A stretch of 64,000 nt of DNA. Origin: Lentzea indica (GTDB lineage: Bacteria > Actinomycetota > Actinomycetes > Mycobacteriales > Pseudonocardiaceae). The stretch lies in contig NZ_VSRL01000018.1 in the NCBI RefSeq assembly GCF_012184385.1, positions 1-64,000 of the forward strand. The letters are read 5' to 3'. Positions within the stretch are counted from its first letter, which is position 1. Every line of letters begins with the position of its first letter. The translations under genes and the position numbers were made by a program. Shown here one piece after another: positions 1 through 64,000 of this stretch. Under the pieces are notes generated by a model. It ran no database searches. It had not been told where the DNA came from and worked only from the letters and a program-made list of their open reading frames with translations.

Positions 1-865
1 TGCCGGGAAACCGTGACCCGGTCACGGATACCGCCAGGTCTTCCAGGGCGATACCGCGGCCGGTGCGTTCGGCAACAGCCACAATCTGCTTGGCGATCCG
101 ATGGTTCACGTGTGTCGCGTGCCGGGTTTCACGCTTGGCGCGGCGCTTCAACCGGCGCCGCGCCGACTTCGTCCGCTTGGCCTGCAGCTCAGCGCGTTTG
201 CGGGCATGCCAGCGCCGATAGCGCTGCAGGCGGCGCCCCTGGAAGTTGTCCCGGTCGCTGGTGGTCGCCAGGTTCACGACCCCCCGATCGACACCGATCC
301 AGTCCACGGGGTCGAGCTCGGGCTTCTCCTCGATGTCGCAGGTGGCGATCAGGAACCACATGCCGTCCCTGTGCACCAAGTCCGACTCGCCCCGCCGATG
401 CGCGCGCAGGGTCGTGAGCTGATCCAGCGAGCCCGTGAACCGCAGGTTCTTCACCCGGCCCGCGACAGTCCAGATCGACACCGTGCCCGCGTCGTGCTGC
501 CACGACAAGCAGCGGTCATCGAACGGCTGCGCCGCCTCAGACCGGAACCCGATCGGCTTCGACTCGGCCTTCACCCGACGCTTGCCGCCCACAGGACCGA
601 GGTTGCCGTTGCGGATGGTCGCGTGCAGCGTCATGTACGCGTCCGCGACCTTCTTGATCACATGCTGGGCGGCCTGCGCACCCAAACCCCGCGCCTTCAA
701 CGTGGCGTAGGTGGGCTTGCGCAGCGCGTATTCACGGAACACACCCGTCTCGAACGCCACCCGCGACACCTCGTTGGCGGCGTCGTTGCACGCGTGCAGA
801 GTCGACCGCAACGCCGCCGCCTGCTCGGCGGTCGGCAGCAGCTTGACCTGCACGACGAGCTTCAC
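1..865 (-). CDS. tnpB: TnpB-type RNA-guided nuclease of an IS200/IS605/IS607-like element, 3' end outside window, apparent frameshift
   Basis: The complementary strand read from a GTG at 865 gives an N-terminus starting VKLVVQVKLLPTAEQAAAL, typical of TnpB proteins, then the first RuvC-like motif (GVDRGVVNLATT, catalytic Asp) near 257-298 and a basic ARKRAELQAKRTKSARRRLKRR stretch is visible in shorter form further on. The second acidic motif (ALEDLA, catalytic Glu) sits near 34-50. Directly after it, the conserved continuation GIRDRVTVSR is in the next frame; one extra G in the GG at about 31-32 would restore it. TnpB proteins are RNA-guided DNA nucleases encoded by small transposons. The RuvC-III Asp, zinc finger and right end (usual place of the guide RNA) lie beyond the window. 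No tnpA is visible. The GTG has no convincing ribosome site, so the start is approximate. Confidence 0.85.
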   Translation of the reverse strand, partial: MKLVVQVKLLPTAEQAAALRSTLHACNDAANEVSRVAFETGVFREYALRKPTYATLKARGLGAQAAQHVIKKVADAYMTLHATIRNGNLGPVGGKRRVKAESKPIGFRSEAAQPFDDRCLSWQHDAGTVSIWTVAGRVKNLRFTGSLDQLTTLRAHRRGESDLVHRDGMWFLIATCDIEEKPELDPVDWIGVDRGVVNLATTSDRDNFQGRRLQRYRRWHARKRAELQAKRTKSARRRLKRRAKRETRHATHVNHRIAKQIVAVAERTGRGIALEDLAVSVTGSRFPG

Positions 866-1122
866 ACGAGCGACCGTACCGAACGCGTGTTCGAGATGGT
901 TGCCTGGGTTCGGACAACGTCACCTGCCAGCACCGGGCTTTCCTTGCAGCGCCAAGCGCCCGAAACAACAGACCGCAATCCTCCCAGCCGTGAACGACCA
1001 GGATTCCTGCAACAGCTTCGCTGAACCACTTGGGGCTGAACCGCTTAGGTTGCGAAAGTTTCACTGAACCGGACAGATCGGCCACCCGTATCCCTCCTCA
1101 GGGAACCGAGACGGGAGGCTTC
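866..1122. other. Gap between the tnpB start and the DUF305 gene, probably holding the left end of the insertion element
   Basis: About 257 bases without a convincing gene. Open frames crossing it are antisense shadows of tnpB or upstream extensions of the next gene. The left boundary of the transposon should fall here, but I could not identify a terminal hairpin or target site with confidence. A good ribosome binding site (GGGAGG at 1113-1118) belongs to the following gene. Confidence 0.4.
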
Positions 1123-1665
1123 ATGCGTGCGCGTCTGCTCATCATCGTGCTAGGCCTGCTAGCGCTGACGGGCTGTTCGACGTTCGGAGGTGGAAGCACC
1201 GGCGAACCAGCGGCCAACGAGGCGGATGCGACGTTCTCGTTGCAGATGATCCCCCACCACCGGCAAACGATCGACATCGCCAAGGTCGCCGTGGAGAGGT
1301 CCAAGGACCAGTTCGTGATCGACGTGGCTGACAAGATCGCCACCGTCGAGGCGGGTGAGATCGAACAGATGGCCACCTACCTGCGCAGCTGGAACATCCC
1401 GGTGCCCGGCGAGGACGCGAACGCCACGCACAAGATGGCGGGCATGATGACCGCCAAGGACGTGGAGAGCCTCAAGGCGGCGAAGGGCAAGCAGTTCGAC
1501 GACCTGTTCCTCGCCGCGCTCTCGCGCCACCTCCGCAGTGGCGTCGACATGGCCAAGAACGCCCAGGCCAAGGGTGTGCACGTCGGCTCGAAGGCGCTCG
1601 CAGGAAAGATCGTCGTGTCGCAGACCGAAGTGATCGACCAGATCACCGCCAAGCAGAAGTCCTGA
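1123..1665 (+). CDS. DUF305 family lipoprotein
   Basis: This 180-residue protein starts at ATG 1123 with GGGAGG five bases upstream; the frame is open further up to 1030, but that part is not protein-like. The N-terminus is a lipoprotein signal (MRARLLIIVLGLLALTGC) with the lipobox LTGC, so it should be exported and lipid-anchored. The rest matches DUF305: the segment FSLQMIPHHRQTIDIAK carries the paired histidines, and THKMAGMM and SRHLRSGVDMAKNAQ follow in the usual order. DUF305 proteins are small ferritin-like exported proteins, in some cases linked to copper, but no copper genes are adjacent here, so the role is open. Confidence 0.85.
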   Translation: MRARLLIIVLGLLALTGCSTFGGGSTGEPAANEADATFSLQMIPHHRQTIDIAKVAVERSKDQFVIDVADKIATVEAGEIEQMATYLRSWNIPVPGEDANATHKMAGMMTAKDVESLKAAKGKQFDDLFLAALSRHLRSGVDMAKNAQAKGVHVGSKALAGKIVVSQTEVIDQITAKQKS

Positions 1666-1725
1666 CGCCTCGCGGGGCGGAAAAGCGGTCGGCTCCACCC
1701 ACCCCGGCTCAATACGCTGCCGCAC

Positions 1726-2673
1726 ATGTACCCACAGGTGGAGCCCTACGACCAGGGCATGCTCGACGTCGGCGACGGCCAGCTCATCCACTGGGAGGTG
1801 AGCGGCAACCCCAGCGGGAAGCCCGCCGTCGTCTTCCACGGCGGGCCGGGATCCGGGTCGAACCCGCGATGGCGGGAAGACTTCGACCCGGATCATTGGA
1901 AACTCGTGCTGTGGGACCAGCGCGGCACCGGGCAGAGCACCCCGCCCGCCAGCGACCCGGCCACCGGCATGGAGCACAACACCACCCAGCACCTGATCAA
2001 CGACGCCGAGAAGCTGCGCGAGCACCTCGGCATCGAGAAGTGGTTGCTCATCGGCGGGTCCTGGGGTTCGACGCTGATCCTCGCCTACGCCATCCAGCAC
2101 CCGGAGCGGGTCAGCGAGATCATCATCCCCGCGGTCACGACCGGGCGGCCAGAAGAGCTCGAGTGGATCACCCGCGGGCTCGGCATGTTCTTCCCGGACT
2201 ACTTCGACGCGTTCCAAAGCGGAGTGCCGGAAGAAGACCGCGACGGCAACCTCGCGTTGGCGTACAACAAGCTTCTCAACTCACCGGACGCCGCCACGCG
2301 TGAGAAGGCCGCGTGGGACTGGAACAAGTGGGACCTCGCCACGATCACCGGTGGCGACAACGACTTCGTCGGCACGCGGTACGAGGATCCGGTCACGCGC
2401 TACCGACTGGCACGGGTCGTCTCGCACTACTGGGGCAACGACTGCTTCCTCGAGCCGAACCACATCTTCGACAACCTCGACAGGCTCAAGGGCATCCCCG
2501 GTGTGCTCATCCACGGCCGCAACGACTTCGGCGGACCGCTGCACACGGCGTGGGAGGTGGCGAAGAGGTGGCCGGACGCCGAACTCGTGATTCTGAACGA
2601 CGCCGGCCACGTCATCATGGAGGGCAACAGCATGGACCGCGCCATCACCGCCGCGGTCGAGAAGTTCCGTTAG
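1726..2673 (+). CDS. pip: Proline iminopeptidase (alpha/beta hydrolase, peptidase S33)
   Basis: The 315-residue protein has the expected family length and order: oxyanion loop HGGPGSG near residue 40, WDQRGTGQS near 65, and the nucleophile elbow GGSWGS near 110 with the catalytic Ser. The acid is probably the Asp of GRNDFGGP and the base the His of NDAGHVIMEG near the C-terminus. The family removes N-terminal proline from peptides in the cytoplasm, and no signal peptide is present. The stop overlaps the stop of the convergent esterase gene by a few bases. Confidence 0.9.
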   Translation: MYPQVEPYDQGMLDVGDGQLIHWEVSGNPSGKPAVVFHGGPGSGSNPRWREDFDPDHWKLVLWDQRGTGQSTPPASDPATGMEHNTTQHLINDAEKLREHLGIEKWLLIGGSWGSTLILAYAIQHPERVSEIIIPAVTTGRPEELEWITRGLGMFFPDYFDAFQSGVPEEDRDGNLALAYNKLLNSPDAATREKAAWDWNKWDLATITGGDNDFVGTRYEDPVTRYRLARVVSHYWGNDCFLEPNHIFDNLDRLKGIPGVLIHGRNDFGGPLHTAWEVAKRWPDAELVILNDAGHVIMEGNSMDRAITAAVEKFR

Positions 2674-4244
2674 GGCGCAACGGGTCCGGGCCGGTAGTAC
2701 AGATCCTCACCGGCCCATCGGACTCGGTCCACGGTCGGGAAGCCCGGCGCGGCAACGAAGTTCGATGCGTCGTCGATGCTGCCCGAGCCGTCGTACTTGG
2801 CCCGCAACGGATACGGGAACACCGGGCGAGTCCGCATGACGTTGCCGTCGGCGTCACGCCCCTCCGCGATCACCTTCGAAGGCGCCTTCCCGCCTTCGAC
2901 CCACGACACGAGCTCGCGGAACGGGTCGAAGTTCGTCAACGTGTCGCCGCCCTCGCAGTGCGAGATCGACGGCACGATGAACAGCCGTGCCCAGTCCGGC
3001 TGCTTGCCACCGGTGAGCCGCTGCCAGTAGTCGATCGTGCCCTGCGCCGGAATGGCCTGGTCGGCGGCACCGTGCCAGATGATCAGCTTGCCGCCCGAGC
3101 GGCGGAAGTCGCTCAGGTCGAGCGACAACGCGTTCGCCTTCACGGTCTCCGGCACCAGCCTGCGGAACTCGCGCACCGTGAACTCGAACTGCTCCAGCGA
3201 CGAGTGCGGCTGCCCGATCGGGTAGAGGAGGTGCTTCAGACCGTTGTCGGCGAGCTGGCCGGCGATCGAGCCACCGAACTCCGGCCGCGGGTTGATCCAC
3301 CAGAGCCAGCCCAGCTCCGACCCGTACGGCTCACCTCCCGGATAGAGGCGCACGCCGTGATCTTTCGGTCCTTCGTAGAGCCGCTTCGCCCGTGCGATCT
3401 CCTCGTCCGTCAGCTGACCCGCGAGCGTTGCCGGATCGAACCTGCACAGGCGCGGCTCGTCGATCTGCTTGTCCACCAGCCCGTCGAGCCCGTCGCACGC
3501 CTTGATGACGGCCTCGTGCAGGATCATCACCTTCGCGTCCGGGATCGCGTTGCGGGCGATCCACGCCTGGAAGGCGATCAGTCCGGTGTAGTAGGACGCG
3601 GGCGCGGCCGCGATGATGCCGTCGAAGTCGTGCGGATAGCGCTGCGCCAGCACCAGCGCCTCACGACCGCCGTTGGAGCAACCGGTGAAGTACGACTTCT
3701 TCGGTCCCTTGCCGTAGAACTCGCCGATCACGTGCTTCGACACCTTCGACAGCACGTGCGGCGCGCGGAAGAACAGGTCGTCGCGCGCCTTCTGGTCGTT
3801 CTTCGCCCAGGTCGTGTCGAACGGGTTCTCAAGCGATATCTGGTGCCCGTCGTCGGTCGCCGCCACCGCCGCGTCCCCGAACGCCGGCCCGCACTTCGGG
3901 AAGACCGGATCGGTGATGAAACCACAGAATCCGCCACAGCCGTACTGGACGTAGCGGCCGCGGTAGGTCTGCGTCGGCAGCTTGAGCTGGAACCCGATGT
4001 TGGGTTCGATCTTGCCGCGCACGTCGCAGAACTCCGGCACGGCACCTGAGGCAGGCACCACCACTGCCGACGTGACCTGCGTTTTCGCGTCCGGCACGGC
4101 GTAGTCGCCCACCAGCTCGGCACACGAGTGCGCCGGCCGGACCACCGAATCGGCTGACTCGCTCGCGGCGACAGCGGGAGCCGTTCCCGCCGCGACTGTC
4201 GCAAATGCGACACAGGCAATGAAGATCTTGCGATGCAAAGACAT
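2670..4244 (-). CDS. Secreted tannase/feruloyl-esterase family hydrolase
   Basis: The 524-residue protein starts at ATG 4244 with a signal peptide (residues 1-27, ending around AVAA). The tannase family signature is visible: the nucleophile motif GCSNGGREA has Cys just before the catalytic Ser, and SISHCEGG near the C-terminus has Cys just after the catalytic His. This is the CS-D-HC arrangement in which adjacent cysteines form a disulfide. The acid is probably the Asp in GAADQAIPAQ. Family members cleave gallate or hydroxycinnamate esters of plant phenolics; the substrate here is unknown. The ribosome binding site lies in a perfect 12-bp hairpin just upstream (4250-4281), so translation may be structure-controlled. 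It lies downstream of the APC transporter gene on the same strand. Confidence 0.85.
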   Translation of the reverse strand: MSLHRKIFIACVAFATVAAGTAPAVAASESADSVVRPAHSCAELVGDYAVPDAKTQVTSAVVVPASGAVPEFCDVRGKIEPNIGFQLKLPTQTYRGRYVQYGCGGFCGFITDPVFPKCGPAFGDAAVAATDDGHQISLENPFDTTWAKNDQKARDDLFFRAPHVLSKVSKHVIGEFYGKGPKKSYFTGCSNGGREALVLAQRYPHDFDGIIAAAPASYYTGLIAFQAWIARNAIPDAKVMILHEAVIKACDGLDGLVDKQIDEPRLCRFDPATLAGQLTDEEIARAKRLYEGPKDHGVRLYPGGEPYGSELGWLWWINPRPEFGGSIAGQLADNGLKHLLYPIGQPHSSLEQFEFTVREFRRLVPETVKANALSLDLSDFRRSGGKLIIWHGAADQAIPAQGTIDYWQRLTGGKQPDWARLFIVPSISHCEGGDTLTNFDPFRELVSWVEGGKAPSKVIAEGRDADGNVMRTRPVFPYPLRAKYDGSGSIDDASNFVAAPGFPTVDRVRWAGEDLYYRPGPVAP

Positions 4245-4249
4245 TCGCC

Positions 4250-4281
4250 CTTCCCCCTGTAGACGGACGTACAGGGGGAAG
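4250..4281 (-). promoter_or_regulatory. Perfect 12-bp inverted repeat covering the ribosome binding site of the tannase-family gene
   Basis: CTTCCCCCTGTA and TACAGGGGGAAG are perfect inverted arms separated by 8 bases. In the transcript of the downstream gene the second arm contains the purine-rich AGGGGGAAG, five bases before its ATG, so the hairpin would hide the ribosome site. It also lies 9 bases after the stop of the transporter gene and could act as a terminator there, but no T-run follows on the minus strand. A protein operator is a third possibility. Confidence 0.55.
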
Positions 4282-4289
4282 TCTTTCAG

Positions 4290-6263
4290 CTAGCCGACGT
4301 GCACGCGTGGGCGTCGGGACGGATCCTGCTCCGCCGAGCGGATGATCTCGCGTACGACGGGAGGCGTATCCCCGCGACCGAGAATCAGGTAGCGGAAGAG
4401 GTGTCCCAGCGGATTTCCTTCCGACCACTCGAAGTGCGCGTGCGGAGTCACGCCGGTCGAGTCGCGCAACGCCAGCAGGATCGCCGCGATCGCGTTCGGC
4501 GCGGCAGGCGCGGAAGCACGCAGGACGCGGTGGCCGTCGACCTCGAATCCCTGCACGCACAGCACGTTGCTGAACGCCGACGGGTCGACGATGTCGATCT
4601 CCAGGAACATCACGTCCGCCGTGCCGGGCACCGGGTTGATGCCGCGCTGCTCGGACTCCTTCTCGTCGTACTCCGCCTTGTCACCGGCCTGGCGGCGGTT
4701 CGCGATCAACGTGATCCGGTCGTCGTGGACGATCGTGTCGGTCACGAACTGACGCGCCTTCTCATCGAACTGGATCTTGTCGACGCGCAGCTCGGTGGTG
4801 CGGGAAACACGCGACACCAATGAGATCACCACGATGCCGAGGATGAAGCCGAAGGAGATCGTGATGCCGTCCGGCTTCTCGATCACGTTCTCCACCAGTG
4901 CGTAGAGCAACACCAGCGTCAGCACGGCGAAGCCGATGGTCGCGCCGCGCTGCTTCTTGCGCCACGCGGACACCGTAACGGCGAACGAACCGGACACCAT
5001 CATCGCCAGGATTCCGGTGGCGTACGCGCCTGCCTGCGCGTTCACGTCGGCGTTGAAGATGATCGTGATGATGATGCAGATGATCGTGTAGACGATCACG
5101 ACAGGACGGACCGCGCGGCCCCATTCCGGTGCCATGCCGTAGGACGGCAGATAGCGCGGCACGATGTTGATCAGGCCCGCCATCGCGGATGCGCCGGCGA
5201 ACCACAGGATCAGGATGCTGCTGATGTCGTAGGCGGTGCCGAACGCCTCGCCGAGCAGCTCGTGCGCGAGGTACGCCAGCGCACGGCCGTTCGCCGGACC
5301 GCCCGGCGCGAACTTGTCCTGCGGCACCAGCACGGTCGTGATGAACGACGTCGCGATCAGGTACACCGACATGATCAGCGCGGCGGTGGTGAGCAGCTTG
5401 CGGGTGTTGCGCACCCGGCTCTCCATCTGCTCCTCCGGCGTCTTGCCGGAAGCGGCGACCAAGGGCATCATGCTGACGCCCGTCTCGAAGCCGGACAGAC
5501 CGAGCACGAGCAGCGGGAACGCCAGGATCGCCGGCCCGATCACCCCGAAGAACCCGTCGCCGTACGCGCCGAGAGCGGAGATCCAGCGGTCGAGAGCGTC
5601 CGGCGTCGCGAAGACCTCCACGAGGCCCACCGCGGCGACGACGGCGTTCAGTGCGAGGAAGACCGCCACGAGCGGGATCGCGACGCCCACGGCCTCGCTG
5701 AAGCCCATCAGGAACACGCCGCCGAGGATCAGCAGCAGCACGATCGTGACGATCAGCTCCTGGCCGTGCAGCGCCTCGGGTGCCAGCGGGTTCTCCAGCG
5801 CGTGCACCGAGGCGTCGGCCGCGGACAGGGTGATCGTGATGATCCACGACGTCGCCACGAACCCGAGCAGGACCAGCACGAAGACCTTGCCGCGCCAGAA
5901 CGGCAGCAGGTCCTCCAGCATCGCGACCGAGCCCTGGCCGTGCGGGCTCTCCTTCGCCACCCGTCGATACATCGGCAGCATGCCGAGCAACGTCAGCGCG
6001 ACGATGAGCAAGGTCGCGAGCGGCGACAACGCGCCGGCCGCCAGAGCGGCGATGCCTGGCAGGTACGACAGCGTGGAGAAGTAGTCGACGCCGGTCAGCG
6101 TCATGACCTTCCACCACGAGTGCGGCTTGGCGTGCGACTCGGTGCTCTCCGGACCGCTGGGGGCCACGCGGTCCGTGAGCAACCACTTCCCCAGCGGCCC
6201 GCCCGGTGGCGCGGGCCGTTCCGGGCTCGGCACCTCCGCGGGGATGGCGTACTCCGTGCTCAT
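4290..6263 (-). CDS. APC superfamily amino-acid/cation transporter with C-terminal soluble domain
   Basis: The start is ATG 6263 ([10 protein letters not shown]) or four codons earlier at 6275, giving 657 or 661 residues. A hydrophilic N-terminus is followed by about 12 membrane segments between residues 60 and 490, starting with the motif [20 protein letters not shown]. The last 150 residues (from about [12 protein letters not shown]) are soluble and cytoplasmic. The pattern resembles large APC permeases of actinobacteria. It most likely carries an amino acid or related cation across the plasma membrane, but the substrate cannot be read from sequence. The hairpin after its stop and the downstream esterase on the same strand may make a two-gene unit. 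Confidence 0.75.
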
Positions 6264-6290
6264 GGCACAGAGCATGCCATCACCCGCTGA

Positions 6291-8420
6291 TCAAGGCCGG
6301 AAGTCCGCCGGGAATCCAGCCTCCTGAACGGACAAACCGGACGGACGCAACATTCCGATGCTGCCCTGGGTGTGGAGGTCCAGGAACATGTCGACCACGT
6401 CCGGGTCGAACTGCTCGCCTCGCCCCGCCCACAGTTCGCGGCGCGCACGGTTCTCGTCGAGCGCGGTCTGATGTGGACGATTCGACCGCATCGCGGCCCA
6501 GGCCACGCAAACGGACAGGATTCGCGCCTCGGCACGGATGTCCGCGCCGCGCAGTCCGTCCGGGTAACCGTCGCCGTCGTAGCGCTCGTGCTGCTGCCTG
6601 ATCACGTGCGCCACGCCCGCGAACCCCGGCACCATCCGCGCGAGCCGGTAGCCGAAGTCGGGGTGCTGGCGCAGCAGCCGCCATTCCTCCTCGGAGAGCG
6701 CACCGGGCTTGGTGAGCACCACCTCGGGAATGATGATCTTGCCGATGTCGTGCAGGCGACCGGCGAGCTGCGCGACCCTGATCGTCGGCGCGTCCAGCCC
6801 GAACTCGCCCGCTGCCACACCGGCCCAGCGCGACACCGAACGGCTGTGGTCGTAGCGGTGCAGCCACCCGTCCACCCGGTCGGCGACCTGGCAGAGAAAC
6901 TCCGCCATCGCGCCGTCGGTGTCCGGGTCGACCGCGGGCAACGGTTCCGGCCCGACCGCGATCCGGTTGCGCCCTGCGGCCTTCGCCGCGTACAGCGCGC
7001 GGTCGGCGATCACCACGATGTCGTCGGGGCCGTCGCCGTGCGTCGGGAAGCTCGCCGACCCGACGGACACCGTGACGGACAATGGGATGTCGTCGTTGCC
7101 CGAGTTGACCGGAATCGGCCTCTCCGCGACGCGTTCGCGCAGCCTGTTCGCGATCACGGACAACCGGCCGGGACCGGCGTCCGGGACGAGCAGGGCGAAC
7201 TCCTCGCCGCCGTAACGCGCGAGCACTTCACCTGATCGAGATGCCGCGCGCAACCGTGCCGCGACCTCTATCAGCACGTCGTCGCCCGCCGGGTGGCCGT
7301 AGTTGTCGTTGATCGACTTGAAGCGGTCCACGTCGATGATGAACACCGCGACCGAGCCTTCGCTGCGGCGCGCGCGAGCGATCTCCAACGGCAGCTGGGC
7401 TTCGAAGAACCTCCGCGTGTGCAGGCCGGTGAGGCTGTCGGTGATCGCGAGCTTGCGCTGGTCCGCCACGAGCCCCGTGAGCCGCGCGATGATCAGCAAC
7501 GACAGCAGCGCGCTGCCTGCCGCGATCACCATGACGTCCTGCGACGACTCGCCGACGTCGTGGATCAGCATCAGCACCGGCGCCGCGAGTCCTGCCGACG
7601 ACAGCGCGATGATCCGGCCGCGGCTCAGGCCGACGTCCTTGACGTGCGCGCGGTCGACGAGCCGCGCCATCGTCGGGTGCAGCGCGGCGGCGCCCATGCA
7701 CAGGTTGGCCGACAACCAGATGGCGTCGAGGAAGTTGCCGGCGTGGTAGCTGCCGTCCAGGCGCTGCAACACGTAGATGGTGTCCGCGGTCAGGATTCCC
7801 AGCAGGTTGGCCGTCAGCAGGATGAACGCCCGCGGCCGCGGGCCGGCGCCGAAGATTAAACGCAGTGCCACCACGAAGAGCGCGAGATCCATCATCGGGT
7901 AGCCGAGCGACGCGATCTTCACCAGCACGGGCGACGTGAGCCGCGCCTGCGGGCCGATCACGTAGAGCCACGACGCCATGCCCGCCACCATCGCGAGCAC
8001 CGCGGCGTCCAGCAGGCTCGGCAGGTCGAGCCCCGGTGTGCGGCGGCGGATCAACAGGATCACGCCCGCCACCATCAACGGGTAATGCCCCAGGTAGAAG
8101 ATGTCCGCGTACGACGGGTAAACCGTGTACTTGAAGATGTAGTGCGATGCGTAGAACGTCAGGTCCGCGATCGCGTAAACGACCTGGCTGAGTGCGAGGA
8201 ACACCCACGGCCGCCTCCATTGGGGACGGTTGCGCTTGACACCCGCGAATGTGGCGACCGCGGCCGAGGCGCTGATCGTGCAGTAGAGCACCACTCGTAC
8301 CGTTTGCCCCGCTGTCCCCGCAGGGCTGACCGGAATCAGGTAGTAGACACCCAGCAGCAGGTGACCCGCCACCAGGTACATCCACCACGCTCCGGTCCGG
8401 CCGGCACGGAAGATGGTCAC
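6291..8420 (-). CDS. Membrane GGDEF protein with C-terminal HD-GYP domain (cyclic-di-GMP signalling)
   Basis: The 709-residue protein has 8-9 membrane segments (residues 5-300), then a GGDEF diguanylate cyclase domain with ARYGGEEF near 405, then an HD-GYP domain with LHDIGK near 555 and DGDGYPDGL near 615. The GGEEF active motif is intact. The upstream allosteric I-site reads RSGE instead of RxxD, so product inhibition may be weak. In the HD-GYP part the usual VADVFDAL is replaced by VCVAWAAM, removing the metal-binding Asp, so phosphodiesterase activity may be reduced or lost. It is probably a membrane sensor that makes, and possibly binds or degrades, cyclic-di-GMP. The start is followed upstream by a palindrome at 8440-8453. 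Confidence 0.88.
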   Translation of the reverse strand: MTIFRAGRTGAWWMYLVAGHLLLGVYYLIPVSPAGTAGQTVRVVLYCTISASAAVATFAGVKRNRPQWRRPWVFLALSQVVYAIADLTFYASHYIFKYTVYPSYADIFYLGHYPLMVAGVILLIRRRTPGLDLPSLLDAAVLAMVAGMASWLYVIGPQARLTSPVLVKIASLGYPMMDLALFVVALRLIFGAGPRPRAFILLTANLLGILTADTIYVLQRLDGSYHAGNFLDAIWLSANLCMGAAALHPTMARLVDRAHVKDVGLSRGRIIALSSAGLAAPVLMLIHDVGESSQDVMVIAAGSALLSLLIIARLTGLVADQRKLAITDSLTGLHTRRFFEAQLPLEIARARRSEGSVAVFIIDVDRFKSINDNYGHPAGDDVLIEVAARLRAASRSGEVLARYGGEEFALLVPDAGPGRLSVIANRLRERVAERPIPVNSGNDDIPLSVTVSVGSASFPTHGDGPDDIVVIADRALYAAKAAGRNRIAVGPEPLPAVDPDTDGAMAEFLCQVADRVDGWLHRYDHSRSVSRWAGVAAGEFGLDAPTIRVAQLAGRLHDIGKIIIPEVVLTKPGALSEEEWRLLRQHPDFGYRLARMVPGFAGVAHVIRQQHERYDGDGYPDGLRGADIRAEARILSVCVAWAAMRSNRPHQTALDENRARRELWAGRGEQFDPDVVDMFLDLHTQGSIGMLRPSGLSVQEAGFPADFRP

Positions 8421-8439
8421 ACGAGACCCCTCGTTCTAC

Positions 8440-8453
8440 GACTTGGTCAAGTC
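8440..8453. promoter_or_regulatory. Short palindrome upstream of the GGDEF/HD-GYP gene
   Basis: GACTTG-GT-CAAGTC is a 6-bp inverted repeat about 20 bases before the start codon, and CGACTTGGG nearby (about 8467-8475) repeats one arm. This is placed as an operator would be, but the match is short and could be chance. Confidence 0.3.
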
Positions 8454-8525
8454 AGTGATGATGCCCGACTTGGGATGATCGCGGCACCGCCGTTACTCCA
8501 ATGAGGTGACCCACTAATACGGACG

Positions 8526-10355
8526 CTACCGCAAATCACTGTTCTGTTTTCCGTGTGAAAGAAATCCGAGTGCCGCTGCGGCAGCCGGGTACGCCAGCTC
8601 GCCCAATCCGCCCACGGGCGCCTCCGACGCCACTACGACGACGTTGATCTCGGGTGTGTCGCCGATCCTCGCCCACGGGTGGTCCGCGAACGATTTTTGC
8701 ACGACTTTTCCCTGCTTGACGGTGATTCGCGCACCTTGTGCCGTCGAGACCGCGTCCATGATCGCGCCTTCGACCTGTTGGCGGACACCCGAGGGGTGCA
8801 GCGCCGGTCCGACGTCCACCGCCGCGGTGATTTTCGTACGACCGTCCCGTCTCGTTCCGGCGATCACCGCGACGACCGAGCCGAAGTCACGATGGCAGGC
8901 AACGGCTCGCGGTTCTCCGTCGTGCGCTTCCGCTGCCGCTTCGAGAACATTTCTGACTCGTGGGTCGGTCAACAGCTTCAACCGGCGTTCGAGCTGGTCG
9001 TGCCGCATGTCGAGCTCACTCAGGAACATCTCTTCCGCATAAACGGACTGACCTGCGTAGACACTGCGCCAGAAGCCGGTTCTGATCGGCGGTGCACAGA
9101 TGGCGAAGTGGACCTCGCCCTCCACGTCGTACAGATACTTGTTCGCCATCATCTGCATGATCTGCGGGTTGCTCGTGACTTCGAGCGCCGACGCGAGTGG
9201 CCAAGTGGAAACGGCGTGATCCCGCCAAGTGGGTAGACCTTCGTCGTTGACCGTTGCTCGTATGCGATGGACGGACAAAGGACGATACGAGTCGTGCCGC
9301 ATGTCATCGTCTCTCGTCCACAGCACTTTCACCGTCTTGCCGGTGTGCCGTGCGAGTTGGACTGCTTCGAGCACGAAGCCGACTTCGAACTTCCGCCCGA
9401 ACGCGCCACCCGCCCGCGTCGGGATCACCCTGACCGTCTCGAAGTCCTCCTCGAGAAGTGTGCGCACCCGGTCAGGTGCCTGGGTCGGAGCCCAGAGCGT
9501 GACCTCTGAACCGGTTACCGTCGCCGTCGCCGTCGGTGGCTCCATCGGCGCGTGGGCCAGCATTGGTGTGACGTAGATCTTCTCCACGTATTCGCCCGGT
9601 GGAGTCTTTCCCTCCGGCAGGGCGGCTTCCAGGTCGGCCAGCCACTCGTCGCTGTCGGCGTCCGGATCGCCACCGGCCCAGGTCGTGCGCAGGTTCTCCC
9701 TGGCCTTGATCGCGGTGCAGGCGTCACGGGCGAGAACGGCGATCCCGTTGCCGAGCTGGACGATCTCGGCGTCGCGAACTCCGGTGGCGCCGAAACCCGT
9801 TGGGGTGGCGCCGATCCACGGTGGCCTGGCGATGACCGCGACCAGGTCCGCCGGCTGGTCGATGGCGTACGCGAGCTTGCCCGTGACGATGGCTTCCTGG
9901 TCGACGCGCTTGATCGCGGCGTTGCCGAGGACTCGCCATTCGTGTTGCGGCGTCAGGACAACGTCGGTGGGCGTGAGGGGCGCGGCTTCCCCGGCCAGCT
10001 CCTGATAGCTGAACCGGCTCTCTCCGTGCTCGACGAAACCGTTGTCCGCACGGCACTCGTCCTCTGAGACCCGCCAGCGTTGCGCGGCCGCCTTGACCAG
10101 CAGATGCCAGACGGTGGCCGCGGCCGTGCGAATCGGCTCGTGCAGGCGCTGCATCGTGTTGGAGTTGGCGGAGATCTGCGGGCCGTAGGTCTCCTGGTCG
10201 CCTTCCGCCTGCTCGATCGCAAGGCTCTCGACGGGGACCTTGAGCTCTTCCGCGACCATCATGGCGACGGCGGTGCGCACGCCCTGACCGGTGTCCGGAA
10301 CCGGCACGGTGACCGTGATCAGGCCGGATCCGGCATCGATGCGAACGAAGGGGTT
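8526..10355 (-). CDS. Xanthine-dehydrogenase-family molybdopterin-binding subunit (isoquinoline oxidoreductase beta type)
   Basis: Although the frame is open to 10745, the protein-like part begins at GTG 10355 (VNPFVRIDAGSGLITVTV), overlapping the stop of the small-subunit gene as GTGA, so the two should be translationally coupled. The 609 residues contain the aldehyde-oxidase/xanthine-dehydrogenase pattern: DTGQGVRTAVAMMVAEEL, AHAPMEPP, GGAFGRKFE around the molybdopterin, and GGLGELAYPAAAAA near the end with the expected catalytic Glu. Related beta subunits are about 750 residues with a Tat signal; that N-terminal part is missing, so this enzyme is probably cytoplasmic. Substrate is unknown (aldehyde or N-heterocycle hydroxylation). 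Confidence 0.85.
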   Translation of the reverse strand, partial: NPFVRIDAGSGLITVTVPVPDTGQGVRTAVAMMVAEELKVPVESLAIEQAEGDQETYGPQISANSNTMQRLHEPIRTAAATVWHLLVKAAAQRWRVSEDECRADNGFVEHGESRFSYQELAGEAAPLTPTDVVLTPQHEWRVLGNAAIKRVDQEAIVTGKLAYAIDQPADLVAVIARPPWIGATPTGFGATGVRDAEIVQLGNGIAVLARDACTAIKARENLRTTWAGGDPDADSDEWLADLEAALPEGKTPPGEYVEKIYVTPMLAHAPMEPPTATATVTGSEVTLWAPTQAPDRVRTLLEEDFETVRVIPTRAGGAFGRKFEVGFVLEAVQLARHTGKTVKVLWTRDDDMRHDSYRPLSVHRIRATVNDEGLPTWRDHAVSTWPLASALEVTSNPQIMQMMANKYLYDVEGEVHFAICAPPIRTGFWRSVYAGQSVYAEEMFLSELDMRHDQLERRLKLLTDPRVRNVLEAAAEAHDGEPRAVACHRDFGSVVAVIAGTRRDGRTKITAAVDVGPALHPSGVRQQVEGAIMDAVSTAQGARITVKQGKVVQKSFADHPWARIGDTPEINVVVVASEAPVGGLGELAYPAAAAALGFLSHGKQNSDLR

Positions 10356-10810
10356 CACGACCCGGCCCGCGTCCGCGCGACGGCGTTCCTGATCGCCTTG
10401 CGGATCCTGGGATACGTGCCGCACCGGCAGATGTTGTTCCGCAACGCCTCGTCGATGTCGTCGTCGGTCGGATCGGGGTGCTTGGCCAGCAACGCGATGG
10501 TCGCCATGATCTGACCTGGCTGGCAGTAACCGCACTGCGTGACGTCCTCGTCCAGCCACGCCTGCTGCACCGGGTGGTCCTCGACACCCTCGATGGTCAG
10601 GACGTCCTGCTCGCTCATGCTCGCCACGGAGTGCTCGCACGGGCGGAACGCCTGTCCGTCCACTATGGACGTGCACACACCGCAAGCGCCGACACCGCAA
10701 CCGTACTTGGTGCCGGTGAGCCCCAGGTGATCTCGAAGTATCCACAGCAAGGGAGTGCCGGGGTCGGCTTCGACGTCCCGGACCTCCCCGTTGACCCGCA
10801 GCCGATGCAT
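10355..10810 (-). CDS. 2Fe-2S subunit of the molybdenum hydroxylase (isoquinoline oxidoreductase alpha type)
   Basis: The 151-residue protein starts at ATG 10810 with GGTGAGG seven bases upstream. It has the two classic clusters: CGVGACGVC plus a later Cys (FRPCEHSV) for the plant-type 2Fe-2S centre in the first half, and CGYCQPG with CRCGTYPRI for the second centre. It passes electrons from the molybdenum subunit encoded immediately downstream. The start codon is only 37-82 bases from the possible starts of the divergent SARP-like regulator, so the two promoters must overlap. Confidence 0.92.
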   Translation of the reverse strand: MHRLRVNGEVRDVEADPGTPLLWILRDHLGLTGTKYGCGVGACGVCTSIVDGQAFRPCEHSVASMSEQDVLTIEGVEDHPVQQAWLDEDVTQCGYCQPGQIMATIALLAKHPDPTDDDIDEALRNNICRCGTYPRIRKAIRNAVARTRAGS

Positions 10811-10846
10811 CGTCACCTCACCGAGAGTAGCGGCCGCAACGCTGTT

Positions 10847-13564
10847 ATGGATGCGGTGAGAGCCTGCGATCAACGGACTATCGTGAAGGCCGTGGACGGC
10901 GTTCGGTTCGGGGTGCTTGGGCCGCTGCTCGTCACGCACGAGCGGCGGGACGTCCGCATTCCCGCAGGCCAGCCGCGCCAGGTCCTGGTGTTGCTGCTCC
11001 TGCACACCGGCCAGACCGTCAGCGTCGACCACCTGATGTCGATCTTGTGGGACGGCGATCCGCCCGCCAGCGCGCGCAAGGCGGTGCAGGTGCACGTGTC
11101 ACAGCTCAGGAGGGCGCTCAAGGACCTCCCCGGCGTGCGCCTCGAGTGGTCGCGGCAGGGATATCGGCTCGACGTTCCCGACCGCTCGCTCGACCTGCAG
11201 CTCTTCCGTGACGCGGAGGATCCGGACGAGGCGCTGGCGTACTGGCGCGGGCCCGCGCTGGCCGAGCTGACCACGAACACCCAGCTCGCGAACCAGCTGG
11301 AGGAGGAACGGCTCGCGGCGATCGAGCGACGGGTCGACAAAGCGATCAAGGACGGCAGGCACCACGAGGTCATCGGCGAGCTGACGGGGTACGTCACCGC
11401 GCATCCGACCAGGGAACGGCTGCGGGGCGCGCTCATGGTCGCGCTGCACCGCAGCGGACGGCAGGCGGACGCGCTCAGGACGTACGACGAGGGGCGCCGG
11501 CATCTCGCGGACGAGCTCGGGCTCGATCCCGGCCAGGAGCTCAAGGACCTGCACGCCGCGATCCTGCAGGGTGACATCCCCACCGTGCCGCGGGAGCTGC
11601 CAGCCAAGCCGGACCCGTTCGTCGGGCGCCGCGCGGAGATCGCGCTGATCACGGACTCCACCGACCGCGTGATCGCCGTGCACGGGCCGGGTGGGCAGGG
11701 CAAGAGCGCTCTCGCCACCGCGGCCGCGCACGCGATGGCCGCGCGTTTCCCGGACGGACAGCTGTACGTGGACCTGCACGGCGCCACGCCAGGACGTTCG
11801 CCGCTCTCCCCCGCCGAGGTGATCAGGCGGTTCCTGCGCGCGCTCGGCACACCACCGCTGGCCGTGCCCACGGACACGTCGGAAGCCGCCGCGCTCTACC
11901 GGTCGACGCTCGCCAGGCGCAAGGTGCTGGTCCTGCTCGACAACGCGGTGGACGCCGCGCAGGTCGGCCCGCTGCTGCCGGGCGAGGCGGGTTCGGCCGT
12001 GCTGATCACCAGCCGCCGGATGCTGGCGACGCTCAGCGCACGGCACGTCCGGCTCGACCCGTTGCCAGAAGACGACGCTGTGAAGTTGCTGGGTGACGAC
12101 AGCGCGGCGGCGAAGCAGGTCGCGAAGGCCTGCGACCACCTGCCGCTCGCGCTCACGATCGCGGCCGCGCGGCTGCGATCGCGGCCCGACTGGACGACGG
12201 CGACGCTCGCGAAGAGGCTCGCGGACCAGCGGCATCGGCTGGACGAGCTGAACTTCGACGACCTCGGGGTCAGGACGAGCTTCCAGCTGAGCTTCGAGGG
12301 GCTGAACGACTCCTCGACCAGGGCGTTCACGTTGTTGTGCTGCCTCAACGTGCCGACGGTGAGCGAGCAGACCGCGCAGGCGCTGCTCGGGCAGGACGAC
12401 GTGGACCGGGCGCTGGACCCGTTGGTGGACGCCAAACTCGTGGAGCCGTGCGGACCTGAGCGGTACCGGGTGCACGACCTGCTCCGGCTGTTCGGCGCCG
12501 AGCACGTGAACGACGAGAAGCACGACGCACTCACCCGCGCGCTCACGCACTACCGCGAGACGCTCACCGCGGCGCTCAAGAAGCTGCGTCCGCACGCCTA
12601 CGGCGCACTCACGAACTCGGTCACCCAGCAGGACATCGACGAGCCGTTGCAGTGGCTGACGGACGAAGCCGAGAACCTGCTGGCGGCGGCCCGTTCCACG
12701 ATGTCGGAGCCGGAGCTGGCGGAGCATGCTCTCGCGATCGCGCACATGCTGTACCCGCATCTGTTCAAACAAGACCGCGTCGCCGATCTGATCGAGCTCG
12801 GCCAGATCGCGGACCAGGCGGCGCGCACGATCACCACCTCCGCCGCGGTGCAGACGGCGCTTCTGGTGCAGTCAGCGGCAAACCGCAGGATCGGCTCGTT
12901 CGGCACCGCCCGCGCACAGCTCGAAGAGGTGCTGGAGGCGCGTGCCGACGACCCGTTCGGACAGGGCCGCGCGCTTGCCGGCATCGGCACGATCCAACGC
13001 GAACAGGGTGAGCTGGACCAGGCCTCGTCGACTCTCGCGCAGGCGATCAAGCTCACCGCCGAGCACGGACCCGTTGGTGCGCAACGGGTTCCGTTGTCAG
13101 CGCTGGCGCAGGTGCATCAGGTCGCCGGCCGTTACGAGCAGGCGCTCGAAGCCGCCACCGAAAGCCTCGAGCACGCCCGTAAGCATCGGGATGCAGCTGG
13201 AACGGCGTATGCTCTGGCCTCGCAGGGCCAGGCGTTGTTCAAACTCGGCCGCTTGGACGAGGCCGAGGTCGCGCTGAGCGAGTGCATCGAGCTGTGCCGG
13301 GTGACGGGCGAGCACAACGACGAATGGCAGGCGCTGCTGTGCCGCGCGGAAGTGTTGCTGGCAGCCGGGGAGACCGAACAGGCCACAAAGGACGCCGAGC
13401 GTTGCCTGGAGATCACCAGCGCCCGCGGCGACAGGTACGGCGAGGGCGTCGCGCACCTCGTGCTCGCCAAGGCAGGGCTGGAAAAGCACGCGGACCGGGC
13501 GGCCGAACTGCTCGGCACACCCGGTCTGCGCAGGGACAACCTGTTGGACAGTGTTGTCGGCTAG
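10847..13564 (+). CDS. SARP-type transcriptional regulator with BTAD, NB-ARC ATPase and TPR domains (AfsR-like)
   Basis: The start is uncertain: ATG 10847, GTG 10883 or GTG 10892 (VDGVRFGVLGPLLV), none with a clear ribosome site. The order is AfsR-like: an OmpR-type winged helix (residues 20-105, with VSVDHLMSILWDG and ARKAVQVHVSQLRRAL), a BTAD domain to about 250 ending in DELGLDPGQELKDL, an NB-ARC ATPase with P-loop GPGGQGKSA near 283 and VLVLLDNA as Walker B, then TPR repeats from about 640 to the end. Such proteins activate genes, often of secondary metabolism, after ATP-dependent oligomerisation. Divergence from the molybdenum hydroxylase genes suggests it may control them. Length is about 905 residues. 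Confidence 0.88.
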   Translation: MDAVRACDQRTIVKAVDGVRFGVLGPLLVTHERRDVRIPAGQPRQVLVLLLLHTGQTVSVDHLMSILWDGDPPASARKAVQVHVSQLRRALKDLPGVRLEWSRQGYRLDVPDRSLDLQLFRDAEDPDEALAYWRGPALAELTTNTQLANQLEEERLAAIERRVDKAIKDGRHHEVIGELTGYVTAHPTRERLRGALMVALHRSGRQADALRTYDEGRRHLADELGLDPGQELKDLHAAILQGDIPTVPRELPAKPDPFVGRRAEIALITDSTDRVIAVHGPGGQGKSALATAAAHAMAARFPDGQLYVDLHGATPGRSPLSPAEVIRRFLRALGTPPLAVPTDTSEAAALYRSTLARRKVLVLLDNAVDAAQVGPLLPGEAGSAVLITSRRMLATLSARHVRLDPLPEDDAVKLLGDDSAAAKQVAKACDHLPLALTIAAARLRSRPDWTTATLAKRLADQRHRLDELNFDDLGVRTSFQLSFEGLNDSSTRAFTLLCCLNVPTVSEQTAQALLGQDDVDRALDPLVDAKLVEPCGPERYRVHDLLRLFGAEHVNDEKHDALTRALTHYRETLTAALKKLRPHAYGALTNSVTQQDIDEPLQWLTDEAENLLAAARSTMSEPELAEHALAIAHMLYPHLFKQDRVADLIELGQIADQAARTITTSAAVQTALLVQSAANRRIGSFGTARAQLEEVLEARADDPFGQGRALAGIGTIQREQGELDQASSTLAQAIKLTAEHGPVGAQRVPLSALAQVHQVAGRYEQALEAATESLEHARKHRDAAGTAYALASQGQALFKLGRLDEAEVALSECIELCRVTGEHNDEWQALLCRAEVLLAAGETEQATKDAERCLEITSARGDRYGEGVAHLVLAKAGLEKHADRAAELLGTPGLRRDNLLDSVVG

Positions 13565-13567
13565 AGA

Positions 13568-14422
13568 TCAGCCACAGTGCTCGAAGCCACTGGTGTAGCT
13601 GGAGGAACCGACCATGCCGCCCCACTTGACGCACTTGCCGGGCGCCTTCTTCTTGATCGGGCCCGCGTAGTAGCCGTACTCGTCGCGGTCAGTCGTGCGG
13701 GGCGACCCCTGCACCTCGAGGAACGCGCCGACGTCGGACTCGGTGCCGATCTTCGTGGTCTTGATCGCGACGACGCAGTTGTAACCGTTGGAGGCGTTGT
13801 ACAGCAGGGAAACGCGGGCACCGGTGACGTTCGCGCCGTCGATGACCTTGTAGCCGTCGCCGCACGCCTCTTCCGGCGTGTACGGGTTGGTGGTGCCACC
13901 GCCACCGCACTTGTTCTTCGACTTGTAGTTCTTGGTGCCGTAGTACAGGATCGTGCTGCCGCTCCACTTGATGCGCTGCGGCGAGCCGTTCAACAGCTGC
14001 TCGTAGTGCAAGTGGGCACCGGTCGACCCACCGGTGTTGCCGACGTTGCCGATGGTCTGACCCTGCGAGACGTTCTGGCCGACCGACACCCGCTGCGCGG
14101 ACAGGTGGGCGTAGCGCGTGGTCCAGCCGCTGCCGTGGTCGATCTCGATCCAGCGGCCGTAGCTCTGGCCACCCTCGTTGCGGACCTTCGTGACCTTGCC
14201 GGACGCGGACGCGACGACCGCGTCACCCTCGTCCGCACTGCGGTTCAGGTCGACCGCCTGCGCCGGGCTGTGGTTGGTCCTGGTGTTGCCCGACCAGGTC
14301 TGTCCACATGGGAACGGCATTTCGAAGTTGGTGGCGGCGGTGGCCTGCGGGCCACCGATCACCAGCATTCCCAGCCCGATCGCGAGCCCCGCGGCTCCCG
14401 AGATCATTCTCTTGATGTCCAT
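13568..14422 (-). CDS. Secreted M23-family peptidase, probable cell-wall endopeptidase
   Basis: ATG 14422 is preferred because AGGGGAAG lies three bases before it; a start six codons earlier has no such site. The 284 residues begin with a signal peptide (to about ATAAT). The M23 core is visible: HSPAQAVDLNR carries the first zinc ligands, and GAHLHYEQ the HxH motif, with RYAHLSAQRV between. M23 enzymes are zinc endopeptidases that cut peptidoglycan cross-bridges. After about residue 165 there is a Cys-containing extension (KNKCGGGGTTNPYTPEEACGDGY) of unknown role. Its start lies 14 bases after the stop of the NlpC/P60 gene, so they form an operon. It converges with the SARP regulator with only 3 bases between. 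Confidence 0.88.
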   Translation of the reverse strand: MDIKRMISGAAGLAIGLGMLVIGGPQATAATNFEMPFPCGQTWSGNTRTNHSPAQAVDLNRSADEGDAVVASASGKVTKVRNEGGQSYGRWIEIDHGSGWTTRYAHLSAQRVSVGQNVSQGQTIGNVGNTGGSTGAHLHYEQLLNGSPQRIKWSGSTILYYGTKNYKSKNKCGGGGTTNPYTPEEACGDGYKVIDGANVTGARVSLLYNASNGYNCVVAIKTTKIGTESDVGAFLEVQGSPRTTDRDEYGYYAGPIKKKAPGKCVKWGGMVGSSSYTSGFEHCG

Positions 14423-14436
14423 GAACTTCCCCTCAC

Positions 14437-15558
14437 TCACCCGAAGATCCGGCGGACCTTGGAGTACGGCGTTCCGTGGCTGTTCAGATCGCTGATGCGG
14501 ACGCTCTTGCCGTCACGTGGCGGCGAGGCCTCCAGGATCTTGTTGTCGCCCAGGTAGAGCGCGACGTGCGTGGTGACGTCGGAGTCGTTGTCGGAACGGC
14601 CCCAGAACACGAGGTCACCCGGCTTGCGGTCGGCGATCGCCACCGCGCGGCCCTTGATGTTCTGCGCACCGGTCCAGGCGCCGATGTCCATGCCAGCGCC
14701 CTTCCAGAACGCGTACAGCGTCAGGCCGGAGCAGTCGTAGCCGAGGCGGCTGTAGTCGTCACCCTGCGAAGGGTCGTTGTCCGGGTAGTGGTGGACGCCG
14801 TAGGAGGCACCGCCCTTGCCACCCGCTCCCCAGGAGTACAGATATCCCTTGCCGACCTGGGACTTCGCGGTGTCGATCACCCGCTGGATCTTCTCCGCGT
14901 TCGTGCCGGTGGTCGGACCGGCCGGGCCGTTGCTGCGGCCGTGGACGGCGTTGCCGGGAGGCGTTTCGCCTGGCTCGATGCCGTCGGTGTCGCAGCGCGG
15001 CAGGCCCTGGACGTACCCGTCGGTGCCGGTCTTGACGTAGTTGTCGGGCACCCACAGGTTGTCGGTGGTGAAGTCCCAGATCGTGCCGCTCTCGGCCTGC
15101 GCCTGGCACTTCACCGGAACCTGCTGGCCCGCCTTGTACCTGTCGGCGACCGAACCGGGTGCGGTGGCGCCGTCACCCTTGTTCTTGCGGCCGTTGAGGT
15201 CGACCTTGGCGGGGAAGGACTTCGAGGTGGCGCACTTCGGCAGCACCATCGTGTCTGAGGTGTTGCTCGTGTAGCCGTCCGGAATCCACAGGCCCTCGGT
15301 GGTGAGGTCCCAGATCTTCTTGCCGCCGTACTCGGGACCGGTGTCCTGGCAGACGACGTTGACCTTCTGGCCCTTGAGGTACATGTCGGCGACGCGCTTC
15401 TTGCCGACCGGCACGGTCGGGTCCTTGACGGTGCGGCCGTCGAGGGCGGTCGTCGCGGTGAACGTGCGGACCTCGGCCTGAGCCGTGCCGGTGCTCAGAA
15501 GAGGCACCAGCACGGCCAGGGCAGCGACCGCCGTGAGAACGGTCTTGCGGAGGTTCAT
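14437..15558 (-). CDS. Secreted NlpC/P60 peptidoglycan hydrolase with two N-terminal SH3-like repeats
   Basis: ATG 15558 gives 373 residues with a signal peptide (to about AQAEV); a GTG three codons earlier is possible. Two homologous modules follow, each with a LDGR/LNGR core, a KKIWDLTTEGLWIPDGY or TIWDFTTDNLWVPDNY segment and paired Cys; they resemble SH3-like wall-binding domains. The C-terminal NlpC/P60 domain has the catalytic Cys in GYDCSGLTLYAF, His in THVALYLG and a third polar residue near LEASPP. Enzymes of this class cut D-gamma-Glu to diaminopimelate bonds. The start overlaps or abuts the stop of the upstream Cys-rich protein gene, and the M23 peptidase follows, so the three genes likely act together on the wall. 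Confidence 0.88.
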   Translation of the reverse strand: MNLRKTVLTAVAALAVLVPLLSTGTAQAEVRTFTATTALDGRTVKDPTVPVGKKRVADMYLKGQKVNVVCQDTGPEYGGKKIWDLTTEGLWIPDGYTSNTSDTMVLPKCATSKSFPAKVDLNGRKNKGDGATAPGSVADRYKAGQQVPVKCQAQAESGTIWDFTTDNLWVPDNYVKTGTDGYVQGLPRCDTDGIEPGETPPGNAVHGRSNGPAGPTTGTNAEKIQRVIDTAKSQVGKGYLYSWGAGGKGGASYGVHHYPDNDPSQGDDYSRLGYDCSGLTLYAFWKGAGMDIGAWTGAQNIKGRAVAIADRKPGDLVFWGRSDNDSDVTTHVALYLGDNKILEASPPRDGKSVRISDLNSHGTPYSKVRRIFG

Positions 15559-15560
15559 CT

Positions 15561-15986
15561 TCAGCACCGCTGGTCAGTCGCGGCCGAGCCTTCGCCGTTG
15601 GACCACTCGAGCTGGCCGTACGCCTTGGTGCACTCCGAAAGCGTGTTGGCGCCGGAGGACCAGACTTCCTTCTGGTGGTTGCCGCCGCACTTGTAGTCAC
15701 GCAGGCCGGAACCGTCGGAGATGCCGGAGCAGGCCCACCAGGTGCCGCTGTGCGAGTTGCGGAAGCCCTCCCACACGTAGGTGTAGGCCCAGTTCTTGTT
15801 GCAGCCCTTGAACTGCTTCACCGACGCGATGGTCGTGCCGCCCGACTTGATGTAGGCCGTGCTGCCGATCTGCGTCACCCGGCTGCAGTTCGGGTTGGTC
15901 TCGGCGTTGGCGGGCGACGCGATCCCGAGCATCGCGCCCACGACGAGCGCCGCGGTGCCGACGGAGGCGGCGATCCTGATGAACAT
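15561..15986 (-). CDS. Small secreted Cys-rich protein of unknown function
   Basis: The 141-residue protein starts at ATG 15986 with GAGGGAGAAG upstream. A signal peptide (MFIRIAASVGTAALVVGAM, cleavage near ANA-ET) precedes a mature part of about 115 residues with six cysteines, enough for three disulfides, and many aromatic residues (WAYTYVWEGF, GTWWACSG). I recognise no family. It is first of a three-gene operon with the NlpC/P60 and M23 hydrolases, its stop touching the next start, so a wall-binding, inhibitor or partner role is plausible. That is inference from context only. Confidence 0.75.
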   Translation of the reverse strand: MFIRIAASVGTAALVVGAMLGIASPANAETNPNCSRVTQIGSTAYIKSGGTTIASVKQFKGCNKNWAYTYVWEGFRNSHSGTWWACSGISDGSGLRDYKCGGNHQKEVWSSGANTLSECTKAYGQLEWSNGEGSAATDQRC

Positions 15987-16058
15987 GCTTCTCCCTCAAA
16001 GGTTTTCTTGCAGGCGCGGAAAGTCAGTCGGTGATGTAGCCGGTCACGGCGGACCCCC

Positions 16059-16478
16059 TCAGCAGGCGCTCGACGCGAGGCGGGCGGTGCGGTGGACTCC
16101 GTCGGCGTCGACGTAGAGCACCTCGCCGCGGGCGCAGCCGGGCGCGTAGACCATGTTTCCCCAGTGGTTGCCGGGTGTTCCCGGCGCGACGAAGCCGACG
16201 TGGTCGCTGCTCGACCACACCGTGATGCGCAGAGCCGAATCACCGCCGGAGTAGTTCGAGATCCGCACCCAGTTCGTCCTGCACGCCGGCGACCAGCGCA
16301 GCTCCGCCTTGCCGCCCGTGTACATGGACGCGGTGTCCGCGACCGTGGAACCGCTGCTGCACCCGGTGGCGACCGGGTCCTTGTCGTTGCAGCTGCGCCC
16401 GCTGCAGGACGCCGCCTGCGCGTCCGGCGCCATCAGGAGCGTCAGCGCCGCCGCGGCGATCAGGCTTGTCGACTTCAT
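16059..16478 (-). CDS. Secreted DUF2690 family protein
   Basis: A 139-residue protein with a signal peptide ending near AQAAS. The mature part follows the DUF2690 pattern: CSGRSCNDKDPVATGCSSG, then ELRWSPACRTNWVRIS, ending in a Cys. Members are small exported actinobacterial proteins of unknown function, sometimes attached to kinase-like or HTH proteins. Its gene lies 72 bases upstream of the three-gene wall hydrolase operon on the same strand and divergent from the NB-ARC/TPR gene, so it may share regulation with either. Confidence 0.85.
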   Translation of the reverse strand: MKSTSLIAAAALTLLMAPDAQAASCSGRSCNDKDPVATGCSSGSTVADTASMYTGGKAELRWSPACRTNWVRISNYSGGDSALRITVWSSSDHVGFVAPGTPGNHWGNMVYAPGCARGEVLYVDADGVHRTARLASSAC

Positions 16479-16482
16479 GCCG

Positions 16483-16551
16483 CTGACACTGCTGAGGTGC
16501 GCTCACAGCGACCTGACAGCTACACCCCGTCAGGTGTCAGTGAGGTGTCAG
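16483..16551. promoter_or_regulatory. Four repeats of the heptamer CTGACAC/G in a divergent promoter region
   Basis: Between the DUF2690 gene and the NB-ARC/TPR gene, CTGACAC occurs at 16483 and CTGACAG at 16513, and the same motif on the other strand (GTGTCAG) at 16534 and 16545, the last two 11 bases apart (one helical turn). The clustering and phasing look like binding sites of one regulator. No proof is possible from the sequence alone. Confidence 0.45.
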
Positions 16552-16574
16552 AACCGCAGTACAGCGCTACGTTC

Positions 16575-18344
16575 GTGCTCGTGCGCGAGTACCCGGTGGA
16601 CATGGTCAACAGGTTCAGGCTGCCCAGCCTGGTGAGACGGCCGCCACTGCGGCTGGGCCCCGACCCGGTGGTACACGGCCGGGTGAAGGAGCTGGCCGTG
16701 TTGCGCGAGGTCATGGAACAGACCGGCATGGCGCTGGTCAGCGGTCCGCCGGGGATCGGCAAGACCACGCTGGCGACGCGACTCGCGCACGAGGTCGCGG
16801 ACCGGTTCCTGGACGGCGTGCTCAGCGCGGACCTCGCCAAGACCGGCATGGACAACGCGCTCGCCCGGTTCGTCCGTGCGCTCAGCAGACCGAGCCTGGA
16901 CAACGAGGCCGAGCCGCCGTCACACCTGGACGAGGTGCTCGACGACCGGCGTGTCCTGTTCGTGCTCTACAACGTGCGCGAGGACGACGACCTGACGGTG
17001 TTCCAGCGCGAGGGCACGGCAGTGATCGCGACCAGCCACGAACGGCTGGGCGGGGTGTTCCTCGGGCCGATGAGCGTCGAGGACTCGCTGACTCTGCTGC
17101 GGGCGCACCTCGGCTCGCGGATCGACGAGGAACCCGCTCAGGCGCGTGCGTTCGTCGAAGCGTGCGGCCGGCATCCGCTGGCGTTGATCGTCGCCGCCAG
17201 GTTCGCGCGCATGCGAACGACGGCCACGCTGGCGACGCTGGTCGGCGAGATCCCCGCCGAGCGCGGCAAGGTGCACCGCGCGTTCGACTGGGTGTACCAG
17301 CAGCTCACCCCTGCCGACGCGCGCGTGTTCCGGTTGCTCGGAGACGGGTTCGAACACGATTTCTCGATCGACGCGCTCAACGCGCTGGCGGGTGGTGACG
17401 TCCGACCGTCACGCAACCGGCTGCTCTCGTTGCACCTGCTGGAAAACGCGCCCGACGACCGGATAGCGATGCACGGCCTGCTGCGGGAGTACGCGCGGAC
17501 GTTGGAGCCGCGCGAACCCGAAGCGCTTGGCCGGTTGCTCGACCATTACGAGGCGGTCGCGGACACCGAGACGTCGAACGCGATCGCCGCGGTCTTCGTC
17601 GCCGACGACCGGCGGCGGCTCGCACTGGCTTCGCGGCTCGTCGACGAGATGTCGGTGGAGGTGCAGACAGCAGCGGTGGAGGCGGCGCGTTCGCTGGGTG
17701 ACAGGCCCGCGGAAGCGTTGGCCTTGGCGCATCTGGGGCACGCGTACTTCGAGCGCGGACTCTTCGACGAGGCAGAGGGATGCCACGTGGACGCGTTGGA
17801 GATCCGCCGCGAGCCGCGGGCGTTGACGGGGCTGGGCAATCTCTACCTGGCGAGTGGAAGCGTGCGGGAGGCGACGGCCCTCTTCGAGGAGGTGCTGGCC
17901 GCACGGGTGTCGGACGGCGACGAAGCACGGGCCTGCCTGAGCCTGGGCAGGGCCACCGGTGAAATGCGCTGGTACGAGCGGGCTCGTGACATCTGCGCGC
18001 GGATCGGTGACGCGAAACGACTCGGGCGGGCGTGGAACGGCATGGGCAACCTCCACCAGCAGGCCGGCCGGTACGCCGAGGCGATCAGCTGCTACACCTC
18101 GGCACTGGAGTCCTTTGTAGACGGCCTGTGGCTGTTGAACACGGGCCAGGCCCACGAGGCTTCCGGGTCGTCGCCGTTCAGCTGGTACGACCGGGCAGCC
18201 GAGCACGCGGTCCGCGTGCAGGACAAGGAGCTTCTTGCCGACGCCGCACGGCTGCTGCACTCGTCGGGGTTCGTTTCGGAGGCGGAGCGGCGGATGCGTC
18301 AGGCCGAGAAGCTGTACCTCACTGCAGAGGACGAGTCACCGTGA
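16575..18344 (+). CDS. NB-ARC ATPase with TPR repeats (STAND protein)
   Basis: The start is GTG 16575, GTG 16581 or ATG 16602 (MVNRFRLPSLVRRPP); the frame is open upstream to 16092 but that part is antisense to the DUF2690 gene. From 16575 the protein has 589 residues. A P-loop SGPPGIGKTT lies near residue 56 and VLFVLYNVREDDD acts as the Walker B region; the usual Asp-Asp is partly altered. A helical region and degenerate TPRs (GHAYFERGLFDEAEGCH, GNLHQQAGRYAEAISCY) follow from about 370. No DNA-binding domain is seen, unlike AfsR. It is likely a signalling switch; the adjacent secreted proteins are possible targets. Its end overlaps the convergent gene by 26 bases. Confidence 0.78.
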   Translation: MLVREYPVDMVNRFRLPSLVRRPPLRLGPDPVVHGRVKELAVLREVMEQTGMALVSGPPGIGKTTLATRLAHEVADRFLDGVLSADLAKTGMDNALARFVRALSRPSLDNEAEPPSHLDEVLDDRRVLFVLYNVREDDDLTVFQREGTAVIATSHERLGGVFLGPMSVEDSLTLLRAHLGSRIDEEPAQARAFVEACGRHPLALIVAARFARMRTTATLATLVGEIPAERGKVHRAFDWVYQQLTPADARVFRLLGDGFEHDFSIDALNALAGGDVRPSRNRLLSLHLLENAPDDRIAMHGLLREYARTLEPREPEALGRLLDHYEAVADTETSNAIAAVFVADDRRRLALASRLVDEMSVEVQTAAVEAARSLGDRPAEALALAHLGHAYFERGLFDEAEGCHVDALEIRREPRALTGLGNLYLASGSVREATALFEEVLAARVSDGDEARACLSLGRATGEMRWYERARDICARIGDAKRLGRAWNGMGNLHQQAGRYAEAISCYTSALESFVDGLWLLNTGQAHEASGSSPFSWYDRAAEHAVRVQDKELLADAARLLHSSGFVSEAERRMRQAEKLYLTAEDESP

Positions 18345-19906
18345 CGACGCGGACGCCTCCCTCGCTGTCGAGCGCCAGAGCATCGTGGTTCAGCGTGATC
18401 GAACCATTGTTCTGCAGGGTGAACTTCGCGTCGCTGACCTTGCCGCCGACGACCTGGAGGTAGTGCGACGAGGTCGGCAACAGCCGTACGGTCTGCTGCT
18501 TGGTGAACGAGAACGGCAGACCCCAGACGTGCAGGACCTGCAGGCCTGTGCCGTTGGCGGCGCGCGCGTCCACGTGCAGCAGGTAGCCGAGGAACTCCAC
18601 TGTGGACGTTCCGTTGCCGCGCACGAACCCGAGGCCGGGGTCGAAGAGCACCCGCCCATCCCGCGTCACCTCGAACTGGAAGCTCACCACGTGGCCGCCG
18701 CCCTGCTGGACCGCGTAACTCCTGGCAGGCAGAATCCGCACGCGCCGGCAGACGATCCAGTCGTTGTGGTTCGTCGCGTAGGCCATCAGCACGCCCGCCC
18801 CGGTGTTGAGGGCGCGCGCGTCGATCGTGATGATCACTCCCTCGACCCGCAGCGTGCGGGTTCCCTTGCCGGACAGGAACTCTTCGAGCTCGGCAGGGTA
18901 GTCGACAGTGCCCGCCGGGGTGATCGTGAAGTAGAACGCGATCGGCGCGGCGACCTGGAACGGATAGCTGCCCGGCCCGAGCTGCAGCGACTGCACCGTC
19001 CGGCTGTCCAACCAGCTCGTCCTGTTGGTGATGATGAAGTCGCGGAACATCAACGGCCGCGCGTCGATGTTGATGCTGCCTGGCGCGGATCCGGTGGTGA
19101 AGCGGACATCCGGCCGGTGTCGTCCTCGCACGGCGTGGTGCGGGGCGCGGGTGGCCTGATGTCGTACCTGGCCGCCCGTGCGCCCTGTTCTCCTTGGGGC
19201 GCATCGGGGTTGGCCTGGCCAGGGTTCGGGGTGTTCGAGCCCGGCGTGTTCGAGCCTGTCGGTGGAGCTTGGCCGGACGTCGGGGAGTCGCCGTTCGTGG
19301 GCACGGTAGCGCCGGTCGCCGGGGCGGGCTGGCCGACGGGCCACGTCGTCGGCCGCCGGGGCTCGCGGGCACGGATCCCGAGCTGACGAGCAGAAGGACG
19401 CCGGTGAGCAGCAGACCCGTCACGCCGGCGACCGCCTTGACGACCTGCGGGTCGGCGAGCGCGGGGTTGATCCGGTTCACCGTCTCGGCGACCTTGCGCA
19501 ACGCCACCTGGACCGGCCCGCTGCCCGGCGCGTTCAGCCAGGCGAGCCAGCGCCGGTCGTCGTCCTCGGGGAGCGCCACCAGTCCCGGCGCCATGTACTC
19601 GACGCGTTCCCGCAGTTTCCTCGGGTTTCGGGGCTTGCAGATGACGCAGGCGGGCACGTGCCCGTGCAGCGCGGACCAGTCCTGCGCGTCGATGGCAGTG
19701 AGCTGCGCGCAGGCGCCCTTCGCCTGGGCGGCGAGCACAGCGACCCGCTGGGCGAGGAGCTCGTAGGTCTCCTCCGTGGCCTCACGATCTGCGATGGCCT
19801 GTCGTTGTTCCGGCATCGTGTCGAGGGCGATGGCCAGCGACTTGCGTATCACCACACCATTTTGGAGCCGTTCGGCCGCACTCGGATACGGCCAATCAGT
19901 GGACAA
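18319..19906 (-). CDS. Membrane-anchored protein with CxxC motif, Pro/Thr-rich linker and repeated C-terminal domain; two apparent frameshifts
   Basis: Three minus-strand frames join into one coherent protein of about 529 residues. The first (from TTG 19906, start uncertain) has a helical cytoplasmic-looking part with CVICKPRNPRK and one membrane segment (VAGVTGLLLTGVLLLV). The second, about 19350 to 19110, is a Pro/Thr/Gly linker (PTTWPVGQPAPATG, PTNGDSPTSGQAPP). The third holds a beta-rich domain with three copies of an INIDAR / ITIDAR / LHVDAR unit, each followed by a variable loop and a segment such as RILPARSYAVQQGG or RLLPTSSHYLQVVGG. One extra G/C base at 19350-19357 and at 19110-19117 would fuse all three. 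I recognise no family. The exported repeats suggest a surface or matrix protein. Confidence 0.6.
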
Positions 19907-19964
19907 ATCGTGGACGTCAGCGAGAGGTACGCGATCGGTAAGCGGTAGCGGTCATCGTCACGCC

Positions 19965-20627
19965 ATGACGTGGTTGCGCAAGCCTTGGGTAGGCCCGTTG
20001 GCGTTCGTGGTGGTGGCGTTCGTGGCGTTCTCGCTGCCGCCCTACCTGACCGGTGACCGCTTGCAGGCGCGCGTGCAGTCGGACTGGGGACCGCACTACC
20101 CCCTGCTCGTGATGCACGTCGTCTGCGCGTCGGTCGCAATCCTCACGTGCGTGGTGCAGATCTGGCCGTGGTTCCGCAGCCGGTTCCCCGCGTGGCACCG
20201 CCGCATCGGCCGTGTCTACGTGTTCGCCGGCGTGCTGCCCGCCGGACTGTCCGGCTTGGTGATCGGCTGGATGACCCCGTTCGGCCCGGTCGCTCAGGTG
20301 AGCAGCGTGCTGCTGGCCCCGCTGTGGCTGACGTTCACGTGGCTGGCGTGGCGCGCGGCCAGGCGACGTCAGTTCCGCGACCACCGCAAGTGGATGATCC
20401 GCAGTTTCGCGCTCACCGTCTCGATCATCACGAACCGCATCTGGGGTGTGGTCATGTTCCTGCTGCTGGCCGACCGCGTACCCGAGGCGGAGCTGCCGAA
20501 CACGGTCGCCGGGATCACGACGTGGGTCGGGTGGACGATTCCGCTGCTGATCTCGCAATGGTGGCTGGAACGCAAGCCCGCACGGCGCCAGGCCGCGGTC
20601 GAACAGCGTGAGAGCGTTCCCGTGTGA
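19965..20627 (+). CDS. DUF2306 family membrane protein
   Basis: The 220-residue protein starts at ATG 19965 (MTWLRKPWVGPLAF). It has about 6-7 membrane helices. The segments HVVCASVAILTCVVQIWPWFRSRFPAWHRRIGRVYVFAG and FRDHRKWMIRSFALT (each cited in part of a longer region) carry the His and Arg residues typical of DUF2306, a cytochrome-b561-like membrane family of unknown function. The stop TGA overlaps the GTG start of the cyclophilin gene by two bases, which suggests co-expression. Confidence 0.75.
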   Translation: MTWLRKPWVGPLAFVVVAFVAFSLPPYLTGDRLQARVQSDWGPHYPLLVMHVVCASVAILTCVVQIWPWFRSRFPAWHRRIGRVYVFAGVLPAGLSGLVIGWMTPFGPVAQVSSVLLAPLWLTFTWLAWRAARRRQFRDHRKWMIRSFALTVSIITNRIWGVVMFLLLADRVPEAELPNTVAGITTWVGWTIPLLISQWWLERKPARRQAAVEQRESVPV

Positions 20628-21295
20628 CGCTTCGGCGACTACGGTCGGCACTCATGAGGCTACTGCTCGCTGTCTTGATGATGGTCGTCCTCGCCCCGGT
20701 CGCGTCCGCGGCACCGGCCACCCCGACCGTGCGGTGCGAGTTCATCCCGACGCCGGAGAACCCGGCGGCCCGCCCGGTCCGGCCGCCGTCGTCCACAGTG
20801 CCCGCGAAAGGCACGGTGAAGGTCACCATCGTGACGAACTACGGGGTGGTCGTGGCCGATCTCGATCGCGCCAACGCACCGTGCGGCGTGGAGAACTTCG
20901 CGCACCTGGCACGAAGCTGGTTCTACACGATGTCCCAGTGCTGGCGCCTGACCGACACCACGCGCCTGGGCGTCCTGCAGTGCGGCGACATCTACCGCGC
21001 AGAGGAGGGCGGCCCCGGCTACCGGTTCGCCGACGAGGTGACCGGTAAGGAGACCTATCCGCGCGGCACGATCGCGTACGGGAACCAGGGTCCCGGCACG
21101 AACGGCAGCGAGTTCTTCATCGTGCACTCGTTCGCCAACATCAAGCCCGTGTACACCGTGATGGGTCACGTCACGTTCGGCATGGACACGCTGGACCGGA
21201 TCGTGAAGGCCGGAATCGTGCCGAAGCCGGACGGGACTTTGGACGGTGCACCGAAGAAGCCGGTCAGGATTCTCCACGTACTAGCTCAGGGTTGA
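20624..21295 (+). CDS. Exported cyclophilin-type peptidyl-prolyl cis-trans isomerase
   Basis: The start is GTG 20624, overlapping the previous stop, or ATG 20654 (MRLLLAVLMMVVLAPVASA). Either way a signal peptide is present, so the enzyme acts outside the membrane. The cyclophilin core is seen as GVENFAHLARSWFYT, LQCGDIYRAEEGGPGYRFADE, GTIAYGNQGPGTNGSEFFIVHS and YTVMGHVTFGMDTLDRI. The usual GDFTxGdGtGG loop is altered to GDIYRAEEGGPG, and the catalytic Arg of the FHR motif reads CWRLTD, where R is kept. It would help fold secreted proteins. Its end overlaps the CHAT gene by 32 bases on the other strand. Confidence 0.85.
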   Translation: MTLRRLRSALMRLLLAVLMMVVLAPVASAAPATPTVRCEFIPTPENPAARPVRPPSSTVPAKGTVKVTIVTNYGVVVADLDRANAPCGVENFAHLARSWFYTMSQCWRLTDTTRLGVLQCGDIYRAEEGGPGYRFADEVTGKETYPRGTIAYGNQGPGTNGSEFFIVHSFANIKPVYTVMGHVTFGMDTLDRIVKAGIVPKPDGTLDGAPKKPVRILHVLAQG

Positions 21296-24200
21296 GCCGG
21301 TCCAGAATTCGATGGACCACTCCGCTGGTCACCTCGTCCACGTCGGCGAACGGCCTGTAATCACGTTCGCCGGCTTGGATGCGGCGCACGGCGTCCACCA
21401 CGGCTTGCTCCTCCACCTTCGCGAGCACAGCATCCAGCGCTGTGGAGTCTTCGAGGTTCGCCACGACCTCCTCGGCGAAAGGCTTCCACCTTTCGAGCAA
21501 GACCACGAAGTGCTCGTTGAGGGCACTGACGGCGTGCTCCACCAGGTCCTTCCCGCTCAACCCGTCCTTGTTGAACAGGTCGACCAGTTCTCGGAACCGG
21601 ACGCCGTCCGTCTCTTCGACCAGTGCGCACACCTCGTCGAACGGCGTGAGCTCAGCCTTGACGAACCCGCTGAACGCGAGCGTGGCGCCCCACAACGCCA
21701 CGGTGTCGAAGTCGTAGCTGCGGCTGAGGCCGGCAGCGAGGACCGCGGCCAGCACGTGCGCCCACGCGCATCGTCTGGCCGCTTCCGAACTGCCCATCGA
21801 CATGGCGAAGACCCGATGGCTGTGCACGATCTGGTCGAAGTCCCACATCGCGTAGTAGGCCCGGAGCGCGTCGCCGGCGCGGCCAGTCGCTCGCTCGCTG
21901 TGGCCGAGTGACATCTCGACGTACGCCAGCGTCATCGACGTCGGCCCGAGGTCTTCGACGCTGCTGGTGCCCAGCACGTCGCGGCACCAACGCAACAGTC
22001 GGAGTGCCTCGTCTCCCCGCTTGAGCTCGCGCAATGCTTGTGTGTAGTGAAGCGTGGCATGTGCCACCTCAGTCGGCAACGCACCTCTGCGCCGCAGCGA
22101 ATCGACCACGTTGGCGCTGAGATGCAACACGAGATCCCACCGGCCGAGAGCAGTAGCCGCAGCCGCAGCCGCTTCGTACAAGCCTTCATAGATGGCATGA
22201 GGCTGTACATGCTCTCCATCGAGAGCCTCTTCGGCCTTCGGCATGCTCGCGAGGAGGTCGCAGGCGCCTTTGAGCACTTCGACGTGCTGTCCCATCATGT
22301 TCGTGACGCTCAGCAGTTCCACCTCGGCTGCCAGCTGTGTCCACACGCCAACTTCGGCCCGCCGGCCGCAGTCGATCATGATCTCGACGAACTTCTTCGC
22401 CTCATCCGGCTGACCACCCACTTTGCACGCGCCTACGAGTTCGCTGGCAACAGCCATCGCGACCACGAACTCTTCTCTTGCCAAAGCCATGCGCAACAGG
22501 CTTTTGGACATGTGGAAGGCGCTTTCGGGATTGGTCCGGGACACCGCTTTGGTCAGGACGGCGGCGATCCCGAGATCGTCACAGCTGCCCTCGCAAGCGC
22601 TCAGCGCCTCCTGGAGGACAGGGCCGACGGCCGCAGCGGCTCTGGCAGAAGGATCCTGGTCCAGCACTGATTCCGCGGCCCTGGCGAGGTTGAGCCACTG
22701 CCTGCCACGCCGGAGGTAGGGCATGGCGCTGAGCGCCGCACGCAAGATCAGCATTGTGGACTGCTCGTGGACCGGCGCGGCCGCGTCGATTTCGAGCGTC
22801 AGCATCCAGCTACCACCAACGTAAACGTCCACCTCAGCCCTGAACTCCACCTCGGCGTCAGCACGACATGTTTCGGCGACGCCGGGGTGGATGTCGAGGC
22901 CTTCGTCGTGCTCTGCGAGCAACGCCCGTTCGGCCAGGGGCCGGACCACCGTGGCGAAAGGCGGACAGGCCTCGTCCGGGTGGAACCTTTGCCAGAACCC
23001 GGGCCAGAGATCGTGGTGTGCCAGCTGCTTACGATCGCGATCCTCCAGACAGCACAGGAAACGCAAGAGGAACACGGAGTCCGGGGGCAGGGTGTCCACC
23101 GCGGCACGTGTCCACGCAGCAAGCACGTCGGCGTAGTCGGCATCGCCCATCTCGGTGTCGTTGAGGCGTGCTGCCAGCGCCTCCGGATCACCGGCGAGGC
23201 TCTCGGCGAACTCGATGAGCTTCGGATGTCCCCGCACCGTCTCCAACGTGCGGGCGGCGAGCAACGCGTGTGGCCCGTCCATCAACGCGCGCAGATTCGG
23301 CAGCAGGCGGGCGAGCAGCACGCTCTCCCGCAACGACAAGGCGTGCACCGCCTCGACCAACGCGGATGACGGCAGACCTGCCGGCGTTCTGCGCGAGGTC
23401 AGCACCAGCCGGGAAAGTCCACTGTGGCCGGACAACGCGGCGATGAACATTCCCCAGCGCTCGTCCCGCCAGCTGCCGTCGGCGCTCAGCAACGACTCGG
23501 CGTTGTCGATGACCACGAGCACTCGCTCGTGCTCCAGCATCTCCGTGAGCTTGGGGAGCTCGCGACACAGGCTGGCGGTGTCGTTGAGCAGGTGCAGCAG
23601 TTTGAGGCCGGGGATCTGAGCTTCGAGCGCGATCACGAAGTCGGACAACGCCATCGTGATCGACTGTCCGTCCGGCGGGGCCGAGTACCACGCGGTCGCG
23701 CCGAACGTGTGATGGAGCATGTAAGCGAGCTCCACGGCCGCAGAGGTCTTGCCGATGCCTGCCATGCCCAGAAACAGGACGCAGGACCGCCCGCTGTTCG
23801 GAGCCAGCGCGGCTGAGGCACGAGTCATCGGCCCGACCCTGCCGACCAGCCGGGCCGGTTGGCCGGGGAACATGGCCAGCTTGCGGCCCTCGATGCGGAA
23901 CTCCGCACGTTCGCCCGCCGGAGCCACGACTTTCATGTCGGCCTGCGCACCGAACAGGGTCGGCGTCGCCACGGAGAACGACGGCACAACGCCCTGCAGC
24001 TCGGTCGCGGTCTTGGCCACAGCGAGCGCCAACGCCTGCACCACTGGCTGTCCCTTGCCCAGCAGGAGGTCGTAAAAGGTCTCGCTCAAACCGATCGCGA
24101 ACTCGTCGGCGACCGGGTGGCGCATGGCCACCACCATGCAGTCGAGCCTGCGGACGAGTGCCGTCGCGACCGCGGGCAACGGCGCTGCTCCCGCCGGCTC

Positions 24201-25052
24201 GTCGTCGGAGCGTTCCGGCACCTGGAAACCGAGCAGCTGCAGGTGCCGTTCCGCGGTCACCGCCGCCGACGAGCAGGCGAACAACGACACGAGCTTGATC
24301 TGCTCGGCCGCGAGTGCGAGGAGATCGACCAGCTCCGCACTGGTGATCTTGTCGCGGCCACCGGACTCGGTCTCCAGCACCAGGCCGGCCGGCAGTCCGT
24401 GGCCGGACACGTGCACCACGTCCCAACCGGGATGGTCGAGCAGCGCTTCCGCCAACTGTTCCCGCGTGGCGCCGTACTGGATGACGCGCAGTTCTATGCG
24501 CTTTTGGTGCACCTTCACGATGTTGAGCATCAGCCGGGCCAGCGCAACGCGTTCCTGCCGCAGGCTCAACGCTCCAGCGCGTTCGGGCAGGCTGAACACC
24601 GCGAGCACGCGCAGCGCGTCTCCGACCTCGCGCTTGCGCCGGACCTCCCGGTCGACGAGGTCCACGACGAAGGTGACGCGCGCGGCAGCAAGCGTTCTCC
24701 CATCGACGTGAGCCAGCTCCCACGGGAGATAGGCGAGCAGTTCGGTGCGTTCGTCCAGCTCCAGTCTCACCGCACCGCCAGCGCGCGCGACCGCCGCTGC
24801 CACCGGCCCCAGCGCCTGGTCTCCGATCCAGGCACCGATCTGGGCCACCACGGCGGCCTCGGTCTCCCGCCTGCGGTCGCTCGCCGACGCGGTGCAGAGG
24901 TAGGAGTGCAGGTTGAAGAACGCCTCGCACTGCCACTCGTCCCTGTTGAGGTCCACTTGGTGGTCGCCGACGAACTCACCGGTGTCAGCGTCTGTCAGCA
25001 GCCATCGCCACCGTGTCGGGCCTTGGTAGTCCCGCACTTCGAGCCGGAGCAT
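21264..25052 (-). CDS. CHAT-domain caspase-like protease fused to an ATPase and helical repeats
   Basis: ATG 25052 (MLRLEVRDYQGP) is preferred because domain-like sequence begins there; the frame is open to 25229. The 1262-residue protein has an N-terminal CHAT protease with catalytic His 218 in HVSGHG and Cys 260 in LVSLFACSS, a P-loop GMAGIGKTS at about 429 and Walker B VLVVIDNAES at 511 (STAND/NB-ARC type), then a long helical TPR-like region to the end. Such architectures are self-activating switches in which ligand sensing by the repeats frees the protease, and several bacterial relatives act in cell death or phage defence. No partner substrate gene (gasdermin, Csx-like) is adjacent; the neighbours are a cyclophilin and the LuxC/LuxE operon. 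Confidence 0.85.
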   Translation of the reverse strand: MLRLEVRDYQGPTRWRWLLTDADTGEFVGDHQVDLNRDEWQCEAFFNLHSYLCTASASDRRRETEAAVVAQIGAWIGDQALGPVAAAVARAGGAVRLELDERTELLAYLPWELAHVDGRTLAAARVTFVVDLVDREVRRKREVGDALRVLAVFSLPERAGALSLRQERVALARLMLNIVKVHQKRIELRVIQYGATREQLAEALLDHPGWDVVHVSGHGLPAGLVLETESGGRDKITSAELVDLLALAAEQIKLVSLFACSSAAVTAERHLQLLGFQVPERSDDEPAGAAPLPAVATALVRRLDCMVVAMRHPVADEFAIGLSETFYDLLLGKGQPVVQALALAVAKTATELQGVVPSFSVATPTLFGAQADMKVVAPAGERAEFRIEGRKLAMFPGQPARLVGRVGPMTRASAALAPNSGRSCVLFLGMAGIGKTSAAVELAYMLHHTFGATAWYSAPPDGQSITMALSDFVIALEAQIPGLKLLHLLNDTASLCRELPKLTEMLEHERVLVVIDNAESLLSADGSWRDERWGMFIAALSGHSGLSRLVLTSRRTPAGLPSSALVEAVHALSLRESVLLARLLPNLRALMDGPHALLAARTLETVRGHPKLIEFAESLAGDPEALAARLNDTEMGDADYADVLAAWTRAAVDTLPPDSVFLLRFLCCLEDRDRKQLAHHDLWPGFWQRFHPDEACPPFATVVRPLAERALLAEHDEGLDIHPGVAETCRADAEVEFRAEVDVYVGGSWMLTLEIDAAAPVHEQSTMLILRAALSAMPYLRRGRQWLNLARAAESVLDQDPSARAAAAVGPVLQEALSACEGSCDDLGIAAVLTKAVSRTNPESAFHMSKSLLRMALAREEFVVAMAVASELVGACKVGGQPDEAKKFVEIMIDCGRRAEVGVWTQLAAEVELLSVTNMMGQHVEVLKGACDLLASMPKAEEALDGEHVQPHAIYEGLYEAAAAAATALGRWDLVLHLSANVVDSLRRRGALPTEVAHATLHYTQALRELKRGDEALRLLRWCRDVLGTSSVEDLGPTSMTLAYVEMSLGHSERATGRAGDALRAYYAMWDFDQIVHSHRVFAMSMGSSEAARRCAWAHVLAAVLAAGLSRSYDFDTVALWGATLAFSGFVKAELTPFDEVCALVEETDGVRFRELVDLFNKDGLSGKDLVEHAVSALNEHFVVLLERWKPFAEEVVANLEDSTALDAVLAKVEEQAVVDAVRRIQAGERDYRPFADVDEVTSGVVHRILDRLNPELVRGES

Positions 25053-25470
25053 CGCGCAAGGGTACTCACCGTTCTTCCCGACCCTCTCAGGTAGTCGCCG
25101 TTTTGTTGAAACTGCGACTAGTTGCTTTTGGCCAAGGAATAGCGCGGCGAGAGAGCGTGGTGTTGACATGTGACAGAAGGAAAAGGGGCCGGGAAAGCGA
25201 CCTCGATCACAGCCTTTCAGGCCCCTCACCAGCTAGGACTCACCCGAAAGAACCATCGGCAATTAAGGGGGATTTGATGGTTCGTGTGATCCCGCTCGCC
25301 CCGAGGAATCAATTCCGCAGCTCGTGCGGTTCCCTCACCTGAACGGCGGTTGTACCGGCCAGTAACGTGGAAACGGTCAACCCCCAGCATTGGCAAGAAG
25401 TCGGTCCGGGCTCCCGCCAGCTCCGTGCATCGGCTCATTCAGCATGCGCGGAAACGAAGGAGGAACAGGA
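25053..25470. other. Intergenic region between the CHAT gene and the acyl-processing operon
   Basis: About 420 bases that hold possible N-terminal extension codons of the CHAT gene (25053-25229), the small ORF at 25277-25342, and the ribosome site GGAGG before the GTG at 25471. It should contain both divergent promoters. Apart from these I see nothing definable. Confidence 0.5.
25277..25342 (+). CDS. Possible 21-residue peptide upstream of the LuxE/LuxC operon
   Basis: ATG 25277 is preceded by AAGGGGGA with good spacing and opens a 21-codon frame starting MVRVIPLAPRNQF and ending near SSCGSLT before TGA. It lies 128 bases before the GNAT start on the same strand, in the gap between the CHAT gene and the operon. 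It could be a leader peptide, a precursor peptide or chance. No repeats, no attenuator hairpin and no RiPP-type enzyme were recognised with certainty. Confidence 0.3.
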   Translation: MVRVIPLAPRNQFRSSCGSLT

Positions 25471-26598
25471 GTGGCACCCGAGTTCGAGCAGGCTCGGCTC
25501 GACGACGTCGACGACCTGCTCAGGCTCTACCGGCGGGCGCACGGCGCGAACTACCCCATCGCGATGGGCACCGACCCCGACGTCATGGTGGCGGAGATCG
25601 AGGCCGCGCACACCACGTGGCTGGTGTGGCGCAAGGACGGCCACGTGGTCGCCTCGATCACCGGGCACGTCGAAGCCCAGGACCGTCTCGGCAAGATCGC
25701 CGGCCTGGTGGTGGATCCCGCCGCGCAGGGCGGCGGTGTCGCGCACCACGCGGTCGGGCAGATCACCGAACGGATGCTCGCGAGCGGCGAGGTCGACTCG
25801 GTCTACGGCACCGCGCGGACCATTCACCTCGCGCCGCAGAGAGTGTGCCTGCGCAACGGTTTCCACGCGCTCGGGCTCGTGCCGAACCTGTTCAAGCACG
25901 CCAAGAGGGAAACCATGGCGTTGCTGGCCAAGCACCGTGACGGCGTCCTCGGCCAGCGGGCCGAGGTCCACAAGGTTCCGAAGAGCCTCGAGAAGCTCGT
26001 CATGACGACACACGAGAAAATCGGGCTCCCCGCGCTGCCGGAGTTCGTCGACGACAGCGACATCCCCGCAGCCGAAACGTCACGACTGGAGATCATCGAG
26101 GCGTCGCGGTTCGTGCAGCGGCACTTCGAGCGCAACATCAACGACCCGGCGCGCCGGTTCTACCCGCTGCACAAGCCGAACGTGCTGCTGGCCGACGAGC
26201 AGGGCGAGTACCAGATCTACGGTCACCTCAACCGCCACGACGGCTACTGCACGATCTTCGGTGCGACACCCGGTCCGCAGAAGCTGTTGCCGCATCTCGG
26301 CGGCGTGATCGACACGCTGGCAGGAATGGGTGCGCCGCACGTCGAGACGCTGGTGCCGCTGCACGAGTTCGACGAGCTGAGTGCGTTGCTGGCGTTCGGT
26401 TTCCTGCCGGTGGCGCTGTACCCGGCGATGCGCAAGGACGGCGACCTCTACCACGACTACGTGGTCATGGTGCACACGCCGCAGCCGCCCGACTTCCGCG
26501 GGCTCACGATCGACGAGGCGTTCCGGCCGTTCACCGAGCAGTACATCGAGCTGTGGACGCAGAAGTTCCTCAACACCAACGGAGTTTTCTGTTCATGA
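25471..26598 (+). CDS. GNAT-family acyltransferase, probably with two GNAT-like halves
   Basis: GTG 25471 is chosen because GGAGGAACAGGA sits just upstream; the longer open frame from 25390 is unsupported. The 375 residues begin with a GNAT fold: DDVDDLLRLYRRAHG, then AGLVVDPAAQGGGVAHHAV as the acetyl-CoA loop, near residue 90. A second region (from about 230) has related features such as MGAPHVETLVPLHEFDELSALLAFGFLPVALYP, here quoted in part, and may be a second GNAT-like domain. It opens a coupled operon with LuxE- and LuxC-like enzymes (ATGA overlap with the next gene), so the natural role is transfer of an acyl group in that pathway. Substrate unknown. Confidence 0.75.
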   Translation: MAPEFEQARLDDVDDLLRLYRRAHGANYPIAMGTDPDVMVAEIEAAHTTWLVWRKDGHVVASITGHVEAQDRLGKIAGLVVDPAAQGGGVAHHAVGQITERMLASGEVDSVYGTARTIHLAPQRVCLRNGFHALGLVPNLFKHAKRETMALLAKHRDGVLGQRAEVHKVPKSLEKLVMTTHEKIGLPALPEFVDDSDIPAAETSRLEIIEASRFVQRHFERNINDPARRFYPLHKPNVLLADEQGEYQIYGHLNRHDGYCTIFGATPGPQKLLPHLGGVIDTLAGMGAPHVETLVPLHEFDELSALLAFGFLPVALYPAMRKDGDLYHDYVVMVHTPQPPDFRGLTIDEAFRPFTEQYIELWTQKFLNTNGVFCS

Positions 26599-27734
26599 AC
26601 CCCCACCTCGGTCCAGCAACGGTGCCGGACCCCTCGCTCAGTGCTGTCCAGGCGCTGTGCGACATCGTGGCGCCGTACGACCACACTGACGAGACCTTGT
26701 TCCTCGAAGCGATGAACGAGTCGAACCGCTGGCACGCCCAGCGCAACGAGTTCTTCCGCAGCCTGTGGAACGGCAAGCCACTCAAGGACATCACCGAACA
26801 GCCTTACGTGCACGCCAACTTCTTCAAGATGCACGAGGTGCTGTCGGTGCCGCGCGACGAGGTCGTCGTGCACGCCACGTCGTCCGGCACGACCGGGCAG
26901 AAGTCGCAGATGTTCTGGGACGCCTGGACGTTGCGTGCGGGCAAGCGGATGGTCGCGCGGATCTACGACCACAACGGGTTCATCGACGACACCGAGCCGG
27001 TGCACTACCTGATCAACCTCAACCAGCCGATGCCGAGCGTGAAGCTGGGAAGCTCGTTCACGGGCCAGTTCATGACCGACTTCGCTCCCGTGCGGTCGGT
27101 GGACTACGGCCTCGCGCACACCGGCGCCGGCCACGAGTTCGACGCGTTCGGCAGCATCCGTGCCCTGCAACGGTTCGCGGACAGCGGCCTGCCGGTGCGG
27201 ATCTTCGGGTTCCCGGCGTTCCTCAGCTTCACCATCGACCGCATGCGCGCCATGGGCGTGGAGCCGCTGCGGCTCAACGAGCGTTCGCTCGTGTGGTTCG
27301 GCGGCGGCTGGAAGGGCAACGCGGACAAGCAGATCGGCAAGGAAGAGCTGCGCGCCAAGGTCACCGAGATGCTCGGCATCCCGGACGTGCGGATCCGCGA
27401 CAGCTACGGATCGGTCGAGCACTCCGTGCCGTACGTCGAGTGCGCGCACCACAACCTGCACGTGCCGACCTGGTCGCGCGCGATCGTCCGGGACGTCCGG
27501 ACGCTGGAGCCGTTGCCGCACGGCGAATCCGGCTACATCCAGTTCGTTTCCCCTTACATCACCTCGGCGCCCGCGCAGAGCGTGCTGATGGGTGACCTCG
27601 CCGCACTGCACGCACCTGAGGAGTGCGGGTGCGGCAACGAGACCCCGTGGTTCGAGATCCTCGGCCGCGCCGGTGTCTCCCGCAACCGTTCCTGCGCCAT
27701 CGCCGCAGCAGAGCTCCTGAAGGACAAGGCATGA
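26595..27734 (+). CDS. LuxE-like acyl-protein synthetase (adenylate-forming)
   Basis: ATG 26595 overlaps the GNAT stop as ATGA. The 379 residues match acyl-protein synthetases: the adenylate-binding motif HATSSGTTGQKSQMF near residue 95, GWKGNADKQIGKEEL, DSYGSVEHSVPYVEC, and LMGDLAAL near the end. The C-terminus has RNRSCAIAAAELL, corresponding to the region of the acyl-accepting Cys in LuxE. In bioluminescent bacteria LuxE activates a fatty acid with ATP and passes the acyl group to LuxC for reduction to aldehyde. Here the acyl substrate is unknown, and no luxAB luciferase or luxD is present. Confidence 0.83.
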   Translation: MNPHLGPATVPDPSLSAVQALCDIVAPYDHTDETLFLEAMNESNRWHAQRNEFFRSLWNGKPLKDITEQPYVHANFFKMHEVLSVPRDEVVVHATSSGTTGQKSQMFWDAWTLRAGKRMVARIYDHNGFIDDTEPVHYLINLNQPMPSVKLGSSFTGQFMTDFAPVRSVDYGLAHTGAGHEFDAFGSIRALQRFADSGLPVRIFGFPAFLSFTIDRMRAMGVEPLRLNERSLVWFGGGWKGNADKQIGKEELRAKVTEMLGIPDVRIRDSYGSVEHSVPYVECAHHNLHVPTWSRAIVRDVRTLEPLPHGESGYIQFVSPYITSAPAQSVLMGDLAALHAPEECGCGNETPWFEILGRAGVSRNRSCAIAAAELLKDKA

Positions 27735-30204
27735 ACCGGCACTTCTGGCAGGGCGAGTGGGTCGGCGACAAGGACATCGCTGACCGGCTCGACACCCTGG
27801 ACGACCGCACCCAGCAGGTCATCACCGGCCCGCGGCTGAGCCCGCTCGTGGTGCTCGCGGCCGCGGAGAAGCTGGTGCTGGAGAACCACCGCGCGGCGCT
27901 GGTCGCGTGGGGTCTCGACGAGACGGAGATCGACGAGACGCTGGACGCGTTGCGGCACGCGGTGAGCAGGCCCGAGCTGGAGCGCAAGCTCAAGCGCGAG
28001 CTCGGCAACCTCGACCCCGCGCGGATGGTCCGCTTCGACTTCCGCACGCCCACGTACGAGGCCTGGGTGCCGCTCGGGCTGCTCGCGCACGTGACTGCGG
28101 GCAACGCACCCGCGGCGGGCGTCCTGAGCGCCGTTGAGGGCCTGCTTTCCGGCAACCTCAACGTCATCAAGGTCGCTTCGGACGACTCCGGCTTCACCGC
28201 CGACGTGCTCGCCGAACTGGCCTCGCACGACCAGACCGGCCAGATCGCCGCACGGCTCATCGTGCTGCGTTTCTCGTCAAGCAACGCCGACTGGATGGCG
28301 CGCATGCTCGGCGCGGCCGACGCCGTCGCGGTGTGGGGCGGCGAGGAAGCGATCAACGGCGTCACCGAGCTGGTCCGGCCGGGCACACGGGTGATCGACT
28401 GGGGCCCGAAGCTGTCGTTCGCCTACCTGACCCGTGACTCCTGGTCCGATGTGGACACACTGCACGCGCTCGCCGCGGACGTGTGCCAGCTGGAGCAGCA
28501 GGCCTGCTCCAGCCCGCAGGTGATCTACCTCGACACCGAGGACCCTGCACAGGTCTTCGCGTTCGCCGAGCGGTTCGCCGGCGTCCTGGAGCTGACCGGG
28601 CAGCCGACCCGCGAGCCGTCGCAGGCGGAGTGGGCGGAGATCACGAACACCGTCGTCGTGGCGCAGCTGGAAGAGCACCTCGGCCTCACGAAGGTGCACA
28701 CCGGCGAGCACTGGCGGGTACTGGCGGACGTGCGCTCCGCGTTGCGCACGTCGCCGCTGTACCGGACGGTGTGGGTGAAGCCGCTGGCGCGCAAGCAGGT
28801 CACCTCCGTACTGCGGCCGATGCGCCGCTACCTGCAGACCGTCGGCCTCGCGGCGGATCGACCCGACACAGCCGCACTCGCCCGCGCGTTCGTCTCCGTC
28901 GGCGTGCAGCGGATCACCACGCCGGGCTCGATGCTCGGCGGCTACAGCGGTGAGCCGCACGATGGCGTCTACGCGTTGCAGCGCTACAGCAACCGGGTCT
29001 CCGTGCAGCTCGACGACAGGTTCGTCACGGACGCGTCTCTGGACGACCTGGCCGAGTCGCGCCAGCTGCCCGTTCCGCCGGTGTCCGTGACGTTGAAGTC
29101 CGACTTCGAGACACTGCAAGACCGTTCTGCGGACGTGTACTTCCGCAGCGGCGGCAGCTCTGGCGCGCCCAAGCTGTCCGCGTACACGTGGGCCGACTGG
29201 GACGAGCAGATGTGGGTCGGCGCCGAGGCGTTGCTGGCCACCGGACTCGACCCGCGGCACAACCGGATCATGAACCTGTTCTTCAACGGGCACATGTACG
29301 CGAGCTTCGTCAGCTTCTTCTCCGCGCTGGAGCGGATGAACGCCGTGCAGTTCCCGATGGGCGGAGAATGGGACCAGCTCGACGCGATCGCTCAGGCCAT
29401 TGTGGACAACCGCGTCGACACGCTGCTGACCGCGCCCTCGTTCGTGCAGCGGCTCTTCGCCGAGCACGGTGAGCAGCTGAAGGCGTACGGCGGCATCCGC
29501 AAGATCTTCTACGCGGGCGAGCACTTCGGCGCGCAGGCCATCGCGCGGCTGCGGGACGAGTTCGGCGTCGAGACAATCCGCTCGGCGGCCTACGCGACCG
29601 TCGACGCGGGACCCGTCGGCTATCAGTGCCAGGCGTCCGACGGCAAGGTGCACCACCTGTTCACCGGCTTGCACACGCTGGAGATCCTTGATCCCGAGAC
29701 GGACCGGTCGTCTCGGGATCCGAGCCCGGCAGGCTGGTCTTCACCACGCACACCCGGCGTGGTCAGCGGCTGGAGCGCTACGAGATCGGCGACCTCGGCC
29801 GGTGGATCTCCGGCGACTGCCCGTGCGGCCGCCGCACACCGAGGTTCGAGCTGCTGGGCCGCACCGGTGACGTGTTCAGGGCAGCCGCGCAGACGTTGAA
29901 CTACCGGCGATTCCTCACGATTCTGGAAGACGAGCACAGCTACGCCGGCGCGTTGCAGATCGAGCTCAACGAGGACGCGTCCGGCGAGGAGTTGGTGGTG
30001 CGTCTGGAATGCGGGCGTGCACCGGAGCCCGCCGCCAGCCAGATCACGCTGCTTTCCCGTTATGCCGAGGTCGCGGAGGCGGTCGAGCAGGACGGGTTGC
30101 TGAAGGTGCGTGTGGAGAACGTTCCACTGGCGGACTTCGTGCGGACGAAGAGCAGCGGCAAGTTGATCGCGGTCGTCGACCAGCGCAGCAGCAGGAGTGT
30201 GTGA
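27731..30204 (+). CDS. LuxC-like acyl reductase fused to a PaaK-like adenylating domain, apparent frameshift near 29,700
   Basis: ATG 27731 overlaps the luxE-like stop as ATGA. The first half is a LuxC-type acyl-CoA/acyl-protein reductase: LGLLAHVTAGNAPAAGV near residue 118 and LEQQACSSPQVIY near 258, holding the catalytic Cys. From about residue 470 a second enzyme begins, an adenylate-forming domain with YFRSGGSSGAPKL near 480 and AAYATVDAGPVGYQC near 625. In the frame used so far this ends in non-protein-like sequence after 29,700; the other frame continues with GRLVFTTHTRRGQRLERYEI and DLGRWISGDCPCG and runs to 30204. Adding one G to the GG at 29701-29702 gives a clean join (ETGPVVSGSEPGRLV). 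About 824 residues. The fusion of reductase and ligase is unusual. Confidence 0.75.
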
Positions 30205-30207
30205 ACC

Positions 30208-31425
30208 GTGTCCGTGCTCGACCTCATTTGCTATGCCCGCACGCACTCCCCGTTCTACGAGGAGCTGTACGACGGCGTCGAAGGCTCCGAGCTGGCCGAC
30301 CTGCCGGTGGTCGACCAGGCGGCGTTCTGGGCCGCGAACACCGTCCGCGACAACCGGGTGCTGACCCGCGCCCACACGGACGGGCTGATCTTCAAGACCG
30401 GCGGCACGACCAAGGCTCCTCGGGTGTCCTTCTACAGCACCGAGGAGTGGGACGCGATGTGCCGCACGTACGCGGAGACTCTGCCCGCGGCCGGGCTGCG
30501 GCACGGTGACCGGATCGCGAACCTGTTCGCGGCCGGCGAGCTCTATTCGAGTTTCATCTTCGCGTTGAACGCCCTGCAGCGGTCGCCGATCGACCTGGTG
30601 CAGCTGCCGATCACCGGCAGTGCTCCTGTCGAGTTCACCCTGACGACGATGCAGGACTTCGACGCCAACGTCGTGGCGGGCTTCCCGACGACGTTGTGCC
30701 GGCTGGCCGCGCACGTCGTCTCCTCGGTCGGATCGCTGCCGTTGGTTCGGTTGATCCTCTTTAGCGGTGAGGCTTTGTACGACGATCAGCGTGCCCTGCT
30801 GGCCAGCGCATTTCCCGAGGCCGAGTTCCGGTCGTTCGTCTACGGCAGCGTGGACGGCGGGATCATCGGCACGGCGGTGCTCGACTCGGACGATCCTCGG
30901 GTCTTTCGCTCCTTTGTGGACAGCTCAGTGCTGGAGATCGTCGACATCGAGACCGGCAAGGTGATCACCGAGCCGGGCCGTCCTGGGCGGTTGCTCCAGA
31001 CCGATCTGACCAGGCGGTTGCAGCCGATGATCCGCTACCCCGTCGGCGACATGGCGGAGTGGGTCGACCAGGAGGACGGGATCTTCCGGCTGCTCGGGCG
31101 GGCCGACGAGGGCGCGCGGGTCGGGCCCGTGACGTTGCACCTCGACCACCTGCGGGCGGCCGTCGACCGCGCCGGGATCGTGCACAACGGCGTTCAGGTC
31201 GTGATCCGACGGGTGGACGCGCGGGACCAGCTGGTGCTGCGGATCGCCGGCGAGGCTCAGGACTTCGAGTCCGTGCGCGATCAGGTCCACGTGATCAGCC
31301 CACGGTTCGAGCTGCAGGTGGGGCGAGGAACCGTGGCACCGCTGGAGGTGGAGTGGGTCTCGGCGCTGGAGGTCAATCCCCGCAGCGGGAAGACCGTCCG
31401 GTTGATCGACGAACGCCCGTGCTGA
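30208..31425 (+). CDS. PaaK/LuxE-like adenylate-forming enzyme
   Basis: GTG 30208 lies three bases after the preceding stop. The 405 residues carry IFKTGGTTKAPRVSFYS near residue 62 (phosphate-binding loop), FVYGSVDGGIIGTA near 211 and IRYPVGDMAEW near 275, in the order of phenylacetate-CoA ligase relatives. It is homologous to the adenylating half of the gene before it. It probably activates a carboxylate as acyl-AMP and loads it on CoA, a protein or an amine. No carrier protein is encoded in the operon. It is the last gene of the coupled set that begins with the GNAT. Confidence 0.75.
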   Translation: MSVLDLICYARTHSPFYEELYDGVEGSELADLPVVDQAAFWAANTVRDNRVLTRAHTDGLIFKTGGTTKAPRVSFYSTEEWDAMCRTYAETLPAAGLRHGDRIANLFAAGELYSSFIFALNALQRSPIDLVQLPITGSAPVEFTLTTMQDFDANVVAGFPTTLCRLAAHVVSSVGSLPLVRLILFSGEALYDDQRALLASAFPEAEFRSFVYGSVDGGIIGTAVLDSDDPRVFRSFVDSSVLEIVDIETGKVITEPGRPGRLLQTDLTRRLQPMIRYPVGDMAEWVDQEDGIFRLLGRADEGARVGPVTLHLDHLRAAVDRAGIVHNGVQVVIRRVDARDQLVLRIAGEAQDFESVRDQVHVISPRFELQVGRGTVAPLEVEWVSALEVNPRSGKTVRLIDERPC

Positions 31426-31466
31426 CCTGCCGCGCTTGAAGGAGCCGACCCTGTTGTAGTTAGTGT

Positions 31467-32216
31467 GTGCCGGTGCGAAAGATCCTGGTCATCGGTATCG
31501 GCGCGGGCAACCCCGACCACCTGACGGTGCAGGCCGTCAAGGCGTTGCAGACGGTCGACGTGTTCTTCGTGCTGGACAAGGGTTCTGTGAAGCAAGAGCT
31601 CGTCGACCTGCGGCAGTCGATCCTCACCGCGCACGTGACGCGGCCGTACCGGTGGGTCGAGGGCAGGGATCCGGAGCGTGACCGCGCGGCCGCGGACTAC
31701 GTCTCCGCTGTCGACGACTGGCGCCGGGCTCGCGCGGACGTCTGCCTTTCGTTGCTCTCGGAGCTGGGCGAGGACGAGGTCGGGGCGTTCCTGGTGTGGG
31801 GCGACCCGTCCCTGTACGACTCGACGCTGGCGATCCTCGACGACCTGCTGGGCCGCGGCTCGGAGTTCGAGGTCGAGGTGATCCCCGGGGTCACGTCGGT
31901 GGCGGCGTTGACGGCCGGGCACCGCGTGTCGCTGAACCAGGTCGGCAAGCCCGTGCAGATCACGACAGGACGGCGGCTGGCCGCCGGGTGGCCCTCCGAT
32001 GTGGACGACGTGGCCGTGATGCTGGACGCGTCGTACGCATTCGAGGGCGTTGACCCGGACACGTGGATCTACTGGGGCGCGTATCTCGGGATGCCGGACC
32101 AGATCCTGGTGTCCGGGCGGGTCGGGGACGTGGCCGCGCAGATCCGCTCGGTGCGCGAGGAAGCCCGTGCGCGCAAGGGCTGGATCATGGACACCTACTT
32201 GCTGCGCAGGACCTGA
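31467..32216 (+). CDS. cobF: Precorrin-6A synthase (deacetylating)
   Basis: The 249-residue protein (GTG 31467, or GTG 31473) fits CobF: ILVIGIGAGNPDHLTVQAV at the N-terminus as the SAM-binding loop, DKGSVKQELVDLR, FLVWGDPSLYDSTL, VIPGVTSVAALTAGHRV and a C-terminal YWGAYLGMPDQIL. CobF methylates C1 of precorrin-5 with loss of acetate in aerobic cobalamin synthesis. No other cob genes are in the window and no riboswitch is seen in the 41 bases upstream, so it is probably transcribed with the acyl-processing operon by position alone. Confidence 0.9.
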   Translation: MPVRKILVIGIGAGNPDHLTVQAVKALQTVDVFFVLDKGSVKQELVDLRQSILTAHVTRPYRWVEGRDPERDRAAADYVSAVDDWRRARADVCLSLLSELGEDEVGAFLVWGDPSLYDSTLAILDDLLGRGSEFEVEVIPGVTSVAALTAGHRVSLNQVGKPVQITTGRRLAAGWPSDVDDVAVMLDASYAFEGVDPDTWIYWGAYLGMPDQILVSGRVGDVAAQIRSVREEARARKGWIMDTYLLRRT

Positions 32217-33121
32217 TCCAGGTTCTGCAGCCGGATCTGTTCCGCGGCCTCGTCGTGGAGGAACGGCAGTGTGCAGAAGCGGCGGCCCGTCGTGACCGGT
32301 GTGACCTCGTGCAGCAGTGAGCAGGAGAACACGAGGGCATCGCCTGGTCGCGCTCGGTAGGTTCTGCGGCCGTACTCCGGGAACCTGAGTTCGCCGCCCT
32401 CGAAGTCGTCGTTGAGGTTGATCGTGACGGCGAACCTGCGGTGTGCGGTGCCCTTCGTGGTGTTGTCGCGGTGGGCTTTGAAGTGACCACCGGTTTCGGC
32501 CTCGTAGCAGGCGATGATCCAGCGTTCGACCCGCGTGGCCCTGAACTGGAACGCTCGCTGGATCTCCGGGATCAGGCGGCGTTCGACGCGGTCTTTGAGG
32601 CCTTGCCTGAGCGGGTCTTCGAGCGTGAGGTCTTGGCGGCGTTTGTGGGCATGGTCGTGAACGGTTGCGGTGCGGCCCTGGTCATCCGTGCGCATGAAGC
32701 CGCTGTCTTGGCCGCCTTGCCGTTCGTAATGGGCGACGAGTTCTTGGCAGAACTCCGGCTCCAGCACGCGCGGCACGGTGAGGACAGGGGCGGCCAGGCC
32801 GATGTCCGGCACGTCCGGGATCGGTTCGCCCTGCGGCACTATCGCTTCGACTCGGAGGTTGGCGTCGAGCAGTGCGGAAGCCTTGCCGATGCCGTACGCG
32901 GTCGCGATCTGGCCGTCGTCGACGATGACCGTGACGTCGTCCGGTGGGTCGCACGGCTTTGGCACGACCCACACGAGCTTCTCTTCTGCTGCCAGCAGGT
33001 GCTCGTCGAGTTCATCCACAAAGGACAGGATGACCCGCTGCCCCGCTTCCTCGCTGAACCAGTAGCCGCCGTCCTCGGTCCTGACGGCGAACAGCGGCGC
33101 CCGGTCGCCCGGAGTGACCAT
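32195..33121 (-). CDS. 2-oxoglutarate/Fe(II) oxygenase with N-terminal redoxin-like domain
   Basis: The 308-residue protein has two parts. Residues 1-100 (PGDRAPLFAVRTEDG ...) resemble an AhpC/TSA-type redoxin fold, without a catalytic Cys in the usual position. Residues 120-308 are a prolyl-4-hydroxylase-type 2OG oxygenase: GGHFKAHRDN supplies His and Asp, LLHEVTPVTTGRR supplies the second His and the Arg that binds 2-oxoglutarate, and NLNDDFEGGELRFPEYG is typical. Its ATG at 33121 shares one base with the stop of the repeat-peptide gene (TGATG), so the two must be co-translated. The peptide is therefore an attractive candidate substrate. Its stop overlaps the end of cobF by 22 bases on the other strand. 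Confidence 0.85.
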   Translation of the reverse strand: MVTPGDRAPLFAVRTEDGGYWFSEEAGQRVILSFVDELDEHLLAAEEKLVWVVPKPCDPPDDVTVIVDDGQIATAYGIGKASALLDANLRVEAIVPQGEPIPDVPDIGLAAPVLTVPRVLEPEFCQELVAHYERQGGQDSGFMRTDDQGRTATVHDHAHKRRQDLTLEDPLRQGLKDRVERRLIPEIQRAFQFRATRVERWIIACYEAETGGHFKAHRDNTTKGTAHRRFAVTINLNDDFEGGELRFPEYGRRTYRARPGDALVFSCSLLHEVTPVTTGRRFCTLPFLHDEAAEQIRLQNLDQVLRSK

Positions 33122-33306
33122 CAGAGCGTGTCGTTGCCGTCCGGCAGCATCAGGACGTCGTTGCCGTCCGGTGCGATGAGAATGTCGTTGCCCTGCGGTG
33201 CGATCAGGACGTCGTTGCCGTCGGGCGTCGCCTCCGCGACTCCTCCGGTCATGGCCGTCGCGACGATCACCGAACCCGCGATCAGAACCTTGCGCACGTT
33301 CCCCAC
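33121..33306 (-). CDS. Exported 61-residue peptide with four tandem PxGNDxLxx repeats
   Basis: The start is GTG 33306, or GTG 33297 with GGGGAAC before it. The first 25 residues are a signal peptide (VRKVLIAGSVIVATAMTGGV, cleavage near AEA-T). All of the rest is four copies of a nine-residue unit, P-[D/Q]-G-N-D-[V/I]-L-[I/M]-[A/L], the last one shortened to PDGNDTL. At the DNA level the units are 27-base repeats differing mainly at wobble positions. No Cys is present. I recognise no family. The stop shares a base with the start of the 2OG oxygenase, pointing to a precursor/modifier pair, or to a repeat peptide whose N, D or P residues are hydroxylated. That is inference. Confidence 0.75.
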   Translation of the reverse strand: MGNVRKVLIAGSVIVATAMTGGVAEATPDGNDVLIAPQGNDILIAPDGNDVLMLPDGNDTL

Positions 33307-33338
33307 CCCCAGTTGTGGTTTTCGTCCTGGGGTCGAGG

Positions 33339-33875
33339 CTACTCGGCGATCAGTCGCCTGACCGCGCGTTCGACGAGTTCACGGGTGGCGTTCGGGGTGC
33401 TGAAGGCGAGGATCGACGTGTGCACGACCAGGTCCAGCAGGTCCGAGGCGTTGAACGCGGCGGAGACCTTGCCCTCCATCTGCGCCTTCGCGACGGCCTC
33501 GACCTTGTGCTGGTAGGCCTCGGCTTCCGCCTTCGGGATGGCGTCGAAGCCGTTCTCGAGACGGTGGTAGGCCGCGAGCCTGAGCACCTGCGGCCGCTCC
33601 ACGTACGAGTCGAACAGCCGGCCCGCGTAGTTCGGCAGATCATCGGGCGTGATGGGGACGGCCTCGATCATGCGGTCGATCTGGATCTTCAGCAGCTCGT
33701 CGAACAGGCCCTCCTTGCTGCCGAAGTAGGCGTAGATCATCGCCTTGTTGCAGCCTGCCTTGGCCGCGATGCGATCGACCCGCGCGCCCGCGATGCCGTG
33801 CTCGGCGAACTCGTCCAGCGCCGCTTCGAGCAGCTTCGCCTTGGTCGCTTCCTTGTCCCTCACCACGCTCCGCAT
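33339..33875 (-). CDS. TetR family transcriptional regulator
   Basis: ATG 33875 (MRSVVRDKEATKAKLLEAAL) gives 178 residues; an extension to 33953 would read through the operator palindromes and is rejected. The HTH is ARVDRIAAKAGCNKAMIYAYFGSKEGL, quoted here only by its ends ARVDRIAAKAG and MIYAYFGSKEG. The C-terminal ligand domain is ordinary. It is divergent from an SDR gene with four palindromes between, so it most likely represses itself and the SDR gene. Confidence 0.88.
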   Translation of the reverse strand: MRSVVRDKEATKAKLLEAALDEFAEHGIAGARVDRIAAKAGCNKAMIYAYFGSKEGLFDELLKIQIDRMIEAVPITPDDLPNYAGRLFDSYVERPQVLRLAAYHRLENGFDAIPKAEAEAYQHKVEAVAKAQMEGKVSAAFNASDLLDLVVHTSILAFSTPNATRELVERAVRRLIAE

Positions 33876-33878
33876 TCT

Positions 33879-33990
33879 AACCAACCGGTTGGTAGAAGCA
33901 ACTAACCAGTTGGTTGACAGGCTGGCGCCGACGTGGTTGCCTGGATTTAGCAACCAAACAGTTAGTTAGTCCAGCCAACCGGTTAGTTGG
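33879..33990. promoter_or_regulatory. Four operator-like palindromes between tetR and the SDR gene
   Basis: Site 1 at 33879-33894 contains the perfect palindrome CCAACCGGTTGG; site 2 at 33902-33917 contains AACCAGTTGGTT; site 3 at 33951-33967 contains AACCAAACAGTTAGTT; site 4 at 33974-33990 contains CCAACCGGTTAGTTGG. A consensus AACYAACNGGTTNGTT fits all four. They fill the divergent promoter, sites 1-2 next to tetR and 3-4 next to the SDR gene, as expected for a TetR regulator of both genes. Confidence 0.8.
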
Positions 33991-34002
33991 GAGTGGAGCG
34001 TC

Positions 34003-34818
34003 ATGAAGGTCGCACTGGTGACGGGAGCGTCGTCGGGGATCGGTGAGTCCACGGCGGATGAGCTGCACAAAGCGGGATACACCGTGTATGCCGCGGCGCG
34101 CCGGGTGCAGCGGATGGAAGGGCTGGCCGCCAAGGGCGTCCGGGTGCTGGAGATGGACGTCACCGACGACGACTCGATGGTCGCGGGCGTCAAGCAGATC
34201 ATCGCCGAGGCCGGACGGATCGACGTGCTCGTGAACAACGCCGGCTACGGGTCGTACGGGGCGTTCGAGGACGTGCCGCTCAGCGAGGGCAAGTACCAGT
34301 TCGAGGTCAACGTGTTCGGGCTCGCCCGCCTCGTGCAGCTGGTGGTGCCGCACATGAGGAAGCAGAAGAGCGGGCGGATCGTGAACGTGTCGTCGATCGG
34401 CGGCAAGATCTACGAGCCGCTCGGCGGCTGGTACCACTCGACGAAGTTCGCGGTGGAGGGCCTGAGCGACTCGTTGCGGCTGGAGCTGAAGCCGTTCGGG
34501 ATCGACGTCGTGGTGGTCCAGCCCGGCGCGATCAAGACCGAGTGGAGCGGGATCGCGCTCGACAAGCTGCACAAGACGTCAGGAGAGGGCGCGTACAAGG
34601 AACAGGTCCGGCAGCTGGCCGCGTTCTTCAGCCAGGCCGACCGCGGTTCGGAGCCGAAGGTCATCGCGGACGTCATCGTGAAGGCGGCACAGGCACGGCG
34701 GCCGCGGACGCGGTACGCGGCAGGCTTCGGGGCGCGGCCGATTCTCTTTGCCCGCAGGGTGTTGCCGGACCGTGCGTTCGACGCGATGTTCCTCGGGGCG
34801 ATGCGCCGCTTTGCCTAG
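34003..34818 (+). CDS. Short-chain dehydrogenase/reductase (SDR)
   Basis: ATG 34003 is preceded by GGGAGTGGAGCG. The 271 residues show the classical SDR set: cofactor loop TGASSGIG at 7-14, DVLVNNAGYGSYG near 75, catalytic Ser in VNVSSIGG near 130, and YHSTK as the Tyr-x-x-x-Lys pair near 146. ARR at 32-34 suggests NADP(H) preference. The C-terminal extension (RPRTRYAAGFGARPILFARRVLP) is common in actinobacterial oxidoreductases acting on lipids or steroids. It is probably induced when the divergent TetR regulator binds a ligand. Confidence 0.9.
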   Translation: MKVALVTGASSGIGESTADELHKAGYTVYAAARRVQRMEGLAAKGVRVLEMDVTDDDSMVAGVKQIIAEAGRIDVLVNNAGYGSYGAFEDVPLSEGKYQFEVNVFGLARLVQLVVPHMRKQKSGRIVNVSSIGGKIYEPLGGWYHSTKFAVEGLSDSLRLELKPFGIDVVVVQPGAIKTEWSGIALDKLHKTSGEGAYKEQVRQLAAFFSQADRGSEPKVIADVIVKAAQARRPRTRYAAGFGARPILFARRVLPDRAFDAMFLGAMRRFA

Positions 34819-34863
34819 CGTCTGAGCAGGTACCTTCGGTTCAGCACCACCGAGGGGAGTCGT

Positions 34864-35752
34864 GTGCACGAGGGGCTGTCGCAGGAAGCCGAGCAGCTGT
34901 ACCTGGCCATGCTGCGAGCGCGAAGAGCGAGCCCGGCGCGGCGCACGAAGAGCTCGAACGGCTCGGGCTGATCAGGAACAACGACGTGCGCCCGCCGCGT
35001 TCGGCGCTGGCCGCGATCGCGTCGAGCCACGAGACCGCGGCCGTCAGGGCCAGGGAGACCGCCGAGGTCCTGGCCGCCGCCTACGCCGAGCACGGCGCGA
35101 AGGAGGTCGACTTCGTCGAGTCCTCAAGGAGGCGGACGAGGTGATCAGCACGTTCGAGGAGATGCAGAGCCAGGCCAAGACGGAGATCCGGGCGCTGGAC
35201 CCTGGTTCGTACCTGAGCCCGCAACCGGAGGCGAGCCCCGCGCAGCCTCCGGCGCTGGCCCGTGGCGTCGGGTACCGGGTCGTGTACGAGTCGTCGTTGC
35301 TGCAGACCGAGCAGGGATTCGCGTCGGTGCAGGAGAGCATCGCGGTGGGCGAGCAGGCGCGGACGTTCCCCGGTGTGCCGCTCAAGCTCGTGATCGCCGA
35401 CTCGGACAGGGCGTTGATCGCGGTGCCGACGGTCACCGGCGGGAACGTCGTGGCACTTCTCATTCACCCGTCCGTGCTGCTGAGCGCGCTCATCGAGTTG
35501 TTCGAGGCGTTCTGGCGGATGGCCGTGTCGATCACGCCGGGCAGCCAGGAAGACACCCGTGAAGAGCCGACGACCGCGACCCGGAGGCTGATGGCGCTGC
35601 TCAGCGCGGGCCTGACGGACGAGTCGATCGCGCGCGAACTCGGCGTCAGCGAACGGACGGTGCACCGCCGGGTGAGCCGGCTGCAGCAGCTGCTGGGCGC
35701 TCAGACCCGGTTCCAGCTCGGCGTGCAGGCGTCACGGCGCGGTTGGCTCTAG
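34864..35752 (+). CDS. HTH regulator: TrmB-like N-terminus with C-terminal LuxR-type HTH; two apparent frameshifts
   Basis: Starting at GTG 34864, with GAGGGGAG upstream, three frames are needed for one sensible protein: VHEGLSQEAEQLYLAMLRA to about 34918, then KSEPGAAHEELERLGLIRNN and on to about 35120, then VLKEADEVISTFEEMQSQA to the stop at 35752. Each join is repaired by one extra G (GCGGCG at 34919; GAGGTC at 35120). The protein of about 296 residues has a degenerate TrmB-type winged helix, a middle domain and a LuxR-type HTH at the end (MALLSAGLTDESIARELGVS, then ERTVHRRVSRLQQ). It should be a DNA-binding regulator. Target unknown. Confidence 0.72.
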
Positions 35753-35929
35753 TCACACATCGTCACGGACATGAGGAGTGTTCATCACTCTGTGAACATC
35801 TTTCGTGACAGTTTTCAGACATGGCGACTTTCTGCCACCCCTCACGAGTGTCAAACGAGGGAAATCCCTTTCCTCCCTTGATGCAAGCGCGGCCTCACTC
35901 GGCCGTGCGGGGGCAGGAAGGGATCCACC

Positions 35930-37702
35930 GTGAGGAAGTACTTCAGAGGCGGCGTCGCCACGGTGACAGGGGTGTTGCTCGCCACGAGCATCGTGCTCAC
36001 GCCGACGGCGAGCGCGGCAGCGAAGCAGGACCCGGACACGCAGGCGCTCGCGGGCGCACTGGCCACCCAGACCGTCAAGTGGGAAGAGTGCAGCTTCCCC
36101 GGCGTGGCCGAGGAGACCGTCAAGAAGTTCAAGACCGTCAAGGGCCTGGCCTGCGCCACCGTTCAGGTGCCGCGCGACTGGCACAACCCCGGTGACGGCA
36201 ACACGATCGGCATCCGGGTCTCCAAGACCGAGACCGCGTACAAGGGCACCAGCCGTCAGGGCATCGCGCTCGTCAACCCCGGTGGTCCCGGCGGCTCCGG
36301 CCTGCCGTGGGGCCCGGCGATGGCCCTGCGCGCCCCGGTCCTCGCCGGTCAGTACGACTTCATCGGCTTCGATCCCCGCGGTGTCGGCCTCTCCACGCCG
36401 CTCACGTGCAGCTACACCGTCCCGAACAGCACCGACATCAACGTGCTGAACAAGGCGAAGGTCCAGGGCTGCCTCGAGAACCCGCTCACCCAGTTCATCA
36501 CCACCGAGCAGACCACCTACGACATGGACTTCATCCGTGTCCTGCTCGGCGAGAAGAAGATGAGCTACATCGGCTACTCCTACGGCACGTGGCTCGGCAC
36601 CTGGTATGCCGCCACGTTCCCGAGCAAGGCTCACCGCTTCCTGCTCGACTCGGCCGTCGACGCCTCGCAGCCGACCCTCGAGAAGACCTGGGACCTGCAG
36701 CCGCGCACCCGCGACCGCCAGTTCCAGGAGGCGCTGCTGCCCTACATGGCGCGCAACGACGCCACGTACGCCATGGGCACCGACCCGATGGAGATCCGCC
36801 GCAAGTGGGAGAAGACCGGCGGCACCCGTGAGTTCCTCGGCCAGCTGTTCGTCGCGTGGTTCGTGATCCCGGCCATGTACGACACCACCCAGTACCCGAC
36901 GGCCGCCTCGGCGGTGGCCGCGGTGATCGGTGACTCGGCGCCTGCCGGCACAGACTCGGAGAAGGTCTCCGCGCTCGTCGCGAAGATGCTTGCCACGCAG
37001 GGCCTTTCGGTCGAGAACAAGGCGTTCATCGCCAAGGGCAAGGAGAACGCGCTCGCCGCGATCGCCAAGAAGGAGCGCGTCGCGGTGAAGTCCACGACCG
37101 CCGCCGCCGAGGTCGAGACCTGGGACGCCACGTTCGAGGCGATCCGCTGCCAGGACGGTCAGTGGAACCAGAACCTGCACTACTGGAACTACTGGCTGGC
37201 CGACCTGACCGTGAACGCGCCGTTCATCGCGCCGTTCATGAGCACGCCGCTGTGCGCGTACTGGCCGACCAATAACTCGATGCCGAAGCCGGACAAGAAG
37301 ACGTTCCCGCGCCTGCTGGTCGCGCAGAGCGAGCTCGACGCCGCCACGGCGTACGAGGGCGGTCTGGCCACGGCGAAGGCTCTGCCGAACGCGAAGCTGA
37401 TCAGCGTCGACAACGAGGGCTCGCACGGCCTGTTCCCGTACAACACGGACTGCGTCGACGACCCGATCGTCTTCTACTTCCAGACCGGTGCGACCCCGCG
37501 CAAGCAGTTCACCGGCTGCCAGGCGCTCCCGCTGCCGAACGAGGACAAGACCTACGACGTCGGCGGCAAGCTCACCAACGGCAAGGTGAAGATCAAGATG
37601 ATCACGCCGGCCGTCAAGGAGGCCAACAAGATCGTCAAGGACCTGCTCAGCGGCTCCGCCACCGCGGCTGCCGACGAGTCGGGCATGCCAGCCAACCTGT
37701 AA
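35930..37702 (+). CDS. Secreted alpha/beta hydrolase, tripeptidyl-aminopeptidase-like (S33)
   Basis: GTG 35930 (MRKYFRGGVATVTG when read as Met) follows GGAAGGGATCCACC. The 590 residues start with a signal peptide ending near ASAAA. The family pattern is clear: NPGGPGGSG near residue 108, DPRGVGLSTPL near 147, nucleophile GYSYGTWLG near 217, and the C-terminal TAP-like part with NEGSHGLFPYNTDC near 505 supplying the His. Secreted enzymes of this kind cleave tripeptides from the N-terminus of proteins or hydrolyse other amides and esters. The gene stands alone, with a strong terminator just downstream. Confidence 0.87.
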   Translation: MRKYFRGGVATVTGVLLATSIVLTPTASAAAKQDPDTQALAGALATQTVKWEECSFPGVAEETVKKFKTVKGLACATVQVPRDWHNPGDGNTIGIRVSKTETAYKGTSRQGIALVNPGGPGGSGLPWGPAMALRAPVLAGQYDFIGFDPRGVGLSTPLTCSYTVPNSTDINVLNKAKVQGCLENPLTQFITTEQTTYDMDFIRVLLGEKKMSYIGYSYGTWLGTWYAATFPSKAHRFLLDSAVDASQPTLEKTWDLQPRTRDRQFQEALLPYMARNDATYAMGTDPMEIRRKWEKTGGTREFLGQLFVAWFVIPAMYDTTQYPTAASAVAAVIGDSAPAGTDSEKVSALVAKMLATQGLSVENKAFIAKGKENALAAIAKKERVAVKSTTAAAEVETWDATFEAIRCQDGQWNQNLHYWNYWLADLTVNAPFIAPFMSTPLCAYWPTNNSMPKPDKKTFPRLLVAQSELDAATAYEGGLATAKALPNAKLISVDNEGSHGLFPYNTDCVDDPIVFYFQTGATPRKQFTGCQALPLPNEDKTYDVGGKLTNGKVKIKMITPAVKEANKIVKDLLSGSATAAADESGMPANL

Positions 37703-37718
37703 CACCTTTTCAAGCTGC

Positions 37719-37743
37719 GACCCCCGGCACGGTGCCGGGGGTC
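37719..37743 (+). terminator. Rho-independent-like terminator after the secreted hydrolase gene
   Basis: GACCCCCGGCAC and GTGCCGGGGGTC form an almost uninterrupted GC-rich hairpin (top bases in the loop), followed by GTTTCC. It starts 16 bases after the stop at 37702 and before the convergent ABM gene. Confidence 0.75.
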
Positions 37744-37757
37744 GTTTCCATTGTTGG

Positions 37758-38105
37758 TCAGTCCGCACGCGTGAAGCCGTGGCTCCGCTCCACTTTCGCC
37801 ACGTGCAGCGTGTAGCTCTGGTACCACTCGGCTCGCCCGCGCTTCTGCGCCTCGCGGTGCTCGGCGTTGGTCCGCCATTCCGTGAGGGCGTCGGCGTCGC
37901 GGAAGTACCCGACGGTGATGCCCAGCCCGCCTGGAGTCTGCGCGTGGTCCATCCCCAGGTAGCCGGGGATGTCCTTCACAAGTTCTTCCATGCGTGCGTT
38001 GGTCTCGCGGTATCCGCTCTGGTCCTCGGTTCGCACCGTGGTGAAGACCGCCACGTAGTACGGAGGTTCAAAGGCCTCGACGGGGGCCTCCGAGTGATCG
38101 CTCAT
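37758..38105 (-). CDS. Antibiotic biosynthesis monooxygenase (ABM) domain protein
   Basis: A 115-residue single-domain protein with the dimeric ferredoxin-like ABM pattern: YVAVFTTVRTEDQSGYRETNARMEELVKD at the start (quoted by region), then GYLGMDHAQTPGGLGITVGYFRD and ADALTEWRTNAEHREAQKRG. Such proteins range from quinone-forming monooxygenases to heme-degrading enzymes; this small stand-alone version has no obvious pathway. It lies upstream of nothing on its own strand and is convergent with the secreted hydrolase. Confidence 0.82.
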   Translation of the reverse strand: MSDHSEAPVEAFEPPYYVAVFTTVRTEDQSGYRETNARMEELVKDIPGYLGMDHAQTPGGLGITVGYFRDADALTEWRTNAEHREAQKRGRAEWYQSYTLHVAKVERSHGFTRAD

Positions 38106-38172
38106 GGCGCCACCGTAAGGCGGGATGCGCCCACCGATCCACTGGCTTTTCGGCTCACAGGACGGCGTTGGG

Positions 38173-38868
38173 CTAGCGCTGCCACCACTTCTTCTTGGCC
38201 ACGTCGGTGATCACGCAGGTGATGTTGTCGGGGCCGCCGTTGCCGTTCGCGAGCGCGATCAGCTGCCAGGCCGCCTCCGTACCGTCCCCCGTGGACAGCA
38301 GGATCTCGTGGATGTCCTCGATGTCCGCGTAGTCCGTGAGGCCGTCGCTGCAGAGCAGGTAGCGGTCTTCGATTTTGGCCTGGTGCCACGAAAGATCCGG
38401 ATCATGCGAGTTGCCGGACTGCAGGGCGCGCAACACGTACGCGCGGCGTGGGTGGTTCGCGGCCTCCTCCGGTGTCATCCGGCCGGCGTCGACGAGAGCC
38501 TGCACCATGGTGTGGTCGTGGGAGATCTGGCGGAGTTCGCCTTCCCTGAGCACATACGCGCGGGAGTCTCCGATGTGACCGAGCTGGAAGGCGAGGCCCT
38601 CCCAGCGCATCGCTGTGAGCGTGGTGCCGGCGCCCTGCGGCGCCTCGGCGTCGAGCCTGCGCGCGATCTCGGCCACCGCCGGGCCGAGGTCGCCCTGCCA
38701 CGATGCGAGGACGTTCACCGCGATGGCACTGGCGAGCTCGCCGTGTTCGTGGCCGCCCATGCCGTCCGCCACGGCCTGCAGGTCCGGGCGCACGTAGACC
38801 GAATCCTCGTTGTGCTCGCGGACGAGCCCAGGATCGGTCGCCACGGCGATGCGCAGCTCGTGTGTCAT
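38173..38868 (-). CDS. PP2C-family serine/threonine protein phosphatase
   Basis: The 231-residue soluble protein has the PP2C metal-binding motifs in order: VREHNEDS near 16, VADGMGGHEHGE near 33, GHIGDSRAYV near 96, CSDGLTDY near 174 and NGGPDNIT near 210. It lacks the membrane segment of mycobacterial PstP. It removes phosphate from Ser/Thr of proteins. A Ser/Thr kinase is encoded about 1.5 kb away, so they may form an antagonistic pair. The start is 17 bases from a perfect palindrome shared with the divergent methylase gene. Confidence 0.9.
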   Translation of the reverse strand: MTHELRIAVATDPGLVREHNEDSVYVRPDLQAVADGMGGHEHGELASAIAVNVLASWQGDLGPAVAEIARRLDAEAPQGAGTTLTAMRWEGLAFQLGHIGDSRAYVLREGELRQISHDHTMVQALVDAGRMTPEEAANHPRRAYVLRALQSGNSHDPDLSWHQAKIEDRYLLCSDGLTDYADIEDIHEILLSTGDGTEAAWQLIALANGNGGPDNITCVITDVAKKKWWQR

Positions 38869-38884
38869 GACTCCAGTAGACCAG

Positions 38885-38903
38885 TTGTGAAGTCACTTCA
38901 CAA
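38885..38903. promoter_or_regulatory. Perfect 19-base palindrome between the PP2C and DNA-methylase genes
   Basis: TTGTGAAGT-C-ACTTCACAA is a perfect 9-bp inverted repeat, ending 11-17 bases before the methylase start; a third partial copy TTGTGAA lies at 38913-38919. It is placed to control both divergent genes. The methylase starts with an HTH-like domain, so autoregulation is possible. Confidence 0.75.
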
Positions 38904-38920
38904 GCAATACGGTTGTGAAC

Positions 38921-40303
38921 ATGGATGAGACGGTCAACGCCGGTGACATCGCGCGCCTCGCTGATGTGGGGCGGGCGGCCGTGTCGAACTGGCGGCGGCG
39001 GTTCGAGGACTTCCCGGCACCGGTCGGCGGGACGGCCTCCAGTCCGTTGTACCTGCTGCGCGACGTCGAGGCATGGCTGCGGCGCAACGGCAAGCCGTTC
39101 AGGGTCTCTCCAGCCGAACGTCTCTGGACCCAGCTGCGCGCCGTCGACGATCTGCGGCTCGGCGAGGCGCTGGCCGCGGTCGACGCCGATCCCGGGACGT
39201 TCGAGTTCCTGCACGAGCGCTACCTCGAAGCGCACTCGCGGCTGCTGAACCCCACTCCGCCCGAGGTCATCGACATCGTCCTGGCCACGACCGACGGCGA
39301 CACCGTGATCGATCCGGCGTGCGGCACAGGTTCGCTCCTGAAAGCTTCGAGAGGGCGGAACAAGGTCGGACAGGAGCTCGACCCCGTGTCGGCCGTCATC
39401 GCGCGACGCCGGATGCCTCAAGCGCAGATCATCACCGGTGACTCGTTGCGGCACAACGGGATCACACATCGTGCCGACGCGGTGCTCTGCGATCCGCCGT
39501 GGCACGACCGCGCGTGGGGCCACGAGGAGCTGGTCGGCGACGCCCGTTGGACCTATGGACTGCCACCGCGCGGCGAACCGGAGCTGGCCTGGGTGCAGCA
39601 CTGCCTTTCCTTGTCCAAGCCAGGCGGCGTGGTCGCGGTGCTGTTGCCGTCGGCGGCAGCCTCTCGAAGGCCGGGCAAACGGATCCGCGGCAACCTGTTG
39701 CGCGCCGGCGCCCTCCGCGGGGTGATGACCGTGCAGCCGGGCCGCGATCTGTGGCTGCTGCGCAACCCCGTCGGCCGCGCACCAGAACACATCGCCTTGC
39801 TGCAAGCGCCTGGCCCGATCGAGCCGAACACGCGGGTCATCGACCTCCTGGACGACGACGTCGACCTCAGTCCCTCCCGCCGCAGCGGCACCGACGTCTC
39901 CGCCTACCTCGCGGCGCAACCGACGTTCGCGCTGCCCGGCTTGCCCGAGCTGCAGGAACAGGCCGCTCCACCGATGACGACGATCGGCGAACTGATCCGC
40001 AGCGCGCCCGGCGCGCACGTCGTCACATCCCCCACCGGAGCGACGTACGAGATCGACCCTCGCAAGGTCGCCCCCGACTTCCTCGAAGGCGTGCTGCGCG
40101 CGGCGTTCGCCCGCACCCCGACCGGCTCGACCCGGCTGGACGTGCGGCGGACGCAGGTGCCGTTGCTTCCGATCGAGGATCAGCGCCGGTACGGGCAGGT
40201 GTTCGCGCAGCTCAAGGCACTGGAGACCGGTCTGGAGGACGCGGCCGCGCTGGTTCGTTTGGGCTACAATGGGCTCATCGGCGGACAGATCAGGCCGGCG
40301 TGA
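38921..40303 (+). CDS. Orphan N6-adenine DNA methyltransferase with N-terminal HTH-like domain
   Basis: The start is ATG 38921 (MDETVNAGDIARL) or GTG 38915. Residues 1-60 look like an HTH used by MerR or XRE proteins (VNAGDIARLADVGRAAVSNW). The methylase core has PTPPEVIDIVLA, the SAM loop DPACGTGSLL near 125, and the catalytic motif CDPPW near 187, a variant of the usual NPPY. About 460 residues. The C-terminal part resembles type I modification subunits, but no restriction or specificity subunit is nearby, so it is an orphan. Its partner genes are a divergent PP2C phosphatase and a downstream kinase. Confidence 0.82.
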   Translation: MDETVNAGDIARLADVGRAAVSNWRRRFEDFPAPVGGTASSPLYLLRDVEAWLRRNGKPFRVSPAERLWTQLRAVDDLRLGEALAAVDADPGTFEFLHERYLEAHSRLLNPTPPEVIDIVLATTDGDTVIDPACGTGSLLKASRGRNKVGQELDPVSAVIARRRMPQAQIITGDSLRHNGITHRADAVLCDPPWHDRAWGHEELVGDARWTYGLPPRGEPELAWVQHCLSLSKPGGVVAVLLPSAAASRRPGKRIRGNLLRAGALRGVMTVQPGRDLWLLRNPVGRAPEHIALLQAPGPIEPNTRVIDLLDDDVDLSPSRRSGTDVSAYLAAQPTFALPGLPELQEQAAPPMTTIGELIRSAPGAHVVTSPTGATYEIDPRKVAPDFLEGVLRAAFARTPTGSTRLDVRRTQVPLLPIEDQRRYGQVFAQLKALETGLEDAAALVRLGYNGLIGGQIRPA

Positions 40304-40412
40304 GCACGTCAGATTCACCCGATCGATATGTCCTGAAACGCTGTTACCGTTCCCTCGCTAACGAGGAAGCGCGCGGGGCCAGCGAACGGTTGATGGCGGT
40401 TAGGCTTCGCGG

Positions 40413-41294
40413 GTGCTGATCGCCGACCGCTACGAGATCGACGACCTGCCGCTGGGGCGGGGTGGCATGGGTGCCGTCCACAAGGGCCGGGACCTGCGCC
40501 TGGATCGACGGGTGGCGGTCAAGCTCCTGCGACTCCCCGGCAGCGACGACGAGGTGCAGCAACGGTTCGCGCGCGAGGCGAGGATCGTGGCCAAGCTGGA
40601 GCACCCCGGAGTCCCTGTCCTGTACGACTTCGGGACGTACGACCAGCGCCTGTTCCAGGTCATGCAGTTCGTGGACGGCGTGACGGTCGCGGACCTGGTC
40701 GGCGAGTTCGGCCCGCTACCCGAGGCGTGGGCGGCGAACATCGCCGCGCAAACCGCCGCGGTGCTGGCGGCCGCGCACGAACGCGGGATCTGCCACCGGG
40801 ATCTCAAGCCCACCAACCTGATGCTGTGCCCGGACGGTGCCGTCAAGGTGCTGGACTTCGGACTCGCGCTGCTCAGGGAGAGCGACGTTGCGCCGTTCAG
40901 CCGAGCCGGCCAGATCCTCGGCACGCCGTCGTACATGGCCCCCGAGCAGATCCAGCGCGGCATCGCCGAACCGCGCAGTGACCTGTACGCGTTGGGCTGC
41001 GTGCTGCACGAGATGCTGACCGGCGAGCAGCTGTTCACCGGGCCGACGGCGTACGCGGTGTTCGACAAGCACGTGAAGGTAGCGCCGCGACGAGTGGCGG
41101 GCGCGCTCGACCCGGTGGTGCAGCGGTTGCTGGCCAAGGATCCTGACGGGCGGCCTGCGACGGCGCTCGACGTTTTTGTGGATTTGCAAGGGTTTGCGCA
41201 GGATCCGCCGCCGTTGCCCGGGTTTGTGCGGGACGGGTCGACGGCGGCGATGTACGCGAGCGTGCAGCGGACGCGGCGGCTCAGCACGTCCTGA
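40413..41294 (+). CDS. Soluble Ser/Thr protein kinase
   Basis: GTG 40413 gives 293 residues covering a complete Hanks-type kinase domain: LGRGGMGAVHKG near 14, VAVKLL with the catalytic Lys, HRDLKPTNLM near 128, DFGLAL near 147 and SYMAPEQIQ near 172. No membrane helix or PASTA domains follow, so it is cytoplasmic, unlike PknB. The last 30 residues are a short tail. It may act with the PP2C phosphatase nearby. Substrates unknown. Confidence 0.92.
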   Translation: MLIADRYEIDDLPLGRGGMGAVHKGRDLRLDRRVAVKLLRLPGSDDEVQQRFAREARIVAKLEHPGVPVLYDFGTYDQRLFQVMQFVDGVTVADLVGEFGPLPEAWAANIAAQTAAVLAAAHERGICHRDLKPTNLMLCPDGAVKVLDFGLALLRESDVAPFSRAGQILGTPSYMAPEQIQRGIAEPRSDLYALGCVLHEMLTGEQLFTGPTAYAVFDKHVKVAPRRVAGALDPVVQRLLAKDPDGRPATALDVFVDLQGFAQDPPPLPGFVRDGSTAAMYASVQRTRRLSTS

Positions 41295-41332
41295 GGAGCG
41301 GTGTACGCGAGCGCGTAGCAAACCCCGGCAAC

Positions 41333-42205
41333 TCAGGCCGGAATCTGGTTCACCTCGTGATCACCGGTCGCCCACAGGTGTTGCACCGCATAGGCGCGCC
41401 ACGGTCGCCACGCCTCCGAACGCCTGACCAGAGCCGCCGGCGTCGAAGGCAGGCCCAAAGCCTCTGCCGCCAAACGGATTCCGAGGTCGGTCGGCAGGAA
41501 CGCGTCCGGGTCGCCCAACGCCCGCATCAGAATCGATTCCACCGTCCACGGGCCGAAGCCGGGCAGCGAGGACAGCCACTCGCGCGCAACCGTTCGATCC
41601 GCCACAGGCGAAAGGTCCAAACCGGACCGAAGCGCCTCCAGAAGAGCTGCCATCGTGCGGCGGCGGGACTCGGGCATCGCCAGGTCCGCCGGGTCGAACT
41701 CCAAAGGGAACAGGAACAGGTCGCCGACCGGTGTGCCGTAACGCGCAACGAGACGGGCGGCGTGGGTGCGCGCGGCCTTCGTCGAGACCTGCTGGCCCAG
41801 CACGGCGCGAATCGCGAACTCCGCGCCGTCCACCGTGCGCGGGACGCGGCGACCGGGCGCGCTCGACACCAGTGGTGCCAGAAGCGGATCCGCGGACAAC
41901 GCACCATCGACCTCGAACGGATCGGCGTCGAGGTCGAGCAGGAAGCGGCAAAGGTCTAGAGCACTGGCCAAATCGCGAGGATCTGAGAGCTCCACAGTGC
42001 ACGCGACGTGGTCGGGAAAGGGCTGCAAAGCCGCGATCCCGCAACCGAAAGGGAGTCGCAATGTGCGCCGGTAGACGCCTTCCCGCCACTCCTCCACGCC
42101 GGGAACGGCGGTGGCGATGAGGTGGCCGAACAAGTTGTCGGGACACAAAGGTGCTTGAAAGGGCAAGCATTCCGAGAACTTGTCGAGCCGCATGACCGCC
42201 ATCAT
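41333..42205 (-). CDS. alkA: DNA-3-methyladenine glycosylase II (AlkA family)
   Basis: The start is uncertain (42193, 42205, or 42262 at the furthest). About 290 residues with the AlkA N-terminal domain (ATAVPGVEEW) and an HhH-GPD domain: LGQQVSTKAARTHAARL near 145 and LPGFGPWTVESILMRALG near 215, followed by the catalytic Asp in LPTDLGI. It removes alkylated bases from DNA. Actinobacteria often fuse this domain to Ada; here it is alone, and no ada gene is adjacent. Confidence 0.88.
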   Translation of the reverse strand: MMAVMRLDKFSECLPFQAPLCPDNLFGHLIATAVPGVEEWREGVYRRTLRLPFGCGIAALQPFPDHVACTVELSDPRDLASALDLCRFLLDLDADPFEVDGALSADPLLAPLVSSAPGRRVPRTVDGAEFAIRAVLGQQVSTKAARTHAARLVARYGTPVGDLFLFPLEFDPADLAMPESRRRTMAALLEALRSGLDLSPVADRTVAREWLSSLPGFGPWTVESILMRALGDPDAFLPTDLGIRLAAEALGLPSTPAALVRRSEAWRPWRAYAVQHLWATGDHEVNQIPA

Positions 42206-42335
42206 GACGCCATTCCAACCGAGACGCTGGCGGGAAAGCGACATCACAATGGACGGGGCCAACCGGGTGACCTGCTTCGCGGCGCGAAAATCCGTGGCTA
42301 GTCTGGCTCCTGCGCCGTTGCAGCAGTACTCGGGT

Positions 42336-43049
42336 TCAGCAGGGAAGGGCGGCGTCGCGTGCGATGAGAGCGGCCTGGACGCGGTTGTCGCACCGCAGTT
42401 TCGTCAGCAGTCGGCTGACGTGGGCCTTGATCGCCCCTTCTGAGAGGTACATGAGCCTTGCGATGCGTGCGTTCGCCATGCCCTGCGCCAGGTACACCAG
42501 CACTTCCTGCTCTCGCCGAGTGAGCAGGCTGATGCGGCTGCGCGCGGCGTCACGGCGTTCCGAGTCGGCGCCGGTGAAGTGGTCGACGAGCGCGCGCGTC
42601 GCGGACGGCGACAGGATCGCGTCACCGGCAGCCACTGCGCGCACGGCGTTCACGAGGGCGTCGGGTTCGCCGTTCTTGAAGAGGAATCCCGCCGCGCCGG
42701 CGCGCAACGCCGGGAAGAGCATCTCCTCGGTCTGCGGCGTGCACAGCATGATCACCTGCGTGCCCGGGACGTGCCTGCGCACCATCCGCACGGCTGCGAG
42801 GCCCTCCATGCCGGGCATCGCGGCGTCCATCAGCAGCACCTGCGGGCGTTGGCGCCGCGCGAGTTCCACCGCGCCGCCGCCGTCGCCGGCCTCTCCGACC
42901 ACCACGACGTTGCCGGAACGTTCCAGCACACCGCGGACTCCCGTGCGAACCAGAACTTCGTCGTCAGCGATGCCAACGGTGATCGTGCGCGGCTTGTCCA
43001 CCAATTGCAGACCTGCGTTCGCCCACGAGGTGCTCGACGTCAACGTCAT
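42336..43049 (-). CDS. NarL/FixJ-type response regulator
   Basis: ATG 43049 is chosen because GGAG lies five bases upstream; a GTG two codons earlier is possible. The receiver has IADDEVLVRTGV (acidic pair), LLMDAAMPGMEG with the phosphate-accepting Asp, and FLFKNGEP with the conserved Lys. The C-terminal LuxR-type HTH reads LTRREQEVLVYLAQGMANAR and then EGAIKAHVSRLLTKL. No histidine kinase is adjacent, so it is an orphan regulator. It lies divergent from the zinc-cluster/NB-ARC regulator, with about 200 bases between. Confidence 0.9.
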   Translation of the reverse strand: MTLTSSTSWANAGLQLVDKPRTITVGIADDEVLVRTGVRGVLERSGNVVVVGEAGDGGGAVELARRQRPQVLLMDAAMPGMEGLAAVRMVRRHVPGTQVIMLCTPQTEEMLFPALRAGAAGFLFKNGEPDALVNAVRAVAAGDAILSPSATRALVDHFTGADSERRDAARSRISLLTRREQEVLVYLAQGMANARIARLMYLSEGAIKAHVSRLLTKLRCDNRVQAALIARDAALPC

Positions 43050-43253
43050 GCGCACTCCCTGTCAGACCGGACCAGTCACCAGTTTGTTTCCGAACGAGGA
43101 TCTTGGGAAGGCAGGCATAACGAGCAGGTTGCGAACCGTCTCGCGCGCACAGACGTGTAACGGGTTGCACACGGCAGGCCACCAGCCGCGACCTGTGCAT
43201 TCGCCGGACCGAGACAGGAACAGCCTGCCGTTACGGCTCGAGGAGAGGGACTC

Positions 43254-45662
43254 ATGATCAGCACCGGACGTTGCGCCCTGTGCGACGGCACGCTGCCTCC
43301 CGCCACCTCCGAGCAACGCAGGTCCTACTGCTCCAACGCATGCCGCCAACGGGCGTATCGGCGCCGTGTCACCGTTTCCGCGCCCACGGCCGTCACCAGG
43401 CCGAACATGCACGTGCTCTCGAACCTGCCCGCGGCACGCGACACGTTCATCGGCCGCCAGCAAGAGCTGTCGAAACTCGACCAGCTGTTGCGCAGGCACC
43501 GTCTCGTTACGCTCCTCGGCAGTGCGGGTGCGGGCAAGACCCGGCTCGCCCTGGAGGCCGCGGGCCGGTTGCGGCGCGGCCGAACGGACAGGGTCCTCCT
43601 CGTCGAGCTCGGCGAGATCACGGCTTCCAGCGACGTCATGCCCGCGCTCGCCGACGCGCTCGGAGTGGCCGCACAGTCGGACGAGCCGCTGCGCGACACG
43701 GTCTTGGAAACGCTCGTGAACATGAAAGTGGTCGTGGTCCTCGACAACTGCGAACACCTACTCGACACGTGCGCGGAGCTCGCCGACTTGCTGCTGAACC
43801 GCTGCCCCGCCGTGCGGGTGCTCGCGACGTCACGCGAGGCGCTGTGGATCACGGGCGAAGTCAGCTTTCACGTTGAAGGTTTGCCGGTTCCGTCAACGGA
43901 CCGAGATCTCGTCACGACGACAGCGCCGCGCTCCGACGCCGTGAAGCTGTTCGTGGACCGCGCTCGGGAGCGCAAGCCCGACTTCCGGTTGACCGCGGAG
44001 AACACCGCCGCGGTCGCACTGTTGTGCGCACGACTGGAGGGCATGCCGCTCGCGATCGAACTGGCCGCGCGGTGGGTGCAGTTGTTGCCGGTCATCGACA
44101 TCTGCGACCGAATGGACGAACCGCTCGAGCTGCTGACGTTGGGCTGCCGGAAGTCGCCGTCCCGCCAGCGTTCCCTGCGCGAGGCGATCGACTGGAGCTA
44201 CCAGCTGCTGGCGCCGGACGAGCAGTTCGCGTTGCGGCGGCTTTCCGTCTTCGACGGCGGCTTCGATCTCGCCGCGGCCACCGAGGTTTGCTCGTCGGAA
44301 CGGTCTGCGGAGCCCGTGCTGGACGTCCTGTCGCGCCTGCAGGCGAAGTCGCTGCTGACGGCGATCCCCGGCACGACCCGGTTTCGGCAGCTGGAGTCGG
44401 TTCGGCTGCACGCTCGGGAAAAGCTGCTGGCGGCCGGCGAGCTGGACATCGCTTACGAGGCGCTGGCCCGGTGGTTCACGGACCTGTCGGACGTGCTGAT
44501 CACCGCGCCTTTGTCGGTGCCGGCTGATGTTCAGCACAAGCTCGACAACCACGTGGACAGCCTGTTGGGCACCGTCGAATGGGCGGCCGACCGCGCCGAC
44601 GAACGGTTGCTGCTGCTGACTTCGGCTTTGGCCGACTGTGCCGCTCGGCGCGGACGGCTCGGCCAGGCACGGGTGATGCTGCGGGACGCGTTGCGGCGAC
44701 CGTCCACTCGGGACGACTACCGGTGCGTGGCGCTGAACCACGCGGCCCGATTTGCCGCTGAGCAGGGAGATCACGACGAGGCGATCGAGCTGTCCGGCGA
44801 GGCTTCCCGGCTGGTGCGGGACATCGGGCAACCGGCGTTGGCGATGAGCTGTCGCAGCACGTTGGCGGCCGTGCAGCAGTCTTCTGGCGAGTGGGAGGCG
44901 TCGGACGAGAACAACACCGAGTGTCTGCGGGTTGCGGAGCTGTTGGGTGAGCCGTTGGCGCGTGCGAAATGTTTGGTGGACCTTGCGCGCACGGCGTTGT
45001 CATTGGGCAAGCACGAGCGCGCCGAGAAGAACGTCATGAAGGCGTTGCCGATCTCGCGCGCGTCGGGCGTTCCCGCGCGCATTGCGTCTGCCTTGAACAC
45101 ACGCGGCGTGGTGGCGTTGGTACAGGGCGACCTGGACGAGGCGACGCACGCCTTCCAGGAGGCGCTGCGGATGGACGGAATCAACCCGTTGACCGCGCCC
45201 GACGCACTTGAAGGTTTGGCCGTGGTGGCGTTGATGCGCGGTCAGGCCGAGCGCGCGCTACGGCTTGAAGCGACCGGACGGGCTATGCGGCGATCGGTTG
45301 GAGTGGTGCCGGATCCGTTCTGGGCGGGCAAGGTTGCTGGGGCTATGCGCACTGCACGGCTGATGCTGCCTGTCGCGCGCGCGGACGCTGCCGCTACGCC
45401 GTTGACGGCTGCGGAGACTGAGGCGTTCATCCAGGACGAGGTGTGGCTGGATCGGTGCGAGGCTGCCCACGACTCGTTGGACGACCACGAGCGGCGGGTG
45501 ATCGCGCTGCTCTCGACCGGACTTACGAACCAGCAGATCGCGAACCGGCTTGGTGTGTCGGTGCGGACCGTGGCCTCGCGGTTGCAGCGGTTGCGCGAGA
45601 AGTTGGGGCTGCAGAGTCGCGAGGACATCGCGGCTTGGGGAGCCGAGAGGGCGATCGGCTGA
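43254..45662 (+). CDS. Regulator with N-terminal zinc cluster, NB-ARC ATPase and C-terminal LuxR HTH
   Basis: ATG 43254 follows GAGGAGAGGGACTC. The 802 residues begin with a small treble-clef-like zinc cluster, C7-x2-C10 ... C26-x3-C30, ending RQRAYRRR. An ATPase follows: FIGRQQEL near 65, P-loop GSAGAGKT at 89-96, VVVLDNCEHLL near 162. Helical TPR-like repeats fill the middle, and a LuxR HTH closes the protein (LSTGLTNQQIANRLGVSVRT). This is a LAL/MalT-type regulator with an added zinc cluster at the front. It probably activates genes in response to a ligand. Target unknown. Confidence 0.88.
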   Translation: MISTGRCALCDGTLPPATSEQRRSYCSNACRQRAYRRRVTVSAPTAVTRPNMHVLSNLPAARDTFIGRQQELSKLDQLLRRHRLVTLLGSAGAGKTRLALEAAGRLRRGRTDRVLLVELGEITASSDVMPALADALGVAAQSDEPLRDTVLETLVNMKVVVVLDNCEHLLDTCAELADLLLNRCPAVRVLATSREALWITGEVSFHVEGLPVPSTDRDLVTTTAPRSDAVKLFVDRARERKPDFRLTAENTAAVALLCARLEGMPLAIELAARWVQLLPVIDICDRMDEPLELLTLGCRKSPSRQRSLREAIDWSYQLLAPDEQFALRRLSVFDGGFDLAAATEVCSSERSAEPVLDVLSRLQAKSLLTAIPGTTRFRQLESVRLHAREKLLAAGELDIAYEALARWFTDLSDVLITAPLSVPADVQHKLDNHVDSLLGTVEWAADRADERLLLLTSALADCAARRGRLGQARVMLRDALRRPSTRDDYRCVALNHAARFAAEQGDHDEAIELSGEASRLVRDIGQPALAMSCRSTLAAVQQSSGEWEASDENNTECLRVAELLGEPLARAKCLVDLARTALSLGKHERAEKNVMKALPISRASGVPARIASALNTRGVVALVQGDLDEATHAFQEALRMDGINPLTAPDALEGLAVVALMRGQAERALRLEATGRAMRRSVGVVPDPFWAGKVAGAMRTARLMLPVARADAAATPLTAAETEAFIQDEVWLDRCEAAHDSLDDHERRVIALLSTGLTNQQIANRLGVSVRTVASRLQRLREKLGLQSREDIAAWGAERAIG

Positions 45663-45778
45663 CCGTGTAAAGGTTTACTCACACTTGACAGTTCAGGACC
45701 GGCAGCCATGCCGCCGCGCCTACCAGCGAGGTCAGGCAGGAGCCCAAAATTGTCAGACCTGGCTGGGATAATTGAATC

Positions 45779-45803
45779 AGGGGACCCCTAGAGGGGGACC
45801 CCT
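45779..45803. repeat. Two adjacent AGGGGACCCCT-type dyads between convergent genes
   Basis: AGGGGACCCCT at 45779-45789 is followed after two bases by AGGGGGACCCCT. They lie between the convergent LuxR-type and XRE genes. They could be a bidirectional terminator or a paired binding site. No T-run is present. Confidence 0.4.
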
Positions 45804-45849
45804 GCGACAGCGTGGAGTCTGCTGCTCTTGCGGCACAGCCAGGCGCCTC

Positions 45850-46680
45850 TCACATCGCGAGCTTGGCGATCAGCTTTCGCGAGTCTTCAGCGTCCAGAGC
45901 GACGCCCTTGAGCGCCTTGACGACCTCCTCGTAGTCGTCGACAGCGTCCTTCCGCTCGACGATGAGGTTCGACTTCTCCCCTTCCAGGAAGACCACCGGC
46001 TCGAATCGGTCGAACCTCATCAGGTCGAAGCTTCCTGACATCCCGGCGTGGGCGCCTACCGAGAACGGAACGATCCGCAGGTCGACATACGGCCGCACCG
46101 ACATCTCCAGCAAGTGGTGCAGCTGCGCGCGCAAGACATCGTGTCCGCCGACCGGAAGCAAAAGCACCTGCTCATGGATGAGGAATGTGCAATTGAGCCT
46201 CTGCCGGAAGATCTCCTGCATCGCGAGCCGGCGGGACACCCGATCCTCGACCTCGTCACGCGGGAACTTCGGTGTGGCCAGGCACAGCGCACGCAAGTAG
46301 TCGGGTAGTTGGAGCAGGCCTGGGATCACCAGCGGTTGCCAGGTCACGAACTCCTTGGCCTTCCACAGGTGCTCGAGATAGGTCCGCAGGTTGAACGTCT
46401 CGCCGTAGGCATAGCGCTGCCACCAGATCTTCAGGTCGGTCTCGCCGAAGATCTCCATGAGGTGGTCACGCTCCTCCGGAGCGATGTGGCAATAGCTCAG
46501 CAGGATCGCCAGGTCGACCTCCGAGCAGCCGCCCTTGCCGTGCAGCAGGTCCGACAGCTTGCCCGGATCCCAGCCGATCTTCTCGCAGATCTCGCGCCCG
46601 GTCAGGCCCGTTCCAGCGATGGCCGCACGGACCCCATCGCCGAACTCCCGACCGCGCGCCGTGGAGAAACGCTTTGGCAT
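45850..46680 (-). CDS. XRE-family regulator with DUF5753 domain
   Basis: The 276-residue protein has an XRE HTH in its first 70 residues (TGREICEKIGWDPGKLSDLLHGKGG, quoted by ends TGREICEKIG and SDLLHGKGG) and a DUF5753 ligand domain from about 100 (EFVTWQPLVIPGLLQLPDYLRAL in part, VDLRIVPFSVGAHAGMSGSF). This type is abundant in Streptomyces and relatives and is usually paired with a small DUF397 gene; none was found next to it. Function is regulatory, ligand unknown. Confidence 0.88.
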   Translation of the reverse strand: MPKRFSTARGREFGDGVRAAIAGTGLTGREICEKIGWDPGKLSDLLHGKGGCSEVDLAILLSYCHIAPEERDHLMEIFGETDLKIWWQRYAYGETFNLRTYLEHLWKAKEFVTWQPLVIPGLLQLPDYLRALCLATPKFPRDEVEDRVSRRLAMQEIFRQRLNCTFLIHEQVLLLPVGGHDVLRAQLHHLLEMSVRPYVDLRIVPFSVGAHAGMSGSFDLMRFDRFEPVVFLEGEKSNLIVERKDAVDDYEEVVKALKGVALDAEDSRKLIAKLAM

Positions 46681-46845
46681 GGAACGAAGTTAGGGCCGAC
46701 CGTCCTCTTTGTGCAGTGGCTCCGCCGGAACTCAACCCGAAGGGACGTCGCCTAGGAACCCATCCAATGGTTAACGAAGTAGACCGAAACTGGACAACCG
46801 GCGTTCTGGAACCGTTTTCGGACTGCTCCATTCGAGTGACGGCAG

Positions 46846-46880
46846 AGGTCTAGACCTTGACCGTTGAGTGGTCTGGACCA
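46846..46880 (+). promoter_or_regulatory. Two DasR-responsive-element-like sites before the chitinase gene
   Basis: AGGTCTAGACCT at 46846-46857 and TGGTCTGGACCA at 46869-46880 are palindromic 12-mers 23 bases apart. They match the core of the dre consensus (TGGTCTAGACCA) to which DasR binds in streptomycetes to control chitin and N-acetylglucosamine genes. They sit 35-70 bases before the chitinase start codon. Confidence 0.8.
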
Positions 46881-46914
46881 CATCGTTCTGGCACCCCTGC
46901 GACTGAGGAGACCG

Positions 46915-48528
46915 ATGTCCAAGTTCCGATGGCATCTAGCTGCTCTCTTCGCGGCCGTCGCCGCGATGGTCCTCGGTATCGTCGTCGTGCCCGCTGCTAG
47001 CGGTGCCGGTGGCGTGTCCGCCACGTTCTCCAAAGGTTCGGACTGGGGAACGGGCTTCGAGGGCAAGTACACGATCACGAACAACAGCTCGGCGGCCCTG
47101 ACGTCGTGGACTGTCGAGTTCACGCTCCCGGCCAACCACCGGGTCACTTCCCTGTGGGACGGCTCGTACACGACGAGCGGTCAGACCGTCACGGTCAAGA
47201 ACACCTGGAACGGCAACATCGGTGTCGGTGGGTCGGCGAGCTTCGGCTTCAACGGCGCGTACAGCGGCACGTTCGGTGCGCCGACGAACTGCAAGCTGAA
47301 CGGCGCCTCGTGTGACGCGGGCGGGACGAACCCGACCACGTCGACCACGACGTCTACCACCACCACGACCACCACAACGACGACGACCACGACTGGTCCG
47401 CCGCCGCCTCCCGGGAAGATCAACCTGGGCTACTTCGCGGAGTGGGGTGTCTACCCGGCGCGCAACTACCAGGTGAAGAACATCGACACCTCGGGTTCCG
47501 CGAGCAAGCTGACGCACATCAACTACGCGTTCGGCAACGTGTCGGGCGGTCAGTGCACCATCGGTGAGTCCTACCCCGCCCTCGAGAAGGCCATGACGGC
47601 GGCGGAGAGCGTTGACGGCGTTGCCGACACGTGGGACCAGCCGGTGCGCGGCAACTTCAACCAGCTGATGAAGCTGAAGAAGAAGTACCCGCACATCAAG
47701 GTGCTGTACTCGTTCGGTGGCTGGACCTGGTCCGGTGGCTTCGGTCAGGCCGCGCAGAACCCGGCGGCGTTCGCCGAGTCCTGCTACAAGCTGCTCGAGG
47801 ACCCGCGCTGGGCGAACCTGTTCGACGGTATCGACATCGACTGGGAGTACCCGAACGCCTGTGGTCTCTCCTGCGACACGAGCGGTCCCGCGGCGTACAA
47901 GAACCTGATGCAGGCGCTGCGTGCCCGCTTCGGTTCGAACTACCTCGTCACCTCGGCGATCACCGCTGACGGTTCCGCCGGCGGCAAGATCGACGCTGCC
48001 GACTACGGTCCCGCTGCGCAGTACATCGACTGGTACAACGTCATGACGTACGACTACTTCGGTGCCTGGGCGGCGCAGGGTCCGACGGCCCCGCACTCCC
48101 CGCTCACGTCGTACTCGGGCATCCCGACGGCCGGCTTCAACTCCGAGGCCGCGATCTCCAAGCTGCGCTCGAAGGGCGTTCCCGCCAGCAAGCTCCTGCT
48201 CGGCATCGGCTTCTACGGCCGCGGCTGGCAGGGCGTGACGCAGGCGGCTCCCGGCGGCACGGCGACGGGTCCGGCTCCTGGCACGTTCGAGCAGGGCATC
48301 GAGGACTACAAGGTTCTGAAGACCAAGTGTCCCGCAACGGGCACGGTCGCCGGCACCGCCTATGCGTTCTGCAACGGCCAGTGGTGGAGCTACGACACCC
48401 CGCAGACGATCGCGAGCAAGATCTCCTGGGCACGTGGCCAGGGCCTCGGCGGCGCGTTCTTCTGGGAGCTCACGGGTGACACCGCGAACGGAGAGTTGAT
48501 CACAGCGATGAAGAACGCCCTGGGCTAG
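46915..48528 (+). CDS. Secreted GH18 chitinase with CBM2-like domain and Thr-rich linker
   Basis: ATG 46915 follows GAGGAGACCG. The 537 residues contain a signal peptide (cleavage near ASG-AG), a CBM2-type carbohydrate-binding module (DWGTGFEGKYTITNNSS, then SFGFNGAYSG, about residues 35-125), a linker almost entirely of Thr/Ser (about 140-165), and a GH18 catalytic domain with SFGGWTWSGGF and the active motif FDGIDIDWEYP near residue 305; the Glu is the proton donor. It releases chitin oligosaccharides outside the cell. Two DasR-like sites lie upstream and a terminator follows. Confidence 0.93.
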   Translation: MSKFRWHLAALFAAVAAMVLGIVVVPAASGAGGVSATFSKGSDWGTGFEGKYTITNNSSAALTSWTVEFTLPANHRVTSLWDGSYTTSGQTVTVKNTWNGNIGVGGSASFGFNGAYSGTFGAPTNCKLNGASCDAGGTNPTTSTTTSTTTTTTTTTTTTTGPPPPPGKINLGYFAEWGVYPARNYQVKNIDTSGSASKLTHINYAFGNVSGGQCTIGESYPALEKAMTAAESVDGVADTWDQPVRGNFNQLMKLKKKYPHIKVLYSFGGWTWSGGFGQAAQNPAAFAESCYKLLEDPRWANLFDGIDIDWEYPNACGLSCDTSGPAAYKNLMQALRARFGSNYLVTSAITADGSAGGKIDAADYGPAAQYIDWYNVMTYDYFGAWAAQGPTAPHSPLTSYSGIPTAGFNSEAAISKLRSKGVPASKLLLGIGFYGRGWQGVTQAAPGGTATGPAPGTFEQGIEDYKVLKTKCPATGTVAGTAYAFCNGQWWSYDTPQTIASKISWARGQGLGGAFFWELTGDTANGELITAMKNALG

Positions 48529-48560
48529 ATCATTCGGGGCAAGTCCTTCACAACGCCGGG

Positions 48561-48587
48561 AGGGGAGCTGGTCAGCCCAGCTCCCCT
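48561..48587 (+). terminator. Terminator after the chitinase gene
   Basis: AGGGGAGCTGG and CCAGCTCCCCT form a perfect 11-bp hairpin with a 5-base loop, followed by TTCGTTTG. It lies 33 bases after the chitinase stop and just before the end of the convergent hydrolase gene at 48603. Confidence 0.8.
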
Positions 48588-48602
48588 TTCGTTTGCCCGA
48601 AA

Positions 48603-49691
48603 TCAGCAGAACACGGCGTCGAGCAGCTTGCCGTAGGCCTGACCGGGGTCGCCGCTCACGGGCGCGCTGGTGGCCGACAGTTCCAGGCGCTTCTTGTTGT
48701 CCGGCGTGGTGATCAGATCCGAGGAGTATCCGGGGATACCGCCGCCGTGCCCGACGACCTTGGTGCCGCACGGCAGCGTCTGCACGCTCAGGCCGAGGCC
48801 GTAGTCCGGGCTGACGGCCGTGGTCTTGGCGAGTTCCTGCTGCTGCGCGGGCTTGAGCAGCTTGCCGCTCGTCAACGCGACGATGAAGGTGTCCAGGTCG
48901 CGAGTCGTCGAGATCATCTCACCGGCCGCCCAGGCGACGGACGGGTTGATGCGGGTGATGTCGGACGGCTTGCCGTTCGCCGTCCAGTAGCCGTGCGCGT
49001 GCGGGCCCTTGATGTTCGGGTTGTCGCCCGGCACCTCGGTGTCGTTGAGGCGCAACGGCTTCAGGATGCGCTGCTCGACCGCCTTCTCGTACGGCTTGCC
49101 CGTCAGCTTCTCGATGAGCAGACCGGCGACGATGTAGTTGGTGTTGGAGTAGCTCCACTTCGTGCCGGGCTCGAAGTCCAGCGGTTTGCTCGTGGAGATC
49201 GCGAGGAGCTCCTGCGGCGACCAGTGCTTGTAGCGGATCTTCTCGAACTCGTCCGGGTTGAGCGGCAACGCGTTGGTGTAGTTGTAGAGGCCGCTCGTGT
49301 GCTGCAGGACCTGGCGAACGGTGATGCGGTTGTCGATCAGGCCGGGCAGGTAACGGACGACCGGGGCGTCCAGGTCGACCTTGCCCTCACCCGCGAGCTG
49401 CAGCGTCACGGTCGACACGAAGGTCTTGGTGATGCTGCCGACGCGGAACCTGCCGTCGAGCGGCACCGGCCTGTCGCTGTCCAGCTCGGCCTTGCCGGAG
49501 CGGGCGGTGAAACGCTGCCGCCCGTCCGTCACCCTGACCTGCACGCCGAGCGCTCCCCCGCCCGACGTCAGCTGGTCCATCGCCTGCTGGATGACCTTGC
49601 GGTCGGCACTGGTGTCGGCCGATGCGACGCCCGCGGTGGTCAAAGCCAGCAGACTGGCTGCGGTAACAGTGGCTACCAATCGAATCCCCAT
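48603..49691 (-). CDS. Secreted serine hydrolase, class C beta-lactamase/DD-peptidase type (copy 1)
   Basis: ATG 49691 (MGIRLVATVTAASLLAL) gives 362 residues with a signal peptide. The active-site motifs are SITKTF (Ser-x-x-Lys), YSNTNY (Tyr-x-Asn) and GHGGG (the HxG/KTG equivalent). Family members are D-alanyl-D-alanine carboxypeptidases or esterases, less often beta-lactamases. It is the first of three tandem paralogs on this strand, each ending in Cys preceded by a conserved PCGT, which may form a disulfide. Resistance function cannot be claimed from sequence. Confidence 0.87.
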   Translation of the reverse strand: MGIRLVATVTAASLLALTTAGVASADTSADRKVIQQAMDQLTSGGGALGVQVRVTDGRQRFTARSGKAELDSDRPVPLDGRFRVGSITKTFVSTVTLQLAGEGKVDLDAPVVRYLPGLIDNRITVRQVLQHTSGLYNYTNALPLNPDEFEKIRYKHWSPQELLAISTSKPLDFEPGTKWSYSNTNYIVAGLLIEKLTGKPYEKAVEQRILKPLRLNDTEVPGDNPNIKGPHAHGYWTANGKPSDITRINPSVAWAAGEMISTTRDLDTFIVALTSGKLLKPAQQQELAKTTAVSPDYGLGLSVQTLPCGTKVVGHGGGIPGYSSDLITTPDNKKRLELSATSAPVSGDPGQAYGKLLDAVFC

Positions 49692-49768
49692 GGCAGCAAC
49701 CCTGCCGCCGTCGGACTGAGAGCGCATCGGCCCCAGGTCTGAAGTGTCCTCAGGGATGTCCCTTGCTC

Positions 49769-50860
49769 CTAACAGAAGATTTCGCCGAGGATCTTCTGCA
49801 GACCGGGAGAGGGGTCACCCACGCGCGCCGAGGTGGTGGCGCTCAGCACGGCGCGCTTCTTCGTGTCCGGCGTGGTCAGCACCAGCGAGGCGAAGCCGGG
49901 CACGCCACCGTCGTGGCCCCACGCCGTCGTGCCGCACGGGAGGACCTGGATGCTCAGACCGAGGCCGTAGCCGGGACTGACGGCGGTGGCCCTGGTGAGT
50001 TCCCGCTGCTGGGCGGGCCCCGGCAACCTGCCGCCCGCGAGCGCGGCGAAGAACGTGTCGAGGTCCTTCGTCGTGGACACGATGTTGCCCTCCGCCCAGA
50101 AGACGGACGGGTTGAACCGGGTGATGTCCACGGGCTTGCCGTCGATCGCCCAGTAGCCGTGGGCGTGCGGGCCGTGGATCCGGTCGTCGTCCCTGGGCAG
50201 CACGGTGTCGTTGAGGCGCAACGGCTTCAGCACGCGGTGCTCGACCACCCGCTCGAGCGGCCTGCCGGTGATCTTCTCGATCAACAGACCCGCGACGACG
50301 TAGTTGGTGTTGGAGTACTCCCACTTGGTGCCGGGCTGGAACTCCAGCGGCCTGCTGGTGGAGATCGCGACGAGTTCCTCAGGCTCCCAGTGCCGGTACC
50401 GGATCTGCTCGAAGCCGGCCGGGTCGAACGGGAGCGCGTTGTTGTGGTCGTAGAGGCCGCTGGTGTGCTGCAGGAGGTGGCGGACGGTGATCCGCTGGTC
50501 GATCAGGCCGGGCAGGTAGCGAACGACCGGGGCGTCCAGGTCGACCTCGCCCTCGCCCACGAGCTGCAGCACCACCGTCGACACGAACGTCTTGGTGATG
50601 CTGCCCGCGCGGAACCTGCCGTTGAGCGGAACCGGGCGGTTGCTCCCCAGTTCCGCGGTGCCGGAGCGGGCGGTGAAGTGCTCCCAGCCGTGCGTGACGC
50701 GGAGCTGGACGCCCAGCACTCCCGCCTGAACGACCTCGTCCAGTCCTTGCTGGACGACCTTGCGGTCGACGCCCGCGGTGGTGTCCGCGAGCGCCGTTCC
50801 CCCGGTGGTGGCGACCAGCAGGGTCGCCACAGCGAATGCGGCTTTCATCGGAATGCCCAT
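49769..50860 (-). CDS. Secreted serine hydrolase, class C beta-lactamase/DD-peptidase type (copy 2)
   Basis: ATG 50860 (MGIPMKAAFAVATL) or 50848; about 363 residues with a signal peptide ending near ALADT. Motifs SITKTF, YSNTNY and GHDGG are intact. It is about half to two thirds identical by eye to its neighbours over whole length, so the three genes arose by local duplication. The terminal Cys and PCGT motif are kept. It has no features that separate it functionally from copy 1. Confidence 0.86.
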   Translation of the reverse strand: MGIPMKAAFAVATLLVATTGGTALADTTAGVDRKVVQQGLDEVVQAGVLGVQLRVTHGWEHFTARSGTAELGSNRPVPLNGRFRAGSITKTFVSTVVLQLVGEGEVDLDAPVVRYLPGLIDQRITVRHLLQHTSGLYDHNNALPFDPAGFEQIRYRHWEPEELVAISTSRPLEFQPGTKWEYSNTNYVVAGLLIEKITGRPLERVVEHRVLKPLRLNDTVLPRDDDRIHGPHAHGYWAIDGKPVDITRFNPSVFWAEGNIVSTTKDLDTFFAALAGGRLPGPAQQRELTRATAVSPGYGLGLSIQVLPCGTTAWGHDGGVPGFASLVLTTPDTKKRAVLSATTSARVGDPSPGLQKILGEIFC

Positions 50861-50922
50861 GGGAATCCACGATGCCGACACCGTGGGGCGTTGGCTTCCG
50901 GGATCGCCCCTAGGCGTCCCGC

Positions 50923-52008
50923 TCAGCAGAAGATCTCGTTGATCAACTTCTCGTAGGCGGGCGTCGGATCACCGGTGCCGAGGCCGTCAGTGGCGGAGAA
51001 CTGCACGCGGCGCTTCAGGTCCGGGGTCTGGTAGGCGTAGGTCAGGGAGCCGGGCACGCCGCCGGGGTGCCCGACGATCGTGGTGCCGCACGGGGCCTTC
51101 TCCACGAACAGGCCTAGACCGTACTCAGTGCTGACGGGCGTGGTCCTGGTCAGTTCGGCCTGCTGGGCAGGACGCAGCAACCTGCCGGTGAGCAGCGCGG
51201 AGAAGTACGCGTCAAGGTCGCGGGTGGTCGAGATGACGTCACCGGCGGCCCAGAAGACCGAGGGGTTCCAATACGTGGTGTCTGCCGGCCGGCCCTTCAC
51301 CAGTCCGTACGAGTGGGCGTGCGGCCCATGGATGTTCGTGTCGTCGCCGGGGAACGTGGTGTCGTTGAGGTGCAACGGCTTCAGCACGCGCTGCCCGACG
51401 ACCTTCTCGTACTGCTTGCCGGTCACCTTCTCGATCAGGAGGCCGAGGATGACGTAGTTGGTGTTGTTGTACTCCCACTTGGTGCCGGGCTCGAACTGGA
51501 GCGGCTTGACCGTGGCGATGGCGACGAGGTCCTCCGGCTCCCAGTGCTTGTAGCGGATCTCCTCGAAGCCTTCCGGGTCGAACGAGAGCGAGTTCGTGTA
51601 GTTGTAGAGGCCACCGGTCATCTGAAGCAGCTGGCGGACGGTGATGCGCTTGTCGATCAGGCCGGGCAGGTAGCGGTCAACGGGTGCGTCGAGCTCGACC
51701 TTCCCTTCGCCGGCGAGTTGGAGCACCACGGTCGAGGTGAACGACTTCGTGACGCTGCCCGCGCGGAACCGGCCGATGATCGGCACCGGGCGGGAGCTGT
51801 TCAGCTCCGCGGTGCCGGAACGCGCGGTGAAGCGGTCCCTACCGTCCGCCACACGCACCTGAGCTCCCTGCGCCCTCAAGCGAGTGATCTCGTCCAGCCC
51901 TTCCTGGACGATCTTGCGGTCGACCGAGGTCTGCGTGACGTCGGCGACCGCCGTGCCGGTGAAGAGCAGACTGAAAGCGGTGAGAGTTGCGAGTAAGCGA
52001 GTCCCCAT
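50923..52008 (-). CDS. Secreted serine hydrolase, class C beta-lactamase/DD-peptidase type (copy 3, altered motif)
   Basis: ATG 52008 (MGTRLLATLTAFSLLFTG) gives 361 residues with a signal peptide. The Ser and Tyr motifs are SVTKSF and YNNTNY. The third motif is GHPGG instead of GHGG/GHDGG, and HTSGLYNY of the other copies reads MTGGLYNY. These changes near the active site suggest altered specificity. The terminal Cys is kept. Starts just after the M14 carboxypeptidase stop (17 bases), so it may be co-transcribed with it. Confidence 0.85.
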   Translation of the reverse strand: MGTRLLATLTAFSLLFTGTAVADVTQTSVDRKIVQEGLDEITRLRAQGAQVRVADGRDRFTARSGTAELNSSRPVPIIGRFRAGSVTKSFTSTVVLQLAGEGKVELDAPVDRYLPGLIDKRITVRQLLQMTGGLYNYTNSLSFDPEGFEEIRYKHWEPEDLVAIATVKPLQFEPGTKWEYNNTNYVILGLLIEKVTGKQYEKVVGQRVLKPLHLNDTTFPGDDTNIHGPHAHSYGLVKGRPADTTYWNPSVFWAAGDVISTTRDLDAYFSALLTGRLLRPAQQAELTRTTPVSTEYGLGLFVEKAPCGTTIVGHPGGVPGSLTYAYQTPDLKRRVQFSATDGLGTGDPTPAYEKLINEIFC

Positions 52009-52024
52009 GGCATCCAAGATGCCG

Positions 52025-53302
52025 TCAGTAAGGCTTCTTGGCCGCTTTCATGGCCGAAACGAGCATCGAACGCACTTTCGGCCAATGCACGTCCTTCTGG
52101 CACGAGTACGGCGGGACGAAGCCACCGCACGTGCCGGAGCTCGCGCCGATCTCCCACACGAAGCTCGGCACGCCCAGGTCCTCGTACACCCAGTCGTCCG
52201 TGGCGCCGGACGCGTTGTAGAGCAGCTCACCGGGCTGGCCGGCCTGGAAACCCGACGCCGCGGCCATGTCCTGGGCGATCTTGCGCAGAGCAGCGTCGTT
52301 GCCGGTCTTCTGCGTGCTCCAGCCCCACGGGAAGAGCACATAGTCGCCGTAGCTGTGCATCGAGATGACGGCGCCGGTGGTGTCCGGAGAGGCCGCTGCC
52401 GTGTCGCCGGGTGCGCGGGTGTCGCGGTAGAGCTTGCGCCACAACGATTCCAGCGCCTGGGTTTCGACCTCGGAGTCGGCGCGCGGGCCGCGGTAGATCT
52501 CACTGCACTTGTTGCTGGACGTGCCGACCTCGCCCCAGTGCGAGCCGGCGTTGCGGTTGAGGTCGACGCCGCGCTGGCCGGAGCCGCAGGTGCCGTTGGC
52601 GTTCTTGCGGTGCAGGACCGGGGAGTCGCCGCCGGACTCGACGATCTCGACACCATCGGGGTTGGCGATCGGGACGACCCAGACCTCCAGCGAGCTGAGC
52701 ATCGCGGTGAGGTCCGAGCTCACCAGGTCGTCGATGAATCGCCACGCCATGTCGCCGGTCGTGATTTCACGGGCGTGGAGCTGGCCCATCACGAACAACC
52801 GTGGTTTCGGCGCGGTGGGCGTCAATGCGCAGTCACCTGGACGTTTCTGCGTGATGCAGACCGCTTTCAGGTCATATCCGCCATTGCCCTGAGTCTTGCG
52901 CCAGGAGTCGCCGTAGTCGACGACCGTCGCGAGATCCGGATGGGCTTTGGCGACCTCGTCGAGATGGGCGATATGAGCGGTAATGGTCCGGTATCCGCCG
53001 TAGTAAGTCGTGTCTCCGAGAGAGCGCGGAGCCCATTGAGACGGAGGCATCACCGTCTCAACAGTGGGACGGAAACCATCCGAACGGAGCTTATCGGCGG
53101 TTTGCGCGCCGCCGACCACGAACAGATCCGCGCCGTCGCGCTGCTCCAGGACGTCGTAGCCAAGACCGAGCAACCGTTGCGCCTCTGAACCGAGCGGAGC
53201 GGGCACACGCAGCACAAACGTCGCTTGTGGACCTTCAGCGGGGGCTGGTGACGGGCTCAGGAGAAGGCCGAGACAGGCGAGCAGGGCCAGGGCGGTGCGC
53301 AT
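52025..53302 (-). CDS. Secreted M14 zinc carboxypeptidase
   Basis: ATG 53302 (MRTALALLACLGLLLSPS) gives 425 residues with a signal peptide; the open frame upstream to 53515 is not protein-like. Zinc ligands are His and Glu in GQLHAREITTGDMAW and His in SMHSYGDYV; the catalytic Glu is in FVWEIGASSG. DLNRNAGSHWGE is the substrate-binding region. It should remove C-terminal residues from peptides outside the cell. It heads a run of secreted hydrolases on this strand. Confidence 0.9.
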   Translation of the reverse strand: MRTALALLACLGLLLSPSPAPAEGPQATFVLRVPAPLGSEAQRLLGLGYDVLEQRDGADLFVVGGAQTADKLRSDGFRPTVETVMPPSQWAPRSLGDTTYYGGYRTITAHIAHLDEVAKAHPDLATVVDYGDSWRKTQGNGGYDLKAVCITQKRPGDCALTPTAPKPRLFVMGQLHAREITTGDMAWRFIDDLVSSDLTAMLSSLEVWVVPIANPDGVEIVESGGDSPVLHRKNANGTCGSGQRGVDLNRNAGSHWGEVGTSSNKCSEIYRGPRADSEVETQALESLWRKLYRDTRAPGDTAAASPDTTGAVISMHSYGDYVLFPWGWSTQKTGNDAALRKIAQDMAAASGFQAGQPGELLYNASGATDDWVYEDLGVPSFVWEIGASSGTCGGFVPPYSCQKDVHWPKVRSMLVSAMKAAKKPY

Positions 53303-53529
53303 GATCAACGATGATCGACCGTCTGGACGAGTCCCGCCAGTCCGTTCGACCGACCGGATGATTACCGTCCGGTTCTTGAGACGGGGAATCCGACCACTTG
53401 GCGCGCTGTGACGAAAATCAATAGGATTTCCACCAGCATCGCAGCGGTTATTGTGCTGACAGGCCGAAACCGACTCGACAACAGCGAGGTCCGCGCACAA
53501 GTCTTGGGAAGACAACGGGAGTGCAAGCC

Positions 53530-53646
53530 ATGGATCATCTCTACAACGACAACGTCGCCGAGATCTCCCACTGCTTCCCCTGGCGCGGTTCCCTCACGGA
53601 CGACGACGAGGGTTTGGAGCCGACCATCGTCCGCAGCATGGACTGA
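53530..53646 (+). CDS. Possible 38-residue peptide upstream of the alpha/beta hydrolase gene
   Basis: ATG 53530 opens a 38-codon frame beginning MDHLYNDNVAEISHCFPW and ending EPTIVRSMD before TGA at 53644. A GGGAG lies about nine bases upstream. The sequence is acidic with one Cys, no signal peptide and no hydrophobic core. Eighteen bases separate it from the next gene, so the two would be co-transcribed. I recognise no family. A precursor or regulatory peptide is possible, as is chance. Confidence 0.45.
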   Translation: MDHLYNDNVAEISHCFPWRGSLTDDDEGLEPTIVRSMD

Positions 53647-53664
53647 CAAACTCGGGGGTTCCCC

Positions 53665-54429
53665 ATGTCCGGCCTGTCCACCGTCGTCAAGGGCACCGGC
53701 CCTGCCCTGCTGCTCGTGCACGGCGCGGGCGGCAGCATCCAGGCCAACTACGGCCCGATCCTGGGGACCCTCACCCAGTACTTCACCGTCATCGCGCCGG
53801 ACCTGCCGGGTTCCGGCAGCTCACCGAAGGCCGCGGGGCCGCTCGACCTGGAGAAGCTCGCCGACGACCTCGTGGACGTCGCGGTCAGGGCCGGGCACGA
53901 GTCGTTCTTCGTCTCCGGCTACTCGATGGGCTGCGCCGTCGCGGTCTCGGCGGCGGTACGGCACCCCGAGCGGGTGCGCGGGCTGGTGCTGAGCACGCCG
54001 TTCACGAAGATCGACGCCGCGACGAAGGCCAAGATCGACGAGTGGAAGTCGTTGCTGGACGGGTCCCGCTCGGTGCTGTCGCGGTTCATCCTCTCGGTGA
54101 TGTGCAGCAAGGAGTACCTGGCCAGGCTCACGCCCACACAGGCGGAAGGCTTCGCCGAGCTGATCGGCGCGAGCGTGCCGACCGGATCTCCCGCCCACGT
54201 CGAGCTGATCCTGAAGATCGACCTGTCCGACGTGCTGCCGCGGATCACTCAGCCGACGCTGGTGATCGGTGCGTCCGGTGACCAGCTGCTGTCGCGCGAC
54301 CTCGGCAAGGAGGTCTCGGACCTCATCCCCGGATCGAAGTACGCCGACATCGCGTCCGGGCACGCGATCGCGCTGGAGTCCGCGATGCCGTGGGCACGTC
54401 TGATCACGGACTATCTGACGTCGGTGTAG
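53665..54429 (+). CDS. Alpha/beta hydrolase
   Basis: The 254-residue protein has the standard fold marks: oxyanion loop LVHGAGGSIQ near 19, DLPGSGSSP near 47, nucleophile GYSMGCAVA near 91 and a C-terminal Asp/His (GASGDQLLS, ASGHAIALES). No signal peptide. It may be an esterase or C-C hydrolase. The ribosome site CGGGGG overlaps the region after the small ORF. It converges with recD2, overlapping its end by 26 bases. Confidence 0.83.
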   Translation: MSGLSTVVKGTGPALLLVHGAGGSIQANYGPILGTLTQYFTVIAPDLPGSGSSPKAAGPLDLEKLADDLVDVAVRAGHESFFVSGYSMGCAVAVSAAVRHPERVRGLVLSTPFTKIDAATKAKIDEWKSLLDGSRSVLSRFILSVMCSKEYLARLTPTQAEGFAELIGASVPTGSPAHVELILKIDLSDVLPRITQPTLVIGASGDQLLSRDLGKEVSDLIPGSKYADIASGHAIALESAMPWARLITDYLTSV

Positions 54430-56584
54430 TTCTGAGGCGGTGGGCCAACGCCGTGTGGCGGCGGCCCGCCCCGACCGTGCGCACCGCCTGGCCGATGGCC
54501 CGTTTGCTGCCAACGAGAACGACGAGCTTCTTCGCACGCGTGACGGCGGTGTAGAGCAGGTTGCGCTGCAGCATCATCCACGCGCTCGTCGTGATCGGGA
54601 TGACCACGCACGGGTACTCGCTGCCCTGCGACCGGTGGATGGTCATGGCGTAGGCGTGGCTCAGCTCGTCCAGCTCGGAGAAGTCGTAGTCGACTTCCTC
54701 GTCCTCGTCGGTGCGGATGGTCAGCTTCTGCTCGACCGGGTCCAACGCGATGACAACGCCCAGAGTGCCGTTGAAGACGCCGTTCTTGCCCTTGTCGTAG
54801 TTGTTGCGGATCTGGGTGACCTTGTCGCCGAGCTTGAACACCCTGCCGCCGAAGCGTTTCTCCGGCAGGTTCTCCTTGGACGGCGTCAGGGCTTCCTGGA
54901 GGACGGTGTTCAAGGCGCCCGCGCCGGCCGGTCCGCGGTGCATCGGGGCGAGGACCTGGATGTCCTTGCGCGGGTCGAGCCCGAACTTGCGCGGGATGCG
55001 GTTGGCGACGACGTCGACGGTCGTCGTCGCGGCCTCTTCCGCTTCGTCCGTGCTGAACAGGAAGAAGTCCGGAAGTCCCTGCACCAGCGGGTAGTCACCG
55101 CTGTTGATGCGGTGCGCGTTCGTGACGACGCCGGACTCCTGGGCCTGGCGGAAGATGTGCGTGAGGCGGACGTTCGGGACAGGACTTCCCTGTGCCAGAA
55201 CGTCTCTGAGCACCTCGCCGGCGCCGACCGACGGCAGCTGGTCCACGTCGCCCACGAGCAGGAGGTGGGCACCGGGCGGGACGGCCTTCACCAGTTTGTT
55301 GGCCAGCAACAGGTCCAGCATCGACGCCTCGTCGACGACCACGAGGTCGGCGTCGAGCGGGTGGTCGCGGTCGTACGCCGCGTCACCACCCGGCTTGAGC
55401 TCCAGCAGCCGGTGGACGGTGCGGGCCTCGTGGCCGGTCAGTTCGCTGAGGCGCTTCGCGGCACGGCCGGTCGGGGCGACCAGGACGATCTTGGCTCGCT
55501 TCGCCTGCGCCAGGCGGACGATCGAACGGACGGTGAAGCTCTTGCCACAACCCGGCCCGCCGGTGAGGACGGCGACCTTCTCGGTGAGCGCGAGCTTCAC
55601 CGCTTCTGCCTGGTGCTGCTCCAGTTCCGTGCCGAGCCAGGCGAAGGCCTTGTCCCAGTCGACGTTCGCGAAGCCAGGCATGCGGTCGTTGTCGCTGTAC
55701 AGCAGGCGCTTGAGCTGCGCTGCCATCGAGATCTCCGCGCGGTGGAACGGGATCAGGTAGACGGCGATCTCGTCGTCCGGCAACTCCTCCCTGACCACGC
55801 CTTCCTCTTCGACGAGCTCGGCGAGGCAGTCGATGACCAGGCCGGTGTCGACCTGGAGGATCTTGATGGCGTCCGCGATCAGAGCCTGTTCCGGCAGGTA
55901 GCAGTTGCCGTCGGTGGTGGCCTCGGACAACGTGAACTGCAGGCCAGCCTTGACGCGTTGCGGGCTGTCGTGCGGGATGCCGACGGCTTTCGCGATCACG
56001 TCGGCGGTCTTGAAACCGATGCCCCAGACGTCGCTCGCCAGCCTGTACGGCTCTTCCTTGACGACCTCGATGGCCCTGTCCGTGTACTGCTTGTAGATAC
56101 GGACGGCCAGCGACGTGGACACGCCGACGCCCTGCAGAAAGACCATGACCTCCTTGATGGCCTTCTGCTCCTCCCAGGCGTCCGCGATGAGCTTGGTGCG
56201 CTTGGGGCCGAGCTTCGGGACCTCGATGAGGCGCTCGGGCGTGTGCTCGATGACGTCCAGCGCGTCGACGCCGAAGTGGGTGACGATCTTGTCCGCCAGC
56301 ACGGGGCCGATGCCCTTGATCAGGCCGGAGCCCAGGTAGCGGCGGATGCCCTGGATCGTCGCGGGCAGGATCGTCGTGTAGTCGTCGACGTGGAACTGCT
56401 TGCCGTACTGCGGGTGCGAGCCCCACTGACCACGCATGCGGATGGACTCGCCTGGCTGCGCGCCGAGCAGCGCACCGACGACCGTGACGAGGTCGCCGCG
56501 ACCGGTGTCGACCTTGGCGACGGTGTAGCCGTTGTCCTCGTTGGCGTAGGTGATCCTTTCCAGGACCGCTTCGAGGACGTTCAT
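54404..56584 (-). CDS. recD2: RecD2-type ATP-dependent DNA helicase
   Basis: 726 residues, the expected length. The N-terminal OB-like and HhH regions are followed by Walker A GGPGCGKSFTV near 340, Walker B VVVDEASMLD near 408, GDVDQLPSVGAGEVLRD near 432 and the superfamily-1 motif AMTIHRSQGSEYPCVV near 635. RecD2 unwinds DNA 5' to 3' and acts in mismatch and replication stress repair without RecBC. It is a stand-alone gene. Confidence 0.93.
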   Translation of the reverse strand: MNVLEAVLERITYANEDNGYTVAKVDTGRGDLVTVVGALLGAQPGESIRMRGQWGSHPQYGKQFHVDDYTTILPATIQGIRRYLGSGLIKGIGPVLADKIVTHFGVDALDVIEHTPERLIEVPKLGPKRTKLIADAWEEQKAIKEVMVFLQGVGVSTSLAVRIYKQYTDRAIEVVKEEPYRLASDVWGIGFKTADVIAKAVGIPHDSPQRVKAGLQFTLSEATTDGNCYLPEQALIADAIKILQVDTGLVIDCLAELVEEEGVVREELPDDEIAVYLIPFHRAEISMAAQLKRLLYSDNDRMPGFANVDWDKAFAWLGTELEQHQAEAVKLALTEKVAVLTGGPGCGKSFTVRSIVRLAQAKRAKIVLVAPTGRAAKRLSELTGHEARTVHRLLELKPGGDAAYDRDHPLDADLVVVDEASMLDLLLANKLVKAVPPGAHLLLVGDVDQLPSVGAGEVLRDVLAQGSPVPNVRLTHIFRQAQESGVVTNAHRINSGDYPLVQGLPDFFLFSTDEAEEAATTTVDVVANRIPRKFGLDPRKDIQVLAPMHRGPAGAGALNTVLQEALTPSKENLPEKRFGGRVFKLGDKVTQIRNNYDKGKNGVFNGTLGVVIALDPVEQKLTIRTDEDEEVDYDFSELDELSHAYAMTIHRSQGSEYPCVVIPITTSAWMMLQRNLLYTAVTRAKKLVVLVGSKRAIGQAVRTVGAGRRHTALAHRLRTTPTSDSP

Positions 56585-56700
56585 GACTGGAACTTACAGG
56601 GCACCTCGTTTGGTAACCGGTGGGTAACTGTGGGGCTTCTGCACACGATCTTCACAACTTGTCCCGGCGTCCTCCACGACATGCCCATAAAGTCGCCGTC

Positions 56701-57375
56701 ATGACAGGTCAGCGCCGGGTGCTCGTCGTGGAGGACGACATCACGATCGCCGAGTCCGTGGCCGCCAGGCTGCGGGCGGAGGGGTTCGTGGTGTCGGTGG
56801 CTCATGACGGGCCGTCAGGAGTCGCCATGGCGGCTTCTTTCGTGCCTGACCTGGTGGTTCTGGACGTGATGCTGCCGGGGTTCGACGGGCTCGAGGTGTG
56901 CCGGCGGATCCAGGCGTCGCGTTCGGTTCCGGTGCTGATGCTGACCGCACGGGGGGATGAGACCGATCTGCTGGTCGGGCTCGCCGTGGGGGCGGACGAC
57001 TACCTGACGAAGCCGTTCTCGATGCGTGAACTGGCTGCACGTGTGCACGTGCTGCTGCGGCGGGTGTCGCGGGCTGCTTCGTCGCAGTCGATGGAGCTCG
57101 GTGACCTGGTGATCGACCTGGCGGGCCGCCGGGTGCGCAGGGCCGGTGTCGAGGCGCATCTGACGCCCACCGAGTACGACCTGCTGGTGTTCCTGGCTGA
57201 GCGGCCTTCCGCCGTGCAGGCGCGGGAGCGGTTGCTGGCTGAGGCGTGCGGGTGGCACGAGGGAGCCTCGTCGCGGACGGTCGACAGCCACGTGAAGGCG
57301 CTGCGGCGCAAGCTCGGCGCCGACCTGATCCGGACCGTGCACGGGGTGGGGTACGCGCTGGAGGTACCCCGATGA
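56701..57375 (+). CDS. OmpR/PhoB-type response regulator
   Basis: ATG 56701 gives 224 residues. Receiver: VEDDITIAES with the acidic pair, VVLDVMLPGFDG with the phospho-Asp, LTARGDETD, DYLTKPFSM with the Lys. The C-terminal winged helix reads LTPTEYDLLVFLAE and SRTVDSHVKALRRKLG. The stop overlaps the histidine kinase start (ATGA), so this is a classical two-gene pair. The signal is unknown. Confidence 0.93.
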   Translation: MTGQRRVLVVEDDITIAESVAARLRAEGFVVSVAHDGPSGVAMAASFVPDLVVLDVMLPGFDGLEVCRRIQASRSVPVLMLTARGDETDLLVGLAVGADDYLTKPFSMRELAARVHVLLRRVSRAASSQSMELGDLVIDLAGRRVRRAGVEAHLTPTEYDLLVFLAERPSAVQARERLLAEACGWHEGASSRTVDSHVKALRRKLGADLIRTVHGVGYALEVPR

Positions 57376-58370
57376 AGCGGTTGCTGGATCTGCTGGACCT
57401 GCTGCCGCGTCCCCTCGACTCGATCCGGTCGATCAAGCTCAAGCTCGGGATCGTGATCGTGGTCTCGGGGTGCGTGTCGTTCGCCTACTTCCGTTACGTG
57501 ACGGGATGGTTGCCGCCGCGGACGACCCTGATCGCTTTGATCTTGGGGCTGCTGACGTCGCAGTTGCTGGCGCACGGCATGACTTCTCCGTTGCGGGAGA
57601 TGACTTCCGCGGCCCGGTCGATGGCTTCGGGGGACTACTCGCGGTCGATCCGGGCGACGTCCTCCGACGAGGTCGGGCAGCTGGCCGAGGCGTTCACGGT
57701 GATGGCCGCCGACCTCGCCGCGGCCGATCAGCAACGACGTGAGCTGATCGCGAACGTCTCGCACGAGCTGCGGACTCCGATCTCGGCTTTGCAGGCCGTG
57801 CTGGAGAACGTGGTCGACGGGGTGGCGCCTGCCAATGCGGCGACGATGAAGACCGCTCTGGCGCAGACGGAGCGGCTGGGACGGCTGGTCACCGAGCTGC
57901 TGGACCTGTCGAAGATCGACGCCGGGGTTCTGTCCTTGAACCGCGAGACGCTGTCGGTGTCCTCGTTGGTCGCCGATGTGGTGGCCGAGGCCGCGGTGGC
58001 TGCTCCGGCTGCGTCGTTCTCGATCGACGTCGATGGAGATCTGACTGTTCTCGCTGATGGGGAACGGCTCCACCAGGTATTGGTGAACCTGGTGGACAAC
58101 GCTGCCCGGCACGGACCCACCGGGGGGTTGGTGTCCGTGTCGGGGTATTCGGCCGGTTCCTCTGTCGTTCTGGAGGTCCGGGACGAGGGGCCGGGGATCG
58201 CCCTGGCCGACCGATCGCGGATCTTCGAGAGGTTCACCCGAGGGGAGAGGGCGGGCGGTGGTGGGACCGGGCTCGGTCTCGCCATCGCCCGGTGGGTGGT
58301 GGACCTGCACGGCGGCACGATCGCCGTGGTGGATCCCGGATCGTGCATCCGGGTGACTTTGCCTCGCTGA
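57372..58370 (+). CDS. Membrane sensor histidine kinase
   Basis: 332 residues starting MKRLLDLLDLLPRPL. Two membrane helices (about 25-45 and 55-75) with almost no outside loop, a HAMP domain (PLREMTSAARSMASGDYSR), H-box ELIANVSHELRTPISALQ with the phosphorylated His, N-box VLVNLVDNAARHG, and G boxes VRDEGPGIA and GGTGLGLAIARW. The tiny sensor part suggests it detects a membrane or cytoplasmic signal. Cognate to the regulator just before it. Confidence 0.93.
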   Translation: MKRLLDLLDLLPRPLDSIRSIKLKLGIVIVVSGCVSFAYFRYVTGWLPPRTTLIALILGLLTSQLLAHGMTSPLREMTSAARSMASGDYSRSIRATSSDEVGQLAEAFTVMAADLAAADQQRRELIANVSHELRTPISALQAVLENVVDGVAPANAATMKTALAQTERLGRLVTELLDLSKIDAGVLSLNRETLSVSSLVADVVAEAAVAAPAASFSIDVDGDLTVLADGERLHQVLVNLVDNAARHGPTGGLVSVSGYSAGSSVVLEVRDEGPGIALADRSRIFERFTRGERAGGGGTGLGLAIARWVVDLHGGTIAVVDPGSCIRVTLPR

Positions 58371-58445
58371 CTTTGGTTCTTGTTCGCACCGCCTTGGTGG
58401 TGTGACGGTGAAGCGCGCCCTTATTCGGGGCTTATGGAGAGAGAC

Positions 58446-60236
58446 ATGACTGACTCGACGCAATCGCCTGACTCCCCGGAGTCTTCGTCGGAGCGTGCCG
58501 CTTCGCGGCCGCGGTACCGGCACTTCAGGAAGGTCGGGTACAAGCCCGTTCCGGAGGGCAGGGAGCCGGCTGGTTCTGAGGGCTCGCCGGAGCCCGACGA
58601 GGGTGCGGCGGTTTCTGAGGTTTCGGACGAGAAGCCGGTCGAGGCCGCGGAAGAGACGCCCGCCAAAGCTGCGGACGAACCGAAGCCCGCCGAGAAGGCG
58701 GAAGAGCCGGCCAAGGTCCAGGTCGCCACCGCCACCCTGCCCCCGCCCTCACCGTGGCAGGGCGCGCCCCGCTACCCCGCCCCAGCAGTCGTGCACACCC
58801 CGACCCCGCTCATGCCGTGGTGGCGACCGCCGGCCAGCGCCGCCCCCAACCAGGTCCTCGTCGTCGGCCTCGTCGCGGGCCTGGCGGGAGCGTTCCTCGC
58901 CCCGCCCAACAACGGCATCGGCTGGTTCCTGGCGGGCTTGTTCGGCGTCGGCGCCGTCCTCTTCCACGCGGGCAAGCCGACCGTCGAACGCGCGCTCTGG
59001 CTCGCGGCCGCGCTGGCGTTCCTGGCGATGGGCTTCCTGCGGGCGGCCGAGTGGACGTTCCCGCTGTGCGTGATGGCGTCGATGCTGTGCGGCTCGATCG
59101 CCATGGCGGGCGGGCGGACCGTTCGCGGACTGGTCTTCGGCGCGGTGGGCGTCGGGCTGGCGGGGCTGCGGTCGATTCCGTGGGTCGCGAAAGGGCTCAG
59201 CAAGCGGGGGCCGATCGGCATCAGGCCGTTCATCTCGGTCGGCGTGGCGCTGGTGCTGCTGCTGATCTTCGGGTCGCTGCTGGCTGGCGCGGACAAGGCG
59301 TTCAACGACTTCCTCGAGAACCTCGTGCCGGACCTCGAGATCGGCGTCTACGTGCGGATGGGGTTCTACGGGGCCGTCGCGGCCTTCGGCGCCCTGGGCG
59401 CGTGCTACCTCGTGGCGGCGCCGGCGGAGATCAACGAGGACGCGGAGACCAAGCCCGGCACGTTGCGGCTCAAGGACTACGGGCTGCCGGTCGGTGTGCT
59501 CGTGTTGCTGTTCACCGGGTTCGTGGGGACGCAGCTCGCGGTGCTGTTCGGTGGCGAGGCGTACGTGATGCGGACGGCGGGCGTCACGTTCGCCGAGTAC
59601 GCGCGGTCCGGCTTCTGGCAGCTCCTGTGGGTCACGATCCTGACGCTGGGCGTCATCGCCGGCGTTGCCCGGTTCGCGACGAAGAAGACAGCTCGGGAAC
59701 AGTTGTGGCTGCGGATTCTGCTCGGGTCGCTGGCGGTGCTGACGCTGGTGATCGTGGCGAGTGCGTTGAGCCGCATGTGGTTCTACCAGCAGGCGTACGG
59801 GTGGACGGTGCTGCGGCTTCTGGTCGCGTCGTGCGAGGTCTGGCTCGCCGTCGTCTACCTGATGGTGATCGCCGGCGGGATCACGTTGCGCGCCAACTGG
59901 TTGCCGAAGGCGATCGTCGGGACCGGGGCGGCGTTCTTCCTCGCGGTCGTGGTGATGAACCCCGAACGTGTGGTCGCCGACTACAACGTCACGCGGTTCG
60001 AGGCGACGAAGAAGATCGACACGCGGTACCTGTCGCAGTTGTCGGAGGACGCGGTGCCGGCGCTCATCAGGTTGCCGGAACCGGAACGGTCGTGTGCCTT
60101 GCGGTGGTTGAAGGATCGCAACGTCGAGCAGGACTGGCGGGAGTGGAACCTCGCCCGCCACAACGCCAAGAAGTCACTCGAAAGTGTTGCGGTGACTGAC
60201 GTCACCTGTGAGTCGACGTACTCCGGAGAGAGGTAG
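58446..60236 (+). CDS. Polytopic membrane protein, DUF4173-like
   Basis: ATG 58446 has GGAGAG upstream; ATG 58434 is an alternative. About 596 residues. The first 130 are hydrophilic, rich in Glu, Pro and Ala (low complexity), and cytoplasmic or disordered. The rest has about 12 membrane helices with YGWTVLRLLVASCEVWLAVVYL near 460, a feature of DUF4173/DUF4153. The soluble tail includes NPERVVADYNVTRFEATKKI. No function is known. It follows the two-component pair and may be its target. Confidence 0.75.
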   Translation: MTDSTQSPDSPESSSERAASRPRYRHFRKVGYKPVPEGREPAGSEGSPEPDEGAAVSEVSDEKPVEAAEETPAKAADEPKPAEKAEEPAKVQVATATLPPPSPWQGAPRYPAPAVVHTPTPLMPWWRPPASAAPNQVLVVGLVAGLAGAFLAPPNNGIGWFLAGLFGVGAVLFHAGKPTVERALWLAAALAFLAMGFLRAAEWTFPLCVMASMLCGSIAMAGGRTVRGLVFGAVGVGLAGLRSIPWVAKGLSKRGPIGIRPFISVGVALVLLLIFGSLLAGADKAFNDFLENLVPDLEIGVYVRMGFYGAVAAFGALGACYLVAAPAEINEDAETKPGTLRLKDYGLPVGVLVLLFTGFVGTQLAVLFGGEAYVMRTAGVTFAEYARSGFWQLLWVTILTLGVIAGVARFATKKTAREQLWLRILLGSLAVLTLVIVASALSRMWFYQQAYGWTVLRLLVASCEVWLAVVYLMVIAGGITLRANWLPKAIVGTGAAFFLAVVVMNPERVVADYNVTRFEATKKIDTRYLSQLSEDAVPALIRLPEPERSCALRWLKDRNVEQDWREWNLARHNAKKSLESVAVTDVTCESTYSGER

Positions 60237-60299
60237 TCCGTTAACTGGGGGTAAAGTTGCTGGTCCCAAGCTGTCGAGAGGGTGAGAAGTGACGCTGTC

Positions 60300-63200
60300 G
60301 TGACCATTGCGGCTGAACCCGTTGTTCTTCGATCGATGTTCACGGCAGGTGAGGCGCCCACCCCGCGCACACTCCTGGACATCCTGCGCACGAGTGCCGA
60401 ACAGCACCCGGACGCGCTGGCCGTCGACGACGGCACCACCGCGCTCACGTATCGCGCGCTCATCTCCGAAGTACTTGAACTCAAGGAAAAGCTCGCCGCC
60501 GAAGGTGTCGGGGTCGGCGACAGGGTCGGCATTCGCGTGCCGTCCGGGACCGTCGACCTCTACGTCTCGATCCTCGCGGCCCTCGCGGCGGGCGCCGCTT
60601 ACGTGCCCGTCGACTTCGAGGACCCTGACGAGCGAGCAGAGCTCGTGTTCGGTGAAGCGGGCGTGTCCGCCGTGCTCGGCGAAGGCCGATCCCTTGTGCT
60701 GCACGGCGTTCCGCTCGGCGTTCCTGGCGAGCCCTCGCTGGACAACGACGCGTGGATCATCTTCACGTCCGGCTCCACCGGCAAGCCCAAGGGTGTTGCC
60801 GTGACACACCGTTCGGCGGCCGCGTTCGTGGACGCCGAGGCCCGGCTCTTCCTGCAGGACGAGCCGATCGGGCCGGAAGATCGGGTGCTGGCGGGGCTTT
60901 CCGTCGCGTTCGACGCCTCCTGTGAGGAGATGTGGCTCGCGTGGCGTTACGGCGCCTGCCTCGTGCCCGCGCCGCGTTCGTTGGTGCGCAGCGGGATGGA
61001 CCTCGGCCCGTGGCTGGTCGAGCAGGAGATCACCGTCGTCTCCACGGTTCCGACGCTGGCCGCGCTGTGGCCGGTCGAGGCGCTGGACGACGTGCGGCTG
61101 CTGATCTTCGGCGGTGAGGCCTGCCCGCCGGAACTGGCCGAGCGCCTCGCCATCGACGGCCGCGAGGTCTGGAACACCTACGGGCCAACGGAAGCGACTG
61201 TTGTGGCCTGTGCCGCGCGGATGACCGGCTCCGGTCCCGTGCGCATCGGTTTGCCGTTGGACGGCTGGGAACTCGTCGTCGTCGACGCGGCCGGTGAGGT
61301 CGTGCCGATGGGCTCGACGGGCGAGCTGGTGATCGGTGGCGTTGGTCTGGCGCGCTATCTGGACCTCGCGAAGGACGCCGAGAAGTACGCGCCGCTGCCC
61401 TCGATGGACTGGGACCGCGCGTACCGCAGCGGTGACATGGTCCGCGCCGAGCCGGAGGGCCTCGTGTTCCTCGGCCGCGCGGACGAGCAGATCAAGCTCG
61501 GCGGCCGGCGCATCGAGCTGGGCGAGGTCGACGCGGCGCTGGCGGCGTTGCCCGGCATCGCCGGTGCCGCTGCTGCCGTGCGCACGACGCGTGGCGGCAA
61601 CCAGATTCTCGTCGGCTACGTGGTGGTGGACGGCGACTTCGACCAAGAAGCGGCCGTCGAACAGCTGCGGACCGAGCTTCCCGCGGCACTGGTGCCGCTG
61701 ATCGCGATCGTCGACACGTTGCCCACGCGCACGTCCGGCAAGGTCGACCGCGCCGCGCTGCCGTGGCCGTTGGCGTCGATGGACACCGCGGGAGTGGTGT
61801 TCTCGGGTCTCGAGGGCTGGCTCGCGGAACAGTGGGCAGCCGTGCTCGGTTCCGGGCCTGCTTCCGAGGGCGCGAACTTCTTCGCCTCCGGTGGTAGCTC
61901 GCTGGGCGCCGCACAGCTGGTCTCGATGGTCCGCACGCGGTACCCGAGCACTTCTGTGTCGGACATCTACCAGAACCCGACGCTGTACAAGCTGGCCAGG
62001 CGCCTGGAGTCGTACGGAGAAACGGCAGAGGTGCGCGACGTCGCACCGACGCCGCGGTGGACCGGCATCGTCCAGACCCTGCTGATGATTCCGCTGCTGA
62101 CCATTGCCGGTGCGCGGTGGGTCGTCGCGCTGACGGCGCTGTCGAACGTGCTGGGCTGGACCTCCGTTTCCTGGTGGTGGGTCGCTGCAGGCTGGGCGGT
62201 GTCCATCTCCCCTCTGGGCCGGCTCGCCGTTTCCGCCGGTGGCGCACGGTTGTTGTTGCGCGGACTGAAGCCCGGTTCCTACCCGCGCGGCGGTTCCGTC
62301 CACTTGCGACTGTGGACCGCCGAGATGCTGGCGCAGATGTCGCGCGCCACCGAACTTTCCGGTTCGTGGGTCACGCACTACGCACGGGCGCTGGGCGCGA
62401 AGATCGGCCCCGGCGTCGACCTGCACTCGCTGCCGCCGGTCACCGGCATGCTGAAGGTCGGGCGCGGCGCTGCCGTCGAGCCCGAGGTCGACCTGTCCGG
62501 CTGGTGGCTGGACGGCGACCGGCTGCGCATCGGCCGCATCCGGATCGGCGCCGGCGCGACCGTTGGCGCACGCAGCACGTTGTTCCCCGGCGCGCGGATC
62601 GGCAAGAAGGCCGAGGTGGCGCCCGGTTCGGGTGTCGTCGGTTCCGTGCCGACCGGACAGCGCTGGGCAGGCGTTCCCGCGGTTCGCGAGGGCAAGGCGT
62701 CGCGCTCGTTCCCGTCACGCCGTCCTACGCGCTCTGGTTTCTGGAACTTCATGTACGGCGTTTCGTCGGGTCTGCTGGGCGCGCTGCCGTTGCTGGCGGC
62801 GGCTCCAGCCCTGCTGTACGTGCTGCGCCAGCCCGTAACGCTGACGTCGGCGCTGTGGGACGTGCCGGTCGCGTCGGCGATCTGGTTCGGCTCCTACGCG
62901 TTGCTGGTGCTGGTTTCCGTGCGACTGCTGGGGATCGGCATGCGCGAGGGCTACTACCCCGTGCACAGCCGCGTCGCGTGGCAGGCGTGGACGACCGAGC
63001 GGTTGATGAACAACGCGCGCTCGGCCCTGTTCCCGCTGTACGCCTCGCTGTTCACGCCGGTGTGGCTGCGGCTGCTCGGCATGAAGGTCGGCCGCGGCGT
63101 CGAAGCGTCCACCGTGGTCGCACTGCCTCGCATGACCCGCGTCGACGACGGTGCGTTCCTGGCCGACGACACGATGGTCGGGTCTTACGAGCTCGGCGGC

Positions 63201-64000
63201 GGCTGGCTGCGCATCGCTGCGGCCCGCGTGGGCAAGCGGGCGTTCCTGGGCAACTCGGGCATGACCGCGCCCGGCCGCAACGTGCCGAAGGGCGGCCTTG
63301 TCGGCGTGCTGTCGGCGGCTCCCAAGCGCGCCAAGGCCGGTTCCTCCTACCTGGGCATGCCGCCGATGAAGCTGCCGCGTGCGGCCGAGGTGTCGGACCA
63401 GTCGCGCACGTTCGACCCGCCCAAGCACCTGATGTGGGCGCGGGCGCTGGTGGAGCTGTGCCGGTTCGTCCCGGTGATGCTCAACGTGGCTCTGGTCGTG
63501 CTCGTGCTGTTCGCGCTGAAGGAGTTCGGGCTCTGGTGGTCCGGCGTCGTGCTTCTGGGCGCCGGCGTGGCCGCCTGCCTGGTGGCGGTGATCGCCAAGT
63601 GGGTGCTCGTGGGCCGGTTCCGCGTACGTGAGTACCCGCTGTGGTCGGCGTTCGTGTGGCGCAACGAGCTGGCGGACACGTTCGTCGAGGTGCTCGCGGT
63701 GCCGTGGCTCGTCGGGTTCTCCGGTGGCACGCCGATCATGAACCTCTGGCTGCGTTCCCTGGGCGCGTCCGTGGGCCGTGGAGTGTGGTGCGAGTCGTAC
63801 TGGCTGCCCGAGGCAGACCTGGTGAAGCTGGGCGCCGGTGCGTCGGTGAACCGCGGCTGCGTCGTGCAGACGCACCTGTTCCACGACCGCATCCTGCGCA
63901 TGGACCGGGTTTCACTGGGCGAGGGCGCTACTTTGGGCCCGCACGGCATCGTGCTGCCCGGCGCGTCCATCGGCGCTCACACCACGATCGGACCCGCCTC
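60300..64000 (+). CDS. Pls/PosA-type non-ribosomal peptide synthetase with membrane C-terminal domains, cut by the window
   Basis: The frame runs from GTG 60300 (or ATG 60339) to the window edge without a stop, at least 1233 residues. The adenylation domain has FTSGSTGKPKGVAV near 160, VAFDASCEEMWLAW with the substrate Asp near 203, YGPTEATVV near 295 and YRSGDMVR near 380. A carrier domain follows, FFASGGSSLGAAQ near 525, with the phosphopantetheine Ser. Then come membrane helices alternating with soluble domains that look like left-handed beta-helix or acyltransferase repeats (about 730-800, 920-1020, 1140 on). This is the layout of epsilon-poly-lysine synthetase and relatives, which make homopoly-amino-acids without a normal condensation domain. 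The amino acid used is not certain. Confidence 0.87.
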   Translation, partial: MTIAAEPVVLRSMFTAGEAPTPRTLLDILRTSAEQHPDALAVDDGTTALTYRALISEVLELKEKLAAEGVGVGDRVGIRVPSGTVDLYVSILAALAAGAAYVPVDFEDPDERAELVFGEAGVSAVLGEGRSLVLHGVPLGVPGEPSLDNDAWIIFTSGSTGKPKGVAVTHRSAAAFVDAEARLFLQDEPIGPEDRVLAGLSVAFDASCEEMWLAWRYGACLVPAPRSLVRSGMDLGPWLVEQEITVVSTVPTLAALWPVEALDDVRLLIFGGEACPPELAERLAIDGREVWNTYGPTEATVVACAARMTGSGPVRIGLPLDGWELVVVDAAGEVVPMGSTGELVIGGVGLARYLDLAKDAEKYAPLPSMDWDRAYRSGDMVRAEPEGLVFLGRADEQIKLGGRRIELGEVDAALAALPGIAGAAAAVRTTRGGNQILVGYVVVDGDFDQEAAVEQLRTELPAALVPLIAIVDTLPTRTSGKVDRAALPWPLASMDTAGVVFSGLEGWLAEQWAAVLGSGPASEGANFFASGGSSLGAAQLVSMVRTRYPSTSVSDIYQNPTLYKLARRLESYGETAEVRDVAPTPRWTGIVQTLLMIPLLTIAGARWVVALTALSNVLGWTSVSWWWVAAGWAVSISPLGRLAVSAGGARLLLRGLKPGSYPRGGSVHLRLWTAEMLAQMSRATELSGSWVTHYARALGAKIGPGVDLHSLPPVTGMLKVGRGAAVEPEVDLSGWWLDGDRLRIGRIRIGAGATVGARSTLFPGARIGKKAEVAPGSGVVGSVPTGQRWAGVPAVREGKASRSFPSRRPTRSGFWNFMYGVSSGLLGALPLLAAAPALLYVLRQPVTLTSALWDVPVASAIWFGSYALLVLVSVRLLGIGMREGYYPVHSRVAWQAWTTERLMNNARSALFPLYASLFTPVWLRLLGMKVGRGVEASTVVALPRMTRVDDGAFLADDTMVGSYELGGGWLRIAAARVGKRAFLGNSGMTAPGRNVPKGGLVGVLSAAPKRAKAGSSYLGMPPMKLPRAAEVSDQSRTFDPPKHLMWARALVELCRFVPVMLNVALVVLVLFALKEFGLWWSGVVLLGAGVAACLVAVIAKWVLVGRFRVREYPLWSAFVWRNELADTFVEVLAVPWLVGFSGGTPIMNLWLRSLGASVGRGVWCESYWLPEADLVKLGAGASVNRGCVVQTHLFHDRILRMDRVSLGEGATLGPHGIVLPGASIGAHTTIGPA

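What the first reader, a model, noticed from the sequence alone, without database searches (positions are those of the whole stretch)
32195..33306. A four-repeat exported peptide translationally coupled to a 2-oxoglutarate oxygenase
The sequence shows a 61-residue ORF with a signal peptide and then only four copies of PxGNDxLxx; its stop codon shares a base with the start of a prolyl-hydroxylase-type oxygenase that also has a redoxin-like N-terminus. Repeats rich in Pro, Asn and Asp next to a 2OG oxygenase suggest a precursor peptide hydroxylated at P, N or D, which would be an undescribed modified-peptide system. Direct proof is absent; the signal peptide and the apparently cytoplasmic enzyme raise the question of when modification would occur.
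Basis: partly seen in the sequence, partly recalled or inferred. Interest (0 to 1): 0.85.

Follow-up and report, generated by a model that had tools for sequence, protein, structure and literature searches.

The report
Repeat peptide paired with hydroxylase enzyme
Some Lentzea bacteria carry a two-gene cassette encoding a short, apparently exported peptide of four repeats and a hydroxylase-type enzyme; in the genomes compared the two genes are present or absent together, so they probably form a new peptide-modification pair, though no modification has been shown.

Summary
A small, apparently exported peptide (33121-33306, minus strand) has four 9-residue repeats, and its stop codon shares one base with the start of a 2-oxoglutarate oxygenase (32195-33121). 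Both genes occur in the same 3 of 24 Lentzea genomes searched. In 15 of the other 21, where both flanks could be read, the site is empty: tetR and cobF stop -22 to +53 bp apart, against 1080-1122 bp in the carriers. The carriers do not group together in a tree of flanking genes, so the pair was probably gained or lost as a unit more than once. The repeats reach Pfam's cut-off for RTX nonapeptides, but Pro stands where RTX repeats most often have Gly2; Pro is there in 1 of 495 comparison repeats. The enzyme has a complete Fe/2OG site and a fold near PKHD/PiuC and prolyl hydroxylases. Elsewhere its family lacks the peptide: no GND-repeat ORF at 94 other loci. Best reading: the enzyme hydroxylates its neighbour peptide before Sec export, on Pro of [AL]P[DQ]G or on Asn/Asp of GND. 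Modification is inferred, not shown.

The parts
33121..33306 (-). Repeat peptide gene (61 codons; possible alternative GTG start at 33297)
33229..33306 (-). Sec signal peptide by eye (MGNVRKVLIAGSVIVATAMTGGVAEA); no signal predictor run
   Evidence: hydropathy; AEA/AQA in three species
33124..33228 (-). Mature part: four RTX-like nonapeptides with Pro at RTX position 2; 35 aa, 7 Asp, no Lys/Arg, no Cys
33119..33123 (-). TGATG stop/start overlap sharing base 33121
   Evidence: identical in three species
32195..33121 (-). 2OG-Fe(II) oxygenase (308 aa) with degenerate redoxin-type N-domain; HxD...H at H217, D219, H271 and R281
33339..33953 (-). TetR-family regulator upstream (32 bp gap), possibly co-transcribed; also present in genomes without the cassette
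31467..32216 (+). cobF (precorrin-6A synthase), convergent; other flank of the site

Best explanation
A two-gene cassette between tetR and cobF of some Lentzea species makes a short RTX-derived peptide with a Sec signal and a cytoplasmic prolyl-hydroxylase-type 2OG oxygenase. The overlap of stop and start couples their synthesis. The oxygenase binds the not yet exported peptide and hydroxylates about one residue per repeat, most likely the Pro of [AL]-Pro-[DQ]-Gly, otherwise the Asn or Asp of Gly-Asn-Asp. The modified acidic peptide of about 35 residues is then exported and cleaved, to act outside the cell, perhaps as a Ca2+ or Fe ligand. Shown: gene pair, conservation, joint presence and absence, complete active-site motif, predicted fold. 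Inferred: signal peptide, coupling, modification, target residue, timing, outside role.
For: The same 3 of 24 genomes carry both genes. 15 empty sites, no room for a remnant. In a FastTree of three flanking genes from 20 of 24 genomes, L. waywayandensis groups with seven non-carriers (0.986) without the other two carriers. TGATG identical in 3 of 3. Purifying selection on both genes. H217, D219, H271 and R281 invariant in 36 aligned sequences (window, two Lentzea, 33 of the 78 Pseudomonadota loci); the Asp ligand that human AspH lacks (PMC4543633 passages) is there. Model pLDDT 91.3; after PKHD/PiuC the listed fold matches are mostly protein prolyl hydroxylases, among them P. putida P4H with EF-Tu (4iw3, TMq 0.48, 2.8 A) and PHD2 with HIF peptides. 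Pro at RTX position 2 in 10 of 12 Lentzea repeats against 1 of 495 comparison repeats. The peptide model is of very low confidence (pLDDT 44), compatible with disorder, as in HIF substrates of PHDs (PMC7864055 passages).
Against: No direct evidence of modification. The enzyme family is common without the peptide (94 homologue loci outside Lentzea, no GND-repeat ORF), so its ancestral substrate is something else. Pro in repeat 1 is not conserved. No recognition domain, protease or transporter was identified beside the pair (not searched for systematically beyond the Pfam and NCBIfam scans of neighbours). The MNIO precedent uses another enzyme class.
Confidence: 0.5

Rival explanations
1. The oxygenase acts on another substrate (a cell protein, or an iron- or oxygen-related small molecule, as its relatives without a peptide must), and the peptide is a separately acting, co-expressed exported partner.
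For: No GND-repeat ORF at 94 homologue loci outside Lentzea; nearest solved relatives by sequence are PKHD/PiuC type, titled pseudomonal iron uptake factor C in the PDB.
Against: Joint presence and absence in Lentzea; one-base overlap; the Lentzea enzymes form their own clade.
Confidence: 0.25
2. The peptide is a small secreted Ca2+/metal-binding RTX fragment that needs no modification; Pro at position 2 is only a structural change.
For: PF00353 match above cut-off; Asp at RTX position 6 kept in all four repeats.
Against: Pro at position 2 is rare in comparison repeats (1 of 495); does not explain the constant oxygenase neighbour.
Confidence: 0.15
3. The small ORF is a leader peptide whose translation or stalling during export controls the downstream oxygenase (a SecM-like monitor; comparison recalled).
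For: Signal-bearing short ORF directly upstream with stop/start overlap.
Against: Amino acids of the peptide are under purifying selection; the C-end shows no arrest motif that I recall; repeats are not needed for such a role.
Confidence: 0.1

Closest known systems
RTX nonapeptide repeat proteins (PF00353)
   Same: G-N-D-x-L core spaced by 9 residues; Pfam cut-off reached
   Different: Only about 35 mature residues and a Sec-type signal; Ala/Leu/Thr at position 1 and Pro at position 2 (Gly in 430 and 259 of 495 comparison repeats)
Protein prolyl hydroxylases (P. putida PPHD, PHD2, algal P4H)
   Same: Fold and Fe/2OG motif; a peptidyl target is plausible; Ala-Pro sites as recalled for HIF and EF-Tu
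   Different: Extra degenerate redoxin N-domain; 13-24% identity over all 50 fold matches listed; substrate unknown
PKHD-type hydroxylase / PiuC family
   Same: Nearest solved relatives by sequence (3dkq E 9.9e-9; PiuC 9ghl 1.6e-5)
   Different: Best family score 57.8 bits against a cut-off of 143; match covers the catalytic domain only
MNIO-modified RiPPs with Sec signals (bufferins and kin; PMC12452194, passages)
   Same: Signal-bearing precursor gene before an iron oxidative enzyme gene; modification before Sec export
   Different: Different enzyme superfamily (PF13640), no Cys in the peptide, no DUF2063-type partner seen beside the pair

Membership tests
RTX repeat (PF00353) | Profile score at or above gathering threshold | tested here: met
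   26.4 bits against 23
RTX repeat (PF00353) | Gly at positions 1 and 2 of GGxGxDxUx (motif recalled) | tested here: not met
   Window: Thr/Ala/Ala/Leu and Pro; comparison repeats: Gly1 430, Gly2 259, Pro2 1 of 495
2OG-Fe(II) oxygenase superfamily (PF13640) | Profile match; HxD...H and distal Arg | tested here: met
   54.5 bits against 27; H217, D219, H271, R281 invariant in 36 aligned sequences
Prolyl 4-hydroxylase (functional) | Hydroxylates a peptidyl proline | not testable with these tools
   Only fold similarity
PKHD/PiuC (NCBIfam) | Curated family cut-off | tested here: not met
   NF003974 57.8/143, NF003975 40.2/180, NF003973 30.8/336, NF003972 20.2/399 bits
Redoxin/AhpC-TSA N-domain | Profile match | tested here: inconclusive
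   27 of 36 aligned members match PF00578, the window protein does not; the alignment profile matches peroxiredoxin structures
Redoxin/AhpC-TSA N-domain | Conserved peroxidatic Cys | tested here: not met
   No invariant or nearly invariant Cys in N-domain columns; a Cys in the VLCF strand is common in relatives but absent from the three Lentzea proteins
RiPP | Precursor gene beside a modifying-enzyme gene | tested here: inconclusive
   Adjacency and co-occurrence shown; that the enzyme modifies the peptide is not
RiPP | Post-translational modification of the peptide | not testable with these tools
   Needs mass spectrometry
MNIO RiPP (bufferin type) | DUF692/MNIO enzyme and Cys-containing precursor | tested here: not met
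   Enzyme is PF13640; peptide has no Cys

The most novel reading that the evidence does not exclude
A new class of ribosomal modified peptide: a four-repeat, Sec-exported, RTX-derived peptide hydroxylated in the cytoplasm by a redoxin-fused prolyl-hydroxylase-type enzyme, turning regularly spaced Pro, Asn or Asp positions into an extracellular metal ligand (with three or more beta-hydroxy-Asp it could hold Fe(III) like a ribosomal siderophore).
Probability: 0.4. Interest if true: 0.8.

Novelty: new variant of a known kind. Interest (0 to 1): 0.6.

Why it matters
If true, it would be a minimal two-gene system for regular hydroxylation of an exported peptide in bacteria, would give a substrate to a redoxin-2OG oxygenase family for which the paper searches made here turned up none, and would extend Sec-exported modified peptides beyond the MNIO enzymes. 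It is directly testable: two small genes, one expected mass shift of 16 Da per site.

Tried and rejected
Oxygenase family generally paired with repeat peptides: rejected. Of 97 homologue loci, frames of 25-300 codons within 1.5 kb (where the locus reaches that far) hold three or more GxDx[LIVF] in the 3 Lentzea loci and in 1 of 94 others, L074, whose three hits (GLDAV, GLDGL, GGDGF) are not GND and sit in a 187-codon frame. General periodicity does not separate as cleanly: L220 has a 5-residue repeat antisense to the oxygenase (0.90) and L019 a 7-residue one, also antisense (0.71), beside 0.72-0.83 for the Lentzea peptides. Pararoseomonas L014 has a large RTX frame about 2.5 kb downstream (1 of 78 Pseudomonadota loci, flanks 3 kb), judged coincidental.

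Oxygenase elsewhere: 4 of 249 family genomes (three Lentzea and G037), 1 of 298 order genomes (the window's own), 16 of 396 phylum genomes (own and 15).

Peptide elsewhere: family (repeat part only, 14 of 249 genomes with any match) and phylum (50 of 396) searches gave, besides the Lentzea peptides, only weak matches (best E 1.3e-4 and 7.7e-5) in open frames of at least 184 and 121 codons, taken to be RTX-like proteins and not inspected one by one. A short, diverged peptide could be missed by these searches.

Overlapping plus-strand ORF 32441-33361: judged spurious. Third-codon-position changes dominate in the minus-strand frames, and in L. waywayandensis the long antisense frame is split.

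Viral relatives: best 34% identity over part of the catalytic domain, generic 2OG oxygenases, not followed. Plasmids: six records, none covering 80% of the query.

Peptide fold: pLDDT 44, uninterpretable. Promoter/terminator scan: none found. GC of the two genes (0.66) is like the window (0.67); GC3 (0.87, 0.84) is a little below four neighbours (0.89-0.93).

Literature: nine searches (three of them returned no paper) showed no such pair in the listed titles and abstract starts. Read: passages of PMC12452194, PMC4543633 and PMC7864055, abstract and outline of PMC12636315, nothing else.

The tree uses only the three flanking genes; 20 of 24 genomes entered (three without a tetR match and L181, whose SDR match failed the cut, were left out, and three lack cobF data), and the window with L. 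alba has only 0.864. The alignment took 33 of 78 Pseudomonadota loci and no actinobacterial one. One search covered L010-L054 and L091 and its output was cut. The oxygenase tree flags long branches; nine homologues with doubtful frames (L021, L023, L025, L027, L031, L033, L041, L050, L052) were left out. In it the window enzyme pairs with L. waywayandensis (99/88), against L. alba in the flanking-gene tree. The 495 comparison repeats come from loci fetched with the peptide as query and from any frame with four or more spaced matches, so a few may be spurious.

Full report
WHAT IS THERE. On the minus strand, tetR (33339-33953), a 61-codon peptide gene (33121-33306) and a 308-codon oxygenase gene (32195-33121) lie head to tail; cobF (31467-32216) converges on them. 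The peptide stop TGA and the oxygenase ATG share base 33121. The gap between tetR and the peptide is 32 bp. By eye the peptide is a Sec signal (MGNVRKVLIAGSVIVATAMTGGVAEA) and a 35-residue mature part with four [DQ]GNDxL units, 7 Asp, no Lys, Arg or Cys. A second in-frame GTG at 33297, preceded by GGGGGTGGGGAA in three species, may be the true start. Nine-residue self-identity is the highest of all frames of 36 codons or more in the window (18 of 27, against 9-10 in five simulated windows).

CONSERVATION. Lentzea alba NEAU-D13 (L008) and L. waywayandensis DSM 44232 (L009) carry the same two genes with four repeats and the same TGATG. Peptide identity is 88% to each. dN/dS, from the values, is about 0.25-0.43 for the peptide and 0.20-0.39 for the oxygenase, which points to purifying selection on both; the peptide has only 60 codons, so its values are rough.

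CO-OCCURRENCE AND EMPTY SITES. The oxygenase occurs in 3 of 24 genomes of the genus and the peptide in the same 3 of 24. A tetR homologue (E up to 1e-50) is present in 21 of 24. In 15 genomes without the pair, tetR and cobF could both be read, and their stops lie -22 to +53 bp apart; in the three carriers the distance is 1080-1122 bp. In three further genomes cobF was not found in the fetched stretch, and three had no tetR match. A tree of SDR, cobF and tetR from 20 genomes places the window with L. alba (0.864) and L. waywayandensis with seven non-carriers (0.986). So the pair was probably gained or lost as a unit more than once. The oxygenase tree pairs the window with L. waywayandensis instead (99/88), which would fit transfer inside the genus.

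THE ENZYME. PF13640 is reached (54.5 bits against 27). H217, D219, H271 and R281 are invariant in 36 aligned sequences (their roles as Fe and 2OG ligands are from general knowledge of the superfamily). The model has mean pLDDT 91.3. Fold matches are led by the PKHD-type 3dkq and PiuC, then algal P4H, PHD2, viral P4H and the P. putida P4H/EF-Tu complex. The N-domain is a degenerate redoxin: 27 of 36 aligned members match AhpC-TSA, the window protein does not, and no N-domain Cys is conserved. In the tree of 88 sequences the three Lentzea enzymes fall with 37 Pseudomonadota sequences (100/99), apart from 16 actinobacterial homologues (one of the same family, L091) and 32 further Pseudomonadota sequences. 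This suggests acquisition by transfer; the program warns of long branches.

THE PEPTIDE. It passes the PF00353 cut-off, so the repeat is RTX-type. In 495 RTX-like repeats from 40 frames of loci fetched with this peptide as query, Gly stands at position 1 in 430 and at position 2 in 259, and Pro at position 2 in 1. In the Lentzea peptides Pro stands there in 10 of 12 repeats (repeat 1 of the two relatives has Thr or Arg). A repeated Pro where RTX repeats hardly ever have one, next to a prolyl-hydroxylase-type enzyme, is the best hint at the target. The Ala-Pro context recalls the sites of HIF and EF-Tu (motifs recalled, not from a call). The Asn and Asp of GND, unchanged in all 12 repeats, remain candidates.

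AGAINST. The oxygenase family does not need the peptide: at 94 homologue loci outside Lentzea (78 Pseudomonadota, 16 actinobacterial) no GND-repeat ORF was found within 1.5 kb; one, L074, has three looser GxDx hits in a 187-codon frame. Nothing shows modification. Pro of repeat 1 is not conserved.

HOW IT PROBABLY WORKS. Coupled translation places enzyme and unexported peptide together; hydroxylation precedes Sec export. Sec-signal precursors modified before export are described for MNIO RiPPs; the authors call the feature rare and suggest that partner proteins may mask the signal (PMC12452194, passages). No partner gene was seen here; the redoxin domain could play that part (speculation).

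VERDICT. A real, conserved gene pair, most likely enzyme and substrate (0.5); new variant of a known kind, with an open chance (0.4) of a new class of modified peptide.

Noticed in passing
window 25390-31425 (+): A run of frames with a GNAT, a LuxE-type ligase, a LuxC-type reductase frame joined to an AMP-ligase-like part (27623-29899) and a ligase-like protein (30208-31425, below NCBIfam cut-offs): a possible acyl-reduction or biosynthetic cluster.
   Followed up: partly
L016, L020, L021, L022, L026, L028: In these alphaproteobacterial loci the oxygenase homologue is followed closely by a small gene that looks like a sigma factor (by eye, no family search).
   Followed up: no
window 21264-25229 (-): Large frame (1321 aa) with a CHAT domain match and a weak AAA match.
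   Followed up: no
window 32195-33306 (-): The oxygenase has higher synonymous divergence (dS 0.44-0.58) than tetR and cobF (0.32-0.38), the peptide lower (0.17-0.28): different gene histories, or constraint on the repeat DNA.
   Followed up: no
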